Origin: Symbiodinium natans
Taxonomy: Eukaryota > Sar > Dinophyceae > Suessiales > Symbiodiniaceae
NCBI GenBank assembly: GCA_905221605.1
Contig: CAJNDS010002530.1
Location: 186,001 to 250,000, forward strand
DNA: 64,000 nucleotides
Reading direction: 5' to 3'
Below are positions 1-64,000 of the stretch, one piece after another. The stretch's first letter is position 1. Each line of letters begins with the position of its first letter. The position numbers were made by a program, and so were the translations under genes. The notes below the pieces were generated by a model, which had not been told where the DNA came from, ran no database searches, and saw only the letters and a program-made list of their open reading frames with translations.

Positions 1-3000
1 TTCAATACCATCCAAACTCAGGGCCTAGCATTGCGGACCTCTCAGCTCGGGCTCAAGGTCTTAAGATTATCGTGTGTAAGAGGATAAGCCCTCGGGATTT
101 TCGACGTCACCTCGATGGTGTTGTCCCCTGGCCAGCAGAATTGGCTGTGCGCCAACATCTGCTGCAGGATCTTCAGCCGCTCACCACCTTCAAGAAAGGT
201 ATCAGGAGCCTTTTGGCAAAGAAGTGTTCCAGGAGGACATCGGACAGCAAAGCTGGCACTGCCCGAAACTGTAAGGTCCCCACGATTTGCTGGAGGCTGT
301 CCGAAGTTTACAAACGGAATGGATGCACTCTCTCCAGAGTGACCCAGTATAGCAAACTCCTCAGCAACATCAAGAGTTGGTAAGGATATTAAGATTGTAA
401 CTCCTGTAAAATAAGCTCTTGTACCACTTTCTAAACCTACAGTATACATGCCCCCAAACAAGACTTCCAAGAAGAGAAATAGATGACATGGCAAAGATCA
501 TTGATTGGTTACCAAAGATTATTAATTGCAAAATCCCAGAAATTATTATGGAAATGATCCCTCATGCAGGAATTATTAAGATGTAAACTTCTGGATGTCC
601 AAAAACCAAAATAAATGTTGATAGAATATAGGATCTCCCCCAAATATAGGATCAAAGAAAAGTGTATTGAAGATCACCCAATATTAAAAGAAGTGTACCA
701 GATAAGATTGGTAATGTTAATAAAAGCATGAAAGCTGTAATCAAGAAAGCCCAAGGAAATAATGGGATAGTCTTTAATGTCAGATAATAATAAGATCTCA
801 GATTTAGAATTGTTGTCCAAAAGTTAAGAGATGTAAGACATGAAGATATACCAGCAAACAGACCGTTCACAAAACAGCGCTGCGTCTAATCTGATGGGGC
901 TTGACATCAGCATCCCAGCCAAGAGACAAATTTGTCTGTGTGCCCCTCCATGCTCTCCAGGATCAGACATGTAGCCTCCAGCATGCGATTCAGCCGTCCA
1001 TCCAAACTGTTGAAGCGATACATTGAGCCGGAGCAGTCCATGACGAAGCAAAGGCGCCGCTTCTGCCTCACGGCATCCGCACAGCACGGCCCAGAAACTC
1101 ACAGCATTTCACAGTATCTCACCACGTACTCGTGAAACATGTGCATGCGAGTGCATGCTGCTACATCATAGTACAGCGACTCTCTGTTTGAAGGTGCCCG
1201 TATGTGTCAGTCATGCACAAGCTCGGGTTCCGCCTTCTGTTGTGCTGCTCCTGCTGTTTCTGTGGCTCCGCTTCTGCGCGCTTCTTGTAGACATAACGTT
1301 CGCCGGAAATACCCTCCACCAATCGCGTGTCATCCAGTTCACCATCTGAGCAATTTCTCTTCCACACACGCTCCGATCGTTTGTCTTGCGCGTGTCGAAA
1401 TATAGCCCTCAACTGGGCCACTTGAGGTTCCACGTTTGAGAGAACGTCCTGGTACAAAGCCCACATGCTCCTGACAGAACACACGTCTCATGACAGTACT
1501 GTAGTAGTTGCCAACGACATAGGCACAGAAACCCTCGCAGGCTCATGAAAATGCTCGTTTTTCACTTCAAAGATTTAGTTCTGCACTGCCCTTTGAGAGC
1601 ACACCAAGGCTCGGATCCATCTTTTCGATCTCGGCCAAACGTCTCTGCCATGCCTGCGTAAAATTCGCAGGCAAAACCGTAAAACTGCATAGAACGTTGT
1701 AGAACCCTCTCAAGTTTTGACGACCGGAGGCAGAGTCAGAAGAGACCTGCCTCGAGGGCCAAGGCTCTCGCCTGTTTCTTAGACTCCGCGCTAACCTGTT
1801 TTGCTGCATCATCCACTTGGAAAACCTCAACACAGTGGTGAGAGCAAAGAACGAAAAGAATCGCAAGCACGGCTGCACCAACGAAACCACCGAATCCAAC
1901 CAGTCCACCCCATCCATTCAGACAGGAAGCTGGGTTTCCATCCCATAATCGGTATGGACCTCCACGGCCTGCAGGTGCTGAAACAGAAGCATGATAAATT
2001 TGCGGGACACAGCGTTAAGAACGCTAAAAACAACACTAACAACAGCAGGTTGGTCCAACTCGTCCGAGCCCAACCTCCCAACCCTGCGGTGTCCGATCCG
2101 CCGCTTCCTCCGGCCCAGCGGTTGCCTGTCTTTGGCACAAAGGCAAGGCAAGCAAGGCAAGGTAAGGCAAGGAAAGGCAAGGAAAGTTGCGCAAGCGATG
2201 CAGTACATCACGGTACTGAAACACAACAGGACTCATGTCTTGACAAACTGAGGCGTGACATGCCGTGAAGCGCCACAAGGCCTCCGACGTGCGGGGCTCC
2301 GCTTGGATCGACCTTGTTGCGAGCACGCACTCCATCTTCCATGCTGTCAGACCTGCAACTCTTACGATCGCGAGCAATGTCCAGCCTCCCCGTGTTTGGG
2401 GCCTTTCATTGCAGTCTTTGGCGTGCTCCGCCCTCCTGGACAAAGCGTGGCCGAGGATGCATACAATCTAGATTGGGATGTGATGCGGTTGCTGAGCTAC
2501 AGATGCTATAGTGAAGAATGTGCTGTCATGTCCCCTCAGACGGCGCACGGCCTGTCGGTTCTTGTTTGATGACTCTTGCAAAAACTTTCATCGGGAATGC
2601 TGTGTCTAAGGCTGAGATACCAGATCCTTCAGAAGTAACCCATGAGGCAACGGGAAAGGACGCGGGAGCAAGGGGATTCCAAATCCAAAAACTGGGTTGA
2701 CTGGTGAGCTGCATAGGTAGCGGCTAAGAAGGACTGCGAAAGGCATCTTTTCTGGGACACCTTCATGTGTGCCTTTGCTAAGGATATGTTCAATCGCAGG
2801 AAAACCCTCTGATATCCAACCCTAAGCAACCACAAGTCACGACAGGGTGCATCAGTCTCTCTCTCTCCTACCTCATCGGCAAGAAGATGAGTTAGCAATG
2901 GATCCAAGAGCTTTGACTTCGGAACACAGGACACTGTACCGGAAGCCCAAGTGAACCGAGCCCAAGACCCCACGACCCTTCCTCACCGGCACCGTTTCCT

Positions 3001-6000
3001 TATCTGAAGCAATCAATGTGCGGCAACCAATGCATCTGAATCTCCCACGCAGATGCGATTACTGTTCATCCGAACACGCTCTCTCTGGACGACCACTTTG
3101 CATGTCTCATCGAGTCCAACATGCTGTGGACTGTTGATTTGTCAATGTTCACGTTCCAATCTGGACTCCGAAAGCATGTCTTCTTCAGTTGGAACAGTCC
3201 TCCATGCGCAGGATAGTACCTGATCTCAACGTCAGCAGCCTTCAGCGAGCGGTTGCCTTTTCCACCTCAGCAAACTGTGATTGCTGCTCTCATGATGTTA
3301 CTTGCGATTAATGGTGTTCAGTAATGGTGTGCATTGATAGTGTTCATTTATGGCATTTCCTCGAGCCGACAGAAGTCAAGCCACCCGAGACGGTGTCGAA
3401 GTTAGCTTCCAACTCATCCACTTGGAGACCCTGTGTCAGCGTCAGCTCTACCGGGTACCGGAATCACTGTGACAGAGTTCCCACTCTCTTACTTACAAGA
3501 GCGCAAATGAAGATCCGGAGGCTCGGAGGCGCTGCTGAGAGGAAGCTCTAACGTCGTCTTCACTGAGTCTCACCAGACATTTCGAGACTGAGAGCAAAAA
3601 GTTTCCTTTCACTTTTCCACTTTTCACTTCAGATGCTCTCAGTTGCGCCTGCGCATCAAAGACCTGCAGGAGCTGCCTCCCACAAAAGGGAGCGGTTTTT
3701 GAACAACCTTTGAGCAAACATGCACTCCGAATAGAGCCTTCGTAGTGGAGGGTCAAATGCTTCGTAAGCGAGGACGTTGCTCAATGCATCCGCCACAGAG
3801 TCCTGGACTGCCCCGCCATGGCACACGAATGGCGGCTTGAGCACTTCTCCCTCGAGGCCTTGGGAAAAGTCTCCAAATGTCGGGCCACAGCAATCGCCTC
3901 TCGCAAAGAGTATGGATACGAGATGGCAGTGTTCTCTGCGAGGGTCCTTGCAGGGCGAGCAAATGCGAGCAAGACAGCAAAACAGCACAGCAAAACAGCA
4001 AAGAAGGCCATGTCTGACATGTCGAGTCATGACAACCGTGGTCCTTAGCTCGGCGAATGCCAGAGCCAGCTTGTCCAAAATACGTTTGGGGTAGGTGGGA
4101 GCGATGTGGTGGAGGAGATCGATTTCCGAGGCGAGATCCTTCGCGGATCTTTGCACAAGGTACCAACAACCCAGGGGGGCTCACACTCTCTCTCTTGCTC
4201 TCTCGTTCTTGCTCATGATCGTTCTCCGATGGCAGCTAGCACTTGTTGATGCCACGTGACCGGATTGTCCAGCACGACTGTCGCGAACACATCTCCACAC
4301 TCCCGGAAGAAGGGATTGCCGTGAAAAGGAAATCCAGGACGATTGGCTAAAACCTGCATGCTTGCCAGGGGCCGGTGATGGCCGGTGGCTGAAGAACTTC
4401 TCCCACTGCAGAAGAGTAGACAAATCACAGTAGCGTGTCGGCTGCTTATGTTGCCTGTTCTCTTGGCACCCGGCCCAAAGCCGGAAATCTGGATGGATCT
4501 GGATGTCAGATGGACGACAGCCTTGGATTGCTCAGTGGCATATGGGGGCGATGCTGACTTCTGACGGTTCCTTTTTTGTCAGGGAAGATGGAGCGGAGCC
4601 TTGGCGGCAGAGACGACGGCCATCTCCGAGAAGCAGTTCTCCATCCTGTGACTGGGCGACCCGACAATGCCAAGCAGGTTCTGCAAGTTTTTGGGAGGTT
4701 CTCTCCGAGGCTTCTCTCTCCACGAATTCACATCTCTTTCAACAGGTACTCGTCCTCAATGAGCGATTTCAAAATGATAACAACTTCTGTCGGGGCTTTG
4801 TCCGCTTCGTCCAGTACCTTGAGAGAGCAAAGGTCTTTACAGGTCTCTACTATTTAAAATGGCTCAGGAAAATGATGCACCATGAAGTTACCATGAAGTT
4901 ACCAAATGAAGTCAAAGCACGCAAACCCTTCCGTTCTTTGCAGCCCGCACCAGTGGAGCATCTTCATAGAGCAGGCGGCCATTCTCCAAAACTGGGCGTA
5001 AAGTCAGCGAGCTTACCTCAATGACACCCAGGCATACCCAGGCGGCCCACGCACTAAGTCTTACATATGGAACAGGACAGGGATGCGAAATATGCGAATC
5101 GCAGTCAGGATGCTGTCGTGTCGCGGTGCAACTGTACATACTCACGCTCTGCTCTGAGCAGCTGAAGCGTACGATCTGCTGCCACATTCTTGCCGACTCC
5201 TCGCCGGGATTTGCAGAGAGATTGGTGTAAGGGGGCGTTCAGTCGCAGATGTCGCGGTAGGTGTGATTGGTGGCAGGGGCTTGTTTGACGGTCAGCGTCC
5301 TTGATTCCCCAGCAATAGCACGGCATGCTCGCCAGCTTCTTCACCTCAAGCGTGAGATGTCTGAAAGATTCTGAAGATTGGGTCTTGCAACCATATGCTA
5401 TGCTCGCAGGATCCTCTGCACAGGATCGAACAAGGTCGAACCATACCGAAACGAGTTGCACAAAAGAATTCTTTGCACCGTGTTCCTTGGCTCAGAAGAA
5501 AAAATTAAATAGTACACAGGCAAGACCGTCAGCAGCGATACTCTCTGTGGCCGATGCTGACATTGCATCAGCTTGCAGGTTTGGATATTGACAAAGCATA
5601 AACAACAAAGATTGACAAAGAGGTCATGAGCCAAGTAACAAGGCTGAAGCACTCGCATAGAAACTCCGCGGGGCGGGCACTAACTCTGATCGTCGTGGTG
5701 TGCGTCGTGCGATGCGCCGGCTCCCAACAACAACGTCGTCGGCATCGACTGTGACGGCAGGCTCCCTTCTCTGCTTGCCTGACTTTGGCACCGGGCTCTT
5801 TTCGACCGACTGAAGCCATCCTTCAACAGCCTCCTGAAGCCGCACCGGCAAGAAGCGTGACATCATGGCGTCGTGCACGATCGTGTGGAGGCACGGCCCT
5901 TCAGGACTACCAGCTGCATGACGTGCTATTCGAAGCAGAACCCGTAGAGACAATCTCAGCAAATCGCGTTCTGCTCGGGAGAAGGAGGAGTCAGATTGCG

Positions 6001-9000
6001 CTCCGAGCGCCGCAGAAGAAACCGTTGCAACGTCTGCACACAACTTTTCAGTTGCCGAAGGGACTAGCAATTGCAGTGCAGAGCTTAACTCTGAGAGCGT
6101 CATCTCAGGTAGGGTGTGTGTAGAGAAAAGGGCGGCAACCTCGGGACTCAACCAGCTGCCTGGCTCTGCAAGCGCCACGAGACGAAAGCTGCGTGCAAGC
6201 TTGTGTACTCGACCGCTCTCGCAGCGGGCATCGTCCACCAAGCGAGTTCCATCTGGCAGATCCAGTTCACGCTCTGTGCAAAGCCTGCTCAAAGCTGCCA
6301 CCAGGGCACCTGGCGGTAGCCGGTGCGCCCCATCCAGAACAACAACGCCGCCTGTACGTGCTGCAGCGGCAACTGGCTGGTCTGCCCATGAAGATGCTCC
6401 TGGTTTGCATTGATACACGGGGTCTGTAGAACTTGTATGGTGCGCCGGGCTGATCAAATCACTGAGGGACCACTGCAAATTTTTATGCGGTCCTGAAGTT
6501 TCATCGGTCACTCGCCTCTGGAGAAGATCTCGGGCTGTTAGATCTCGATGAAGATTAAACGTCTGCCTGCAGTGGCAACTTGCTAGGGGCCATCAGTCGC
6601 AAATTCCCTTCGGCGTGATGGCCCAGCAACAAGGAGCTGCCCGATTGCGAGACATTGCCAAAGCCGCCGCATGCTTCCGACCTGCCAATATGTTTGCCTC
6701 GGCCTCCGGCTGAGAGGCGCATTTCCAACCCTTCCCTGCACTCCACCGATCACGCCCCCAGCCCAATGCCTGCGGGAGCTGCCAAACCTGCAATCCGATG
6801 CTGGGGGGGGGGGGGGGGGGGGGGCCAGCCTGTGGCCGGGCAGACATACTTGACCTTGTCACACCTTTGCACCGCCTGCTGACACTGCAAGCCTCTGAAT
6901 ACTGCAAGTTTAAGGCAGTCAGGGGTCCTCGAGAAAGCCGACAACAGCCCCCAAGCTCACTTACGCTGCAGGTTCATGGTTCGGGAGTATGGGTCGAATT
7001 CTCGCCGGTGGCTTGTTCCTCGACCCGTGGTCGCTTTCCGCATCTGCAGCCCGACTGCGCGGACCGGAAACTGCGAGGTGCACCGCCTGGACCGCGGATC
7101 GGCACGTGGAGCGGCTTGGGCCGGCTTGGCTGCCACGCATACACACGCACACTCACACACACACACACATTTACATGTATATATATATATATATGTTTAT
7201 ATATATATACATATATATACATAATACAAAATGAACTTTAACAAAATTGCTAGAGTAATTAAGCATTCTGATGCCCCTCGCAGAAGGAGCTTCTGTACAC
7301 AGGGAGTGCATGTGCCATACCGTGGCACATCATGGAATGCCGATGGCGCGACGTGCAGAGTGCTGTCAAGGTGCCAAGTCTCCGTCCGTAGACACCGAAC
7401 GAGGGCACTTTTGCCGGCACCACGGGCTGCTATGAGAAGAACATTCTGGCCAGCAGCGAGGTCAGCCTACCACTTTGGCGGCTGCTGATTGACACTTGAG
7501 GACTCTTGGCTCTTCTGCAGGGTGCGCGCTTTCTCTGTGGTAAGGTTGATCAAGCCAAGAAGCCTGAATTGCATGTGCAGCTGCGTCCAGCGCAGCTGTG
7601 CGACAATGGCCAGCTACCAATCGGACTCCTCTAGAGGGCGAGTCAGTACTGCGGCATGGCGACGTCACTTTCGACGAATCCGGACAATGACTCACGAACA
7701 ACGAGCAACAAGTTGAGCATCCGCATGCATCCGCCCACCTCCGGCATCATTAGCGGCTGGGCCACTGAAATCCAAACCGAGCTGCAGCAGGGCCTTCAAA
7801 TCAAGCAAATGATGCGAACGAATCTTTGCAATCTTCTGCAAGCGCCCGAGCCCAAGGCAATGCTCTGCACTCTCTGGCGCGACCGGTTGAGAACTGCTTC
7901 AGATGATTGCAGGGCTCAGATGCTGTATCCCGATGTTTCCCAAAGGCCTTCTTGGCCTGCACAGCGGCCGGCGACAGATCAGAGAGAGGAGGGTAGATTC
8001 GTCGCCTCGTGTCAATCTATTCCTGAACCCAGCTCGGTGTGATGCACAAGACTGCGCAAGCACCACCCAGTCCCTCTGTGCCAAGTGACAGAACATGAAC
8101 AGCAGGACATTGAGAGGCATCAATGGCGGGCTGCTGTGAAGCGTATCTCTGCAAAGCGCTGCTTGAGAAGGAGAAGAATGCCGTGTTGTGATGGATGGAC
8201 TGTCGCTCCAGCTCCTGAGACACTGCATGACACTGCCGAGTTAGACCGCAGTCCCTGCAGTACATGCCAGACTAGTTGACTAGTTGTCAAACTTGCTGGC
8301 CCAAGCTGCCATAATCGTTTCTGCCGCAGTGGTGACGCTTTCCACATCGGCAGTGCTGAGCCCTCTATGCTCTCTCAAGGATGATACCAACTCCTCTGAA
8401 GGAGCCGACGGTATCAAAAGCCTCAGACATGGCGTCTCAAAAGCCGTGTCTAAGGCTGCGCTTGCGAGCACTGTCATAATGCCATATATGGACGTCAAAA
8501 ACTATGTCATTCTGCAGCGACACCCAATCTCACAAACTTATGCCATGTCCTGCCATGCAACGATTGAAATCGTGAGCGTAGGGGTGGGTCCAGAGCCCGC
8601 CCATCGAAAGGTGGACAAGGTGACGCCAAGGCAAAGACCCGAAAATGGCGGTGAACAGCAGCAAGGTGGCTGCTGCGGTCGTCAGCACTCCTTCAGTCAA
8701 AGAAGTGCGACGCACAAGCGAAGACTCCAATTACATCTGCTCCACTTTTGCTGACAGCTCTGGAAATGAGCTGCGACAATTCGGAAAAGCTGCGTGCATC
8801 GACTCCTGTTTGTCAGCACAGGCTCCAGCTGTTCGTACCGCTCGGCTGGAACCAGAAAGCGGCCATCTTCCAGGGACATCTCCCTATTCTCCAGCCTTTT
8901 GGTAAATTTGGCACGTCAATTTCAACTTGCGACGCGATCCAGGAACAAAAAGGCGGACCAAAGGGAAACGGGACGAGGTTCAGATTGTTCAACGTCGGGA

Positions 9001-10230
9001 GCACGTTCCGCTCTGCTCGTTCTAGGCCATCCTGACGTTTGCAGGCCCGCATCCCCATGTCGGAGCAGGGCGCAAGCGCTGGAAGCTGCAGTTCACTGCA
9101 CCACTGCACTCCAAGTCGCGAGAACCAGGATACTGCCCTTCAGTGCCGCCCTCACTGGAGGCGAGTCTGAAAAAGCCACGCTTCCTCCGCTAAGGATCTC
9201 ACGCCGCCTTGCCGTAGTGCACACTCACACGCCAAACACAATCCAATTACATCATGAGGTTCCCGTAGCTGTCCGTACAGTAGCTGGGGGCTGGGAGCTG
9301 TACTGCTTGAGGTCTGCTTCGGTCGTGTCGGCAGAAATCCCAACGTACTCCAGCTCGGCATGAACCTGAATGATGGTAAGTTTTGATGACTCTCCACAAA
9401 GGAAACTTACAATGTTCCCAATATTCCCCTACAAAAGGTTGCTGAGCTGGATGTTCTATTTGACATGTGCGACCTAAGAATGATGCTAGTGAAGAAACCT
9501 GTGCTCAGATTTCGCCGAAAGGTTGCTTACATTGGTTTACTGAACTGGCTTTGCTTACGAGTTTCCAACGATCAAGCCTAAAGCATCAAAGACCATAGAA
9601 ATTGCGTCAACAAGCAGGTCAAGTTGGACAAGGTGAGGCTCATGCCCTGACTGGAAATTGAAAAACGCGCATCCTTCCCTGAACCCGAAATTTTTGCGGT
9701 CTCGACATCCCTCGACAAAGCGGCTTGGCCCGTGGGCCTCCGGAATGCTTCCGGGACATCTACTGTGCGGGGATGTGCCATGATATGTTATGAAGAAGCT
9801 TGGCATCGAAGGACCTGGAATGGCACATGTACCGAATGTTGCCGAAACTTTGAGGAGTGCCGCTTGGAAGCCAGCTCTGCGTACGCTAGCGCTAGCAGCC
9901 GTGCTCGAGCACGCTCGGCCGGCGACGACAGTAGCAGTGCATCTTGGGCCAGCGAGTCCTTCAAGCAAACACGAATTATGCGAATTGAGCTGCTGATTGC
10001 CCAGACTTGCCCATGCCTTCAAATGCCTTCGAGTGCATTCTTGACAAACAGGCCTTCTGCGCCAGCCACTTCAGTGCTGGACGAAGTGCAAGGGGCAGCT
10101 GCCGAAGAAATCCGCGGGGTACGAGACTGGGAAGGCAAGGCTCCTCCACTGAACTTCGTAGCTTAAAACAGCTCCGCAATGGAAAGCCACCTTTCGAAAC
10201 ATGGCTGCCCTGAGAAGAGCGAAATGAAGA
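1..10230 (-). CDS. VWA8: VWA8 (von Willebrand A domain-containing protein 8), multi-exon gene, 3' end cut by window edge
   Basis: Read on the minus strand, about twenty exon islands occur in the same order as in animal and plant VWA8: N-terminal region, three AAA ATPase modules, a long middle region, a Gly-rich linker and a C-terminal VWA domain. In other eukaryotes VWA8 is a mitochondrial matrix-side ATPase of the dynein-like/midasin-like AAA class. Signature pieces here are LKWLAQK joined to [31 protein letters not shown], the P-loop [59 protein letters not shown] and [17 protein letters not shown]. Introns are short (56 and 95 bp examples) with GT, GC and GA donors. I could not place the start codon: the frame is open upstream of 10180 and an acceptor-like TTCTCAG lies near 10220. 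I did not find convincing exons for much of the middle region (about 2.2-3.7 kb). The family call is firm; the exon list is incomplete. Confidence 0.92.
111..359 (-). CDS. VWA8: VWA8 exons: second half of the VWA domain (two exons)
   Basis: The exon at 359-284 reads [20 protein letters not shown], then QPPAN plus the first base of Arg. It is followed by an intron 283-188 and the exon 187-111, which reads [20 protein letters not shown], then NTIE, ending at a GT donor at 110. Joining C284 to GT at 187 restores CGT (Arg) and gives PPANRGERLKIL, matching the family. The 96-bp intron is a multiple of three and has no stop, so it is invisible to a simple frame scan. Coding continues beyond the left window edge. 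Confidence 0.9.
376..856 (-). pseudogene. cox1: Nuclear copy of mitochondrial cox1 (NUMT), fragment inside a VWA8 intron
   Basis: On the minus strand this AT-rich block reads as an internal part of cytochrome c oxidase subunit 1: [89 protein letters not shown] and [20 protein letters not shown]. The protein type is that of dinoflagellate and apicomplexan mitochondria. It cannot be functional. A base is missing in the FWFFGHPEVY region, a TGA stands after IIPA, and a few bases are lost at the VWGHHMY site, so the frame changes at least twice. Both neighbours are VWA8 exons, so this is nuclear DNA. The fragment reaches within about 17 bp of the 3' splice site. Orientation is the same as VWA8. 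Confidence 0.93.
928..1066 (-). CDS. VWA8: VWA8 exon: MIDAS half of the C-terminal VWA domain
   Basis: The exon starts after GTGAG at 1067 and ends with HTDKF at 928, followed by a GT donor (927-926). It reads [18 protein letters not shown], then [20 protein letters not shown]. The metal-ion-dependent adhesion site motif DxSxS is intact (DCSGS). The next exon in the transcript starts at 359, so the intervening intron is 568 bp and contains the cox1 fragment described separately. Confidence 0.93.
1250..2126 (-). CDS. VWA8: VWA8 exons: linker before the VWA domain
   Basis: Three islands match the conserved stretch preceding the VWA domain. The first, about 2126-2070, reads [18 protein letters not shown], the Gly-rich linker. 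The second, about 1815-1751, reads [20 protein letters not shown]. The third, about 1470-1250, reads [20 protein letters not shown], then SERVWKRN, then [20 protein letters not shown]. Between them are introns without open continuity. The stretch 2130-3740 should hold the rest of the middle region, but I see only weak candidates there and do not annotate them. A short (AAGGC)n tract at 2139-2186 lies just upstream of the linker exon. Confidence 0.85.
3744..5400 (-). CDS. VWA8: VWA8 exons: third AAA module
   Basis: Exons in order: about 5400-5290 ([17 protein letters not shown]); about 5212-5108 (RRGVGKN, then [13 protein letters not shown]), a P-loop with Asn in place of Ser/Thr; about 5018-4921 ([18 protein letters not shown] then [15 protein letters not shown] donor); 4817 to about 4755 ([19 protein letters not shown]), an intact Walker B DEAD; about 4645-4610 ([12 protein letters not shown]); about 4505-4471 ([10 protein letters not shown]); about 4353-4240 ([20 protein letters not shown]); about 4140-4044 ([20 protein letters not shown]); 3937-3859 ([20 protein letters not shown] then LETFPK, GC donor); 3802 to about 3744 ([20 protein letters not shown]). 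The last pair is separated by a 56-bp intron. Sequence order matches other VWA8 proteins throughout. Confidence 0.9.
5624..7470 (-). CDS. VWA8: VWA8 exons: second AAA module
   Basis: The P-loop exon lies at about 7463-7396 and reads [20 protein letters not shown], an intact Walker A (GAGKS), ending at a GT donor (7395-7394). The next clear exon begins at 6566 after a CTGCAG acceptor and reads [17 protein letters not shown], a VWA8 hallmark. The frame then carries WSLSDL, a probable small intron that happens to stay open, and a long exon with [20 protein letters not shown] (Walker B-like VVLDG), [17 protein letters not shown] and [20 protein letters not shown] short exon joining 7396 to 6566 (about 15 residues in other VWA8 proteins) was not found. 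The open frame to 5624 includes intronic sequence at its end; real coding probably stops near DADDVVVGS (about 5720). Confidence 0.88.
6803..6824 (+). repeat. Poly-G run (22 G)
   Basis: An uninterrupted run of about 22 G on the plus strand lies between VWA8 P-loop and module-2 exons, in an intron (C run in the transcript). It explains the Gly- or Pro-only segments of the open frames here. Confidence 0.95.
7135..7227 (+). repeat. (CA)n/(TA)n compound microsatellite in a VWA8 intron
   Basis: A CA-rich stretch passes directly into an AT dinucleotide tract with small interruptions (ACATGTATAT, TGTTTAT). The short open frames across it (His/Thr or Tyr/Ile repeats) are noise. Confidence 0.95.
8300..10180 (-). 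CDS. VWA8: VWA8 exons: N-terminal region and first AAA module
   Basis: Exons in gene order: about 10180-10054 (ends [10 protein letters not shown] donor at 10053-10052); 9958 to about 9861 ([19 protein letters not shown]); 9365-9304 ([20 protein letters not shown] donor); 9207-9120 ([20 protein letters not shown] then [10 protein letters not shown] donor); 9031-8982 ([19 protein letters not shown] donor); 8895 to about 8855 ([20 protein letters not shown]); about 8690-8565 ([14 protein letters not shown] then [15 protein letters not shown]); about 8440-8300 ([18 protein letters not shown] and onward). Joining 9304 to 9207 completes the Gln codon of LKQRREI, which fixes both splice sites. The nucleotide-binding loop position reads SSPAERARA and lacks the GKS/GKT signature, so this module is probably not a canonical ATPase. 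Residues after the arginine-finger-like [10 protein letters not shown] are well kept. Confidence 0.88.
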
Positions 10231-10234
10231 TTTC

Positions 10235-11300
10235 TAATTGTTCGAACGGTTTGATATCGAAGGCCATGGGTCGAGTCCTCTGGGTGACGGCGTAGCGGAG
10301 CTTGAACGCCGCCCACAGAAACTGTCCCCCAGGATGTGGCGGCTGTGGCGGCTGGGGCTGTGGAGATGCGCCGGACACACCAACAAGGGCGTTGGCTCAG
10401 CATGGCTCAGCATGACTCCGCATGGCTATGGTGCATCTCAGTCGCCAAGGAGTTGTCTCCACTTGTGCACTAACTGCTCGTACCTATTAAATTAACAAGT
10501 TCCCAGAAGACTGACGCTCAGGTGTTGCCTCCATGTCCTTACCAGAACATGGCAAACGCGTGACAAACACGCTGATACTTGTGAGCAGGAGTGTTGCTGG
10601 GCCGCCTGGCCACAAGAGCATACGCCAGCCTTCCAAAGAAGCCTTCCAAAGAAGCCTTCCAAAGAAGCCCTTTTTTTGCTCCGCGCATCGGAGACACCTT
10701 GTCATGCAATTCTGCCTGCCAAGGACAGGCGGGCTCTAGTGACTCTAGTGAGCTAGTGCAAACGGCACCTTTCATGCGTTCATCCACTCTACCCACGAAC
10801 AAGCATGAACAAGGAATGTGGAGAAAAAGCGTGGCCATGTGAACCTTCGAGAAGCTGTGCAGCCCTCTTGGCATCCTCGCTGGGCTCCCACAGCAGGCCC
10901 TGACACCACAAGCTCGAATCAACTCCGCGCGCTGTTCATCGGGCAGTGCATTCGAAGCTCCACTTCAAGCATTCAAGCTGTCCATCCCACTCACCTTCCG
11001 CAGCAAGCCGTCATTGTGCACTGGCGCATCTCCTTCGCCAGCCCAAAATGCTCTGGCCTGCATAGCTACTGTGCCGAATGGTTCCTCTGTGGTGTGCAGC
11101 AAAGCTGAGCTTGGGAGTCACGAGACAAAGCTGATGCAAAGAATTTGGTTTGTCGAAACAGGGCGGTATGGCCGCCATGCACACATCCTTATCGGTGCGC
11201 AGAACCTGCACCGGATTCGTCGTCAGAGTGAAACATCGCCATGGATGTGTGATGATGTGTGGGGGATGCCTGCGGAACGTAGGTTAGCACATCGCCATTG
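10235..11300. other. No supported gene; small 13-bp tandem repeat
   Basis: Between the 5' end of VWA8 and the next minus-strand exons I find no convincing exon. The only structure is a tandem of three copies of CCTTCCAAAGAAG at about 10628-10668, followed by a T run. A VWA8 first exon or 5' UTR may lie at 10.2-10.4 kb but cannot be placed. Confidence 0.5.
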
Positions 11301-11309
11301 ACCTTTGTA

Positions 11310-13400
11310 GCTATTCAAAAGCAACATCACTGAACTCGGCAGCGAATGCCATTGGCAGCCCACCCGCACGGCAGCGATGACGAACGCCTGTGCAAAAAAA
11401 ACAGTTCAATGACTGTAAGGACTGTGCCCATGTTCGTCATGCTTGGGTTCTGGTGATGCGCGGGAATGGCATCCTTGTCATTTCGTAGAGTTGCCGCGGC
11501 GTAGAGGAAGGACTTGGCACGCCTGCATTGTCGCAGGCAGCCACTCTGTGCGGTTGCTTGCACCACCTCGCAAACTGAGGCTGCACCGTCGGACTGCTTC
11601 CAGCACAAATGATCTGTCCTGGGCGTGAGTCAAGAAGCGTTTCGCGTCGAGGCGCTTGCTCGCGAAACCAGCAAGTGCCTGCTTTAGGAGCGGAGAGGCG
11701 TGTCGGAGAGCCTCTCAAGCCGGTGATGGCACACCAAATCACATGAGACGAGACACAGGGATGAAGAGTGCCTCCCCAGCTTGGGCTACTGCTTCTGCTA
11801 CAAGCTCCTTGTTTGCCTGGCGGAACTCACCGATGCCACAAGCTAAGCTCAGAATGCACGTGCCCCGATCTTCGGACAGACTTCGGGATTGGATTACCAT
11901 GATCATTCAAAGGTCAAATCAAGACAAGACAGCTACTGGAGGTTATGCGAGACGCAGCTGTCACGTGAGCGCAAAGCAAAAACGAAGTCGCACGACACGC
12001 ATCGGCCAAGAGTCTTGAAGCTGACAAGCAAGCTTTTTTTGAGTCAGGCAGGAGAAGTGCGGGCGCGACACTTAAAGGCTATGCTGCTTGTAAACAAGCG
12101 CTTTACGCGCGGAGGGCGCGGAGGGCGCGACGGCGCGGAGGGCGCGGAGCGCGCCGAGAGCGCGGAGGGCTTGCAAACGCGGAGGGGGCGGAGGGGCATC
12201 CACGTGTCCCCACTCCCCTGCCCATCAACCGAATGTCACGCATGGGTTTTATTCCGCGCTCCCCGCTCCCCCCCGAACCCGCCTGTCAACCTCCATGCAT
12301 GGTCCACGCCCCCCCACGCCACGCCCCTCTCCAACAAAATGTTCCGAACCCCCTCCCTGACCGTGTCGTCTCCGCGGCCTCCCGTCAAAATTCATTCCGT
12401 CCGACCCTCCTCCAAGAAGCGATCCGATAGAACGCCTTCCGCATTGAAGCTCCAAACGAGAACCCAATTTCAGAATTGGTTTTCGGAGGAATCCAAGAAA
12501 ACAAAGAGCACGCGCAGAATAGACGTTAAGCGTCCAAGGAAGGGGGGGGGGGGGTGAAAAGGGCGGGCGGGGGTCCAAAAGGGGGGGGCCCCCCCCCCCT
12601 CCCCAGAAAAGGCGACCCTGAATGGGGGGCGGGGGACTGGGGCCCCCCCCCCCCACCCCCCCCCCCGCAGCCGTTTATCTCTTTGATTTTCATACCACTT
12701 AAGGACTTAAGGGTCGGGGTCGCTTTTTGACCCAGCTGAACACTGGAGAGAAGACTTGTAAACGACAACTCTCGCGAGCTCCAAGGAGCTAGCTTTCGTG
12801 ACTTTGCTACAAGAGAGGTACACATCTGCCTGCAGCTGTGCAGGCGCATGGACCAAGGCTTCACCATCATTCCGCAGAGCCTCAAGGCCCGACATGTCCC
12901 GACATGTCCCGACGTGTCTGGGCCCCAGATGTGCATACTTCTCTGGCGATCTCACTTGCCGGGCTCAAGGCTGTGCGAACTACCTGCAATCAAACACACA
13001 TGGCATCGAACAGCTTTGCCTGGGCCTTCGTATCGCAACATATTACATCCAACCCGGATGCAGTAATCTAGCAATATCCTGCACCTCATGGTCTCTGCGT
13101 AGCGGGAGTGGGACAAAGCGCAGCGCAGTTCCACATTCGTGGAGTGCTGCGAGCACCAGCTCCTCGAATCTCAAAAACTGAAGAGACAGGGTAAGACAAT
13201 GAAAGACACTTTGCAGCTTGCAGCAAAAGAAGCAAGGTCGATAGATGCCAGCCTTGTCGAGCAGCAGTTCTTCACTGCAGTGCATCAGCATGCTTCCGGA
13301 GTGCTGTACTGCGGCAAGCGCCAGTTCACGGTTTTGTCGCAGGCAGTCCCGAACTTCTCCTTCAGAAATCTTCAGACATTGGCATCTTGCAGATGCTTGG
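11310..13400 (-). CDS. DUF4116-repeat protein, dispersed exons
   Basis: Several minus-strand islands share the pattern of the ~50-residue DUF4116 repeat (an Ala-Val pair, then Gly-x-Ala-Leu, then a Pro/Ala-Ser helix cap). They are: 13380-13250 EGEVRDCLRQNRELALAAVQ, then HSGSMLMHCSEELLLDK; 13190-13060 FEELVLAALHECGTALRFVP; 12890-12750 LEALRNDGEALVHAPAQLQA; 11860-11750 EFRQANKELVAEAVAQAGEA; 11725-11600 DRSFVLEAVRRCSLSLRGG; and about 11390-11310 AFVIAAVRVGCQWHSLPSS. The role of DUF4116 proteins is unknown. Exon joints were not resolved and start and stop are not identified. The islands at 11.3-11.9 kb and 12.7-13.4 kb are separated by the low-complexity block at 12.0-12.67 kb, so they could be two genes. 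Assignment to the repeat family is by pattern recognition only. Confidence 0.6.
12105..12195 (+). repeat. Degenerate GGAGGGCGC tandem repeat
   Basis: Units of GGAGGGCGC/GGAGCGCGC repeat with small changes. They drive a Gly/Arg/Ala-rich open frame that is not taken as coding. Confidence 0.85.
12541..12668 (+). repeat. Alternating long G runs and C runs
   Basis: Within 128 bp are four G runs (up to 12 G) and three C runs (up to 14 C), some directly abutting (GGGGGGGGCCCCCCCCCC). Both strands can form G-quadruplexes, and the G and C runs can pair as hairpins. It splits the two groups of DUF4116 exons. Confidence 0.9.
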
Positions 13401-13539
13401 CGGGCTCTGCATGGTAATAGCTTCACGCTTATAAACCACAAATGCGGGGGGCCATTCCTTTACCGCTGCTCGAAGTTTGGGGAATTAACATCCATGCCTG
13501 AAAAGCGAAACCACCAAAACCCCAAGAACTACCCAGAAC

Positions 13540-13830
13540 CATCTTGAACCTTAGGTTCCAGCTTCAGATTTAGGACTGTTCTCGGTTTAGGAATGAGGCC
13601 TGCAGTTTCAGCCAGGAGGTAGTGTTCATGGGGGTCTAGGGCTGTGGGTGTGGGCTTACAGGGTTCATAGCGTCCCTGGACTCCAGGATTAGTAACTTTA
13701 GTATTGGGCGAGAACATATGTTGGACATTTTTTGCGTTTTGGGTTTTTTGCGCGGGGTCTAGGGTTCCAAAGTACAGAGAAAATAGATGTTTAGTATCCA
13801 CCAAAGTACACAGGAAATAGAGGTGTCCGA
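13540..13830 (+). repeat. Degenerate telomere-like (TTTAGGG-related) patch
   Basis: The plus strand is rich in GGGTCTAGGG, GATTTAGGA, GGTTTAGG and TCTAGGGTTCC elements with no exact periodic array. Similar patches occur at about 15.17-15.31, 15.54-15.62, 23.32-23.51, 49.79-49.94 and 56.59-56.66 kb. No exon is visible from 13450 to 14270. Confidence 0.6.
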
Positions 13831-14280
13831 TTAATACGTGTTTTATCGCGCGTCCTCTTTGCCCGGCATGACCTTCTTTGCAACGCAAGTTTGCATTCCA
13901 TAGATGCTCGCATGATGGGGTTGGAAAGGATTCAGGTCTGCGCTTGATCGCCAGCCCTCTTTATGGCATGATCTTCTTTCTGAAGCAAGCTTGCCAGCCT
14001 TCAAAATACGTAAACAAATGCGCTGAGAAAGAACCAGCGACAAGCAACAGCTGAGCATACGAAAATTAAGCCATCAGCTAAATGCAGCAGTAACGATATG
14101 AACAATGGTTTACAGCACACAGAAGTACAGAGAATAAGTACGTACATAATGAAACTAAGAGTTTTATCCAAAGAAAGGCAGAATTGAAGACTTTGTAAAG
14201 AAGATCATGCACTAAACGGACTTGCGATAAAACACATGTGAAATCTGGCATTGTGTTTGCAAATCCCCACCTCGCCGTTT

Positions 14281-14385
14281 CCCCCCCCCCCCCCCCCCCC
14301 CGCCTCGCCCAAACTCCCGCCCCAACCCCCGCGCCAACCCCCGCCCCAACCCCCGCCGCAACCCCCTCCCCCCCCCCCCTCTTCA
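14281..14385 (+). repeat. C-rich minisatellite (CCAACCCCCGCC-like)
   Basis: A 22-base C run is followed by five or six degenerate 12-13-bp units (CCAACCCCCGCC) and a second C run. The Pro-Ala-Pro-Thr open frame across it is low complexity. Confidence 0.9.
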
Positions 14386-14529
14386 TGGATTTAGAAGCCA
14401 TGCAATTTTACAGAAGATCATGCCATAGATTGCTATAGAGAAAACTTGCGTCAAGACAACGTGCGAATCCTCTCCAAACCTGTCATGCTGGCACCGTGCT
14501 TTCAAACGGCGGGGCGAGGCTGCACCCCT

Positions 14530-15100
14530 TGTGCGTTTCTAGTGCGTTTCCGTCCTTCCGTCTTTCTTGAGAGATTTTTGAAAATCTTTACTGTTTTTCG
14601 TTCTTGCTTTCGTCATTGTTCTTTGCGCGCTGCATGTCTGGTTTTGTTTCATGTAATTCCTCGTTCAGTTACATCTTTCTTTCTTGATATGTGTGTCTTC
14701 ACTTCCTTCGTTCTTTCTTTTTGTATGCATGTCTTTGTTTGTGTCTTTATTTCATTCGTTCGTGCGTTATTTATGTATTTGTTTCGTTTTCTGAATTGTG
14801 CGCCTCTTCTTTTGCGTGTCGTTCGGTCGGTATTGCTGCCGCTCTTGCTTTGTTGACATTTCAGCATGTGTTTCTGTCGCTGTTCGGTTGGTATTTCTGT
14901 CGTTGCGAAATTCGTTCTTGATGTCTGTGATTCTTTGCTTCTTGACTTCGTTGTTTATGTTGATTTCGTTCCTTGTTACTTAGTTTTTTTTCTTTCTTCC
15001 TTTCTTTACAGCTTTCTTTCTGTCGTTCTGTCGTTCTGTCTTCCAGTAACTCTTTCTTTCTAACCTCTATTTCATCTTTTTTCATGGGACACCTCTTTTT
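14530..15100 (+). repeat. Pyrimidine-biased T-rich tract (degenerate TTTC/TTCG)
   Basis: About 570 bp of the plus strand is dominated by TTTCTTTC, TTCGTTC and TTTGTGTC words with very few A. The Phe/Leu/Cys-rich plus frame (14446-14856) and the Lys/Arg/Glu-rich minus frame are artefacts of the bias. Confidence 0.8.
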
Positions 15101-17050
15101 CCTCTGTGCTTCATAAGGAAAGCCATTATTTAATCTACATTGAAATAGAAAATGGATCAAACTGAAAAGCTAAATCTAAAACAATTCAGGGACCTATAGT
15201 ATGAGGGATGGAGGCTTCGTGCTGAATTTCGCTGTTCGGATTGAAACTTTTAGTTTCTATAGCAGGGTTGAGGGCTTAGGATTTAGAGTTCTTTTGGGCT
15301 CCAAGCTGGAGCTGAAGTGTCTTCTCACACAAGGAGTTGTGTTTTAGTAATGGGTTGGAAGCTTTGTTCAAAATCACTGAAATAGGGCGGGCTTCAGGAA
15401 AACCCTCATCCACATGTTCCGGCCTCTCCGGAAAGGCGTGCAACTTGCGTTTTGTTTCGGCCTCCGTTCCCATTGCCATAGGAAAATCCGAAACATGATG
15501 GGTACGAATTGCGTTCTTCATTCGGAATGCGCGAGATGCCTCTCATCACTCACCCTATAAACCCCTACACCTTAAGCCCTAAACTAATCCCTTACTGCAT
15601 CTTACCGCGTTTTAACACTAGGGCGGGGGGGGAGGGGGGTCTTTAGAGGGAACCGGCTAGTGCAGGGTGCCCACAGGTCGGTCCTAGTTGTTGCAGCACG
15701 CGTCCATCACAAATCGCATCAAAGTCGGCGCCTGGAATGAGGCCTGCTAAAACCTTAGTCTCTTCTGGACTCTGCGCGGGTTCTGCGAGCACAGTGCGGG
15801 CATCAAACCTTTGCAGCTGCTTCTGAGTGGCACGATCTAAAGTTGCGGTCCAGGCAGGCTGGACCCTGAGAAGGCCGATGCATGCGATGTGATGTGGTGA
15901 TGTTGTTTCCAGATGCGGTGGGGTGAGGGAATTCCCTAGTCAAGGCATGCCCGTGCTTTCGCCGTGCTTCCTGCTTGAACGCACATCTTGAAACATCTTG
16001 AAATCCTTGACAGATCTTTTCAACTTCACTTATACCGCGCCCGCACACCACACTCTGCACAATTCCCCTCACATCTTCACGCATCTTCACACATCTTCAC
16101 ACATGTTCACACTCGGTATGCCTGACCAAGGTGAGCTTGAGAGGAAGGTCGCCTCGGCGCGTACTTCGGCACACAGCGAGGAATCACATCCTGAAATGGA
16201 GTCTCGTGCAGGGACATTCGTGCGGCGCAACTCCTGCTTTCTCTTTTGCTCAGTGTGTTTCAATATCTCTGTGATTGAGCAGATTGAGCTCGCAGCTCTT
16301 CTTCTTGAAGGCGTTCGGCAGCGGCCCCGGGCCCAGCGCCGCCCCAGCCCAGACCAGGCGAAAGAGCTCCCCTCAAGAGTCGACGTCGGAAAACAAAAGA
16401 CGCTCTCAAAAGACTCTGAATGAAGCCAATGAAACCAGATGAAAGCAGTGACTCTAGCATAGCGATTCTCACAGGATGGCAGAGTAGAGGTGGATGGCAT
16501 GGATGGAGTGGTGGGCTCTGGTTGGAAAGCGTTGAACATGTGTAAAGAGTCAACGAGTCGGGCGCACCAGGAATGGACGTCTCAAGGCTGACAGCATCCA
16601 CCAAGTCCTGCAAATGCTGAGTTCGATGGTTCATTAATCAGTTAGGGTCGGTGCGGTCTCCTGAGTTGTCCAGCTTGCCTTTGGCATGATGAGGCAGAGC
16701 TCAGTGTGGTGGAGGCCACACATCACCTGCAAGAGATGTTCAATGTGAAAGACAAAGTTGCAAGATGTTGCAAGCGTTGCCCTGAACCTGGATGCTCGAG
16801 GGCCCCTCGGGCATCAAGGATGCGTAGGCTGCACAGGCTGTCGAGGCCAGATACTTCGAACGTGTCATTGCACACGGGCCCGCCATCACGGGCCCAGTAT
16901 TGCAAGTTCCAGTCCAGTGCCCTGCTTCACCATGAGACTGCTACACAATGTTACATCGTGTTGTAACCCTCATTCTAGGGCCATGCTGGCAAAATGCCCT
17001 GTTTCACGTCACTATATGTCACTCAAACGGATTTGTTGATGCACCTTCTG
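15100..17050. other. No supported gene; telomere-like remnants and short tandem repeat
   Basis: 15170-15310 and 15540-15620 hold degenerate TTTAGGG/CCCTAAA-like sequence. 16075-16115 holds three copies of CATCTTCACA. A plus-strand frame ending near 16423 (IEQIELAALLLEGVRQR) and a minus frame at 16725-16900 (SGLDSLCSLRILDARGA) look faintly protein-like, but neither can be supported. Confidence 0.45.
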
Positions 17051-17329
17051 CCACTAGTACAAACAGATGTCGGCTAGCGGTGCTTCGGTATACATGTGCT
17101 GCGGAGACCTTCACCTTTGGTGAAGTCCTGACCAGCTGGAGCCACGTGGATGCAGCTGTGTTTTTTCCAAGGCCTCCGAGCCTCCGAATCAATGAAGTCA
17201 GCATAGCGGTGACTAATCTCCGAAGGTGAGCAAATGGTGAGGAGGGCAAAGCAGAAGGTGATCCACCTTTGCCCGGTTCTTCTTCTTGGCGGGCTTCTTT
17301 GTCGGCCTTGGAGATGCACAAGAATATCC

Positions 17330-18480
17330 ACAAGAAAAGCACGGCTGACGCAGCAACTGACTATACAGAAACAGACTCTTCTGAGTCGGAGCTCGCTGCC
17401 ACCAACCTTCGCCAAGCGGCTTCTTGAACTTGGCCATTTCGTCTGACGTGTAGAAGTCCGACTGGAACTTGTTCTGCACAATGGTCACATGAGAGCAGGA
17501 TAGTGAGATAGTGAGAGGAGCTACACTCGGATCTTCGGGCGTGCCCCGAAGTCCAATGTCTGGTTCTCGCTCATGGTTGTCAAGATCTGCAGCCTGCCCA
17601 GGTCACGGCGACATTTGCCGAAGCTGGTATTTCATGCTGACTGCTCGGTGCTAGAAGGAATGGGTAAATACGAGTTGGGATCCGGCACGTGGCGCATGCA
17701 CCTCTTCTCAGGATCCCTCTCTTCGATGACTCCAGTGGGCACGCCACCGATCATGAAGCCGCTGGGTGCGACGGAAGGATCATCGTACCTCATCCGGCTG
17801 TGCATCCGAAGTGGAGCTTTGAAGGATGCTTCCACTGACGCAGGCGACTCGCAAGACGAATGTCACTTGTCGAGGATGTCCGCCCCTTGTTTGGTGGGAT
17901 CGTACTCCACCTGCGACCTTGGGATGCAGCCGACATGCATGCCTAAGCGCCACCATGCTCCACCATGCGCCACCTGATGGCTTCGTTTTTCTTCGCCCTG
18001 TCAGAATCCAGCCTGACAATGCCAACTCATCAACGTCGCAAGCAATGGCATGATTTGACGTTGCATTGCCACAAAGCCGAATCCTTTAGCATTCTCTAGC
18101 TGACCAAGTACAAGCAAAGGCACAGATTGACATTGGACAGCTCATCCTGCCTCACATGATCGCAAATGGCAGCCTATGGCAACTTGCACGTCTGCAGAGC
18201 CGTGCCAAGGCTCTGCATCTTGAGAGGCAGGCGTCTCTACGAGGTTGCCATCCTTGTCAATCAGCCGCTGGTCGCTGAGGGTCATCACCATCGACTGGCG
18301 GCACCGATCAGGTATATCAGGTCATCTGTGGCCAGAAGAACAGGGGAGCTGTGCGAAAGGACCAGAGCCTCGCCCTCCTTCAAGGCTTCGGAGTCGTGTC
18401 GCACTTTCATCTTCGGAACCTTCCCAAGAGCAATCGAGAGGAGACTCGAACGCCTGCGAGACTGTCGATCAAAGGTCGCG
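17330..18480 (-). CDS. Unrecognised minus-strand gene, several exon islands
   Basis: I do not recognise this gene. Protein-like minus frames follow one another: about 18430-18310 KMKVRHDSEALKEGEALVLS; about 18290-18185 VMTLSDQRLIDKDGNLVETP; about 17935-17865 SQVEYDPTKQGADILDK; about 17835-17645 MRYDDPSVAPSGFMIGGVPT, then GVIEERDPEKRCMRHVPDPN; and about 17480-17340 KFQSDFYTSDEMAKFKKPLG, then EGWWQRAPTQK. Charged, Gly/Pro-punctuated sequence with consistent strand argues for a real, soluble, enzyme-like protein. Joints and ends are unresolved. Confidence 0.45.
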
Positions 18481-18569
18481 GCAGACGCATCTCCGCCAGG
18501 GGCCGCTTTCCTGCTCACGTACAGTATTGCAGAGTACGTTTTGTATCCCCCCATAACATATGAGTGCAT

Positions 18570-19440
18570 CTAGAGCTGTCGAACAGCGACGATAGTGGGG
18601 CATTTAGCGAACACAGACTTCGACGGTTTGGCATTTGGCGAGCACAGAAGTACAAAAGTAATGAGATAGTTCGAGGACGGTGAGCATGGCCATGCCCGAG
18701 AAAAACGCATGGTTCCGGGGCGGGCGCACTGCCCGCCAACATCTACCCCCCGCGTACTCTTCACGTTGAAACCCCTTGGTGTTGGCACAGTTTTTGGGGA
18801 ATATCTTTACAGCATTGCAACCTAGCAACCGGCTGATGATGCCCATGTGCAAAACTTTTGCCCGAACCCCGGTTTGCGCCCAGCCAATGGCCATGTGTTC
18901 CTGCGCTTGCATGCGCCTACTGCAAGCCATAACAAACAGATTGCCGATCGTGTTACCAAGCTCCTGCCAGGGACCCCTTGCAAGCCATCATGAGCACGGC
19001 CTCTATGCAGAAGATCATACTGGGCATTTGCCAGAAGGCCATGTTGTCGGGAAGAACATGCAGTCAAAACCGAGAGGATTTCAAACGGAGCGGAGAGAAA
19101 GCACCCAGCATCTCCCCGAAAAAAACAGCATCCGCAGCACTGCCGGTATGAAAACTTTTGGAACCTGCTGCACATCACTGGGAACAGAAACAACATACAC
19201 TTGACATCAAGACGACCGTTTTTTCATGCTGCCCATGTTGCAAACTTTCTGTCTGACTACAACTCACCGCGGTGTTAAATACATGAGTACGATCAGGCCA
19301 GTCCTCTTCTTGCCATCATCTGTCTTGGCTGTCGCGCCTTTCATGCTGCCATCTGAACCTCTTGTCCTGCCAGGACGAATGGACGGCTGCCAACTAGGCT
19401 GCCGATGTGTTGGAGCAGCAACACAGGCAAGTACTCAGCG
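18570..19440. other. No supported gene
   Basis: Frames on both strands are short and lack protein-like composition. Nothing structural stands out. Confidence 0.4.
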
Positions 19441-19449
19441 ACCCTGACC

Positions 19450-21010
19450 ACAATTCCTGGCGATCCAGTCTGACGCAGTGCCAGTGCCTTCCTTGGCGAA
19501 GCCGCACGAAGACTGGTTATGCAGGCATTCAGCACATGTGCGCCTCGCCTCCTTCTCAAGGATGTCACCCAAGCCAGCGCCTTTCACTAAGTCCTGCTTC
19601 AAAGTTCATGCTGGCCATTCTCGGCTCACAGAAATATCTGTCACATGGCGACGGTCTTACAAAAAGCGTCCTCGTGGTCCTTCTTCGACTTAGCTGCAGC
19701 AGCCTATACTCGCCAACCGTTTGAGAAACAACGCAAGGACTCAGCCAGCTCATAGAACGTGTGTCGAGAGCTATACGTGGCTCCTTACGGCTACTTGTTG
19801 AGTTCGTAGATGCTCGAAGACGCTTTGACGCCTGCCTTGCGCTTTGACTCTTTGTCCTTGTCTTTCGCATCTTCAGCTTTCTTATCCGCTGGAGCAAAAA
19901 CCTGAGAACAAGAGCAAGTGACGGCTGGGATTGGCGTGCTAGCTGCTAGGCTCAGGACGTGGAAGAATGGAAACTTTAATTTGGGCCCGGTCTGCAACAT
20001 TCTAAGTGTCAGCATATTGGCAGGATTGGAACCAAGGCAGCTTTCGGTGTTGCAACTTCAGACCCGGTGTAGTAAAGAACGGAGGACGATCATCACGCAG
20101 GGGGCCCCCAAGGCAATGAGCCGAAGAGCCATCTTGCAGGATCCCGAGAGAGCTTGAGGAAAACATCAGACGAGCACAAGACTTGGTCTTGGAACAGTGC
20201 GAGCTGTGGCCTGCAAACTGAAAAATGTAAAGGTAATGTTGCGAAACTTGTCTGCACGGAATACTTCCGCACTCGCCCAAAGCCTGGACGAGAAAAGAAA
20301 ATGCAGACAGCCCGAGAACCTTATTGAAACAACCTGGTTTTAAGATTGCTTTTCAAAGGGGTAGTCGGCTCAAAGCATGAGAGCCCATTGAGTGTTCTGC
20401 AGATGTGTGTTTTGTTTGCCTTTTTTCTTTTGGGGGGGGGGGGGGGGGCTGGGAGGTTGGAGGTGGCGACTCGCACCTTTGCTTCAATGCCTGAGGAAAG
20501 AGTTGATTATGCTGGAGTACGAATCCGAAGTCGCAATTGGCCCCTGGGCCTCATGACATGACATCCACTTGCAAGCTACCAAGCTGAAAGCAACAGAGGA
20601 TAGCTGAAGCATACTTGTAGCTGAAGTGGAAGCGGTACAAGCGGCTGTACTTGGCCAGGGGTGAGCATCATGGGACCGTTGCGCTTGCCGTGATTGGGGC
20701 TCTGGCAGGATCGTTGGAGCTGCCTTGGGAACCTTGGCTCAGAAGCTGTAGTGACCACACGGGGCATCATATCATTCCCCGCATCTCGGGTCCGACTCTG
20801 AAATGCTCAGTGAGCTTGGTGAACTTAGTTGGACACTCTTTGGCTTGTCTTCCCTGAGCTTTTGGATGCCCAGCCTGGCAAGAGCACGTGCTCCAGCACG
20901 AATTCCACTGGTTTCCCTTAAGAGCATCCGAAGGCGAAAGAACCAGAAAACACCAATAACACATAATAACACCACATAAAATACCAACTCAGCGAAATCG
21001 CATCGCAAGC
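19450..21010 (-). CDS. Unrecognised minus-strand exons, including membrane-spanning segments
   Basis: Minus frames that look coding: about 21008-20790, with a clear single membrane segment ELVFYVVLLCVIGVFWFF followed by a basic stretch RLRMLLRETSG and KLREDKPKSVQL; about 20160-20080 MALRLIALGAPCVMIVLRSL, a second hydrophobic helix; about 19905-19795 APADKKAEDAKDKDKESKRK ending YELNK and a stop; and about 19590-19470 GDILEKEARRTCAECLHNQS then SCGFAKEGTG, with several Cys. Order and strand suggest one or two membrane proteins with charged tails. Function unknown; joints unresolved. 20432-20449 is a poly-G run inside an intron. Confidence 0.4.
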
Positions 21011-23540
21011 CGGAGCCGGGATGACGACTCGCGGAGTTTGTTGCTTTCTTCGACCGACTGGCTGATCTGCGGAAAGCTCACAGCATGGGCTTGAGAATGA
21101 GGGATGCTAGCGGCGGAGTAGAAAGCATGGGCGCGACTCAACAAGGTGTCTACGATTTACATGTATGGACTGTATGCGATTCAACTGGCAAGCGGGTGCC
21201 CTCGGGGCCCAAAGCTTGAGAGCAGGCGGGTGAACACATTAGCAGCAGCGCTAGGTTCTCGGTGTGGATTGCACCTCGCCCGCTTTCGGCGGCATCTTCT
21301 TCCTAGTTGGCCAGGCCTCACAAGTCTGCGTCTCTACACCCAAGAACACAAGCTCAATGCACGACGCCTGCGTGCTGCCACTGCAAAACAGCCGCAGGCC
21401 AAGCTACAATTGGCCCAAATCCTTTTGAGCCCAAAAGGTTTCCGCGATGGTAGCAACATGTAAACTGCAATCGTGCTTTGAGAGCTCGATCTCTACTTTG
21501 AGGTATCATGAGGCTGCCGCTGCCTGCATTTTCCGAGCCGTGCGCGCGTGCTCAGGAAGCAGCTGCATCTGCAGGCGCTTCATGCCTTTCGGGACCGGTA
21601 CCCTTTGATCTGTAGCCATGTACTGCAAGATACTTCTGTACATTCATGGATACATGTCACCTGCAGACTTGACAATGCAACTCATCGAGCGTCGAACTTT
21701 CCATTATCTTCGCTGCTGGTCACCCAGACTTTCCCAGCCTGCTTGTGTGTTGTGCTTCCCGCACAACGTGCCGATGCTTTGAACTTAACGAACTGTGTGA
21801 CAAGAGGGAGACCTCGCCACAACTGTTCCTCCAAGAACTTTCATCTCGTTCACAGCCTCACAGGTGACTCGCAAGGCTGTGAAAAACTGTGCAAAACTGT
21901 GCATATCACAGCAGTTCATAGCTGGCACAAAGTTGCCCCCCCCTCACCGCCCTCACCTCAAGTGCCATTCTCGCATGTGCTGGCTGGACGAACTGGATCA
22001 ATGCGTCTGCACCCACGCCCACAGGATGAGAACGCCGTCGGATGTAAGCGATCTGCGAGCGCAGCCGTGGAGTCATCTATCACAGTGTCAACAAATTCAT
22101 TTATGTTATACCAGTACCGAAAAATGTTAAACGTGGTTAAACATCTGATGCGTCTGCAAGTAGAACCCTTTTCAGTCGGTACTCCTGGCCCATTCTGCAG
22201 TGGAGCAAGGACTTGCCCTTCACACGCTGAAGTGTCGTGTACGTGTCTTTCTCCCTCTCTCCCGCTGTCGCTGTCTCCATCTCTCTTCTTGCAGGCATGA
22301 AGACCGGGCCTACCCCTCGCTCCGCGTCCTAGGGGCACGACTGTTCCCGCTTTCTCAGGCTGCACGCCCCCCAGTTCGGGGTCTTGTTGGCGAATCGGTT
22401 GGGGCATGAAATCGACATCGTCGGGAGTCACAACAGTCGTTATTGGTTCTTCCGTTCCTCTCCCTCCCCCTCTGTTTTGTTCTTATTTCATGTCTCGTTC
22501 TGTCTTTGCTTCGTTGTTGTTTGTTTTCTTTGTTTTCTTTGTTTTGTTCGTTGTTTATCCCTCCTTCCTCATTCCTTCCTTCCATCTTTCTTTCCAGGGC
22601 CTCTCTCTGTCTCGCGGTCAGTCTCTCGGAGCAAGTCCATGTCTCTGTCTGTCTCAGGTTTGCAGCAAGTGCTGTCAGGCGACGCGATAAGTTCTTTGTC
22701 CCCTACAGTATTCAGGCTTGCGGCGGATTCTGGAGGCTTAAACAGGCCTAAAGTAGTCTGGTCTAAAGGGCTGCAGTCTTTACGCAGACGGACTTGGCAG
22801 ATGGAGGAAAACACCAGAAAGCGATGACACAATATCATGGCCCTGCCTTTCCGTAACACTCCATGCGTTCACGCAGCCGCGGCATGGTCAGGTGATAGGG
22901 TACCTCGGCATCACGAGAACATGTCTGCACATCTTTGGCCAAGTGCTGAAGGGCTGTCTCTACCCCTCAACAAATGCCGCACGATCATATTCCTCACCGC
23001 TTGGAGCTTCGAGTTTCAGAGGAGCCTGCCTAGCCTAAAACCTACCAGACTACACCCCCTAGCACCATACAATACCTACTGTGCCATACGTTGCCATGCC
23101 ATACCTAAGGGAGGCTGGAAAGCACGTCCCTGCTAGGGCTTCGCGATGCTTCGCGACACGAGAGCGATTCAAGCTTGAAAAAGGTGCACAGTGCCGATGC
23201 AGAATGCTCGAAAATGTTGCAAACACTTGATTTGCTGACCCCACCCTGTACTTTCTCCCACACAGATCGCTGTGCCAGGCAGGTGGTCAGATTTTCTCGG
23301 GTGGTTCCGGGTGACCCACCCCGTACTGTGGGGTGAGGGTTCAAGTTGGGGTTTATGGAGGGTTTAAAGGGTTTCGTAGAGGGCTTTGTAGGGTTGACGG
23401 TAGCTTTGGGTAGGTGTATAGTAAAACATAGTTATGGGGCTTTGTGGTAGGTTACTCTGGGGTAGGTTACTCTGGGGTAGGTTAGACCAACAAACCCGCC
23501 CTACACGCCCAGCCTCAGACATCCGAAAACGTACCTTATC
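21010..23540. repeat. Mostly non-coding: pyrimidine-rich tracts and telomere-like patch
   Basis: 21480-21560 (minus, LPEHARTARKMQAAAASYLK) may be an exon, but nothing else is convincing. 22230-22290 and 22440-22620 are CT/TTTG-rich tracts giving Phe/Leu/Ser frames. 23320-23520 is a degenerate GGGTTTA-type patch that includes three tandem copies of GGTAGGTTACTCTGG at about 23450-23490. Confidence 0.5.
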
Positions 23541-23719
23541 CTACCCGGCACACTACAATTGAATTGCTGTGTAAACTGCAACCACGCCGCAGGTCGTATG
23601 ACTAGTTGTGCCTCTGGGCTCTCTCTGCCACCGGCCTGCCAGTTCCAAACCGTGCATCACTGCAGATTTGCTCCTCAGCCTTTCTGGTCGAGTGTGCTGG
23701 AATTACAATGGAGACCCTG

Positions 23720-24330
23720 TCACTGGGCCTTCTTTCTGTGAGCCATTACAAACATCTCTTCAGGCATGAAAAAGCCTTTAAACATGCATTCAACGCAAGA
23801 CTCATGCCCCCCGACCGAACCTCCACAGTAGTTCGGCTGGAGAGGCCGATTGCACGCACACGGCTCACAGTGTCCAGGAGCTGCCAGAGTTGGCAAGATT
23901 CTGTGAATAAAGTGATTGTCAAGCCTTGCCGTCAGGCGAGTCAGCGGCTGCAGCGCCCACACCTCGTCTATGCGTTCATGGTTCTCCGGGGTGGAGTACT
24001 CCGCAAGTGTCTCGATGCACCTGAAGTTCCAGCACACATCCAGATCTTGAGCAATCGTCAGCAGAGGGTTGTTGAATGAGGGCCGAACTCCGGCAAATCG
24101 CCCACTGCTTCACAGGCAATAATGCTCTGGATTGCACTCTTGAGCCTGGCAAGAGTTCGCAACGTGCCAAACAGCGCAGCAGTCTACGCCTGCGAGGGCT
24201 CTACAGCAGCCTAAGAGGTCCACAAGTGCTGGCCTCGTTTCCAAAGTCGCAGACTCGTAGCCTGAGATATTCACACATTTGCACCGTCCTCGGAAAGCTT
24301 TTGCACATATCGGAGGGCAGTAGATAGTAG
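23720..24330 (-). CDS. Unrecognised minus-strand exons
   Basis: Two or three exon-like islands: about 24310-24200 KSFPRTVQMCEYLRLRVCDF; about 24180-24080 TLRTLARLKSAIQSIIACEA; and 24060-23925 NNPLLTIAQDLDVCWNFRCI, then ETLAEYSTPENHERIDEVWA. The last ends LQPLTRLT before a probable splice site. The helical, Leu-rich texture suggests a repeat or scaffold protein, but I cannot name a family. Confidence 0.4.
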
Positions 24331-24349
24331 AGGACATAAGAAAGTAAAC

Positions 24350-27300
24350 AACAGTGAACTTCAATGAAAGGATTGAATGAGAATCTCAACAAGAGGGAAC
24401 AGGAAGGAACATGAAGGGAGGCGAAGAGAAGCCTGGCAAAGCCTGCAGATTCTCTCCAGCCACTGCTCCGGCTGCTCCGGCCTGGTCGTTGGAAGCCTTT
24501 GGCAACGACGTAGAAGCAGGGATCTGCCTCGCCAGCGTCGGCAGCACAACTGTCAAACAATGTTAAAACTCTTTAACTTACGCCACGTTCAGCTACTTAA
24601 GCAAACTCGTCGGGGCCTCGTTTGGGCTATGAGCCAATGCCCAAGCCCCATGTGCCTTTCTTGCTCCAACCCATACAACATTCTTGGAGGAGGGCCTGTG
24701 GGAGATGCGAGGCCTATGACATGCCTACATGTCAAGACACGCTTTCCGCTCACCTGCTACCGCCTGAAAACTCGCAAGAAGATCATCCGAAAGTCCAAGC
24801 GATCACTGTGTACACTTTCCCTTCATAGCCAAAGCCTTCAAGCCCCACGTCTGACACTTTGGCCTCGAAGTACCAAAACCAAAACCACGTTTGAAAGAAG
24901 CACTCGACCATTCCACATCTAATTAGGTCTTGCTTGCTTCTACTCTCTCCCCGATTCGGACGCATGATCGTTAACAATTGTCAATGTACCAAAAGATGTC
25001 AACCCCACTGCTATCACCTGACCCAAGAAGGGACAAGCGAAACGGACGCTCACTCTTCCCGACATCTTTCGAGGCTCTCGTCTGCCAGTCTCGCTCCTGG
25101 TGATAGATCTCTGACTTGAAGGGGAAGACCTGGCAACTCCCCAAGCTTGCATGCAAACAGCTGACGCATGCCTGGAGTACAAAATCTCTGGGGGAAAGTC
25201 GTTGTTACGAAAACGTCGACAAGATAATCATGTGAGGGCCATAGCTCAGTGAGTCACGGTGGTCCTGTGCTCTGGGATGGGCTTTGCCCCCGTTTGGTGC
25301 TTGCGGTGTGAGTGGAGATGCCGGCTGTTTGAACTCCTGTTGGCTAGGGGCATGACTGTTCCCATGCCCCCCTTGTACAGGCAAACAGGAAGGTGGCAAA
25401 AGCGCATCTGCATGCGCTAAAGCAGTGGCTTGGCAGATATAACTCAAGACCTCGGAATGTCAATGAGAAGAAGAAGAAGAAGATGATGCACGAATAGTGT
25501 TTTCACTATTTATCCTGCATACTGCAAGCATTGATTCGTTTACCGTCACAAGGTTCCCAGGTTTGACAGTTTTCGCCAAAAAGAGAATTGCATGCGCTTA
25601 CCGAGTTAGTGGACTCGTGCTTACAGGGATGAAACTGTTTCTGGCCGTACAGCTGCTCGATGTTTGCTCTTGTGCTGCTTGCAAGAGCTGCGTCCGATTT
25701 CACTCGATTTTGCCAGATCTTTTATTTCCTATTCACTGTACCTCATTGATGTTAAAGCGGATAGTTTTGCGTGTCAACTCCAGCTGGCACTTGTCGGCCG
25801 GAGAAAGTCTGACACCATTGAAAGACTCGCTGAATCACGAAGCTAGGTGCACCTCATCAAAGAAAGTGATCACCAGCCCGAGTAGGCGCATGATCGCCTC
25901 ACGGACTCTCCAGCGGCAGGAACAGAGTTCAGATCAAGTCTGATCGATCTCCAGAAAATTTCACGAGGCGCCTCGCGGTACCAGTGCTCTTCCTGATCTC
26001 CACGCCCACGCCAGCCAAATCGAAAGAAAAATGTACCTCACACGGACAAGCATGTGTGTTGCCACAGCATGGCAGCCTCCTTGCCTCCTGTCTTGAGCAT
26101 GCCAAGACCAAGACGGATCTCCTTTGCAGCTACCAGGCTCGAAGTTCAACGCGTCTGAAAGTTGCCCCGAACAAAGCCGAACAAATCGTCCTGGAAGGTC
26201 AACGCCCAGATGCCCAGTGTCGCGCACCTGGCACAAGAAGCAACGGCATGGCATGCCGTGACCAACATCGTTCCAATGACTTCTTTCCCCAGCCGGACAG
26301 ATGAACATAGCTTCTTCGTTTACACTGCGTTTGTCAAGCGAAAGCTTACTACAGCCACTGCCTTTACTTTACTTTGAGGGGGGGGGTAGCATGTTGGGGT
26401 GGAGATGTAGTCATTTAATTCCGCCACACGACATCCCAACGAATCCTCGTGGAACCGTGCGACTTGGTTTGCCGGGTAGCAGAGCCGGTGAACCTTGTAT
26501 GAGGCCGATCGGGCTTGGTTTTCGATCATGAGGCTGAGTCATCTAAATATCGAATTGGTGTCCTGCAACTCTTGCCTCCAGATGGTGGCAGGAGCGCAAA
26601 CCCAAGCCCACAGCTGTCATGATAAAACATGCAGGGAATACGTGGCACCCACCCCAGCCGCCTCGGACTCTTCGCCTTGCCAGCCGCATCAGACTGGCTG
26701 TATGTGATGGCTCATCATGGTGCGTAGCTGGCCACAACAGGCCATGGTACCAGCCATGAGGACCGGAAAGCGGGCATTCGTGCAACGAATGCAGGTCCAT
26801 GTCCAGGCTTGAACTCTCGAAGACAGTTTGCGAGTGGAAATCTCTCGAACAAACACACAAAAGCCTTGGCCTCGACTCGGCCGTTTTGGCAGCTTACATC
26901 AGCTTGTACGGTTGGAGCTGGGTCACACAGGACTCCAGCTGATTTCTGGGCCTACACCAGCCGTGTCAGGGAAGGAGAGACGTTTTGCTTTTTGATCTGG
27001 ATTCGTTTTGCCAGCGCCGGGCCGTGATGCGGATGACATGGCATCACTGTGAGTCCAAAACCGGATCGTTGCACATGGCGAAAAAACCCGACAGTGAACC
27101 GATAGTGACTAACCTATGGTCTAAGCATCCTCTTCTCACGGTTCATGATTCTCATATGTCATGTATCGTCATGTATCGAGGGTGCGATCATTTGAGAATA
27201 CAGATTCCACTGCGCTCCAACCAGTTCTTCAACAAAAACGGTTGCCACAAGCTGGGATTGTCCCCACGTACGAGAGTTGCTGGGACCCCCGAAAGGGTCA

Positions 27301-27470
27301 CAGAAGCTGATGGCTTGGATTTGTTTAAGAAGCTTATAGGAAGTCCAGGAAGTCCACAACTTTCTGAAGCATGCTGCATCTTGCTTGTAGCATTGCAACA
27401 AAGTCACCATTAGCCCCAAACCTGCTCTCTCAAAAACCCAACATGCGTCGGGCAAAGGACTCTAAACAAA
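24350..27470. other. Scattered weak minus-strand exon candidates, no resolved gene
   Basis: Short protein-like minus stretches appear at about 25930-25830 (REAIMRLLGLVITFFDEVHL), 26290-26170 (CARCATLGIWALTFQDDLFG), 25430-25220 (Pro/Ser/His-rich) and 27320-27190 (VTLSGVPATLVRGDNPSLWQ). They may belong to one or more genes, but no joint could be verified. 26379-26387 is a short G run. Confidence 0.3.
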
Positions 27471-27694
27471 ATTATGCAGGCGTAGACCCCAAACAGTGAG
27501 GAGGGCCAGAAAAGGCCAAAAAGGCCAGAAGAGCACCGACACTCCCGGAGACAAAAAGTACAAGTTCGTGGGGCCGAATTCCCTTGGGGGTCAAAAAGAC
27601 GCCAACCTGGGAGATTCGGCTTTGCACGCGTCTGGAACTTGGGGGCCAAAAGACCCAGCTGATGCTCATGATGCTCAACCCCAAAATCGCTACC

Positions 27695-28445
27695 CCCTGA
27701 AGAGGCCACGAGAGGCCGGAATTCGCGCGAAACCACAGCGGGAGCATCGAAGTGCAACGGAATTCGCACGAAACCACAGCGGGAGCATCGAAACGCAACG
27801 GAATTCGCGCGAAACCACAGCGGCAGCATCGAAACCAAGGACCCGTCCCACCGCGCGCGCCATTGCGGTCGGCAACCTAAGTGGCCCCCCCAGAAGAGGC
27901 CTGAAGAGGCCACGAGAGGCCGGAATTCGCGCGAAACCACAGCGGGAGCATCGAAATGCAACGGAATTCGCGCGAAACCACAGTGGGAGCATCGAAACGC
28001 AACGGAATTCGCGCGAAACCACAGCGGGAGCGTCGAAACCAAGGCTCTCACCGCGCGCGCCGTTGGCAACTTAAGTGGCCCCCCCCAGAAGAGGCCTGAA
28101 GAGACCACGAGAGGCCGGAATTCTCGGAAACCACAGGGGGAGCACAACGGAATTCGCGCGAAACCACAGTGGGAGCATCGAAACGCAACGGAATTCGCGC
28201 GAAACCACAGCGGGAGCGTCGAAACCAAGGCTCTCACCGCGCGCGCCGTTGGCAACTTAAGTGGCCCCCCCCAGAAGAGGCCTGAAGAGACCACGAGAGG
28301 CCGGAATTCTCGGAAACCACAGGGGGAGCACAACGGAATTCGCGCGAAACCACAGCGGGAGCATCGAAACGCAACGGAATTCGCGCGAAACCACAGCGGG
28401 AGCGTCGAAACCAAGGCCCCATCCCACCGCCGCGCGCGCCGTTGC
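27695..28445 (+). repeat. Nested satellite: 41-bp units in 186-203-bp higher-order repeats, EcoRI site in almost every unit
   Basis: The basic unit is about 41 bp, containing GGAATTCGCGCGAAACCACA followed by GCGGGAGCATCGAAACGCAA. Groups of about three units are followed by a GCGCGCGCC and GTTGGCAACTTAAGTGGC linker and AGAAGAGGCCTGAAGAG, making higher-order repeats of about 203 and then 186 bp (four in all). The last two, at about 28062-28247 and 28248-28433, are nearly identical. All six frames stay open, because 41 is not a multiple of three and stops are absent. This produces spurious proteins of up to 334 residues on the minus strand. Confidence 0.92.
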
Positions 28446-28865
28446 GGTCAGCAACCAATTCTTTTACTCTGAACGTAAGAACCCCATTGTGCAAGCACTG
28501 TTTGGGGAACAAACCTTTACAGCAGCCATACAGGTCACAGGTCATACGAAAGCTGAGACCTTGCCTTGCTTGACATTCCGCGAAGTCTTACTGCGGCGCT
28601 TAGCTTCGCCTTGCATCCAAGGCTTCGACACGCTTTGGTGAATCCCGCGGCTTTTCACGATGGGTGAATGACCTCAGGCCCGCACGCTGGTTTGCAGGAC
28701 TTCGTCTTCCCAGGTCCTGAACGTGATCGTCATGATAAATCTTAGTCCGAATGAGTGGGGATCGTTGCTTGCAGCCGGGAGCTTGCTCGGGCTTGAAGGC
28801 TTCAGGTTCTACATTCCATTTGGACTCTTACAGATCTTGCTCGTTCCAATCCCACGAATCGAGCA

Positions 28866-28909
28866 AGGGGGAGGGGAGGGAGGGGAGCGGGGAGGGAGGG
28901 GAGGGGGCT
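28866..28909 (+). repeat. Polypurine G-rich tract (GGGGAGGGAGGGG)n
   Basis: About 44 bp consist only of G and A apart from one C, with many GGG and GGGG blocks. It is a strong G-quadruplex or triplex candidate on the plus strand. Confidence 0.85.
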
Positions 28910-28949
28910 TCGAAAGCGATGAGGGACCTTTCAGGATCATGATCATCAT

Positions 28950-30280
28950 GAGGAAGTGCATCCATGTGCTTCGACATCGACTACCACGAGGTTGGGGACT
29001 GGGCGGCCTTCATGAAGCAGTCCCTCCCCATGTCTCACTCCCAGGATCCCAGGGACATGCGAAGATGCGTTTGGAGACCTCCAACCCTTCAATCGAAGAT
29101 GCCCCAAGGATCCCAAGGCCGAGATAAATCCAGGTCCAAGGTCCAGCCCAACGATTCGGCACATGAAATCAACAAATCGACATGGTTCGCGGGAACGTGA
29201 CCTGTGCATCTGCCATGATGACGTCCACCAACTTCGGACCTTGCGATGAAAGATGCTGCGCTTGACATCGGTCTGCACCACACGATCTGAGAAGCGTGCA
29301 CTCCAGGTCTTCTGGAGACCGCAGCTCCATCAAGTTACATGCCTAGCAGTTCTATCAATAATCTGAAGGTGGACACCTGGCGCTTATCTTGACATTTGTA
29401 GCGGGCTGATAGGACCCTATCAGCATGAAAAACAGCTGCCTGCCTGAACATGAAACCGCAGGTCGCTCAGCAATAGTGGAAAGCCACCCGCCTGGAACAG
29501 CGCTGACTCACATGTTGACCCACGTTGACCCCAGAACTACTGGTCTCTCCGCATGTCTCCACCTCAAACGGCAAAGTGACACCGTAGCCCATGCCGCCAT
29601 CGCACAGCTCCTACCGATGACACGGTAGCTCTACCTGCTTCATACTGCAGCAATAATGCACAGTCGCTCTGCTGAGTTTTTTTCTCTTGGCATGTTCTTC
29701 ACGAGACGTGCCCCGCCTCGATCATGGCATATTACAACTGTACAACTCAACACAATCTTTGTACCTCCCCAAAATGCCTCTGAGTACGATCTTTGGCCCC
29801 ATCGGCCGCTGTGCCTCGCTGATTCCTTCATAAACTCTGCTATCTCGGCTGTCTCGCCTTCTCATTAAGGTGTGAGAGGAGTCTCGGAGTCCAAGGAGAG
29901 AATCGCCATGGTCCGGTTGTAGTGGTTGCAGCACCGCATCGAGCGAAGGCGGAAAGCTGGAGTGGAAGGTGCGGAAGCTGAACGCGAGGGATGGTTTGTC
30001 TGCGGCCGACACAGCGTCACACGCTCGCGCTAAGCTCGGGATGCTCGGGATGCTCGGGTGCAGCGGCTCGGCGCAAGTTTGAGGGCGTCAAGGTTGTAAT
30101 GGTGACAGTATGTGACAGTGAGAACCGCAAAAAGTTCTCGAAGCACGGCATCTTCTCTTGAGAGAGTATTTACTCATACACGCTTGTCTTCCGGCTGCCA
30201 GAAAACGCAGATCTCATCTCTTGGGGCTCGAAGTTCAGTCTGTGAGGGTTTCCAGATCCAGCCAGCGTGCCACAACCTGC
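28950..30280. other. No resolved gene; one minus exon candidate
   Basis: A minus-strand stretch at about 30010-29870 (AADKPSLAFSFRTFHSSFPP then SLDAVLQPLQPD) looks coding. A plus frame at 28965-29030 (CFDIDYHEVGDWAAFMKQSL) also looks protein-like, so strand is ambiguous here. The rest shows nothing. Confidence 0.3.
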
Positions 30281-30379
30281 CAAGAAGTTCAGATGACACC
30301 AACGAAATGAAACGAACGGGACTTGGATGGTATGCGAAGAGCACCAGAACTTAAGCTCCTTGCATAGCGCCAAGCTGCC

Positions 30380-33300
30380 ACACTTTTCATAAGGCACTCC
30401 TGCAACAGCTCAGCAAGCCGCTTCAACACTTGACCATTCGACGTTCTCAATGGTGTCGCAACATGCTTACGTTCACACTTTCGTGGTCTCCTCATTGAAA
30501 TTCTTCATTGCAGAAGACACCGCCTTGCAGTGGAGGCACACTGGCAACAGAGGCGCAAGTAGGTCGGTGATGCAGCCGTCCACTTCACTGTCTTGTAGCA
30601 TCTTTGTAGCATCTTGCCTGTAAGTCCAGCGTGATGAGCTGGATCATGAGGTCCGGCACAGACCTTGGAAGACTCTGCACGTCGATTCATGTCTGCTTCC
30701 TTGCTGTGCTCTGCCACAGCACTCCCCCGAATATCCCCGTACCAGAATCACCAGAACCTGACCAGGACCCCTATAGACAGGACTTGGCGGCTGACTTGAA
30801 GTACTGCACATGAGGGAACATCGCCCAGTCGGTGTACTTGGACCAAAAGATGGAGCGCCTAAGCTGACAAATGCTTGGCGCTTGCTTGGCCACGAGTACT
30901 CTATGACGCTCTATGACTTCTTCCCAAGGTCGGGGTCCGGGCTCCACGTCAAGAGGGCCAAAGCCATCAAAGAAGGGTGAGTATGGAAATCGGTCCTGCA
31001 CTCAAAGGACACTCAGACTAAAAGTTAAATGGTATCCTGTACTTCGGTCGCTGGCGTCACTGAAATTGGATTGAAAAGCCATCATGCATGTTGGGATGCT
31101 CCTCTTCAGGGATCAGTGTCGACAGCACGGGGCCTCGTCTTTCTTTCTCAAAGCAATTAGCCACTGATTGACTCCATGGTTCTAAGAGTTTTTCAAACTG
31201 TTTTCAGTCGGCCTTCACTGGGAAAGAGTCTGGGCTGCTCCAAATCGGGCCGTGTGTGCTGACCTGTCCAAACATTGAAATAGTCGTCTTCGCGGAAGTC
31301 ACCCCCTTGAAGTCACTTTAAGTTTTGAATCTATGACATCCAAGGAATCAAAGATCCCGGCCAAACACGCCCCAATGCCACAGCTGGAATGGCACCTTGC
31401 AAGCTGCAAGGACAAAGTGGGAGCTAAGAAATGACCAAAAAGAGAAAAGCACAGTTGACTTACATACTTCCGACAGGGGAGCAAAGGTTGGCATGTTCAT
31501 GGAGTAGAACTCCCAAAAGAACATCAGCGACGTGTCGTAGGGGAACCCCACCTCAGTGGTCCACTGCGAGATACTGCGAGACATATCTGTGAGTGGCTGC
31601 GGAAAGCGGACAGGCTGAGAGCGGAAAAAGGCAGCGACTCTCAGCATGTGCCCGGCTGTTGAGTCACTGAGGTCCCGACCACCGCACGGAACTGCGCCAA
31701 CGATCGGTAGGAGAGCGTGTTGTTGTAGACCTCTGTCCACACGCTTGATTTGAGATTGCAGTTCCGCGGTGAGAGCAAACCCCAGGCCTCTTCGGTTGTG
31801 TCCGGGTTCCTCGACGCATAAAATGGCAAACATTGCAAGCACCACGTGAAAGGTGTGAGAACAGATCATGCCCAAAGCAGGCATGCTTCAGCAGATTCGT
31901 GAACTGCACGAAGCGCAGCGGGTACTGAGGATTCACATCCACAAAACGATCCAGAACGCACTCTTGCCATCCACCGCTGGTTCCTGGCCGTGAGACCAGA
32001 ACCTGGCATGCAGGACAATGGTGCTGCATTTGTGCTATCATATGCTGCATGATGTCCGGCATTCTCAGCAGAATCTGCCTCAGAATTGCGAAGCGGGTAG
32101 TATGTGGCATTTGTGTGCAAGCCATGGATTCGAAGAGTTGGAATCCTGAGACCAGTTTGCCATGCGACCTGCAAGAAAAAGTTCGCAAAACAGGGTTCTC
32201 AAGTGCAAAGATGTGCAAAGATGCACTCCCACAGGGAGCATACTTAGCGACTTCGCTGGGCACGTCCGAGCCTCCTCGGCCAGGTATGCGTTGTTGGCTG
32301 CGACGATGGTTCTCTCATCCTTGCCCATCTGCACGAAAGCTTTCAAGAAGGCCGTGCGATCATCTCGATGGACATACTGCAGTATAGGTAGGCCTGCACT
32401 CATCACTCCAACTTCGGCTCGGCTCTACTGTTGGCGCAATGCTCGGAGGCCTAAATAAGCGAAGATCGCTGGCCGGGCACGGGACCATTGGGCCGCATCC
32501 CACAAGAGCCGACACCACACCGCAGGAATGGAGCACATCCACACATCCTCAGATCTCTGCTCCGGAGAGACATGATGAATTGCACCGAATGGTATGACCT
32601 TTCCACCCGCTCCCAGTGATATGTGCTTGGACGTTGTCGATGGCACAGCTTCAGTCCCGCGTCGGCTTCAGAAAGCTGCGGCATCATCTCTTGCCGAAAG
32701 CTGCTGGACAGTTCGGAGAAAGATGCATCCTCCGCCTACCGTGTCAGGGAAAACCATGCCCTACATGCTGCAAAGTCGTATGGCAGCATGAGGCCTCAAG
32801 TCGCGCGGACCTTGTGGGACTTCAGAACACCCATACAGTAGCATCAGAAAGACAACTCAAGCTCCGCTATACTAAGCCCGGTGCAGCCAATCCAGGTACT
32901 CTCGGTTTCTGCCAGACGCGCAGAGGGAAGGCCGATAGTTGGCGCACAGTTGCATAGCAAGTGAGTTTCCACGGAACTCAATGCTGTAGTCGTCACGAAG
33001 GAAGCCTCAGACAATGCATTGAAACCTGCGACTTGCAGATACCAGTCTCAAGGCAGAATGAACAGTCATATTTCTTTTTTGGACAAGCTGCGGCTAATCA
33101 TCGTAACAGCTTCGCCAGCTGTCGAGGTGTGGATACAAAACTGCCATACAATCAGATGTCGCTGACTCACTTGGGCCCCAAGGCCGCGCCATTCGCCCGG
33201 CGGACCTCGTAAGGCAGCCACCATCTCAACCGTGGGGAGACTGAAGCTACCCTGTCGTCAACAGAAAGTTTTCCATGCCTTCCCACAAAACTGTCGTATC

Positions 33301-34120
33301 TGTCGTTGCAGCTGAGCTGGCCTTCCCCCGGGAGTAGAAAGAACGGGGCGGCACCAGGTGCAGGCTTCGCCGCCTCGACGGTCTCACGCCAGGCCAGCCG
33401 CTCCTTGAGAAAGATGCGGTGATATGCAGTGCTTTGCTTTTGTCTGTTGCCTTGCTTTTGCTTCTTGTTACTTTGGCTTGCATTTTGTTCAGTGCCGTTT
33501 GGCGATACCTGAGACCTGGAGGGCCTGCTTCGAATTGCGGACAGCGGGCGTAATAGAAGGCTGAACCAAGCTGCCCGGGATGCGCATAGTCTGGAGCAGC
33601 ATTCAGCGGGATCCAAGTGCCACCGGCATGGAAGTTTACCTCAAGTCAGCACTACCATGATTCTACCATGCTATACCGCTAATACCGCTATCAATCGCCC
33701 CGTGTTCCCCTACCATGTCAGCTGCCTCCTTGAAATTGACAGCCGTTCTGCCGACAAGCATCCAGCACGAGGAATGAGGATACGGGCCAAGATGAGGATT
33801 CCACAAAATCAAAGGAGTGGTAGTGGCCTTAAACGACTTGCCGGTGACTTGTTGAGGAACAAGCATGCTAAAACATTTGGCTCACATGGACAAAGCGCTG
33901 CTCAAGCGCCCAGAAGGTGCCGAGCTGTGTAGACATGGCGCAGAGCGTCTGCCACCTCACTGGGTGCATTCCAGTGCAACCATACGCAGTAGCTAAACTG
34001 CAGCGAGTGCAATGAACGGGACAGATCTGCGACTGGAATTTTGAGCGTGTCTGAGCACTGCACATGCTCCGGAAGCTTGTGCCAGGCAAGCACCATCAAA
34101 GCGGTCAAATATCCGTACAA
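30380..34120 (-). CDS. Long unrecognised minus-strand gene with at least ten exon islands
   Basis: Strong protein-like minus frames follow one another over 3.7 kb: 34120-33905 GYLTALMVLAWHKLPEHVQC; 33850-33690 TTTPLILWNPHLGPYPHSSC; 33430-33170 RIFLKERLAWRETVEAAKPA and WLPYEVRRANGAAL; about 32760-32670 GMVFPDTVGGGCIFLRTVQQ; 32646-32450 HISLGAGGKVIPFGAIHHVS; about 32400-32255 GLPILQYVHRDDRTAFLKAF; 32090-31860 FAILRQILLRMPDIMQHMIA; 31650-31465 DTSLMFFWEFYSMNMPTFAP; 30985-30780 PYSPFFDGFGPLDVEPGPRP and FWSKYTDWAMFPHVQYFKSA; 30600-30500 MLQDSEVDGCITDLLAPLLP; and 30470-30385 GQVLKRLAELLQECLMKSVA. The FWEFYSMNMPTFAP ... YTDWAMFPHVQYF pair reminds me of large glycosyltransferase-like protist proteins, but this is only an impression. 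It could be two genes. Confidence 0.55.
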
Positions 34121-34414
34121 GCAGAAGCCGGACGGTGCCTTCCAGAAGCTGTGAACTCATGCTGAGGCCTGTGACAGATGCAACAACCTGAGCACCTGAA
34201 GCGCTTGGTATTCTGTCTTGGTATTCTCAAAGTAGTGTCTGATGAGGTAGCGCCTGGCTTTGCTATGAATCAAGACCAGCATGCTTAAGATTCAACCATA
34301 CAGCACTGTCTACTTAGTGGCATCAACAACAACAACACCTGAGGCGTGTACTCAAAGTTGTTCGAGTCACGGCCTAGCTTCCAGACATGAAGATGTTGCA
34401 AGCGTCTCAGATTC

Positions 34415-34730
34415 AAGCGCAAGTGCGTGCGTGCCTGCGTGCGTGCGTGCGACCCGCGGGGATGTAAACGAAACGGGGATCACAAGGAAGCGAGGATGAA
34501 CGAAACGGGGATGGGAACGCGGAGATCAAAACGACGGGGATGAAACGAAACGCGGATCGTCTACGGCGTGTCTGCGGGGATGGCGCGGGCAGAGGGGAGA
34601 GCTGTGTCCGTGAGCCGGGAGGACAGAGAAGGAGGGTGGGCGCGAGAGCGCATGTGCCACGCGTCTGCGGTGCAGAAGCGCTGTGTCCATCTGTGCGCGT
34701 CAGCCGGGAGGACAGAGCCGGAGGGGATCA
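34415..34730 (+). repeat. Degenerate (ACGGGGATGAAACGA)n repeat with GCGT tract and a repeated 16-mer
   Basis: A short (GCGT)n tract at about 34423-34448 leads into degenerate copies of AACGAAACGGGGATG to about 34560. AGCCGGGAGGACAGAG then occurs twice, about 90 bp apart. No coding signal. Confidence 0.75.
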
Positions 34731-36500
34731 CGCGGGCTGTGAGATGGCTTTTTCGCGTCAAATAATCAACTACCTGCATCATGGTATTCGATCTAATCTA
34801 CAACATGCGCATGTGGAACGGACTTTAAACGTGGGGATTTCATTCCGGCACTCTTTGTAATTCGGATTGTTTTGGGGTTCCTGGCTTGGCCTTTTTTCTG
34901 ACTTACTACAGGCAACTTGTAGCCTCCCTGTGAGGCATTCCCGAGTCTGCCGCCTTGACAGGGTAGGTAAGAAGCTGAGTCCAACAATTAACATATAAAC
35001 GAGTCACCAGTTCCAGCCCCTCAAGGTGTCTCGGAAGCTGTACGCGGAGGTCATCGCCATCAGCATGAGCATGCATGAGCAGCTCAGGCCGACGCAGTCT
35101 CTGTGTAGTTCAGCAACGAAATCGAAGCCAAGCTCCGAGCTGCTGAGGCACTCGTCTCCTCAGCGAACTCATGCGATGTGCTGCTCGCTCACGGCCGCAA
35201 TCGGCCTTTGCCGTTTCTCAACGTTGTGACTTGTGACAGAGCTCAGTCCACGTGCTCTGTGGCAAGTGTGTGCTGGTACCGCGACAGGACCCCTCACATG
35301 AGCCCACGACCAAACCGAGCTCTCGGGCAGACCCAGTGATGCCACTGCTCCTCTGGGAAAAACTCAAAATTTAAAAAAAATTGAAGCTTGAGAACTGAGA
35401 GCCTAAGGGGGCTCGACATGGCTCTCCATTCCTCTTCACTCCTCTCGCTCCTCTATCTTTGCAGCCATTGACTCCAAGGCTGTTGAGCGTTCGAAACCAT
35501 TAGCCACCGCCTGGCGGCATTGCAAGATATGATGCTTACGGCTTACGGCAACTGCTTACAACATCAGCTTTTGACGGACTCTCCAGCAGAACAGCAGAAG
35601 CGCTCTGTCCGAGCAAACGGTCCAGAATGTTGCTGCTTCCACTACCAGATAGCAACAGCCTCTGTCGCGGCCAGCCGAAAATAGCGCCACTCCTTCGGCG
35701 GCAAACGACACCCAACGTTTCACACAATGACACAATGTCCATACTGCCAAGCCCAGTGGTCCTTAGGCCAGCCTTCGCCCTCGCAGTCCAACATGCGGGG
35801 TACCTGAACTTGAGCACGCTGAGCTGTACAGGTCTGTGTCACTGTACCAGCTCTTATAAGGCCTCAACTCGGCCTCACTCCAAAACTCGTGTGGGTTTGC
35901 CGATGGCACGTGCATGCTCACCCGTTCAGTAGCACAGGCTCATCAAAGTTGCAGGCGTACCTGCAATGTGCTGCCATCTTGCCCAGCAGCATCCTCGATT
36001 GCAAGAAGGCGCCGTGCTGGGGCTGACCCACCCTCCCTCTAGGCTCACGGAAGCTTTTTGATTTCAGCAAAAGAGTCCTCCGCCAGCAATGTAAGAAAAA
36101 CGATAGGCCTCACATCTTCGCCCGTCACACAAGGGCCAACGCTATCCAACGCTAGCATGCCGGTGGCCGAGCGGCACAAGACGAGCTGAGAGCCAGCAGC
36201 CCATGGCCACAAGATGCCACAAAAAGTGCAAAGCTGCAGCCTTTGCTGATGCATGGCTAATCTGTTTCTGGGACTCTGTCACCACTACAGTGAGGCGATT
36301 TTCGAGTCGAGCAGAAACATCTGCAGCATCAGCATTCACGCAAGACCCGCGTTTCGCTGAGCCGGGCCATGACGGCATCCTACGCCAAGAAGGCCCACCA
36401 AGGCAAGGATTCCTCGAGCATCCGCTGCGAAAAGCCACCGGGCGCGCAGCCCAAATCCTCGTTTTCAGGTTCCCAAACATGTCCATGTCTTCACATCGTT
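34730..36500. other. No resolved gene; two weak minus exon candidates
   Basis: Minus stretches at about 35190-35100 (EFAEETSASAARSLASISLL) and 35700-35570 (SGSGSSNILDRLLGQSASAV) look mildly coding. Nothing could be joined. Confidence 0.3.
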
Positions 36501-36615
36501 TGCATCATTTCGCATCACTCGCATCGCGTCATGCATGTGTCCAGAAACGACAATATGTCTCTGAAGGCAGCAGGATGCTTCTCGATCGCCTCACAGAGCA
36601 CCTCCAGGACCAAAA
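36500..36615 (-). CDS. Isolated minus-strand exon, helical
   Basis: Reads VLEVLCEAIEKHPAAFRDIL then SFLDTCMTRCE, an amphipathic helical-repeat texture (HEAT/ARM-like by impression). Neighbouring sequence at 36480-36250 may carry further exons, but two minus frames compete. The gene is not identified. Confidence 0.4.
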
Positions 36616-37169
36616 GATGCATGTGACATCACTTTACTTAATCAGAACGCAACTGTCCATGGTGCTTTAGCCACTTTTGACCCTGCCTGGTAAGTCTTTG
36701 CAAAGTGAATCTGGGCCTTGCTGAGCAGTGCAACGATGTGCAGCGCAGTGCAACGCCACGCAGCCCAATGCCACAATGTCTGGACTTTTGATAATTTGTT
36801 ATGATCAAGGCGAGACCCTGTCTACATCGAAGAGGCACCGCACGGTTGGTGATCCAGCATATTCCACGTGCCCTCCCTATCCTATGGTCGGCGACATCGC
36901 CATCTGCAGTGTCAGCCCCGACAAGGGTGGCAGAACTGAGAGAGCAGCCGTGCGCTCGTCTGCCACGGATTTGGGACCAAGGTGGCCTCTGCTGTAGCTA
37001 GCCTCACCAGATCAGGTTCTGGCATTCTTCGAGCTTAACAATTGGTGAGGGTGACAGCTTGCAGCAGGACGCATTGGGGGCACTTCAAGCCGCTCATCTT
37101 TTCATCTGCGGGTCGGGTCAGCAAAGCCACTCAGTTTCCAGACGAACCTTAAGTGCTCGAGAGGACATG

Positions 37170-38629
37170 CTACCCTTCAGATTCTGCACAGGCCGACAGC
37201 TCAGCACGTAGTGAGCCAAAAGGGGACCATGAAGTGCGATGGAGTACGAACATTGAATTCAACACATGCGGCACCGACAGCACCTGCCCTTCTTCTCTGA
37301 GGTCCACGCGCTTCTTGCGAGCGGGCGCAACTCCACCCTCAGAAAACCCCTTATTGTCAAAATCTCCTAAAGTCCGAAAGCTCCTAATTTAAGCTCCTCC
37401 TCAGACTAATTTTGAAGTCTGCTGCCGTTTCGAACAGCTTCTACGAGCTTCCCTTGTGTTCGCAGAGGATGTACATGATTTAGAGCATTACGTGCGCAGA
37501 GCTGAGAGAACACGAGGCGGCAAAAAAGGCACCTCGCGGAAGCCGTTCTTGAAGCGTCGGGCGATGTGCTTCACATACCTGTCATGAACAACTCTTGGAT
37601 GCAGCTACTGTACATGAAGCGTGATGCTGAATTCGGTGAACGACCCCCTTCTCGTTGGAAAGACGGCGTGACACCTGTTCGATCTTGTTTGAGATTGCCA
37701 TGATTGCCCGAAGGTCCGCTATGATTGCTGGGCGTGTTGTAGTTTGAAGTTGCTCAACAAAAGTGCATGGCGGGCGCCATCATCCGGCCTGTTCAGTGGT
37801 CGTCTGCATGCGTTCGGTTCTTCTTGAAGCTTGTCATTGCTTCGCGTACTTGGATATCTGGAGTGCGATGTCCCAGGGCATTTGGGTTGCGACGTGTTCT
37901 GTGATTTCGGCAAAATGCGGAAGGCAACAGAAGGCACCAAAGCATACCAAAGCAACATACCCCCAGCATTGCCAGACCTCATCCGTCCTGTGCCTGGAGC
38001 TCGTCGACGCTTGGACTGGAGCGTTGGCCGATGTGGATCATGTCTACACGATGGACAAGCTGTGCAACTGCACAACTGCATCATGGAAGCCCGCTTGGCC
38101 ATCTGCCTTCTTCGACCATTCATAAGAGCGGATCTTGGCTGCAGGGTATCCGCATGCAGCCTTGGCAGCCACTGCTTTTTCATGCTGCAATCGCAGGTTA
38201 TCGCAGGCTGGGGACTGCGGAGAGTGTGGCTACGCAAGCCGCGACGCAAGCCGCTACGCAAGCCGCTGTACTTACCACTATGCTCCGCGAGCAGTAGACC
38301 AGCAAAACGTCTCATTAATTCAGCGTCTTTTGCCTCGTGAACATTGAAGACTGTCTTTGGTGTGAAAATGATTGTGAAAATGTATAGACATTAAGTTGAC
38401 TGCAAGGCTCCTGCCATCACGAGCTAAAGATCAACCTCTCAAGTCCTCCTCAGTGACTCCCCAGCATTGCAGAATTGCGGCCACAGCACGCATTTCTTGT
38501 TCTGCGTGTGGTAGGAGCGCTTCCCACACCGGGGGCACAAGGAGTGTGTCCTTAAGGACTGCATGTGCAACAAGGCTGACCTGAGCCCTGGCGCTCCTAA
38601 GTCGAGTGCTTCTTGTGGCGCTTGCCCAT
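37170..38629 (-). CDS. RPL37: 60S ribosomal protein eL37, copy 1, six exons
   Basis: eL37 is a small zinc-ribbon protein of the large ribosomal subunit. Minus-strand exons: 38629-38610 (MGKRHKK, GC donor at 38609-38608); 38550-38490 (THSLCPRCGKRSYHTQNKKC, GT donor); 38160-38107 (AACGYPAAKIRSYEWSKK, GC donor at 38106-38105); 38015-37978 (SKRRRAPGTGRM plus two bases of Arg, GT donor); 37578-37533 (YVKHIARRFKNGFRE, GT donor); and from 37337 (GGVAPARKKR onward). The phases fit exactly across every joint. Both zinc-binding CxxC pairs (CPRC and CAAC) are present. Acceptors are AG followed by G except before exon 4 (CAG/T). The last frame runs on for about 45 residues past the usual C-terminus to a TAG at 37170, so a further intron or a dinoflagellate extension is possible. 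Confidence 0.95.
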
Positions 38630-38644
38630 TGCGGGCGTGCCGTC

Positions 38645-38655
38645 TCCACCTAACA
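38645..38655 (-). promoter_or_regulatory. Predicted trans-splice acceptor for eL37 copy 1
   Basis: Upstream of the eL37 start codon the sense strand reads TGTCTTGTTAG then GTGGAG. The AG at 38651-38650 would place the spliced leader 20 nt before the ATG. Only about 45 bp separate it from the stop codon of the upstream gene. Prediction from sequence only. Confidence 0.5.
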
Positions 38656-38693
38656 AGACACATGGTAAGACTCTGACGAAGTCTTGAGCGGTT

Positions 38694-40165
38694 TTATGTG
38701 CTCTTCAGCAGTTCCTGAACTAGTTCAGAGCAAGCAAGCTGCTTGGAAATGAAGGAAGCAGCACGCGCAGTAAGTGCCGCTCCTCCGGGCAAGCGCGCCA
38801 TGACCTGGGAAGCAAGAAGCCTCTCTTGCTTTTGTCTGCACAAGCCTGCAATTGCAAGGCTAGCACCATGAGAGTCGAGCCCTCAGTCACCTCGCCGACA
38901 GGCAGAGGAGCTTTCAGACATCTCTCATATCTCTCAGTGCCCTTCACGGTGTCTCAGCGCGGAATATGCTTGGACGCTTGGCAAGCAGCAAGAGCGAATA
39001 GCATAGAACTTATAGGGACCGAAGGATTCATGCACGAGGGGCTCGTCAGGAACCCCGTCTGGAATCGTCGGCAGCTGTGAGGGTTGGCGGGCAACTGATG
39101 GTAACAGCGGGGGACGCTGCTGCTTGGTGCCGCTGAGGAGTGCTTGCACCGTGCCACGACAGCTTCAGATGAAAAAGAATCAAGAGACGCTGTAAGTGTG
39201 ACAAAGCGCTTCTGGAGGTGGCACTCGTGGGATAGTGAGAAGCACACGAAAGCACCGAAGCTCAGTCTCGAGGATGCGCAAAAAAAAACTGGGGCCTGGT
39301 ATGCGTTCAGCATCACATCGTCTTCTAACCACCTCGGCTTCGTACAGGATGCTAAGGACATGACTCGAGAGGTCTGTCAAGCACTGGAGAATGGAAAGCA
39401 CTCGAGACCGCTTCTGAGATCCACACTGGCCTCCAAAGCAAAGGCCTTCATTTTGGATTCCCAAAGTTGCCTTGTATGAAACATGCGATGACGTCATACA
39501 AGACCAACACTGGAATGCGAAAGGTGCTGAAAGTGTGCCATTCACATGTATGAGCGTGGAACCTTCACCTCAAGGACGGAGCTGTTCTCCTTTCTGGATG
39601 GTTTGCTGCACAACACCACGTCAAGCGAGCTTTCCAGCCGAATGGTAACTAGAATCACACTCTTGAGACTCTTGACGCTTCGAGTGGACAGTTCCAGCAA
39701 TCAAGCTTCACAACGTCATGCCACGTCTGACTCCGTCTGACCACCGCGCCTCCACATGGAGCGCCACGGAGTCACCGGCAATTGTCCTGGTGGCGGCATG
39801 ATACTGGGATCATCCCCTTCCTCAGTATTGGTGATTAAACAGGTGCGGGACCGGGCACCGCTGATCCCCATAGCAGTTTGCAGATGTGCAGATGGCAGAA
39901 GTCCTTGCAAAGAGTTGCATCATGCCCTTTGGGCCCTTTTAGGCCCCTATACCCGGCCACACCCGGCCCGCAGTCTAACCTCGTTCGGGCCAAAATGGTG
40001 CATCGCGAGTTCGTGAGCAGAAGTTGGAGCCAGCTGCACTGGTGCTGGGACTTTGTGCGCTTGGAAGACCACACCGGCAGAAAGGCTTCGTGCCTGCGAC
40101 GCTTGCCAGGCGAAGGCCTCCCCATCCTGATCAAGGTGGGACGGAAGGTCCTGTCCTGTTGAATG
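38694..40165 (-). CDS. Unknown gene upstream of eL37, copy 1: 3' exons ending in TAA
   Basis: I do not recognise this gene. Minus-strand exon-like islands: about 40160-39965 (DLPSHLDQDGEAFAWQASQA then AHELAMHHFGPNEV); 39870-39740 (CLITNTEEGDDPSIMPPPGQ); 39475-39395 (ESKMKAFALEASVDLRSGLE); 39130-38965 (GTKQQRPPLLPSVARQPSQL then ESFGPYKFYAI); and 38845-38694 (CRQKQERLLASQVMARLPGG then KQLACSELVQELLKST and stop). The Pro-rich middle and helical end suggest a soluble protein. The gene continues upstream of the duplication edge into sequence that differs between the two copies, so at least one copy has a different 5' part. Confidence 0.5.
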
Positions 40166-40174
40166 GATTGCCTG

Positions 40175-40310
40175 TTTACCCTTTCTTTGCGTTCGCATGT
40201 TCAGCAGGAATCGACCTACCATGCCGCGCTCTCAGTTGCCTCACAACCGTGGCAGCAGTCAGCATGCCCCGTCGCATGCATGCTAGTGCTAGTCCATGCT
40301 CATGTCGATC
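40175..40310. other. 136-bp unique spacer between the duplicated segments
   Basis: Sequence absent from both copies and from the outer flanks as far as I can see. No repeat or target-site duplication is evident. Confidence 0.8.
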
Positions 40311-40662
40311 GTCTACATCGAAAAGGCACAGCGCACGGTTGGTGATCCAGCATATTCCACGTGCCCTCCCTATCCTATGGTCGGCGACATCGCCATCTGC
40401 AGTGTCAGCCCCGACAAGGGTGGCAGAACTGAGAGAGCAGCCGTGCGCTCGTCTGCCACGGATTTGGGACCAAGGTGGTCTCTGCTGTAGCTAGCCTCAC
40501 CAGATCAGGTTCTGGCATTCTTCGAGCTTAACAATTGGTGAGGGTGACAGCTTGCAGCAGGACGCATTGGGGGCACTTCAAGCCGCTCATCTTTTCATCT
40601 GCGGGTCGGGTCAGCAAAGCCACTCAGTTTCCAGACGAACCTTAAGTGCTCGAGAGGACATG

Positions 40663-42110
40663 CTACCCTTCAGATTCTGCACAGGCCGACAGCTCAGCAC
40701 ATAGTGAGCCAAAAGGGGACCATGAAGTGCGATGGAGTACGAACATTGAAGTCAACACATGCGGCACCGACAGCACCTGCCCTTCTTCTCTGAGGTCCAC
40801 GCGCTTCTTGCGAGCGGGCGCAACTCCACCCTCAGAAAACACCAAATTGTCATAATCTCCTAAAGTCCGAAAGCTCCTAATTTAAGCTCCTCCTCAGACT
40901 AAATTTGAAGTCTGCTGCCGTTTCGAACAGCTTCTACGAGCTTCCCTTGTGTTCGCAGAGGATGTACATGATTTAGAGCATTACGTGCGCAGAGCTGAGA
41001 GAACACGAGGCGGCAAAAAAGGCACCTCGCGGAAGCCGTTCTTGAAGCGTCGGGCGATGTGCTTCACATACCTGTCATGAACAACTCTTGGATGCAGCTA
41101 CTGTACATGAAGCGTGATGCTGAATTCGGTGAACGACCCCCTTCTCGTTGGAAAGACGGCGTGACACCTGTTCGATCTTGTTTGAGATTGCCATGATTGC
41201 CCGAAGGTCCGCTATGATTGCTGGGCGTGTTGTAGTTTGAAGTTGCTCAACAAAAGTGCATGGCGGGCGCCATCATCCGGCCTGTTCAGTGGTCGTCTGC
41301 ATGCGTTCGGTTCTTCTTGAAGCTTGTCATTGCTTCGCGTACTTGGATATCTGGAGTGCGATGTCCCAGGGCATTTGGGTTGCGACGTGTTCTGTGATTT
41401 CGGCAAAATGCGGAAGGCAACAGAAGGCACCAAAGCATACCAAAGCAACATACCCCCAGCATTGCCAGACCTCATCCGTCCTGTGCCTGGAGCTCGTCGA
41501 CGCTTGGACTGGAGCGTTGGCCGATGTGGTTCATGTCTACACGATGGACAAGCTGTGCAACTGCACAACTGCATCATGGAAGCCCGCTTGGCCATCTGCC
41601 TTCTTCGACCATTCATAAGAGCGGATCTTGGCTGCAGGGTATCCGCATGCAGCCTTGGTAGCCACTGCTTTTTCATGCTGCAATCGCAGGTTATCGCAGG
41701 CTGGGGACTGCGGAGAGTGTGGCTATGCAAGCCGCGACGCAAGCCGCTACGCAAGCCGCTGTACTTACCACTATGCTCCGCGAGCAGTAGACCAGCAAAA
41801 CGTCTCATTAATTCAGCGTCTTTTGCCTCGTGAACATTGAAGACTGTCTTTGGTGTGAAAATGTATAGACATTAAGTTGACTGCAAGGCTCCTGCCATCA
41901 CGAGCTAAAGATCAACCTCTCAAGTCCTCCTCGGTGACTCCCCAGCATTGCAGAATTGCGGCCACAGCACGCATTTCTTGTTCTGCGTGTGGTAGGAGCG
42001 CTTCCCACACCGGGGGCACAAGGAGTGTGTCCTTAAGGACTGCATGTGCAACAAGGCTGACCTGAGCCCTGGCGCTCCTAAGTCGAGTGCTTCTTGTGGC
42101 GCTTGCCCAT
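40663..42110 (-). CDS. RPL37: 60S ribosomal protein eL37, copy 2, six exons
   Basis: Duplicate of the eL37 gene. Exons: 42110-42091, 42031-41971, 41653-41600, 41508-41471, 41071-41026 and from 40830. The 219 coding bases of exons 1-5 are identical to copy 1. In the putative C-terminal extension two bases differ and both would change the residue (Asn to Thr, Arg to Cys), which hints that the extension is untranslated or unconstrained. Introns show a handful of substitutions. The copy appears intact. In dinoflagellates highly expressed genes are often in tandem copies, and this pair fits that habit. Confidence 0.95.
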
Positions 42111-42125
42111 TGCGGGCGTGCCGTC

Positions 42126-42136
42126 TCCACCTAACA
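42126..42136 (-). promoter_or_regulatory. Predicted trans-splice acceptor for eL37 copy 2
   Basis: Same TTGTTAG/GTGGAG site as in copy 1, 20 nt before the copy 2 ATG at 42110. Confidence 0.5.
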
Positions 42137-42174
42137 AGACACATGGTAAGACTCTGACAAAGTCTTGAGCGGTT

Positions 42175-43646
42175 TAATGTGCTCTTCAGCAGTTCCTGAA
42201 CTAGTTCAGAGCAAGCAAGCTGCTTGGAAATGAAGGAAGCAGCACGCGCAGTAAGTGCCGCTCCTCCGGGCAAGCGCGCCATGACCTGGGAAGCAAGAAG
42301 CCTCTCTTGCTTTTGTCTGCACAAGCCTGCAATTGCAAGGCTAGCACCATGAGAGTCGAGCCCTCAGTCACCTCGCCGACAGGCAGAGGAGCTTTCAGAC
42401 ATCTCTCATATCTCTCAGTGCCCTTCACGGTGTCTCAGCGCGGAATATGCTTGGACGCTTGGCAAGCAGCAAGAGCGAATAGCATAGAACTTATAGGGAC
42501 CGAAGGATTCATGCACGAGGGGCTCGTCAGGAACCCCGTCTGGAATCGTCGGCAGCTGTGAGGGTTGGCGGGCAACTGATGGTAACAGCGGGGGACGCTG
42601 CTGCTTGGTGCCGCTGAGGAGTGCTTGCACCGTGCCACGACAGCTTCAGATGAAAAAGAATCAAGAGACGCTGTAAGTGTGACAAAGCGCTTCTGGAGGT
42701 GGCACTCGTGGGATAGTGAGAAGCACACGAAAGCACCGAAGCTCAGTCTCGAGGATGCGCAAAAAAAAACTGGGGCCTGGTATGCGTTCAGCATCACATC
42801 GTCTTCTAACCACCTCGGCTTCGTACAGGATGCTAAGGACATGACTCGAGAGGTCTGTCAAGCACTGGAGAATGGAAAGCACTCGAGACCGCTTCTGAGA
42901 TCCACACTGGCCTCCAAAGCAAAGGCCTTCATTTTGGATTCCCAAAGTTGCCTTGTATGAAACATGCGATGACGTCATACAAGACCAACACTGGAATGCG
43001 AAAGGTGCTGAAAGTGTGCCATTCACATGTATGAGCGTGGAACCTTCACCTCAAGGACGGAGCTGTTCTCCTTTCTGGATGGTTTGCTGCACAACACCAC
43101 GTCAAGCGAGCTTTTCAGCCGAATGGTAACTAGAATCACACTCTTGAGACTCTTGACGCTTCGAGTGGACAGTTCCAGCAATCAAGCTTCACAACGTCAT
43201 GCCACGTCTGACTCCGTCTGACCACCGCGCCTCCACATGGAGCGCCACGGAGTCACCGGCAATTGTCCTGGTGGCGGCATGATACTGGGATCATCCCCTT
43301 CCTCAGTACTGGTGATTAAACAGGTGCGGGACCGGGCACCGCTGATCCCCATAGCAGTTTGCAGATGTGCAGATGGCAGAAGTCCTTGCAAAGAGTTGCA
43401 TCATGCCCTTTGGGCCCTTTTAGGCCCCTATACCCGGCCACACCCGGCCCGCAGTCTAACCTCGTTCGGGCCAAAATGGTGCATCGCGAGTTCGTGAGCA
43501 GAAGTTGGAGCCAGCTGCACTGGTGCTGGGACTTTGTGCGCTTGGAAGACCACACCGGCAGAAAGGCTTCGTGCCTGCGACGCTTGCCAGGCGAAGGCCT
43601 CCCCATCCTGATCAAGGTGGGACGGAAGGTCCTGTCCTGTTGAATG
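42175..43646 (-). CDS. Unknown gene upstream of eL37, copy 2: 3' exons, stop codon lost
   Basis: Same exon islands as in copy 1, shifted by 3481 bp, with Asn to Ser in CLITNTEEGDD. The TAA that ends copy 1 is TTA here (42175-42177). The frame therefore runs on through the eL37 leader and first intron into eL37 exon 2, in the same frame as CPRCGKRSYHTQNKKC. The 5' side beyond 43655 is unrelated to that of copy 1. It may be a 5'-replaced or non-functional copy. Confidence 0.45.
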
Positions 43647-43865
43647 GATTGCCTGAAATGCACAGGAGCTTGCGTGCGAATTCCAACGAAGCCTCCGTCA
43701 GACCCGCAGTTCCTTCGCAACCCCACCAGGATCCATCCCAAGAAGCACCTAGGCCATGCAGCTGATTCGCTGAAGTTCATGCAAGCGCATGGCACGCAGA
43801 AAAATTGACACAGCGGGTAGCTTCACGCCAAGACTAGAAGTTTCGGAATGTCTCAAGGCAATGTT

Positions 43866-43900
43866 GTACACACACACACACTCACACTCTCACACACAAA
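43866..43900 (+). repeat. (CA)n microsatellite
   Basis: ACACACACACACA with ACTC interruptions, ending in a short A run, just beyond the right edge of the duplication. No gene is evident from 43660 to 44590. Confidence 0.9.
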
Positions 43901-44599
43901 AAAGGCGTTGCAACATTGCTTGTTGCCCTTACAAGTCACTACAAAACAGGAGGGCAGTCGCATAGTAGACGCCAATCTCGACATGTCTGACACATAACTC
44001 CACTTCAACTACCACCAATATCTTCCCAGCATGCTCTTACTGCATCTAGATGCTCCATGCTGCCAGCTGTATTCTTTTGATTCCATGTCTGAAATGGTGA
44101 GTCGGCATGACATTAGTGTCATTGGTCGTGCCAATCCGCCATTTGAATGCGCATTGAAACTTGCATATGCTGCGCCAACACGTCGACTTGGTAGTCGGCG
44201 AGGCGTCCACACCAGAAGAGAAGCAAAGGCACGGTAGATGGCACGGTCAAATGCCAATTCCGAAACCATTCACCCATAAAGCGAAACAGTCCAATGGTAC
44301 GACTTGTGAGACAGTCAGGTGTTGGCGCGTTCATTAAACAATCAACATCCTCCTTCGCCTTGGCGTGGCATCGCACAAAAGGCAAAGCTGGTACTGATTA
44401 AGATCCATCGAGGCATCAGCACAACCTCCAGCCGGAACTCAAGCTGAGACAGAAAGCGCACAGCCATCCTGGCGAAGGCGCAGAGCTACTATGATAAACA
44501 AGGCAATCATATGTCTGCAACTTAGACACTGCAGGTTGGCACAGGGTTTTGTTGGAAAGAGTTCGGAACTCAACGCCCCGCGTCTCACTGCCCTGTACC

Positions 44600-45075
44600 A
44601 CTACTCGCCATCATCATCGTCATGATCATCATCATCATCATCATCACCATCACTGCCATCGACGTTTTCAGTATCGTCATCACTGCCGTCGGCGTCATCG
44701 CCACCACACAGGCCAACAACATATCACAGTGTCATTCTCAATGGTCTTTGTCATCATCTTCTTAGTTTTTTATCACCATGTTACTAATATCATGATCGTC
44801 GTCGTCGTCATTGTCGCCGCCGTCGTCGCCATCATCGTGCTGGCTTCATGTCATCAGCGATACATGATCAACGTCACCACCATCACCGTGACCATAACCA
44901 TGCATCCATCCATACAACCAGTCAGTCAACCAACCAATCAACTAACCAACCAATCAATCGAGCCATCGAGCACCCAAGCAATCAAGCAATCAAGCAATCA
45001 ACCATCATCAACAAATCGTCGTAAATCATCAACTATCACCACTCCATTGTCCATCACGAACCATCAATCACCCTC
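44600..45075 (+). repeat. Degenerate (ATC)n and (CAAT/CCAA)n microsatellite block
   Basis: 44605-44900 is a degenerate CAT/CGT trinucleotide field. 44905-45075 changes to ATCAATCAACCAACC-type tetranucleotides. The 230-residue plus-strand frame across it (His, then Val/Ile, then Ser/Thr/Gln) is a by-product. Confidence 0.9.
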
Positions 45076-45889
45076 ATCACTTGCTGTGGGGGCCTCGCAC
45101 ATCTCATTGACAGACACTGGCTTACTCTTGTGTCCCGTACGTCCTAAATTCATGTCAGTGCTGCGCGTCGCATGGCTGCCACTCCAGCTGGGACCGCGCC
45201 TTATGTACAAAGGAGTGGCAAGGATGAGCATAATGTACTGATGTTGTGTCTAGCTCAGGCTGAGAAGCTGCATCCACCGCTGCAGGAAGGTTGCCGAGGC
45301 GTAAGAGGACCTACTTCGCACCAAGAGGCGAGGTGGCATGTGCCCATAAATTGATGCGCACTCTTGCAAGACCCAGCGAAGCAAGCCTTGCTTTTGCAGA
45401 GACGAGCATAGAAAAGGCGAGGATTGATCCTTGGTCAACTCTTGCTGAGCAGATCCTAGGCTGGTGCGCACCACCCTTGACCGATCTGGACTCTAGATTG
45501 CTTCCCGGAGGTTGTAAAGTGCGAAAGGTTGCCCTCCAGCATCGGCAAATCCTGAGAGTCGTCTGGGATCTGAGGATCTGAGAACACCACTGGAGGGCGT
45601 TCTCCAGCAGACCCAGCGCACGCTGATCGTCCTCAGCTTTAGGGCCATTCCGGACGAAGTCATTGGGCAGAAGAAAGCCGTGAAAACCCGTAGTTAATCA
45701 TGTTTTCGAACATGGCTGAAGCATCCCGAAGAGCGCACAATGCACAATCCATTCACTGCCTTTACACAACTGTTCTTGGGCTCTGCTGGCACGTTCCGGC
45801 ATTGTTGCGCTCTGTTTGACGAAGGCCCGAATCATGCTTCGAGAAAATACTCAGGGAACCCATTGCATGGGTGATCATGGGTGCCCGCG

Positions 45890-46905
45890 ATTATGCAAAA
45901 ACGCCAAAGGTTGCAAGAACTGGGAGTACTCGCACCAGTGACGGCCAGCTATCCACAAGTGTGTCAAGTGTCTGCAGTGCGCAGCGCCGTAAAAAGGGCA
46001 GGCTCCAACGGCTGACTAGCTGGTGCTTCACTGCACAGAAAAAGTTCTCTGAGCTCAGCTCCTCTCCAAAAAGCTCAGCTCCCAGATTTGCAAGGGCATA
46101 TGGATTCCTGGCACGCAGGGCTAACATGCACTGGTTCCACTCAAAGGCCCCAGTCAGAGTGCCGACAAAACAGGTTCCCGTCACTCGCCATCCAACTCAA
46201 TGGCCCGCTCCAGCAGCTCAATCTTCTCGGATCTGAAGACCCGCAAAAGCTGAGCGACATATGCCAAAATATACTATTCAGGGCACTGCGGGACACAGCT
46301 CCCACCTGACATGGACAAATAATGTCAGACCATTGACCTCTCCAGACTACACATGCAAGATGCAGTTGACCGGCCATGTGATCGAGATTCGAGCTCCCAA
46401 CTGCATATGAACAGCCCGGACACTGGCGATGGGCTTGCTGGTAAAGGTCTTTGGCCTTGCAAAACATCAAACCGAGGCTTTACAGACATACCTGGCAACA
46501 CTTGCCCTTATGCACACTCAACAAGCGCTTTCTTGCTTGCTCACCTGTTCCGGCGCAGCATCTACTCTCTTGTGCTGCGAACATAACAGATAATGAGTCT
46601 GCCTGTGCTGCGCGAATGTGTTGACGCAACATGTGCAGGTGGGTTGAGCAAATATGAGCAGATGTTCACATCAGCTCCTGGGCCTCTGCCAGCAGCCGTT
46701 CGCGCAAAGCTTCGATTCTGGACGCACTTGCCACCTCACTTTGCTCAAAATGGCCAAAAGGCCTTCAAATGTTCTCCTCACGAAAAAGCAGAGAAGGCAG
46801 CGCCTCTTCAGCTTCAACAGACCTTCGGCAAGCCATTCGTGGCTTTTCAAATGACGCGCTTTCTGAATCTAGAGATCTGCAACTGCGGCTGTGTGGCACC
46901 TGCGT
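45890..46905 (-). CDS. Unrecognised minus-strand gene, four exon islands
   Basis: Exon-like islands: about 46900-46770 (SLDSESASFEKPRMACRRSV then EAEEALPSLLFREENI); 46755-46670 (SEVASASRIEALRERLLAEA); 46255-46185 (AQLLRVFRSEKIELLERAIE); and 46175-45895 (MLALRARNPYALANLGAELF then EELSSENFFCAVKHQLVS). The helical, Glu/Leu-rich composition suggests coiled-coil or helical-repeat structure. I cannot assign a family. Flanking 45250-45600 is open on both strands and is left uncalled. Confidence 0.45.
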
Positions 46906-46989
46906 GGGTTTGGCATGTGCCGATCGTCTCCTTCAACATCGTTGTATCTCCTGGCACTCTTGTCAGCTTCAACAAATGAAGTCAAAGAT

Positions 46990-47190
46990 ACGTGAAACGA
47001 GTGCACCTCACAGGACCTCACACCAACCAATGGAAAGAGGTGCCCCATCAACCACGTGAAAGAAGTGCACCGCGCACCGGCCAGGCACAAGGACACAACA
47101 AGACCAACCAACTGAAAAGAAACCTGAAGGGACACTCACCAAATAAAAGAAGTGCACCACACGCCAACCAAGCGAAAATACGCGAAAGTA
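46990..47190 (+). repeat. Degenerate ~40-50-bp minisatellite
   Basis: Four degenerate units of CACC..CC AACCAA.TGAAAA..A CGTGAAAGAAGTG appear in succession (recurrent words GAAGTGCACC, GACCAACCAA, GTGAAAG). It lies about 130 bp beyond the 3' end of the F-box/TPR gene. Confidence 0.65.
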
Positions 47191-47316
47191 AGGAGCCTGG
47201 GTGCCAGCACTTCCTGCTCACCGGGCGGAGCCTACAATTGTGGACTTGTCCAAAGTGCAAACAGCATCACAGAAGACATCGTCTTTGCTTCACATGCTCA
47301 CGAGCTCAGACTGGCT

Positions 47317-48108
47317 TCATGATGACTCGCGCGCCTCCCGATCCGAGCTGGCTTCACGGGGTGGTGTGCCCAAGCTGTCAGGGATGTGAAGACGGGGCGA
47401 ACTGGAAACGGCCGAGGGCCCTTGATAACCTTGGCCGCCACGTTCCGATTGAGCGCTTGGAGCGCTTCCAGTTGAAGGGACGTCGTCTAGCGTGCTCACA
47501 ACATCCGCAACTTCGTCCTCCACAGCGTTGACAGTGTTGACGGTAGCTGGAGGCGGACGGTTTGTAGGGGACATGGGCGAACGAGAAAGAAGCATGGCCG
47601 GCTGTTCTTCCTCTTCGTCGTCAAAGGCTTCAATGACAGGAGGCGTTGAACTGTGAGAGCGGTGCTCTGGTTGACGCTGGTGTGTTAGCAGAGACACGGC
47701 TCGGCCGTAGAGCGTGTCTGCCAAACGGCACAACGCTAAGGGCCGTCCAGGCAGAAGCTGGATGAGGGCCCGCAAATGGTCCTCGGCCTCTTCGAACTTC
47801 TTCTGCTCGTAAAGCTGCAGCCCCCTGGCAAAGTGAAAAGTGCTTGCACCCGCACGGAGATGTTTCCAAGGTTCGGATTGATTCACAAGCTCAGGATCTT
47901 CAGCAGGGCGCCACCGCGCGTGCGCCGGAATGGACCCTTCCAACTGTTTCATACGCCAGGAGGTGCATCTATCCCATAGCAAAGGTGATGTTCCATTATT
48001 CAAGAGCCGTTGTGAGCAGGCAATGCAGGCAGCCAAATCCGAAAAACCTAAATAGTCCACGGCAGCTATCAGGCTGGAATCGAGCACGTCCACCATCAGG
48101 CAAGGCAT
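47317..48108 (-). CDS. F-box-like and TPR-containing protein, 263 residues
   Basis: This is a single uninterrupted frame from a true ATG (48108) to TGA (47317). Residues about 9-51 resemble an F-box (DSSLIAAVDYLGFSDLAACI then NNGTSPLLWDRCTSW), the three-helix module that binds Skp1 in SCF ubiquitin ligases. Residues about 92-135 look like one or two tetratricopeptide repeats (FARGLQLYEQKKFEEAEDHL then ALCRLADTLYGRAVSL). An acidic patch (DDEEEEQP) and a Pro/Ser-rich disordered tail follow. An F-box followed by TPRs would suggest a substrate adaptor. The F-box call is by pattern and not certain. Upstream, TTTTTACAG at about 48135 is a good acceptor for cis or spliced-leader splicing 30 nt before the ATG. 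The lack of introns is unusual beside the neighbours. Confidence 0.72.
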   Translation of the reverse strand: MPCLMVDVLDSSLIAAVDYLGFSDLAACIACSQRLLNNGTSPLLWDRCTSWRMKQLEGSIPAHARWRPAEDPELVNQSEPWKHLRAGASTFHFARGLQLYEQKKFEEAEDHLRALIQLLPGRPLALCRLADTLYGRAVSLLTHQRQPEHRSHSSTPPVIEAFDDEEEEQPAMLLSRSPMSPTNRPPPATVNTVNAVEDEVADVVSTLDDVPSTGSAPSAQSERGGQGYQGPSAVSSSPRLHIPDSLGTPPREASSDREARESS

Positions 48109-48368
48109 CGCTCCGTTTATGTCTTGTTCCAGCTGTAAAAATCCGAATATGAAATGTCTTCAACGTTAACTTGCCCGGTAACTCTACGGATGCTAGCCGG
48201 CACAACAACAGGGGGAGATGTTCATTGTTTTCCCATTTCATTTGTACTCGAACCACAACGCAGGCAGACTCAAATCGGGTGATCCTGAGCAACCTCGTCT
48301 TGAAGAATACCTCTCGACGTTCTCGGCTCGGGGCCGACCGCTTCCCATCCAGGGTCCCAGGCGCCTGC

Positions 48369-48900
48369 ATTGTCAAATTCTTCGAATGTTGCGCGAAAGC
48401 ACGAACACCTGCCTTGCAATGCCTTGTTGAAGTTCTTGGAGAAGGTTGGAATGACAGCTCACAGCGATTCACAGCGGATATCACAGAAATTGCTTCAACT
48501 AATCGTAATTTCGCTTTCAACGGAATTCCCTGCTTGCCTTCATGCCACGCCCACGTCGGATGTTCCTGCCATGCGTGGCCTGTCCGACACAGCAGGCGGG
48601 TTCCATCGGGTTCCGGACCTTACAGAACCGTCTCGTCCTGTTCCTAAACTTCGCGAGCTCTTATTGCTGGGGGTGCATCTTTTCAAAGTAAAGACACTCG
48701 ACGTTCCAACATACTTCTGCAGCAGGCAAAGTTGACAGACTTCGACGAGGATTGGCCACAGTTGCCGGACAGCATTTTACACCACAAGCTCCAGACCTTT
48801 ACACTGTTGCGAAGTGTTGCAAACTGCTCTGAGTTACTTCGCAACAGAATCGGACAACATGCCGATCCCAAGCTCCAAGCCCCAAAGCAGGTACAAGGTG
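48369..48900 (+). CDS. Possible plus-strand gene, divergent from the F-box/TPR gene
   Basis: Plus frames look protein-like: 48369-48530 (KFFECCAKARTPALQCLVEV then EGWNDSSQRFTADITEI), about 48560-48680 (AMRGLSDTAGGFHRVPDLTE) and 48735-48890 (DFDEDWPQLPDSILHHKLQT then LLRSVANCSELLRNRIGQHA). The minus strand is also open over parts, so the strand is not secure. No family recognised. Confidence 0.33.
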
Positions 48901-48949
48901 CGGCGCAAAACGCATTGGCTTGGTGCTGCTAGTGCTGCAAGGATGCCAG

Positions 48950-50280
48950 AATGCCAGCTTTCGTCGTGATAGTAGCCCATGTCTCAGTCACAAGCGCATT
49001 TGCAAAGCATCCGCTTTCCCTTGGCTCAGATCCGCATGTCTTGAGAAAAGCTGTCCACAAATCCTTGCTGACTGAGAAAAGCGCTGTGGCTGGCGTCCAG
49101 CGATGCGTCATTGGAAACCAGTCGAGTCATTGTATTGTCGGCTACAGTACGACTCCGGGGTTCTCTGTTCTGGCATAACTGCTGGCATAGACACACGCAG
49201 ACACATGAGCTTTCTTGAACTGTTTGCGTATACGGGGGCTGCCCCGCATAAGTGCGAACTACCGTGATGCTACAAATCTGCAGCTTGAACATAAAAAGGC
49301 GCAGGCACAGTAAGTCGAAACCTGAGAGAAACGAGCGTCTGCGTTCACATGTGTGAGCTGGGCGGCGTTTCTCCCACTATCTATCTCTGGTACTGTCCAA
49401 GGTTGATTGGACACGTCTATGTACAAGCAGACAATCTTGCCGCGTGTTACCGGCTGCCAGATGCTACCAGCGCTACAAGAGGTCGTCATCCTGCCACTGT
49501 CATGATATTTAGGCACATTGGTGACGGTCACATTGGTAACGATCACTGAGCAACAGTATGGAGCACAGTGTCCTCAAATGGGTTTTTCCATTCCTGGCTC
49601 ATGCTTCGTGCTTCCTGCATATGTTTCCACAAAGTTGCGATTGGCAGAACTCGGGAACACGGCCTGACGCTGGGGCTTTGCAGCGTCTGCCCAGGCATCC
49701 CCTGGACAGGCTGGGGGCTCAAGGGGCCGGCACTTCTCATTTGGGGGCGGATTTTTTTTGCCCCCCCCCATGTTTCGTTGCTCCTTTTCTCAGGGCTTAC
49801 GGTTAGTTTCGGCTTAGGGTTTAGGTATAGTATGCTAAGGTTTAGAGTCTAGAGTGCAGGTCTGGGGTCTAGGGTCTAGGGCTGTCTGGGGTGTTGAGTC
49901 GGGGTTGAGGGCTTGGTTTAGAGCTTGCTGATGATCCGCGCACACCATCACACGGGGCGTGTTGTGGTGTGCACGAGGTTCAGGCTTTTTCAATCATGTT
50001 AAAAATGATTTCTCGGTGTGATTCTTTAAGTTTCTTGCAATTTGAAAGAAGCACCAGTCCAATGCAGAAGCACAGGTTTAGGGGCGAGGCCTTCAGGGTA
50101 GAGTTTCCTTTCCGCCCACTCCTTAAATTATGCGAGCCTAAGACATTCATCATCGCCCAAATATGAAAACGCAATACAAGGCTTAGGCGAACAGAGGTTC
50201 TTTTCCGTGCGCTCCTTTTTGTTTGCAAGTCCTAGGTTACCGGTCCAAGACTGAAAAGCCAATGTTTAAGAAGGGCCAGA
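48950..50280. repeat. No supported gene; telomere-like patch at 49790-49935
   Basis: 49790-49935 contains CTTAGGGTTTAGG, GGTCTAGGGTCTAGGG and related words, the best TTTAGGG-like match in the window, preceded by a C-rich run. Frames elsewhere in this stretch are ambiguous. Confidence 0.55.
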
Positions 50281-50299
50281 GAGGCCCCGGAGCCTTGAA

Positions 50300-51600
50300 T
50301 CCTATGCTTAAGTTTGGGCCGCGGAACCCAGATCCTCAATCCTTTAAGCACGGCACATGCTCTCAAGGACGGACAGCTGGCCTAAGTGCCGGGGAATTTG
50401 TGTCTCCACATCTGCTTCCAGGTGAGGCATTGGTCGTCCTAGCACCGGCAACGTAACTGATCCACGACAGGTGTGAGAAAACTTCTCGTGAGAAGGGTTG
50501 CGGCAATAGCTCGGCCTTGTGCAAATGCACCAAATCGCCGCATGTGAACCTCCACAAAAAGTGTAACCTGTCATTCACAAAGTGCGGACTTGGCGACAAG
50601 AATAGGAGTTCTTGCAACTGCCTCATCTGGTCTCGACAGGTAGGGAAAGTCACCTCTGGACTTCAGTTCGGCAAAGCTGGCACCCTTGTACCTCAAGTTC
50701 AACAGCTGATTAACACAGTCAGATGAAACCGCTACATTCTGAGTGAGCACATGTCAACATGCGGGAGGCACAGAATCTTGAGCTGTTGTCGCAATTCTTC
50801 TGGCACCATTGTGTCTCCACTGGACTCCAGAACCGTTACCTGCCACGTCTGCTTGCTGAGCGGCCCGACCCATTTGTAAGCCAATAGTGCCGTGGCCGGT
50901 GAAGCCAGCAGCTGTGTCTCGTAGACAACTCAACGATCATTCCCGTGCGCCAGGTCATACGCTTAAAGTGTAGATCGCAAGGGTACAGCGGCTACAACCA
51001 CCAGCCACCAGCCCTTACATCTCTCTCAACCTGCCCGACACCCATCTTTACGCAGCTGCACACGAGCAAGGCATACACCACGATCCGACATCCCGCATAA
51101 CAGACGGCCGTCGCAACCCTCACAGCCTTCTGAATCATGGCATCTCACAACACACAGCATCATCAGAAAATGTAGTGCGAGTCGCCCACCCCCCCTCCTT
51201 CCCTTCAGCAGCTGCAGACAACATCACTACTGTGTCACTGTTTTGGCTGATACGAGCCATCCCCTTGGCTGCAATGCGTACTTCTGCCCATGAAAAGCTG
51301 AAGCAGAGAACGCACGGCCAAAAGATCTGCCTCATGGTTTTCGAAGTGTAGTGGCCCAACCTGGTTGCCATTGACATTGAGATTCAACCTGCGAGCAGCC
51401 CCATGCAGCGACATTCCCAAGTTAACTGCGGAGAGCTTTGGTGTGCAAACATCGCTTTTGAACCATCCCACTAAGTCACCAAGTGACTCACCCTTGACGC
51501 TTGACTCACGCCTGCTGGCCAAGTCGTCGCCACTGAGGTCGTTTAACTGACCGGAGTGAGCAGGGGCGAAGATCTTCGATCTATGTGCTCCCAACAGGCC
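50300..51600 (-). CDS. Unrecognised minus-strand gene, several exon islands
   Basis: Islands in order: 51600-51255 (SVKGESLGDLVGWFKSDVCT, then NLGMSLHGAARRLNLNVNGN, then HEADLLAVRSLLQLFMGRS); 50910-50760 (WQVTVLESSGDTMVPEELRQ then QLKILCLPHVD); 50720-50640 (VLINQLLNLRYKGASFAELK); and 50640-50400 (MRQLQELLFLSPSPHFVNDR then FTCGDLVHLHKAELLPQPFS). Composition and strand are consistent with one soluble protein. Family unknown, ends unresolved. Confidence 0.48.
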
Positions 51601-51794
51601 ACATGTGGGTCCAAGCGTGGGTTCAGAAGGGCTGTCGGGGAAATGTCCGGAAATGGAAGCCTGGGCACCCTTCTGGGCTTCCTTGCCTGCTGCCCAACCC
51701 AATCAACAGCTTGCTTCGCTCTCATCTCCATGAACCCAGCCTGCGCCAACAAAGCAACAAGCTAGCCTAGTCAAGGCAACCAAGAAGTGTGGGC

Positions 51795-51816
51795 GGGGGG
51801 GGGGGGGGGGGGGGGG
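51795..51816 (+). repeat. Poly-G run (22 G)
   Basis: A pure G run. The flanking 51770-52260 shows no gene. Confidence 0.95.
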
Positions 51817-52269
51817 TAGCAGAATGATTCAGAATGATGCATAATACACAGGTACGGTACGGTTGGGACCACGTCTTGAAGAAGGGCCTGCGGCAGCGTG
51901 TCTTGCATTGCCTGCCGCGGTAAAGAGCCACACAAGTCTCACTAAAGCAGAAAAATGATACAAAATCAAAATATTCAAAAACAAACGTGATTTTGCGAGG
52001 CGACTTGTGGATCCATGGAGACCATCTCTCATACGAAAACATCAGAGAAGTAGGGTAGCCCAATATAACATATTGTAACATACTGTACCACTATGAGGAA
52101 ATGGGTGTCTTTCAATTTTTCTCGCACATCTGCCTGGCGCAGAAATGCTGTCGGCATGAGGGAGATGAGACTTCCCCACCTTGCGTTCCAGTTGTGAAAA
52201 GCCTATGCACTCACGTGACTATCTTGATCTATCATGATTGTGCCGATTTCCACGCGGGGGAACTAAGAA

Positions 52270-52440
52270 GAGTGCGTTCCTGCCCGCATGGCGAAGGCAT
52301 GGGTTGATGCAAAGGAATTGCACAGCACCAGGGACCTTCCCAATGCTCGCAATCTCCTCTCGGACTCCTCTAGCTTCCGCTTCGGCCTGACGCGGCTCCG
52401 GTGCTTGCAGGCGAAGTGCTGCGCGAGGAAGCCACCTCGC
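52270..52440 (-). CDS. Isolated minus-strand exon
   Basis: Reads ALRLQAPEPRQAEAEARGVR then EEIASIGKVPGAVQFLCINP. Probably an exon of the gene at 50.3-51.6 kb or of an upstream neighbour. Nothing more can be said. Confidence 0.35.
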
Positions 52441-52797
52441 TCTGAAAAGGGTCAAGAGCCAAAAGGGGTCCGGGAGGTCAACAGGGTCTTGCTGTAGTCT
52501 GTCTAAGTGATTCTAAGTGTCTCTCTATCTATCTGTCCATTGGACCGTAGGGCTAGCAGACCAAGGCCGCATAAGGCCCCCAACCAGGTTCGCCCGCCCC
52601 GGCCCCAAAACTGTTTTCAATGCATCAGGCATGGGAACGATGACTTATTTTCCCCGCACTCGCCAGAGTTCACGTGCTTACAGGCCCTTCATGCTCTTAC
52701 TTGCTCTCTATACGATTCGGCCTCCATTCAAGCCCATCATGTTCTCTAATTACGCCGACGATGTGCAGGATGCAAGCTGCCCTTTTACCCTGCCAGC

Positions 52798-53076
52798 ATG
52801 CACTCAACAGTTGAGCCTGCACTGCGTGTGGCGACCTGCGGTTGTGCGGGAGAAGCAGTTGATTTCCTGGGTGGCGACCTCCTAGGGGTCAAACTCGCAG
52901 TGGTTCTCGGCTTTAGGGATGGGCGTGGCTGTGCAGCTACACTCGGAAGCTCCCGCTGCGATTATGAGTGGTCAGAGCAGTGGAGTGATATGTGGCCTTA
53001 CGTGATTGCCATTGTTCTGTCGCCCTGGGTTGTGGTGTTTGCGCTGGTGGCTGCGCCAACGTTTTCATGGCGGTAG
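52798..53076 (+). CDS. Possible plus-strand exon with a C-terminal membrane segment
   Basis: The plus frame ends with WSDMWPYVIAIVLSPWVVVF then ALVAAPTFSWR and a stop. It is preceded by Gly/Ala-rich sequence, a plausible single membrane helix near a C-terminus. No upstream exon could be tied to it. Confidence 0.3.
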   Translation: MHSTVEPALRVATCGCAGEAVDFLGGDLLGVKLAVVLGFRDGRGCAATLGSSRCDYEWSEQWSDMWPYVIAIVLSPWVVVFALVAAPTFSWR

Positions 53077-53200
53077 GTTACACTTAGGGGCATGACTTGT
53101 GACTTTCTGTTGGAACAGCTGCAGAAACAGCTAAATAATGGAGTGTACTGTCATGTTCCCTACCCCTCAGCAAACTCTTGAGCGAACGCTGACAGCGCAG

Positions 53201-53201
<1 letters not shown>

Positions 53202-53269
<68 letters not shown>
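53202..53269 (+). repeat. (CT)n microsatellite, 68 bp
   Basis: A near-perfect CT dinucleotide run. Shorter CT/C tracts also occur at 55355-55386 and 55478-55540, so the retrotransposon fragment sits between CT-rich blocks. Confidence 0.97.
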
Positions 53270-53270
<1 letters not shown>

Positions 53271-53782
53271 GCACGCATAGCCCCCCCCGAAGGGAAGGCC
53301 GCCCCGAGAGGCGCGCGACGTCCAAGGGTCCGTCTGAACGGAAGGCCCACGGTATTCGTGGCCCACCAAACGTGTCACAGGAATGTGGTGCCCCTCATGT
53401 TACCCGGTGTGTGAACCTGAAGAAACCTGAATCCTTCAAACCCCAATCCCCCCGCAATTCCCCAACTTGTTGAGGTTTCCCACTCTGTACTTCCTGTGCA
53501 GTCTATGCCTTCTGTACGCGGCAGAGTTGTTCCTTGACTACCCTGCTCGTCTACTCCGCCTGGCTAGGGGTTGTGGCTTTCCTCGTTGCAAACCAGTAGT
53601 AAAGGGGGAAGTTTTGACGGCATCCTACAAACACACCACACTTGAGGTCCCCCACTCTATGTCCCCTTTCTGGCCGGCGTTGTTGGTTCTATTCTAATCA
53701 CTGCTTGCCCCTTCATGTGTTCTTCGGCGTCTAGAGTCGTGATCGGGTAGTTGGGAGCCGCGGCGTTGTAGTCCCCCATGTG

Positions 53783-53971
53783 TTATCGTTCGCCCTTCCT
53801 CCGACGTGTCGCTTCTCGGTGAGGTGAACTCCTGCGCAGTCCGGCATCACAGATCACCTCTTGGACCAGGAGGACATGCAGATCCCTTAGGGATGGTGCC
53901 CCCGTGAGTGTTTCACAGAGGTCAAGTATATGTGGCACTTGCAGTCCCCCCACATTCCATGATGCGAGCAC
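53783..53971 (-). pseudogene. LINE ORF2, truncated endonuclease N-terminus
   Basis: Reads LASWNVGGLQVPHILDLCET then LRDLHVLLVQEVICDAG. The Asn of SWNVGGL and the Glu of LVQE are the first two conserved catalytic positions of the AP-like endonuclease domain that nicks target DNA. After about 60 residues the similarity ends and a stop follows, so the protein is not functional. Confidence 0.8.
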
Positions 53972-54025
53972 ATGTTGGCCCCCATCTGCTCGGTGTCTGC
54001 TTCGGTGAAACTTTGGAGCCCCCAG

Positions 54026-55039
54026 TCATAGGCCTTGGCGGATCCTCTCCCAGGTGCTCTGCACCGTTGTGGGTTCTTCGCGAAGAAGTCGCGCTACTTC
54101 TTGGAGATGGATCCATCCGGCCCCCGCGGTCGTGGTGTTGGGAGGCGCAGAGGCGGTGGCCGAGGCAATTTTGACCCCATTGAGCCACACTGTGCCTGTT
54201 GCGAACTCTGCTTCTACTCGCCGGGGATCTCCTCCGTGTTCCAGCGCAAGTCGTTTGGCTTTGCCAGCAAGTTTGGCTTTGGCTCGGCGTTGTGGACTTT
54301 GACTTAAGGCTAGCCAAAGCTTCTGGTGCCCCCCGTCTGCTTTCGCCCCCAGGATGAGATTGGCGTTGCGGACCTTCTGGAGGGCATTCTGAATGCGTTG
54401 GCGGTGTTGTTCTTCACTTTCGTCGTCTTTGGGGCGTATCGGGATGATGGCATACCCCCTCCGAATTCCTGGGACAAAGGCCGCCCCCATATCGATGTCG
54501 AGCCTCAATTGACTCGCTGTGTTCTGCGCGTTGTGAAGGGTCTCCGAGGCCGGTGTGTCTTCGGGCCATCCCCCCATAATAAGCGCAGGCTGGCGGCGTT
54601 CTTCTTCCCCCGAGGATGCTCCTGATGCTCCTCCCCCCAAGGCCCCTCCATTCAGCTGTCCGAACTTCCCCTCCAGGAGGGCCAGTCTCTCCTTGAGTCG
54701 TTCCTGTTCTTGAGTGATCTCGTCCGTGGCGGTCTGCTGCTGTTGTTGGGCCTGGTCAATGCGGTGGATGGTTTGAGACTGTGCCGCATGTAGAGCTTGA
54801 AGTTCTTGGAGGATGCGGGCGGTGTCCCCCATTTGTCCTCGTACCTCAGAGCGGACTTCCCCCAGGATTTCCATCTTGAGCTCCCGCCTCTCGGACCTCA
54901 ACTCTTCTTTGATGGCTGCTCTGATAGCATCCAAGGACAGATCCTCCCTGTCCATCTTTCTTTTCGCCCCCGGGGAACCGTCTGGGTTCACAGCTTGTCC
55001 TGCCCCTCCTGCCCCCATCGTCTGGAGTAGTGTGGTCAT
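54026..55039 (-). CDS. LINE ORF1 protein, 337 residues
   Basis: An intact frame from ATG (55039) to TGA (54026). Residues about 35-130 are a long charged and Gln-rich coiled coil (RAAIKEELRSERRELKMEIL ... QEQERLKERLALLEGK), as in L1-type ORF1 proteins that trimerise. Then comes a Gly/Ser linker and a nucleic-acid-binding-like domain (ALIMGGWPEDTPASETLHNA, GYAIIPIRPKDD), then a basic segment (RRAKAKLAGKAKRL). ORF1 proteins coat the element's RNA. ORF2 follows in the same frame after a single TGA. Confidence 0.8.
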   Translation of the reverse strand: MTTLLQTMGAGGAGQAVNPDGSPGAKRKMDREDLSLDAIRAAIKEELRSERRELKMEILGEVRSEVRGQMGDTARILQELQALHAAQSQTIHRIDQAQQQQQTATDEITQEQERLKERLALLEGKFGQLNGGALGGGASGASSGEEERRQPALIMGGWPEDTPASETLHNAQNTASQLRLDIDMGAAFVPGIRRGYAIIPIRPKDDESEEQHRQRIQNALQKVRNANLILGAKADGGHQKLWLALSQSPQRRAKAKLAGKAKRLALEHGGDPRRVEAEFATGTVWLNGVKIASATASAPPNTTTAGAGWIHLQEVARLLREEPTTVQSTWERIRQGL

Positions 55040-55044
55040 GGCGT

Positions 55045-55313
55045 TCTCGGTGTCCCTGCCAAGTCACGTCCGTTACCGCGAACTTCCCCCTGGCGAGGTA
55101 GACGCCGCTCAGAATCTGGTCGCCCCCCTCCAGGTCGCAAAGGCCGCCGATCACGGTGTTATAGTGGTACTCAGTGTCCCCCGCACGCCTCAGGTAATGC
55201 AGGAGCACGGCCAGCAGCGGTTGCCGTTGAGCTTCGTTCCCCCCGGCAATGGTGGTCAGAACCCCCGGCGGGAAGACGCGTAGTTGGCCCCCCTGGTAGT
55301 AGAGCGGGCGATG
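55045..55313 (-). CDS. First open frame of the LINE, overlapping ORF1
   Basis: Reads LYYQGGQLRVFPPGVLTTIA, then LAVLLHYLRRAGDTEYHYNT, then GGDQILSGVYLARGKF. No ATG lies between the TAG at 55316-55314 and this frame. It enters the ORF1 start region in a different frame (HREN in ORF1 frame, HRER here). It is either a separate small ORF or an N-terminal part of ORF1 thrown out of frame by an indel. Confidence 0.5.
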
Positions 55314-55452
55314 CTATGCAGGCACGGGGGCAGCTGTCTGACAGCGGAGGCCTCCCTCTCTCTCCCCCCCCCCTTCTCTCTCTCTCAATCAACTACAGAG
55401 TTTTTGATTGTTTGCCCACAGGACGGCGGGCTGGGGCTCGAGCCGCTCGTGG

Positions 55453-55468
55453 CTTGAGCCAAAATGGC
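55453..55468 (-). other. Relict dinoflagellate spliced leader (16 nt)
   Basis: The minus strand reads GCCATTTTGGCTCAAG, identical to the last 16 nt of the conserved 22-nt dinoflagellate spliced leader. The six preceding bases (GGCTGC) do not match. It is placed at the expected transcript start of the LINE. A chance 16-mer in 64 kb is very unlikely. Confidence 0.88.
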
Positions 55469-55559
55469 GCAGCCTCTCTCGCTCTCTCTTCTGCATGTTG
55501 TCTCACTCTTCTTTATCTCTCTCTCCCGCTCTCTGTAGCTCTGGTCCCAGTTCTGCCCG

Positions 55560-58180
55560 TTTAAAGCGGATCGGTCGAATCCCAGCGGCCCAGCCCAGCA
55601 CCCACGAGGTGAACCGCGCGGTACCTCGGAGCTGTCCCTTCGAGCGTGCTCAGGCAACTCCCAGACACACATGCCATTGCCATGGCCTTGCCATTGACAT
55701 GCCTGGAGACTGCTGGCAGGGTGCCGCAGAGAATCCAAGAAGAGGTCGAAGCCCTGAGCGAGAAACAGCTGATAAAGGGTACTCGCGCGGCACACGGCCT
55801 CGGACCAACGGAGACAAGCAGTGAGACACAAAATATACTGTGCCGGGCGCGTGTCCTTGCACCACTCATCTGGACCAGCGTATGCCGGGTACTGTGCACT
55901 TACGACCTGGCAACAGGCAGCAGCCCTTTGCCCTCTTCGCGATGTACTGCCATCTGATACAGTATGGTCCAAGTGGCAAGCAACCAGGTTGCTAAGCGTC
56001 GTACACAGTACCCCTTGTCACTGAGAGACATCACCTTCACTCAGCAAAGTTGGACATCAGAAGTTCACCATTGAGCACAATAGTGCAAACACTGTCCTGG
56101 TAGAAGAAAGCAGCTGCAGTGCTGCTCGTCCCGTGCAAGAACCTGCAATCAATCAGGCTATGCCCAGTGGAAACAAAGCCCTTTCACTGCAATCAACAAC
56201 CGTCCCACAACCAAACCTAAGCAAGGCACACGAGTGGATTGGTGTCATTTGCTGGGCCGGCCTCCGGGATCACTTCATGCATGACAAGTTGTACCCGGAT
56301 AAGTAAGTGATCAACCTGGTAGTATGACCACTCCAGCTGCGAGTGTGGTTGAGCGAACCTGGGAGCAGAACTTGCAACTCTAAGATAACCTTGGAGAGTA
56401 ACGGGGACCCGAATGTCGGAAAAGCAAGATGCTTGGCCGGAACAGCTGTCAAACTTCTGAAGACTTCGGTGCACAAGCTTGACTTGTTGCCCAGGCTGGG
56501 GGGGGGGGGGAAAATTAAAGGACAAGGTAACTTCGATTGGCGGAACGATGTTGCAACCGAATTCCCCAGTCTTAAGCATTCAAGCAAGTAGTTGGGAAGG
56601 CTTAGGACTTACGCATTGGGTTCGTGGCCGGGATCAGGGTTGAGATGTTAGGGTTCAGAGCACACTGCACGGCTTGGAATTCGACTCACCCCTGTCTGTG
56701 GGAGGCATGCGGGATGGAATATGTTCGCCATCCTAAGTGACTTAGTGAAGCGACTAAAACAGGAAAGAGACCTTAACCATGTTCAAAGTAGCTGGTCGAG
56801 ATGGAGAGCTCGATAGAAGTGTTTTCCAGCCTCGACTGGGGGAGAAATCTCCCACCCATTGGCACTTTCTATCAATATGACACATGGAATTTTGACACCG
56901 TCTTAGTGTAAGGAGTCCAAGGGAGTTCTGGTGGCCACGCGCCCCCCCAATTGTGACCAAACAACCTGTAAAAACACCCGTGAATATACTGCGCAACTCC
57001 GTCCTCAGTACGAGTGGTGCTCAGACTCTTGAAAGCAGCTGAAGGCTGTAACAAAAGGCCGGGAGCCCAAGGGGCCTTAAATAGATTAAAGTTAGGCTTA
57101 GACAAGCTTACGTAGCTTTCTGATGGGCTCTCGTGAGTCGGAGTTGACGAGTGCTCGGCCCGCGCGCTGTGTTATTTTCCGCTCCGTTTCGTCCCTCTAG
57201 GCTCGGTCACGGCGGCCAAGGCAGCCCCACGGTGAGGCACGAGATGCCAGTGCTAATGCTACTCCCACGGTATGCCGAGGGCTGAACTTCTTCAAGGGAC
57301 AGGCACTTCGAAAAGCAGCGAAGTCGCCGCCAATGCTTGAAAGCCTAAGACTGATAGAAGTGAAGCAACACACACCGTCAACAATGACATGCATAGTCAC
57401 GCACACTGGGGGTGCTTGCTGTCTCCCGTCAGCATAGCCTCCTGACGAAAGGCCGACGCAATCACAAACTGAATCCGTACTGGTAGCAGAAGGACTCCTT
57501 CCATCAGACAGCAGCTCCATCTTCAGATGCAAGTAGTCATGACAACCATGGTATCTACAGGCTAATGAACCTCGAGAACGGTATGTTGGACATGCGGATA
57601 CAAGCTAATTGAGGTCTGTTCTAAATAGCTGAGCTGAGCTGCCACAATCCTTGAACCGAGCTGTGTACAGGACTCGCTTCATACGCATGATGGAACCAAG
57701 ACATGACTCGGTCCAGATCTGGACATAAAAACTAAACACGTGCACTTGCAACTATGTAACAAGTTCTGCCGTGGTGTATAAATCTTCAAGCAGAGACTTG
57801 GTTCTTCACAAATCTCCGGTTCGGCTTTTTCCGTTATCATCAGATGCCGCAGAGGACGTATAGCATGTTGAGCCACGTTGAGCCACGTTGAGCCACGTTA
57901 AGCCTGCAAAGCCGGACTGCTGAACGGCGACGGCTGCCGAATAGGCGCGCAGATTTGTGGAACACTCGTGTGACACAGTGCGGGCCTGGAAAGGATCGAT
58001 CACGTGTCCCCCGAATGAAGGCGACTCAGCCTGCAAGCGTCACTCGCATAAGCTCCTCCCAGAGGCATCAGGTTCTGTGCGATTCCGGTGTCCTTGTTTT
58101 GAGATGCGGGAAGGGAGGTGCCATCTGTCTTCTCGAATACAGTCCAGCGCGTGCGCTGCATCTCCTTGCAGGCACACTAC
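55560..58180. other. No resolved gene; weak candidates on both strands
   Basis: A plus frame at 55690-55900 (RIQEEVEALSEKQLIKGTRA) and minus frames at 56440-56280, 57530-57260 (MELLSDGRSPSATSTDSVCD) and 58030-57900 (ESPSFGGHVIDPFQARTVSH) look partly protein-like without consistent strand. 56498-56510 is a G run, 56590-56660 is telomere-like, and GAGCCACGTT is tandemly repeated at about 57872-57902. Confidence 0.35.
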
Positions 58181-58349
58181 AAAAAACTACAGCAATCAAA
58201 TGCCACAAGTCAGTACTGCAGAGGCTTGTCTCTGCCTGAGAAGGCGTACTCGAAGCAAACCAGGACTGCGGCCTGAATGTTTGGAAATACTGCAGGGAGC
58301 TCCGACGCAAAAACGTTCACTCCGGGATTCGCGCAAAGGCGCGTCATGG

Positions 58350-58690
58350 GGAACATGTCCTGCATGGATCAAATCCATACCAAATCCAGAACCCTCGCAC
58401 TGGCCACCGGCATCAGGTACCAATGTACCTTTCCCGCGACATTGCTGTGAAATTTCCTCGTACTCCACCCGAAGATCCGGGCATCTTGTACAAGGTTCTG
58501 GCAGCCTGAAACGGAACTCATCGATTTGAGTAAGATTCTCGGCATCTTTGCTGACTTTGAGTATGGTGTTAGGGATGTGTTGGGGATCTCTGCATCTGCA
58601 AAGAGTCGTAGCAAGCGCTCAGCAGCGAGAACTGCTTCTTTGCTTTCTGGTGGAAGGCACCTCTTCCGGCGACCGGGAATGCCTCAGTCT
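58350..58690 (-). CDS. Unrecognised minus-strand exon(s)
   Basis: Two overlapping minus frames are protein-like: 58690-58555 (ESKEAVLAAERLLRLFADAE) and 58600-58360 (ILKVSKDAENLTQIDEFRFR, then CTRCPDLRVEYEEISQQCRG, then GSGFGMDLIHAG). A splice near 58580 would explain the frame change. No family assigned. Confidence 0.42.
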
Positions 58691-59119
58691 GCGCAAGCCT
58701 CCTCTGGTTGAGATCTACTGAGATAGGTTACTAAACGACTTCCTATGTGCCACATGCAGCTCCGCTACCTTTGTCCCAGCCGATTGGATGGCTGCCCGTC
58801 AGCGTCGCCATGAACCTGCAAAAAACAGCTGACAGCTGCTGACAGCTGCCGACAGCTCGGCTCGGAGGTCACTGTGCTTCACTCTGCTCCGTACATTACG
58901 TAGGCTGTGTCTAAACTTCGGCGAGAGGCTTGGCTGACAATGTTCGCAATCTGCTTCTCCACAGATGTGCGCTGTTCAAGAAGCCTCTGAGAACTGCTGA
59001 CAATTGCACAAAGGTAAGCGAAAGGGCAGTGGATGATTCTTGCATGCGAAAATATGTGAATACTTCATGCTGGTGGGATCTGGCAGGCTGGCTTGATGCG
59101 CTCTGCGCGTAGATCGTTC

Positions 59120-61440
59120 AGACTGTTCCTGTCGTCCTTGCATCGGCAAAAGCTGCCCCACAATCGTACTGCACTTGAACAATGCCCAACACGGGATAAC
59201 ATTCAAACATGTGGATGTCGCAGGTGCATGTGCCAAACTTATCCAAGGCCTGCAGGGCTCCCAGCAGGCGGTTTCGATCCTGCTCCGCATTTCGCTGCTT
59301 CTGGAAAAGCACCTCTCAGTAGCGAATCACAATCATCTGTGCATCTCATCTTCGACAAGTACCGTGTGTTTCTTCGTGTCTCTTGTCGGGTGCCAAACCT
59401 GCTGATTCTGTTGCAGGCTTTGCTTTTCCACACGGAGGCTTTCGATGTGCCTTGGGGACGGGAAGCCCTCCGCCGTTCAACAATGAACGCGGCATGTCTG
59501 TGAGTCACTTTGTCACTAGTCCGGCGGCATCCGAAGGTGTTCAACCTGTTCTTGCTGCACCTGGCAACAAGATACAAGATAAATGAGGTTGCCCACTCCA
59601 TCTTCCATAATGTAGCCTCACGCGGCCTGGAGTGACTCAACGCGAGCTCGTTCTTCGGCAAGAAAATCCTCACGAAGGTGTGCTCTCCTTCCAACGTTTA
59701 CCACAAAGACTCCCCGAAGGATATCCTTGCTTCTGGGAAGGCTTCGCTCATGTCCTTGGGATGAAGAGACCTGGTTCTCAGGGAAGAAGCCTTCTGAAAC
59801 TCGGACAAGTTTGAAGCTCTGCGAAGCCTGGAAGGTTTGCTGGAGAATTCGGTTAGACTCCTTCGACGCATCGGCTCCCGCGAAGCACGTAAAACAAACT
59901 GACATCGGCAAGTGTCAAGCAAGTCCTTCAGAACCATCAAATCATGCTCAAGCTCCCTGTGCTGATCTTTGACGAACTTGGCCTGTCATTGTATTGCGGG
60001 CATTGCACTGCCCTGACAAACACACAACGCGTGCGCTGCCTCCTGCTGCAGAAGTTCGACCGAAACACTGGCCTGCGCGGGGTGGCTCTTCGAAGGTGTA
60101 CCGCCATGAGGCTTGGACCAGGCTCTCCCTGGGTTCTCCCCGGGTTCTCCCCGGGTTCTCCCCGGGTTCTCCTGTGTCAGCGCCACATGCCCATTCTGCC
60201 GCCGCGAGATATGCTCCTCAACTCTGGACTGCAACATACTGCAACTTACCAAATTTACCAAGGAGATGCAGTAGATCGAAACTATTTGTCCGCGCTCCCA
60301 AGGAGGCAGCCTGTAGCTGCAGGCTCTTTTCGTCGACTCGCAGCTCGAAGTCCCGCTTCCGGCGTAACTGCCTCTGCACAGGATATGTGAAGGTCAAAGT
60401 TGCCAAGGCCCTAGCTTAGCACCTCAAAGACGCAGCGGGGCATGCCAGGAGGCCGCCAGTGAGGGGATTTGAGGGGTCTTGAGGGCATCAGGCTAGCTGT
60501 TGCGAATTCAAGCGCCCAACTTTTCGCCAACCCGGCTGCACGAGGCGACGGAAAGCCGAACATGCGGCGAATTTGCTGACCCTAGAACATGATTTTCCGA
60601 TGGCAAGTTCATCTCATGGGACGTTGTACACGAAAAAGGCTTTTTGTCTTGGTTTTCCTCTCTAAAGAGTGCATCTCTTCAATTGCTGCGACATGCTGAG
60701 ACACGTAGTCGGTCATAGTCAGGACAAGGAGGGCAGGCGGGCGTACGGGCAGCGGAGACACCGCCCGGACAATTGAACCCTAGAGAGTCTTGGCACGATG
60801 ACGCCCGCAACGATTCTTGCTGCGCAAGGACTGCCGAGGATAAAGCCTGGACATACTTAGCAAGGGACACGGCCCAGCTGATTCGTTCGGTGGGCTTTTT
60901 GGTGATGGACGTTCTCTCGGCGCTCGCTGTGAAGTTGTGGGCGTGTCGTTGTTGAAAGTCACGCTCCTGCAAAGCAGCGGGCATTTCGCATGGGCCGAAA
61001 GTCGAAGGTCGGACTTCTATGCTAGCGGCCATCAACTCCAAAATTCATGTACTGCTCAGGCACGGGTGAAAAAATCTGCCTTTTGTGCTTGCGACTTTGA
61101 TTTCAAGTCGGCTCATGTACCACGCTGGAAACCAACTGCCATTCGAGCTGATACGGTAAGTTGTGCTGACTGACAAAGCTGCACGCCTCCACAGATCTGC
61201 ATCGCTCTCATCCAGTTCCGCGACCTCGGCCGGAGAGTCGAAGAGATGGTGTGAGATGGTGTCGTCCGGAGGCTCAATTTGCCACTCCGAGTCGAAAGCA
61301 ACTTCAGCCAAGCCAGCTTCATCGAATTCTGTCATGGAAAAGCTCTCAAGACGAATCGCGTAAACTTCCAGCTTGCCAGTTTGCACTGCAATGCACAGGA
61401 AAACTTGGACCGATGCCAGGCAGGGACTCCATGCGTGATC
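59120..61440 (-). CDS. Unrecognised minus-strand gene, several exon islands
   Basis: Islands: 61440-61200 (VQVFLCIAVQTGKLEVYAIR, then MTEFDEAGLAEVAFDSEWQI, then HHLFDSPAEVAELDESDADL); 61000-60780 (ALQERDFQQRHAHNFTASAE then ISWAVSLAKYVQALSSAVLA); 60400-60230 (TFTYPVQRQLRRKRDFELRV then FDLLHLLGKFGK); 59900-59620 (ASKESNRILQQTFQASQSFK); 59690-59400 (TFVRIFLPKNELALSHSRPR then WATSFILYLVARCSKNRLNT); and 59310-59120 (RNAEQDRNRLLGALQALDKF then IHMFECYPVLGIVQVQYDCG). The first resembles a beta-propeller strand pattern, but I cannot name a family. Joints unresolved; it may be two genes. Confidence 0.5.
60128..60172 (+). repeat. Four tandem copies of TCTCCCCGGGT-like 12-mer
   Basis: The unit GGGTTCTCCCC repeats about four times in an intron of the surrounding minus-strand gene. 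Confidence 0.8.
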
Positions 61441-61499
61441 CATAGGGCTGGCAAATCTTGTCACAAAGGGGTGCCGCTCTTGTGTGTTGTGCAGCTAGG

Positions 61500-63050
61500 G
61501 GCCATCTGCCAATGATACTGCCAGCACGCGCACACAGACACACGCCCTGATCTTCATAGAAGGTGATTCACATGTCGGCTTCGATGTACTTTGATTTCAG
61601 CCTTTCTAGTTTGACATTGGGGGAGCCTTTCCATAGTCCGCCTTTGGGCCATCCTTACAAGTAGGAGTTGTGCCGAAAACTCTCTCTTCAGCAAAGGCTA
61701 GCAGCAAGGCACGTCATGGCTTTTTGCTTGGCACTGCTGCTAGTGCATGTTGGTGGGAGCATTGCTGTTCCCTGGGCCACTTTGCTACGACCAAGTCACA
61801 TAGCTCGTGTGAACGGAGCACGTGCCTCTGTCGAGTGTCGTGTGGACTGGTTTTAAATTCATTGCCTGCATGTGGCAGGTTCCCCAGGCTTTGCCATGGA
61901 GAAGCAAGGTTTGGTCTCTGCCCGTACCTTTCAGCCGGCATTTTGCCTTCATGCTTGGCATGCATGATTTGTTGCACTTCCCCTCATAGCTGAGGGGTGA
62001 GACGGGCATGCAGATTGGCATGATGTCTACAAGCGGCTACACTGAGGCGCGCAATCACCTTAACTGAAGACCGGCTCAGAGTCTTTCTGCATCTGGGCTT
62101 TCACTGCCCATATCTCCCCATGCACATTCCTGATATTGACATTGTCTTGACCTGGGTCTTCAGTGGTCCACGCAGCCCACAGGAGCCGCATGCGGCCAAA
62201 AATGATCGGCTACTCCTGCTGCTGTCCCGCTAGAGGTTGATGGTATTATCGCCACAAAAATTTCTCACTGTCGGTTTGCAGGAGATGTCTCAGAGGATTG
62301 GTGAGCACTTTCAGTGGTAGCAACGACACAACCGCAGGCAGCCACATTGTGCTGCAATGCCGGCATACTCTGCCAACAAGAAGCAGGGCTACATCGCTCA
62401 CCACCAGTACACACAAAGATACTATGTTACATCTCTCGAACATAAACCCACGATGTATCTGACCGCATGTGTGTTTATGGCTGATCTCATGTGACGGAGG
62501 GGCTTATGGGCTGGAGATGGCTGGAGGAGGGCCTGGAGCGTGAAGCGTCGGCTTGCATTTCTGCACTAGCTCGACTTCAGCTGTCAACAAAGCCGTGGCC
62601 TTCTTCAACAGAAGGGGTGCACAGTCGAGTCGACTGTTGAAAAGCACCGATATGCAAGTTGTATTCAAAGGCAGCTGCACTTGAAAAGCGCTGCAGGCGC
62701 AAGGCTCAGACTAAGCAGAGCACTCCTCGGCTCCGCGTTGGCTTAACTCAGCCACACACGACCTAACCTCAGTGTCAGCCATGGCTTCCTTCAAAGTTTC
62801 TTGAATTAAGCTTTTGTCTTCGTGGGCTGCAGAACTGCGCTAAGATCACTGCAGTCCCTCCCCAGCGTCGAAAATCTTGTGGCAAAGGCAGCGTCCGGCC
62901 TGGGAGGCCCAAGAAACGCCGCACAACCGGTTCTGTCTAGCAAGGTTTGCATCTACATCAAAATACGAGTAACTATGCTTGCTCCGTGCTGTCCATGCCG
63001 ACAAACCCACACATCATGGCATATCATGATGCCAGCCCTAGGCTTTTTGG
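61500..63050. other. No supported gene
   Basis: A plus frame at 61713-61850 has a hydrophobic start (AFCLALLLVHVGGSIAVPWA), but nothing follows. Other frames are short. Confidence 0.35.
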
Positions 63051-63084
63051 ATTCTTAGACTGCGCGAAAACTCACCTGTCTTCC

Positions 63085-63185
63085 ACAAAGTGGCCGTGGT
63101 GTTCGCGGAACTTGAAGTACACGGGCTGTAAGACCTTTGCCATTGGGCCTCTGCAGGCTTGAAGCTCCAAGCATTTCGACCCTGA
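63085..63185 (-). CDS. Minus-strand exon, unrecognised
   Basis: Reads CLELQACRGPMAKVLQPVYF then KFREHHGHFVED, ending at a probable donor near 63085. It could belong with the conserved exon at 63589-63901 only if that gene's stop is not final, so it is more likely the next gene downstream. Confidence 0.4.
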
Positions 63186-63588
63186 TTCGACCCTGCCAAG
63201 CGGGTCGGGCCTGGCTCGAGGCGACTGAACGAATGAGTTGCCAGGCCCCGGGAAAAGGATTTCTCCTCTCCTCGCAAGTCTGCCTGACAGCCCGCTGGCT
63301 TAGCACTGGCATAGCTGATCTCACAACCCATCTTTCCACGCCAACATGGGAGACTAGCCTTTTCCTTATTCAGCATGCGTTTGTGTGAGCATGCGTGAGC
63401 ACTCCTTCCTTCGGAAGTTGCTCAAAACATACGTAAGTGGCAAATGTAATCTCGCAGAGCTATCTTACAAGGCAAGGCGTAAACGCCCGGAATCAAGCTG
63501 TTCCAAAGTGACGCCGCAGAGCGGCTCCGCAAGAAACAAAAACGATTCATGGCTGATCTGACATGTGGCGGATGTGGCGTACGCTGCC

Positions 63589-63901
63589 CTACTCGAGAAT
63601 GTCCTTTCGGCCAGGTCTCTTCTGGAAGTCCACGTTAACTACCTGTAGCCGAGGCCTCACAAAGTCCAAGTTAACGTTGAACTCGCCAGGCTGAGTAAAA
63701 GACTCCTGTGTCTTCTCCGATCGCGGTAGCTGTGAAATTGCATAACATGGCTGCCTGTAGAACTTTCCAAACTTGGCACACTTCTTGTGCGCTTCCTCGA
63801 AGCCAGACGAAGAAATCGCGATGGTTTCATGGGATACGATGCTACGAGACTGCAGTAGGTCTGGTCGCGGAAGCTGCTTCGACATGTCTACCTGACTCAC
63901 A
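63589..63901 (-). CDS. C-terminal exon of an unrecognised gene
   Basis: The exon starts after a CAG acceptor at 63902 and runs 103 codons to a stop at 63589. It reads VDMSKQLPRPDLLQSRSIVS, then SSGFEEAHKKCAKFGKFYRQ, then EFNVNLDFVRPRLQVVNVDF, then QKRPGRKDILE. The Pro/Arg/Phe-punctuated style is like structural or axoneme-associated proteins, but no family is recognised. Upstream exons are outside the window. Confidence 0.6.
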
Positions 63902-64000
63902 GGATTCTGCACGCACGAAAGTGAGGTGAAAAAAGGCACGTATATGCACGCATCACCATATTCGCAGAGGGGCGAATACGATCTGCTTCTTCCGGGCCAA

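Follow-up and report, generated by a model that had tools for sequence, protein, structure and literature searches.

Spliced-leader relicts at the 5' ends of LINE-derived insertions in Symbiodinium natans

A leader-tipped insert in a GA tract

The window analysed here, a stretch of 64 kb of Symbiodinium natans DNA, raises the question of how part of the dinoflagellate spliced leader (SL) came to stand at the 5' end of a LINE-derived unit, and whether the RNA of the element could have acquired it by trans-splicing. The sequence GCCATTTTGGCTCAAG at 55468-55453 of the minus strand is an exact match to the 3' 16 nt of the leader, DCCGUAGCCAUUUUGGCUCAAG (PMC6050394), and its surroundings on that strand read ...AGAGCGAGAGAGGCTGCGCCATTTTGGCTCAAGCCACGAGCGG... 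The match and its orientation, the same as that of the LINE ORF1 (54026-55039, minus), bear out the first-pass annotation of this DNA. It is the sole exact site in the window, where Markov models predict ∼1e-4 per 64 kb. The layout of an SL RNA gene is absent, the leader being followed by CCACGAG and not by a GT 5' splice site, and no Rfam family matched the window at gathering scores. The 16-mer thus has the features of a dinoflagellate SL relict, at the 5' end of what would have been a once-transcribed unit.

The genome searched comprises 759 Mb in 2,543 contigs, and all of the evidence is DNA from this one assembly. The SL 15-mer CCATTTTGGCTCAAG occurs 671 times (318 forward, 353 reverse), or ∼1 per 1.1 Mb, and is therefore not rare; the reversed pattern occurs once, demonstrating that these occurrences are not due to chance. 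The random scatter of leader-like 16-mers at a similar rate, which the annotation had named as contrary to its reading, is thus not observed. The full 21-nt leader is present 205 times (reversal, 0), and the exact leader fused to the 5' UTR start, CCACGAGNG, is found at 18 places (reversed control, 0).

The insert in the window is ∼2,199 nt long (55467-53269) with the SL relict at its 5' terminus. Its features and flanks, all on the minus strand and in 5' to 3' order, are:

55468..55488, minus: 5' copy of the target-site duplication, GAGAGAGCGAGAGAGGCTGCG; 5' limit uncertain
55453..55468, minus: spliced-leader relict GCCATTTTGGCTCAAG, the 5' terminus of the insert; 14-16 nt given a 2-nt GC overlap with the target
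55437..55452, minus: second unit adjoining the leader, CCACGAGCGGCTCGAG; a form intermediate between the SL and such a unit, CAATTTGGCTCAAG, is present in relative L122
55040..55452, minus: 5' UTR, including a G-rich and GA stretch; 92% identity over 412 columns to the sibling C2532
54026..55039, minus: ORF1, 337 aa; long coiled coil, RRM-like domain and C-terminal domain
53783..54025, minus: ORF2 start, left as a remnant of the endonuclease N-terminus (WNVGG ... LLVQEVICDAG); it shares the frame of ORF1 and is terminated by a stop
53269..53782, minus: 3' part of the element, with a UUCG-loop hairpin (53300-53279) followed by CTATGCGTGCAG
53196..53268, minus: 3' target copy, an expanded (GA)33.5 followed by GGCTGCG(C)

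The target-site duplication, AGAGAGGCTGCG(C), flanks the insert on both sides, and the terminal 12-mer AGAGAGGCTGCG is present on the minus strand only here, on the 5' side, and at the 3' flank; the last G of GAGAGAGCGAGAGAGGCTGCG, and the C that follows, could equally be assigned to the leader. Expansion of GA obscures target duplications, such that the unique part in the window is the GGCTGCG(C) end only. The duplication was initially drawn as TGCAG...GGCTGCG, a version that was dropped: TGCAG belongs to the element's own 3' end, and therefore only the (GA)n-GGCTGCG(C) part counts. An anchored k-mer test is weak on its own, as the preceding 13-mer recurs within 5 kb at 910 of 97,950 window positions when the tandem duplication of the window is masked, and at 6% when it is not. 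Since the duplicated target flanks the leader, the leader lies inside the insert. Between 46000 and 58000 there are no inverted repeats of at least 25 nt, and no direct repeat families of that length beyond CT-, G- or short two-copy matches. The insert therefore displays a target-site duplication without terminal repeats, as is required of a LINE. This organization bears on the possibility that the 16-mer is a chance match, or an older relict that was already in the target before the LINE landed alongside it. Such an origin is conceivable in a genome with 671 relicts, but it is extremely improbable given that the duplication sets the leader within the insert and that copies elsewhere have it at the same place.

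At its 3' end the window copy has no poly(A), and the stability of the hairpin is modest (z −1.5, or −0.85 for 127 nt). A similar 3' end occurs in relatives L084, L125 and L126. In L012 and L024 it immediately precedes the following SL, showing that head-to-tail nesting of elements can occur within GA tracts. Three further features of the window lie away from the insert: a tandem duplication (36820-40174 and 40311-43655, 99% identical), each unit of which carries a minus-strand ORF of 198 aa; local tandem repeats at 27696-28456, within a 334-aa ORF that has weak zinc-ribbon matches; and a dynein-related AAA_5 domain (E 4.5e-10) encoded by an ORF at 5624-6511.

The predicted model of ORF1 comprises a long coiled coil, an RRM-like domain and a C-terminal domain, and its Foldseek match to human L1 ORF1p (2ykp_A) is weak (E 0.027). 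The two named relatives returned by a protein search are from Symbiodinium; scans of viral contig and genome contig collections returned no relatives, and the ORF at 54849-55313, upstream of ORF1, yielded no homologues. The ORF2 remnant was identified through by-eye comparison with ORF2 of relative L024 and has no Pfam or protein-database match. No reverse transcriptase is present in the window copy, in which ORF1 and the short start of ORF2 precede the 3' end. The name LINE given in the first-pass annotation thus fits the intact ORF1 but not the element as a whole, of which just the first part of ORF2 is retained; the window copy is an ORF1-only LINE derivative, or half-LINE, rather than a complete LINE. 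The C2532 sibling has the same layout, and comparison of the two ORF1s (dN 0.026, dS 0.64, ratio 0.04) indicates that the protein has been under selection, part of which may predate loss of the reverse transcriptase.

The missing activities are found in relatives. L024 carries the leader, the UTR and an ORF1 whose matches fall in two frames (rows of C75); its ORF2 spans 1,019 aa from stop to stop and has RVT_1 (3.9e-14) and Exo_endo_phos (2.1e-6) domains in Pfam. L085, which has a full 21-nt leader, encodes Exo_endo_phos (4e-6) and RVT_1 (4.5e-10) in two overlapping frames, and its ORF1 is broken by a frame change and stops (rows of C1125); ORF1 is thus damaged in both. Reverse transcriptase and endonuclease, the defining LINE enzymes, are therefore features of this family, and LINEs that encode, or once encoded, the machinery do bear the leader.

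The leader among ORF1 relatives and at other sites

Relatives were selected through their ORF1 protein, blind to the SL, giving at least 91 matches in the genome. Among the matches listed, 55 elements have an alignment that starts by residue 57 (split matches counted once), and in 36 of these the exact 15-mer lies upstream. Upstream regions were read for 54 of these listed elements: 35 have the exact 15-mer, five (L100, L104, L105, L111 and L125) have an 11-14 nt SL suffix at the UTR start, and 14 have no recognizable leader. The search for the leader at the 5' ends of other copies, as the annotation had advised, was therefore productive. The fifty-fifth relative, C1803 (L128), is distant (26% identity); its exact 15-mer lies ∼730 nt upstream in a telomere-like flank and may not form one unit with the ORF1. 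In 720 mononucleotide shuffles the best score never exceeded 12/15, and 11 or 12 was reached in 51, so the shortest suffixes, whose scores fall inside this null, count through their place at the UTR start and not through their score.

The upstream sequence of these elements reveals the target. Among the matches listed, (GA)4 or longer occurs within 60 nt upstream of 30 of the 35 leader-bearing copies, against a background of 164/19,851. Mutual BLAST matches between the upstream flanks of the 35 amount to 15 rows of 28-56 nt, 11 of which involve L024, and the stretches inspected, that of L024 included, are GA-rich. Continuous homology upstream of the leader, which would be contrary to a leader at the terminus, was sought; leader-bearing copies share only these 28-56 nt stretches.

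The 14 leaderless relatives, defined among the matches listed by the absence of a recognizable leader within ∼800 nt (L112 is partly masked), are of three kinds. Seven (L093, L098, L110, L112, L114, L115 and L116) resemble leader-bearing 5' UTRs only at least 90 nt inside the UTR and two (L107 and L120) have no similarity to them, so that nine also lack a recognizable UTR start. Five retain it: the alignments of L097 and L126 end at the leader boundary, and those of L106, L109 and L121 extend into a flank that appears to be GA-like.

Leader lengths in the 35 copies among the matches listed are 16 (three copies), 17 (seven), 19 (19), 20 (three) and 21 nt (three), of which up to two bases may be those of the target in GA tracts. 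SL position 8 was considered as a fixed stop for reverse transcription and was dropped in view of this spread. In Polarella, ∼70% of leader-bearing full-length transcripts are described as beginning at leader position 2 or 8 (PMC7245778). An initial division in which the full 21-nt leader was absent from LINE and type B sites (0/14) and frequent at others (26/55) was softened, as L072, L075 and L124 have the full leader. Five type-A leaders show a weak stem between SL and UTR but fold differently from one another, so that no structure is claimed for the LINE.

A second class of site, type B, consists of the SL, a spacer and GGCTTGAGYC, and was found at 41 places (reversed control, 0), among them L005, L011, L020, L022, L045, L057 and L068. 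The base of the type B hairpin is formed by the last 8 nt of the SL, an 8-nt pairing between leader and element that is preset by the search pattern. In the upper stem, 76 of 96 positions pair; shuffling gives 46.6, and the observed number was not reached in any of 2,000 shuffles. The test used 24 of 25 distinct sequences, one without TC after the SL being dropped, and kinship can inflate the result. The upper stem may thus covary, in which case selection may have moulded this RNA around the leader. The flanks of the seven type B sites first read are mostly purine-rich and of GA type, that of L011 being the exception. The type B sites have no homology to the ORF2 of L024, and no Pfam match was obtained for the ORFs tried from L005 and L020.

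Other SL sites lie outside the LINE. By eye, ∼14 of 69 are directly preceded by telomere-like repeats, CCCTAAA or TTTAGGG (L003, L038, L040, L042, L049, L055, L056, L058, L062, L066 and others), and these may be retrocopies with a telomere-repeat target of their own. A separate case is L001 (1936-2913 of IMGVR_UViG_3300045993_001077), an island of ∼48% GC in a 7-kb contig that is filed as viral and is mostly 9-25% GC. The island has a full 21-nt SL at its start and a 254-aa ORF, with a second full SL 147 bp upstream, and has the appearance of a dinoflagellate mRNA that was reverse transcribed and then taken up into an AT-rich genome.

It could be argued that the window insert is a passenger, an ordinary host mRNA with LINE sequence in it that owes its retroposition to some unrelated retroelement, in which case the LINE would make no use of SL RNA. 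Retroposed SL mRNAs are common in dinoflagellates (PMC12014239, PMC6050394), and of the 69 SL sites read, 62 lie away from the 5' UTR of this LINE. A passenger would not, however, be expected to share the LINE 5' UTR, ORF1 and GA target with dozens of insertions, two of them with endonuclease and reverse transcriptase, nor to end in the LINE 3' end found in the window copy and three relatives. These data make the passenger explanation highly unlikely.

Signs of repeated rounds and a proposed cycle

Several relatives carry more than one leader. Exact tandem leaders are present as two units in L012, L031, L067 and L113, and as three in L074 and L118. In L122 an exact leader is followed by a decayed leader, CAATTTGGCTCAAG, and then CCACGAGTGCTCAAG; by comparison, CCACGAGCGGCTCGAG in the window copy is probably an older, decayed leader. 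The junction with the element also varies. Among the matches listed, CC[AG][CT]GAG directly follows the leader in 22 of the 35 copies; L092, L108 and L127 have the leader joined after the internal AG of CCACGAG, and the sequence in ten takes neither form. The three internal junctions are as expected if splicing had used another acceptor, although small deletions could also give them. The tandem leaders, together with the alternative junctions, suggest that trans-splicing took place repeatedly.

These observations also address a simpler history, in which a single capture made the SL an inherited, encoded 5' part of the element (for example, a promoter), transcribed and copied along with the remainder and with no new trans-splicing. 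The occurrence of the leader at one place in most copies, with a common sequence after it, is consistent with such a module, as an SL block from a founding event would likewise mark many 5' ends, and TTT(G) in relict leaders has been proposed as a promoter motif by Song et al. (PMC6050394). A module inherited from one event does not readily explain exact double and triple leaders, the graded decay in L122, the SL at an alternative AG in three copies, or an exact SL beside ORF1s with as little as 35% identity to that of the window, and we consider it unlikely.

Two close copies of the window insert inform the reverse transcription step. C638 (99.9% identity over 2,262 nt) and C1895 (L126; 99.8% over 2,205 nt) have unrelated flanks and start, respectively, 11 nt and 3 nt (AAG) from the end of the leader; the corresponding remnant in the window copy is 16 nt. 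Reverse transcription halting at different points of one SL-tipped RNA would give this series, although the 3 nt in C1895 may be chance. LINEs of this group have been described as old, divergent remnants with Kimura distances of 15-40 (PMC8045281), in contrast to the 99.8-99.9% identity of these copies, which points to recent movement.

The leader stands at the 5' terminus of many insertions with differing flanks, GA tracts are the targets, and SL-bearing relatives contain endonuclease and reverse transcriptase. From these sequences we infer a cycle, including its trans-splicing, read-through transcription, supply of enzymes in trans and order of steps. The element would be transcribed, probably via read-through from upstream, and the host would join the 22-nt SL to an AG near the 5' end, mostly the terminal AG of the preceding leader (CTCAAG|CCACGAG) but at times a different one. 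The LINE endonuclease and reverse transcriptase, which for the window copy would be provided in trans, would then nick a GA microsatellite and copy the RNA from its 3' end. Synthesis would halt within the leader or close to it, after which the cDNA would be joined to the target. As each leader ends in AG it could serve as the next acceptor, such that the 5' end would be renewed in each cycle, and choice of an upstream AG would produce tandem leaders. Tandem leaders would then count past cycles, and leader lengths would record the points at which reverse transcription stopped.

We are thus highly confident that the insert derives from a LINE through a host-capped, SL trans-spliced RNA that was reinserted into GA tracts by target-primed copying. 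The proposal of the first-pass annotation, that the RNA of the element was trans-spliced and then reverse transcribed into the genome, is supported in this sense by the 5'-terminal leaders, the tandem leaders and the alternative junctions. A broader hypothesis is that the mobile RNA depends on the SL as an obligatory 5' end that renews itself, allowing a LINE without a promoter of its own to rely on read-through, and that the type B RNA is shaped around the leader; we regard it as about as likely as not. If it is true, the SL serves as cap, acceptor and structural part of LINE RNA, and the 5'-end problem of LINEs, keeping promoter and cap while transposing, is solved by borrowing through trans-splicing.

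Relation to known systems

The family may resemble L1-type LINEs in the architecture of ORF1, given the weak Foldseek match, and it shares with them the endonuclease and reverse transcriptase found in relatives, but the window copy differs in its GA-microsatellite target, its 5' leader and the lack of a 3' poly(A). HAL1-like half-LINEs are likewise ORF1-only elements without reverse transcriptase. The layout they share with the window copy and its C2532 sibling is an analogy only, as HAL1 is mammalian whereas the lineage here is that of a protist and bears the SL. SLACS/CRE LINEs of trypanosomatids also bring a LINE and the SL together; these insert into SL RNA genes, whereas here the SL lies within the insert and the target is (GA)n.

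Two retroelements of other trans-splicing hosts are instructive. L1Tc of Trypanosoma cruzi is, like the present element, an APE-type LINE in a host with SL trans-splicing, but its transcripts are described as arising from the internal Pr77 promoter and as unspliced (PMC4748587), the opposite solution to that proposed here. Cer1 of C. elegans has a spliced mRNA that bears SL1; it is, however, an LTR element, and its 8-kb RNA is reported not to be trans-spliced at the SL1 site (PMC3315495).

Retroposed genes with relict leaders are well documented in dinoflagellates. The element that mediates their formation has been called unknown in a 2018 review, with LTR elements favoured (PMC6050394), or retrotransposons in general have been invoked (PMC12014239), and leaders near endogenous RNA-virus fragments have led to LINEs being suspected (PMC10235124). 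The DinoRL system is alike in that SL trans-spliced RNA is copied to DNA, leaving the 15-nt relict CCATTTTGGCTCAAG, and in tandem relicts that count rounds (PMC12014239, PMC6050394). In contrast to DinoRL, it is the RNA of a retrotransposon that is retroposed here, and the element has ends of its own and a GA target. In the literature searched, which took in few subscription papers, no LINE bearing relict leaders was seen to be described. The present data join two facts that have stood apart, the many relict leaders of dinoflagellate genomes and the lack of a known retroelement responsible for them (PMC6050394): a direct candidate for the relict-leader machinery is provided by a LINE lineage that bears relict leaders itself and combines an endonuclease with a preferred target and a target duplication.
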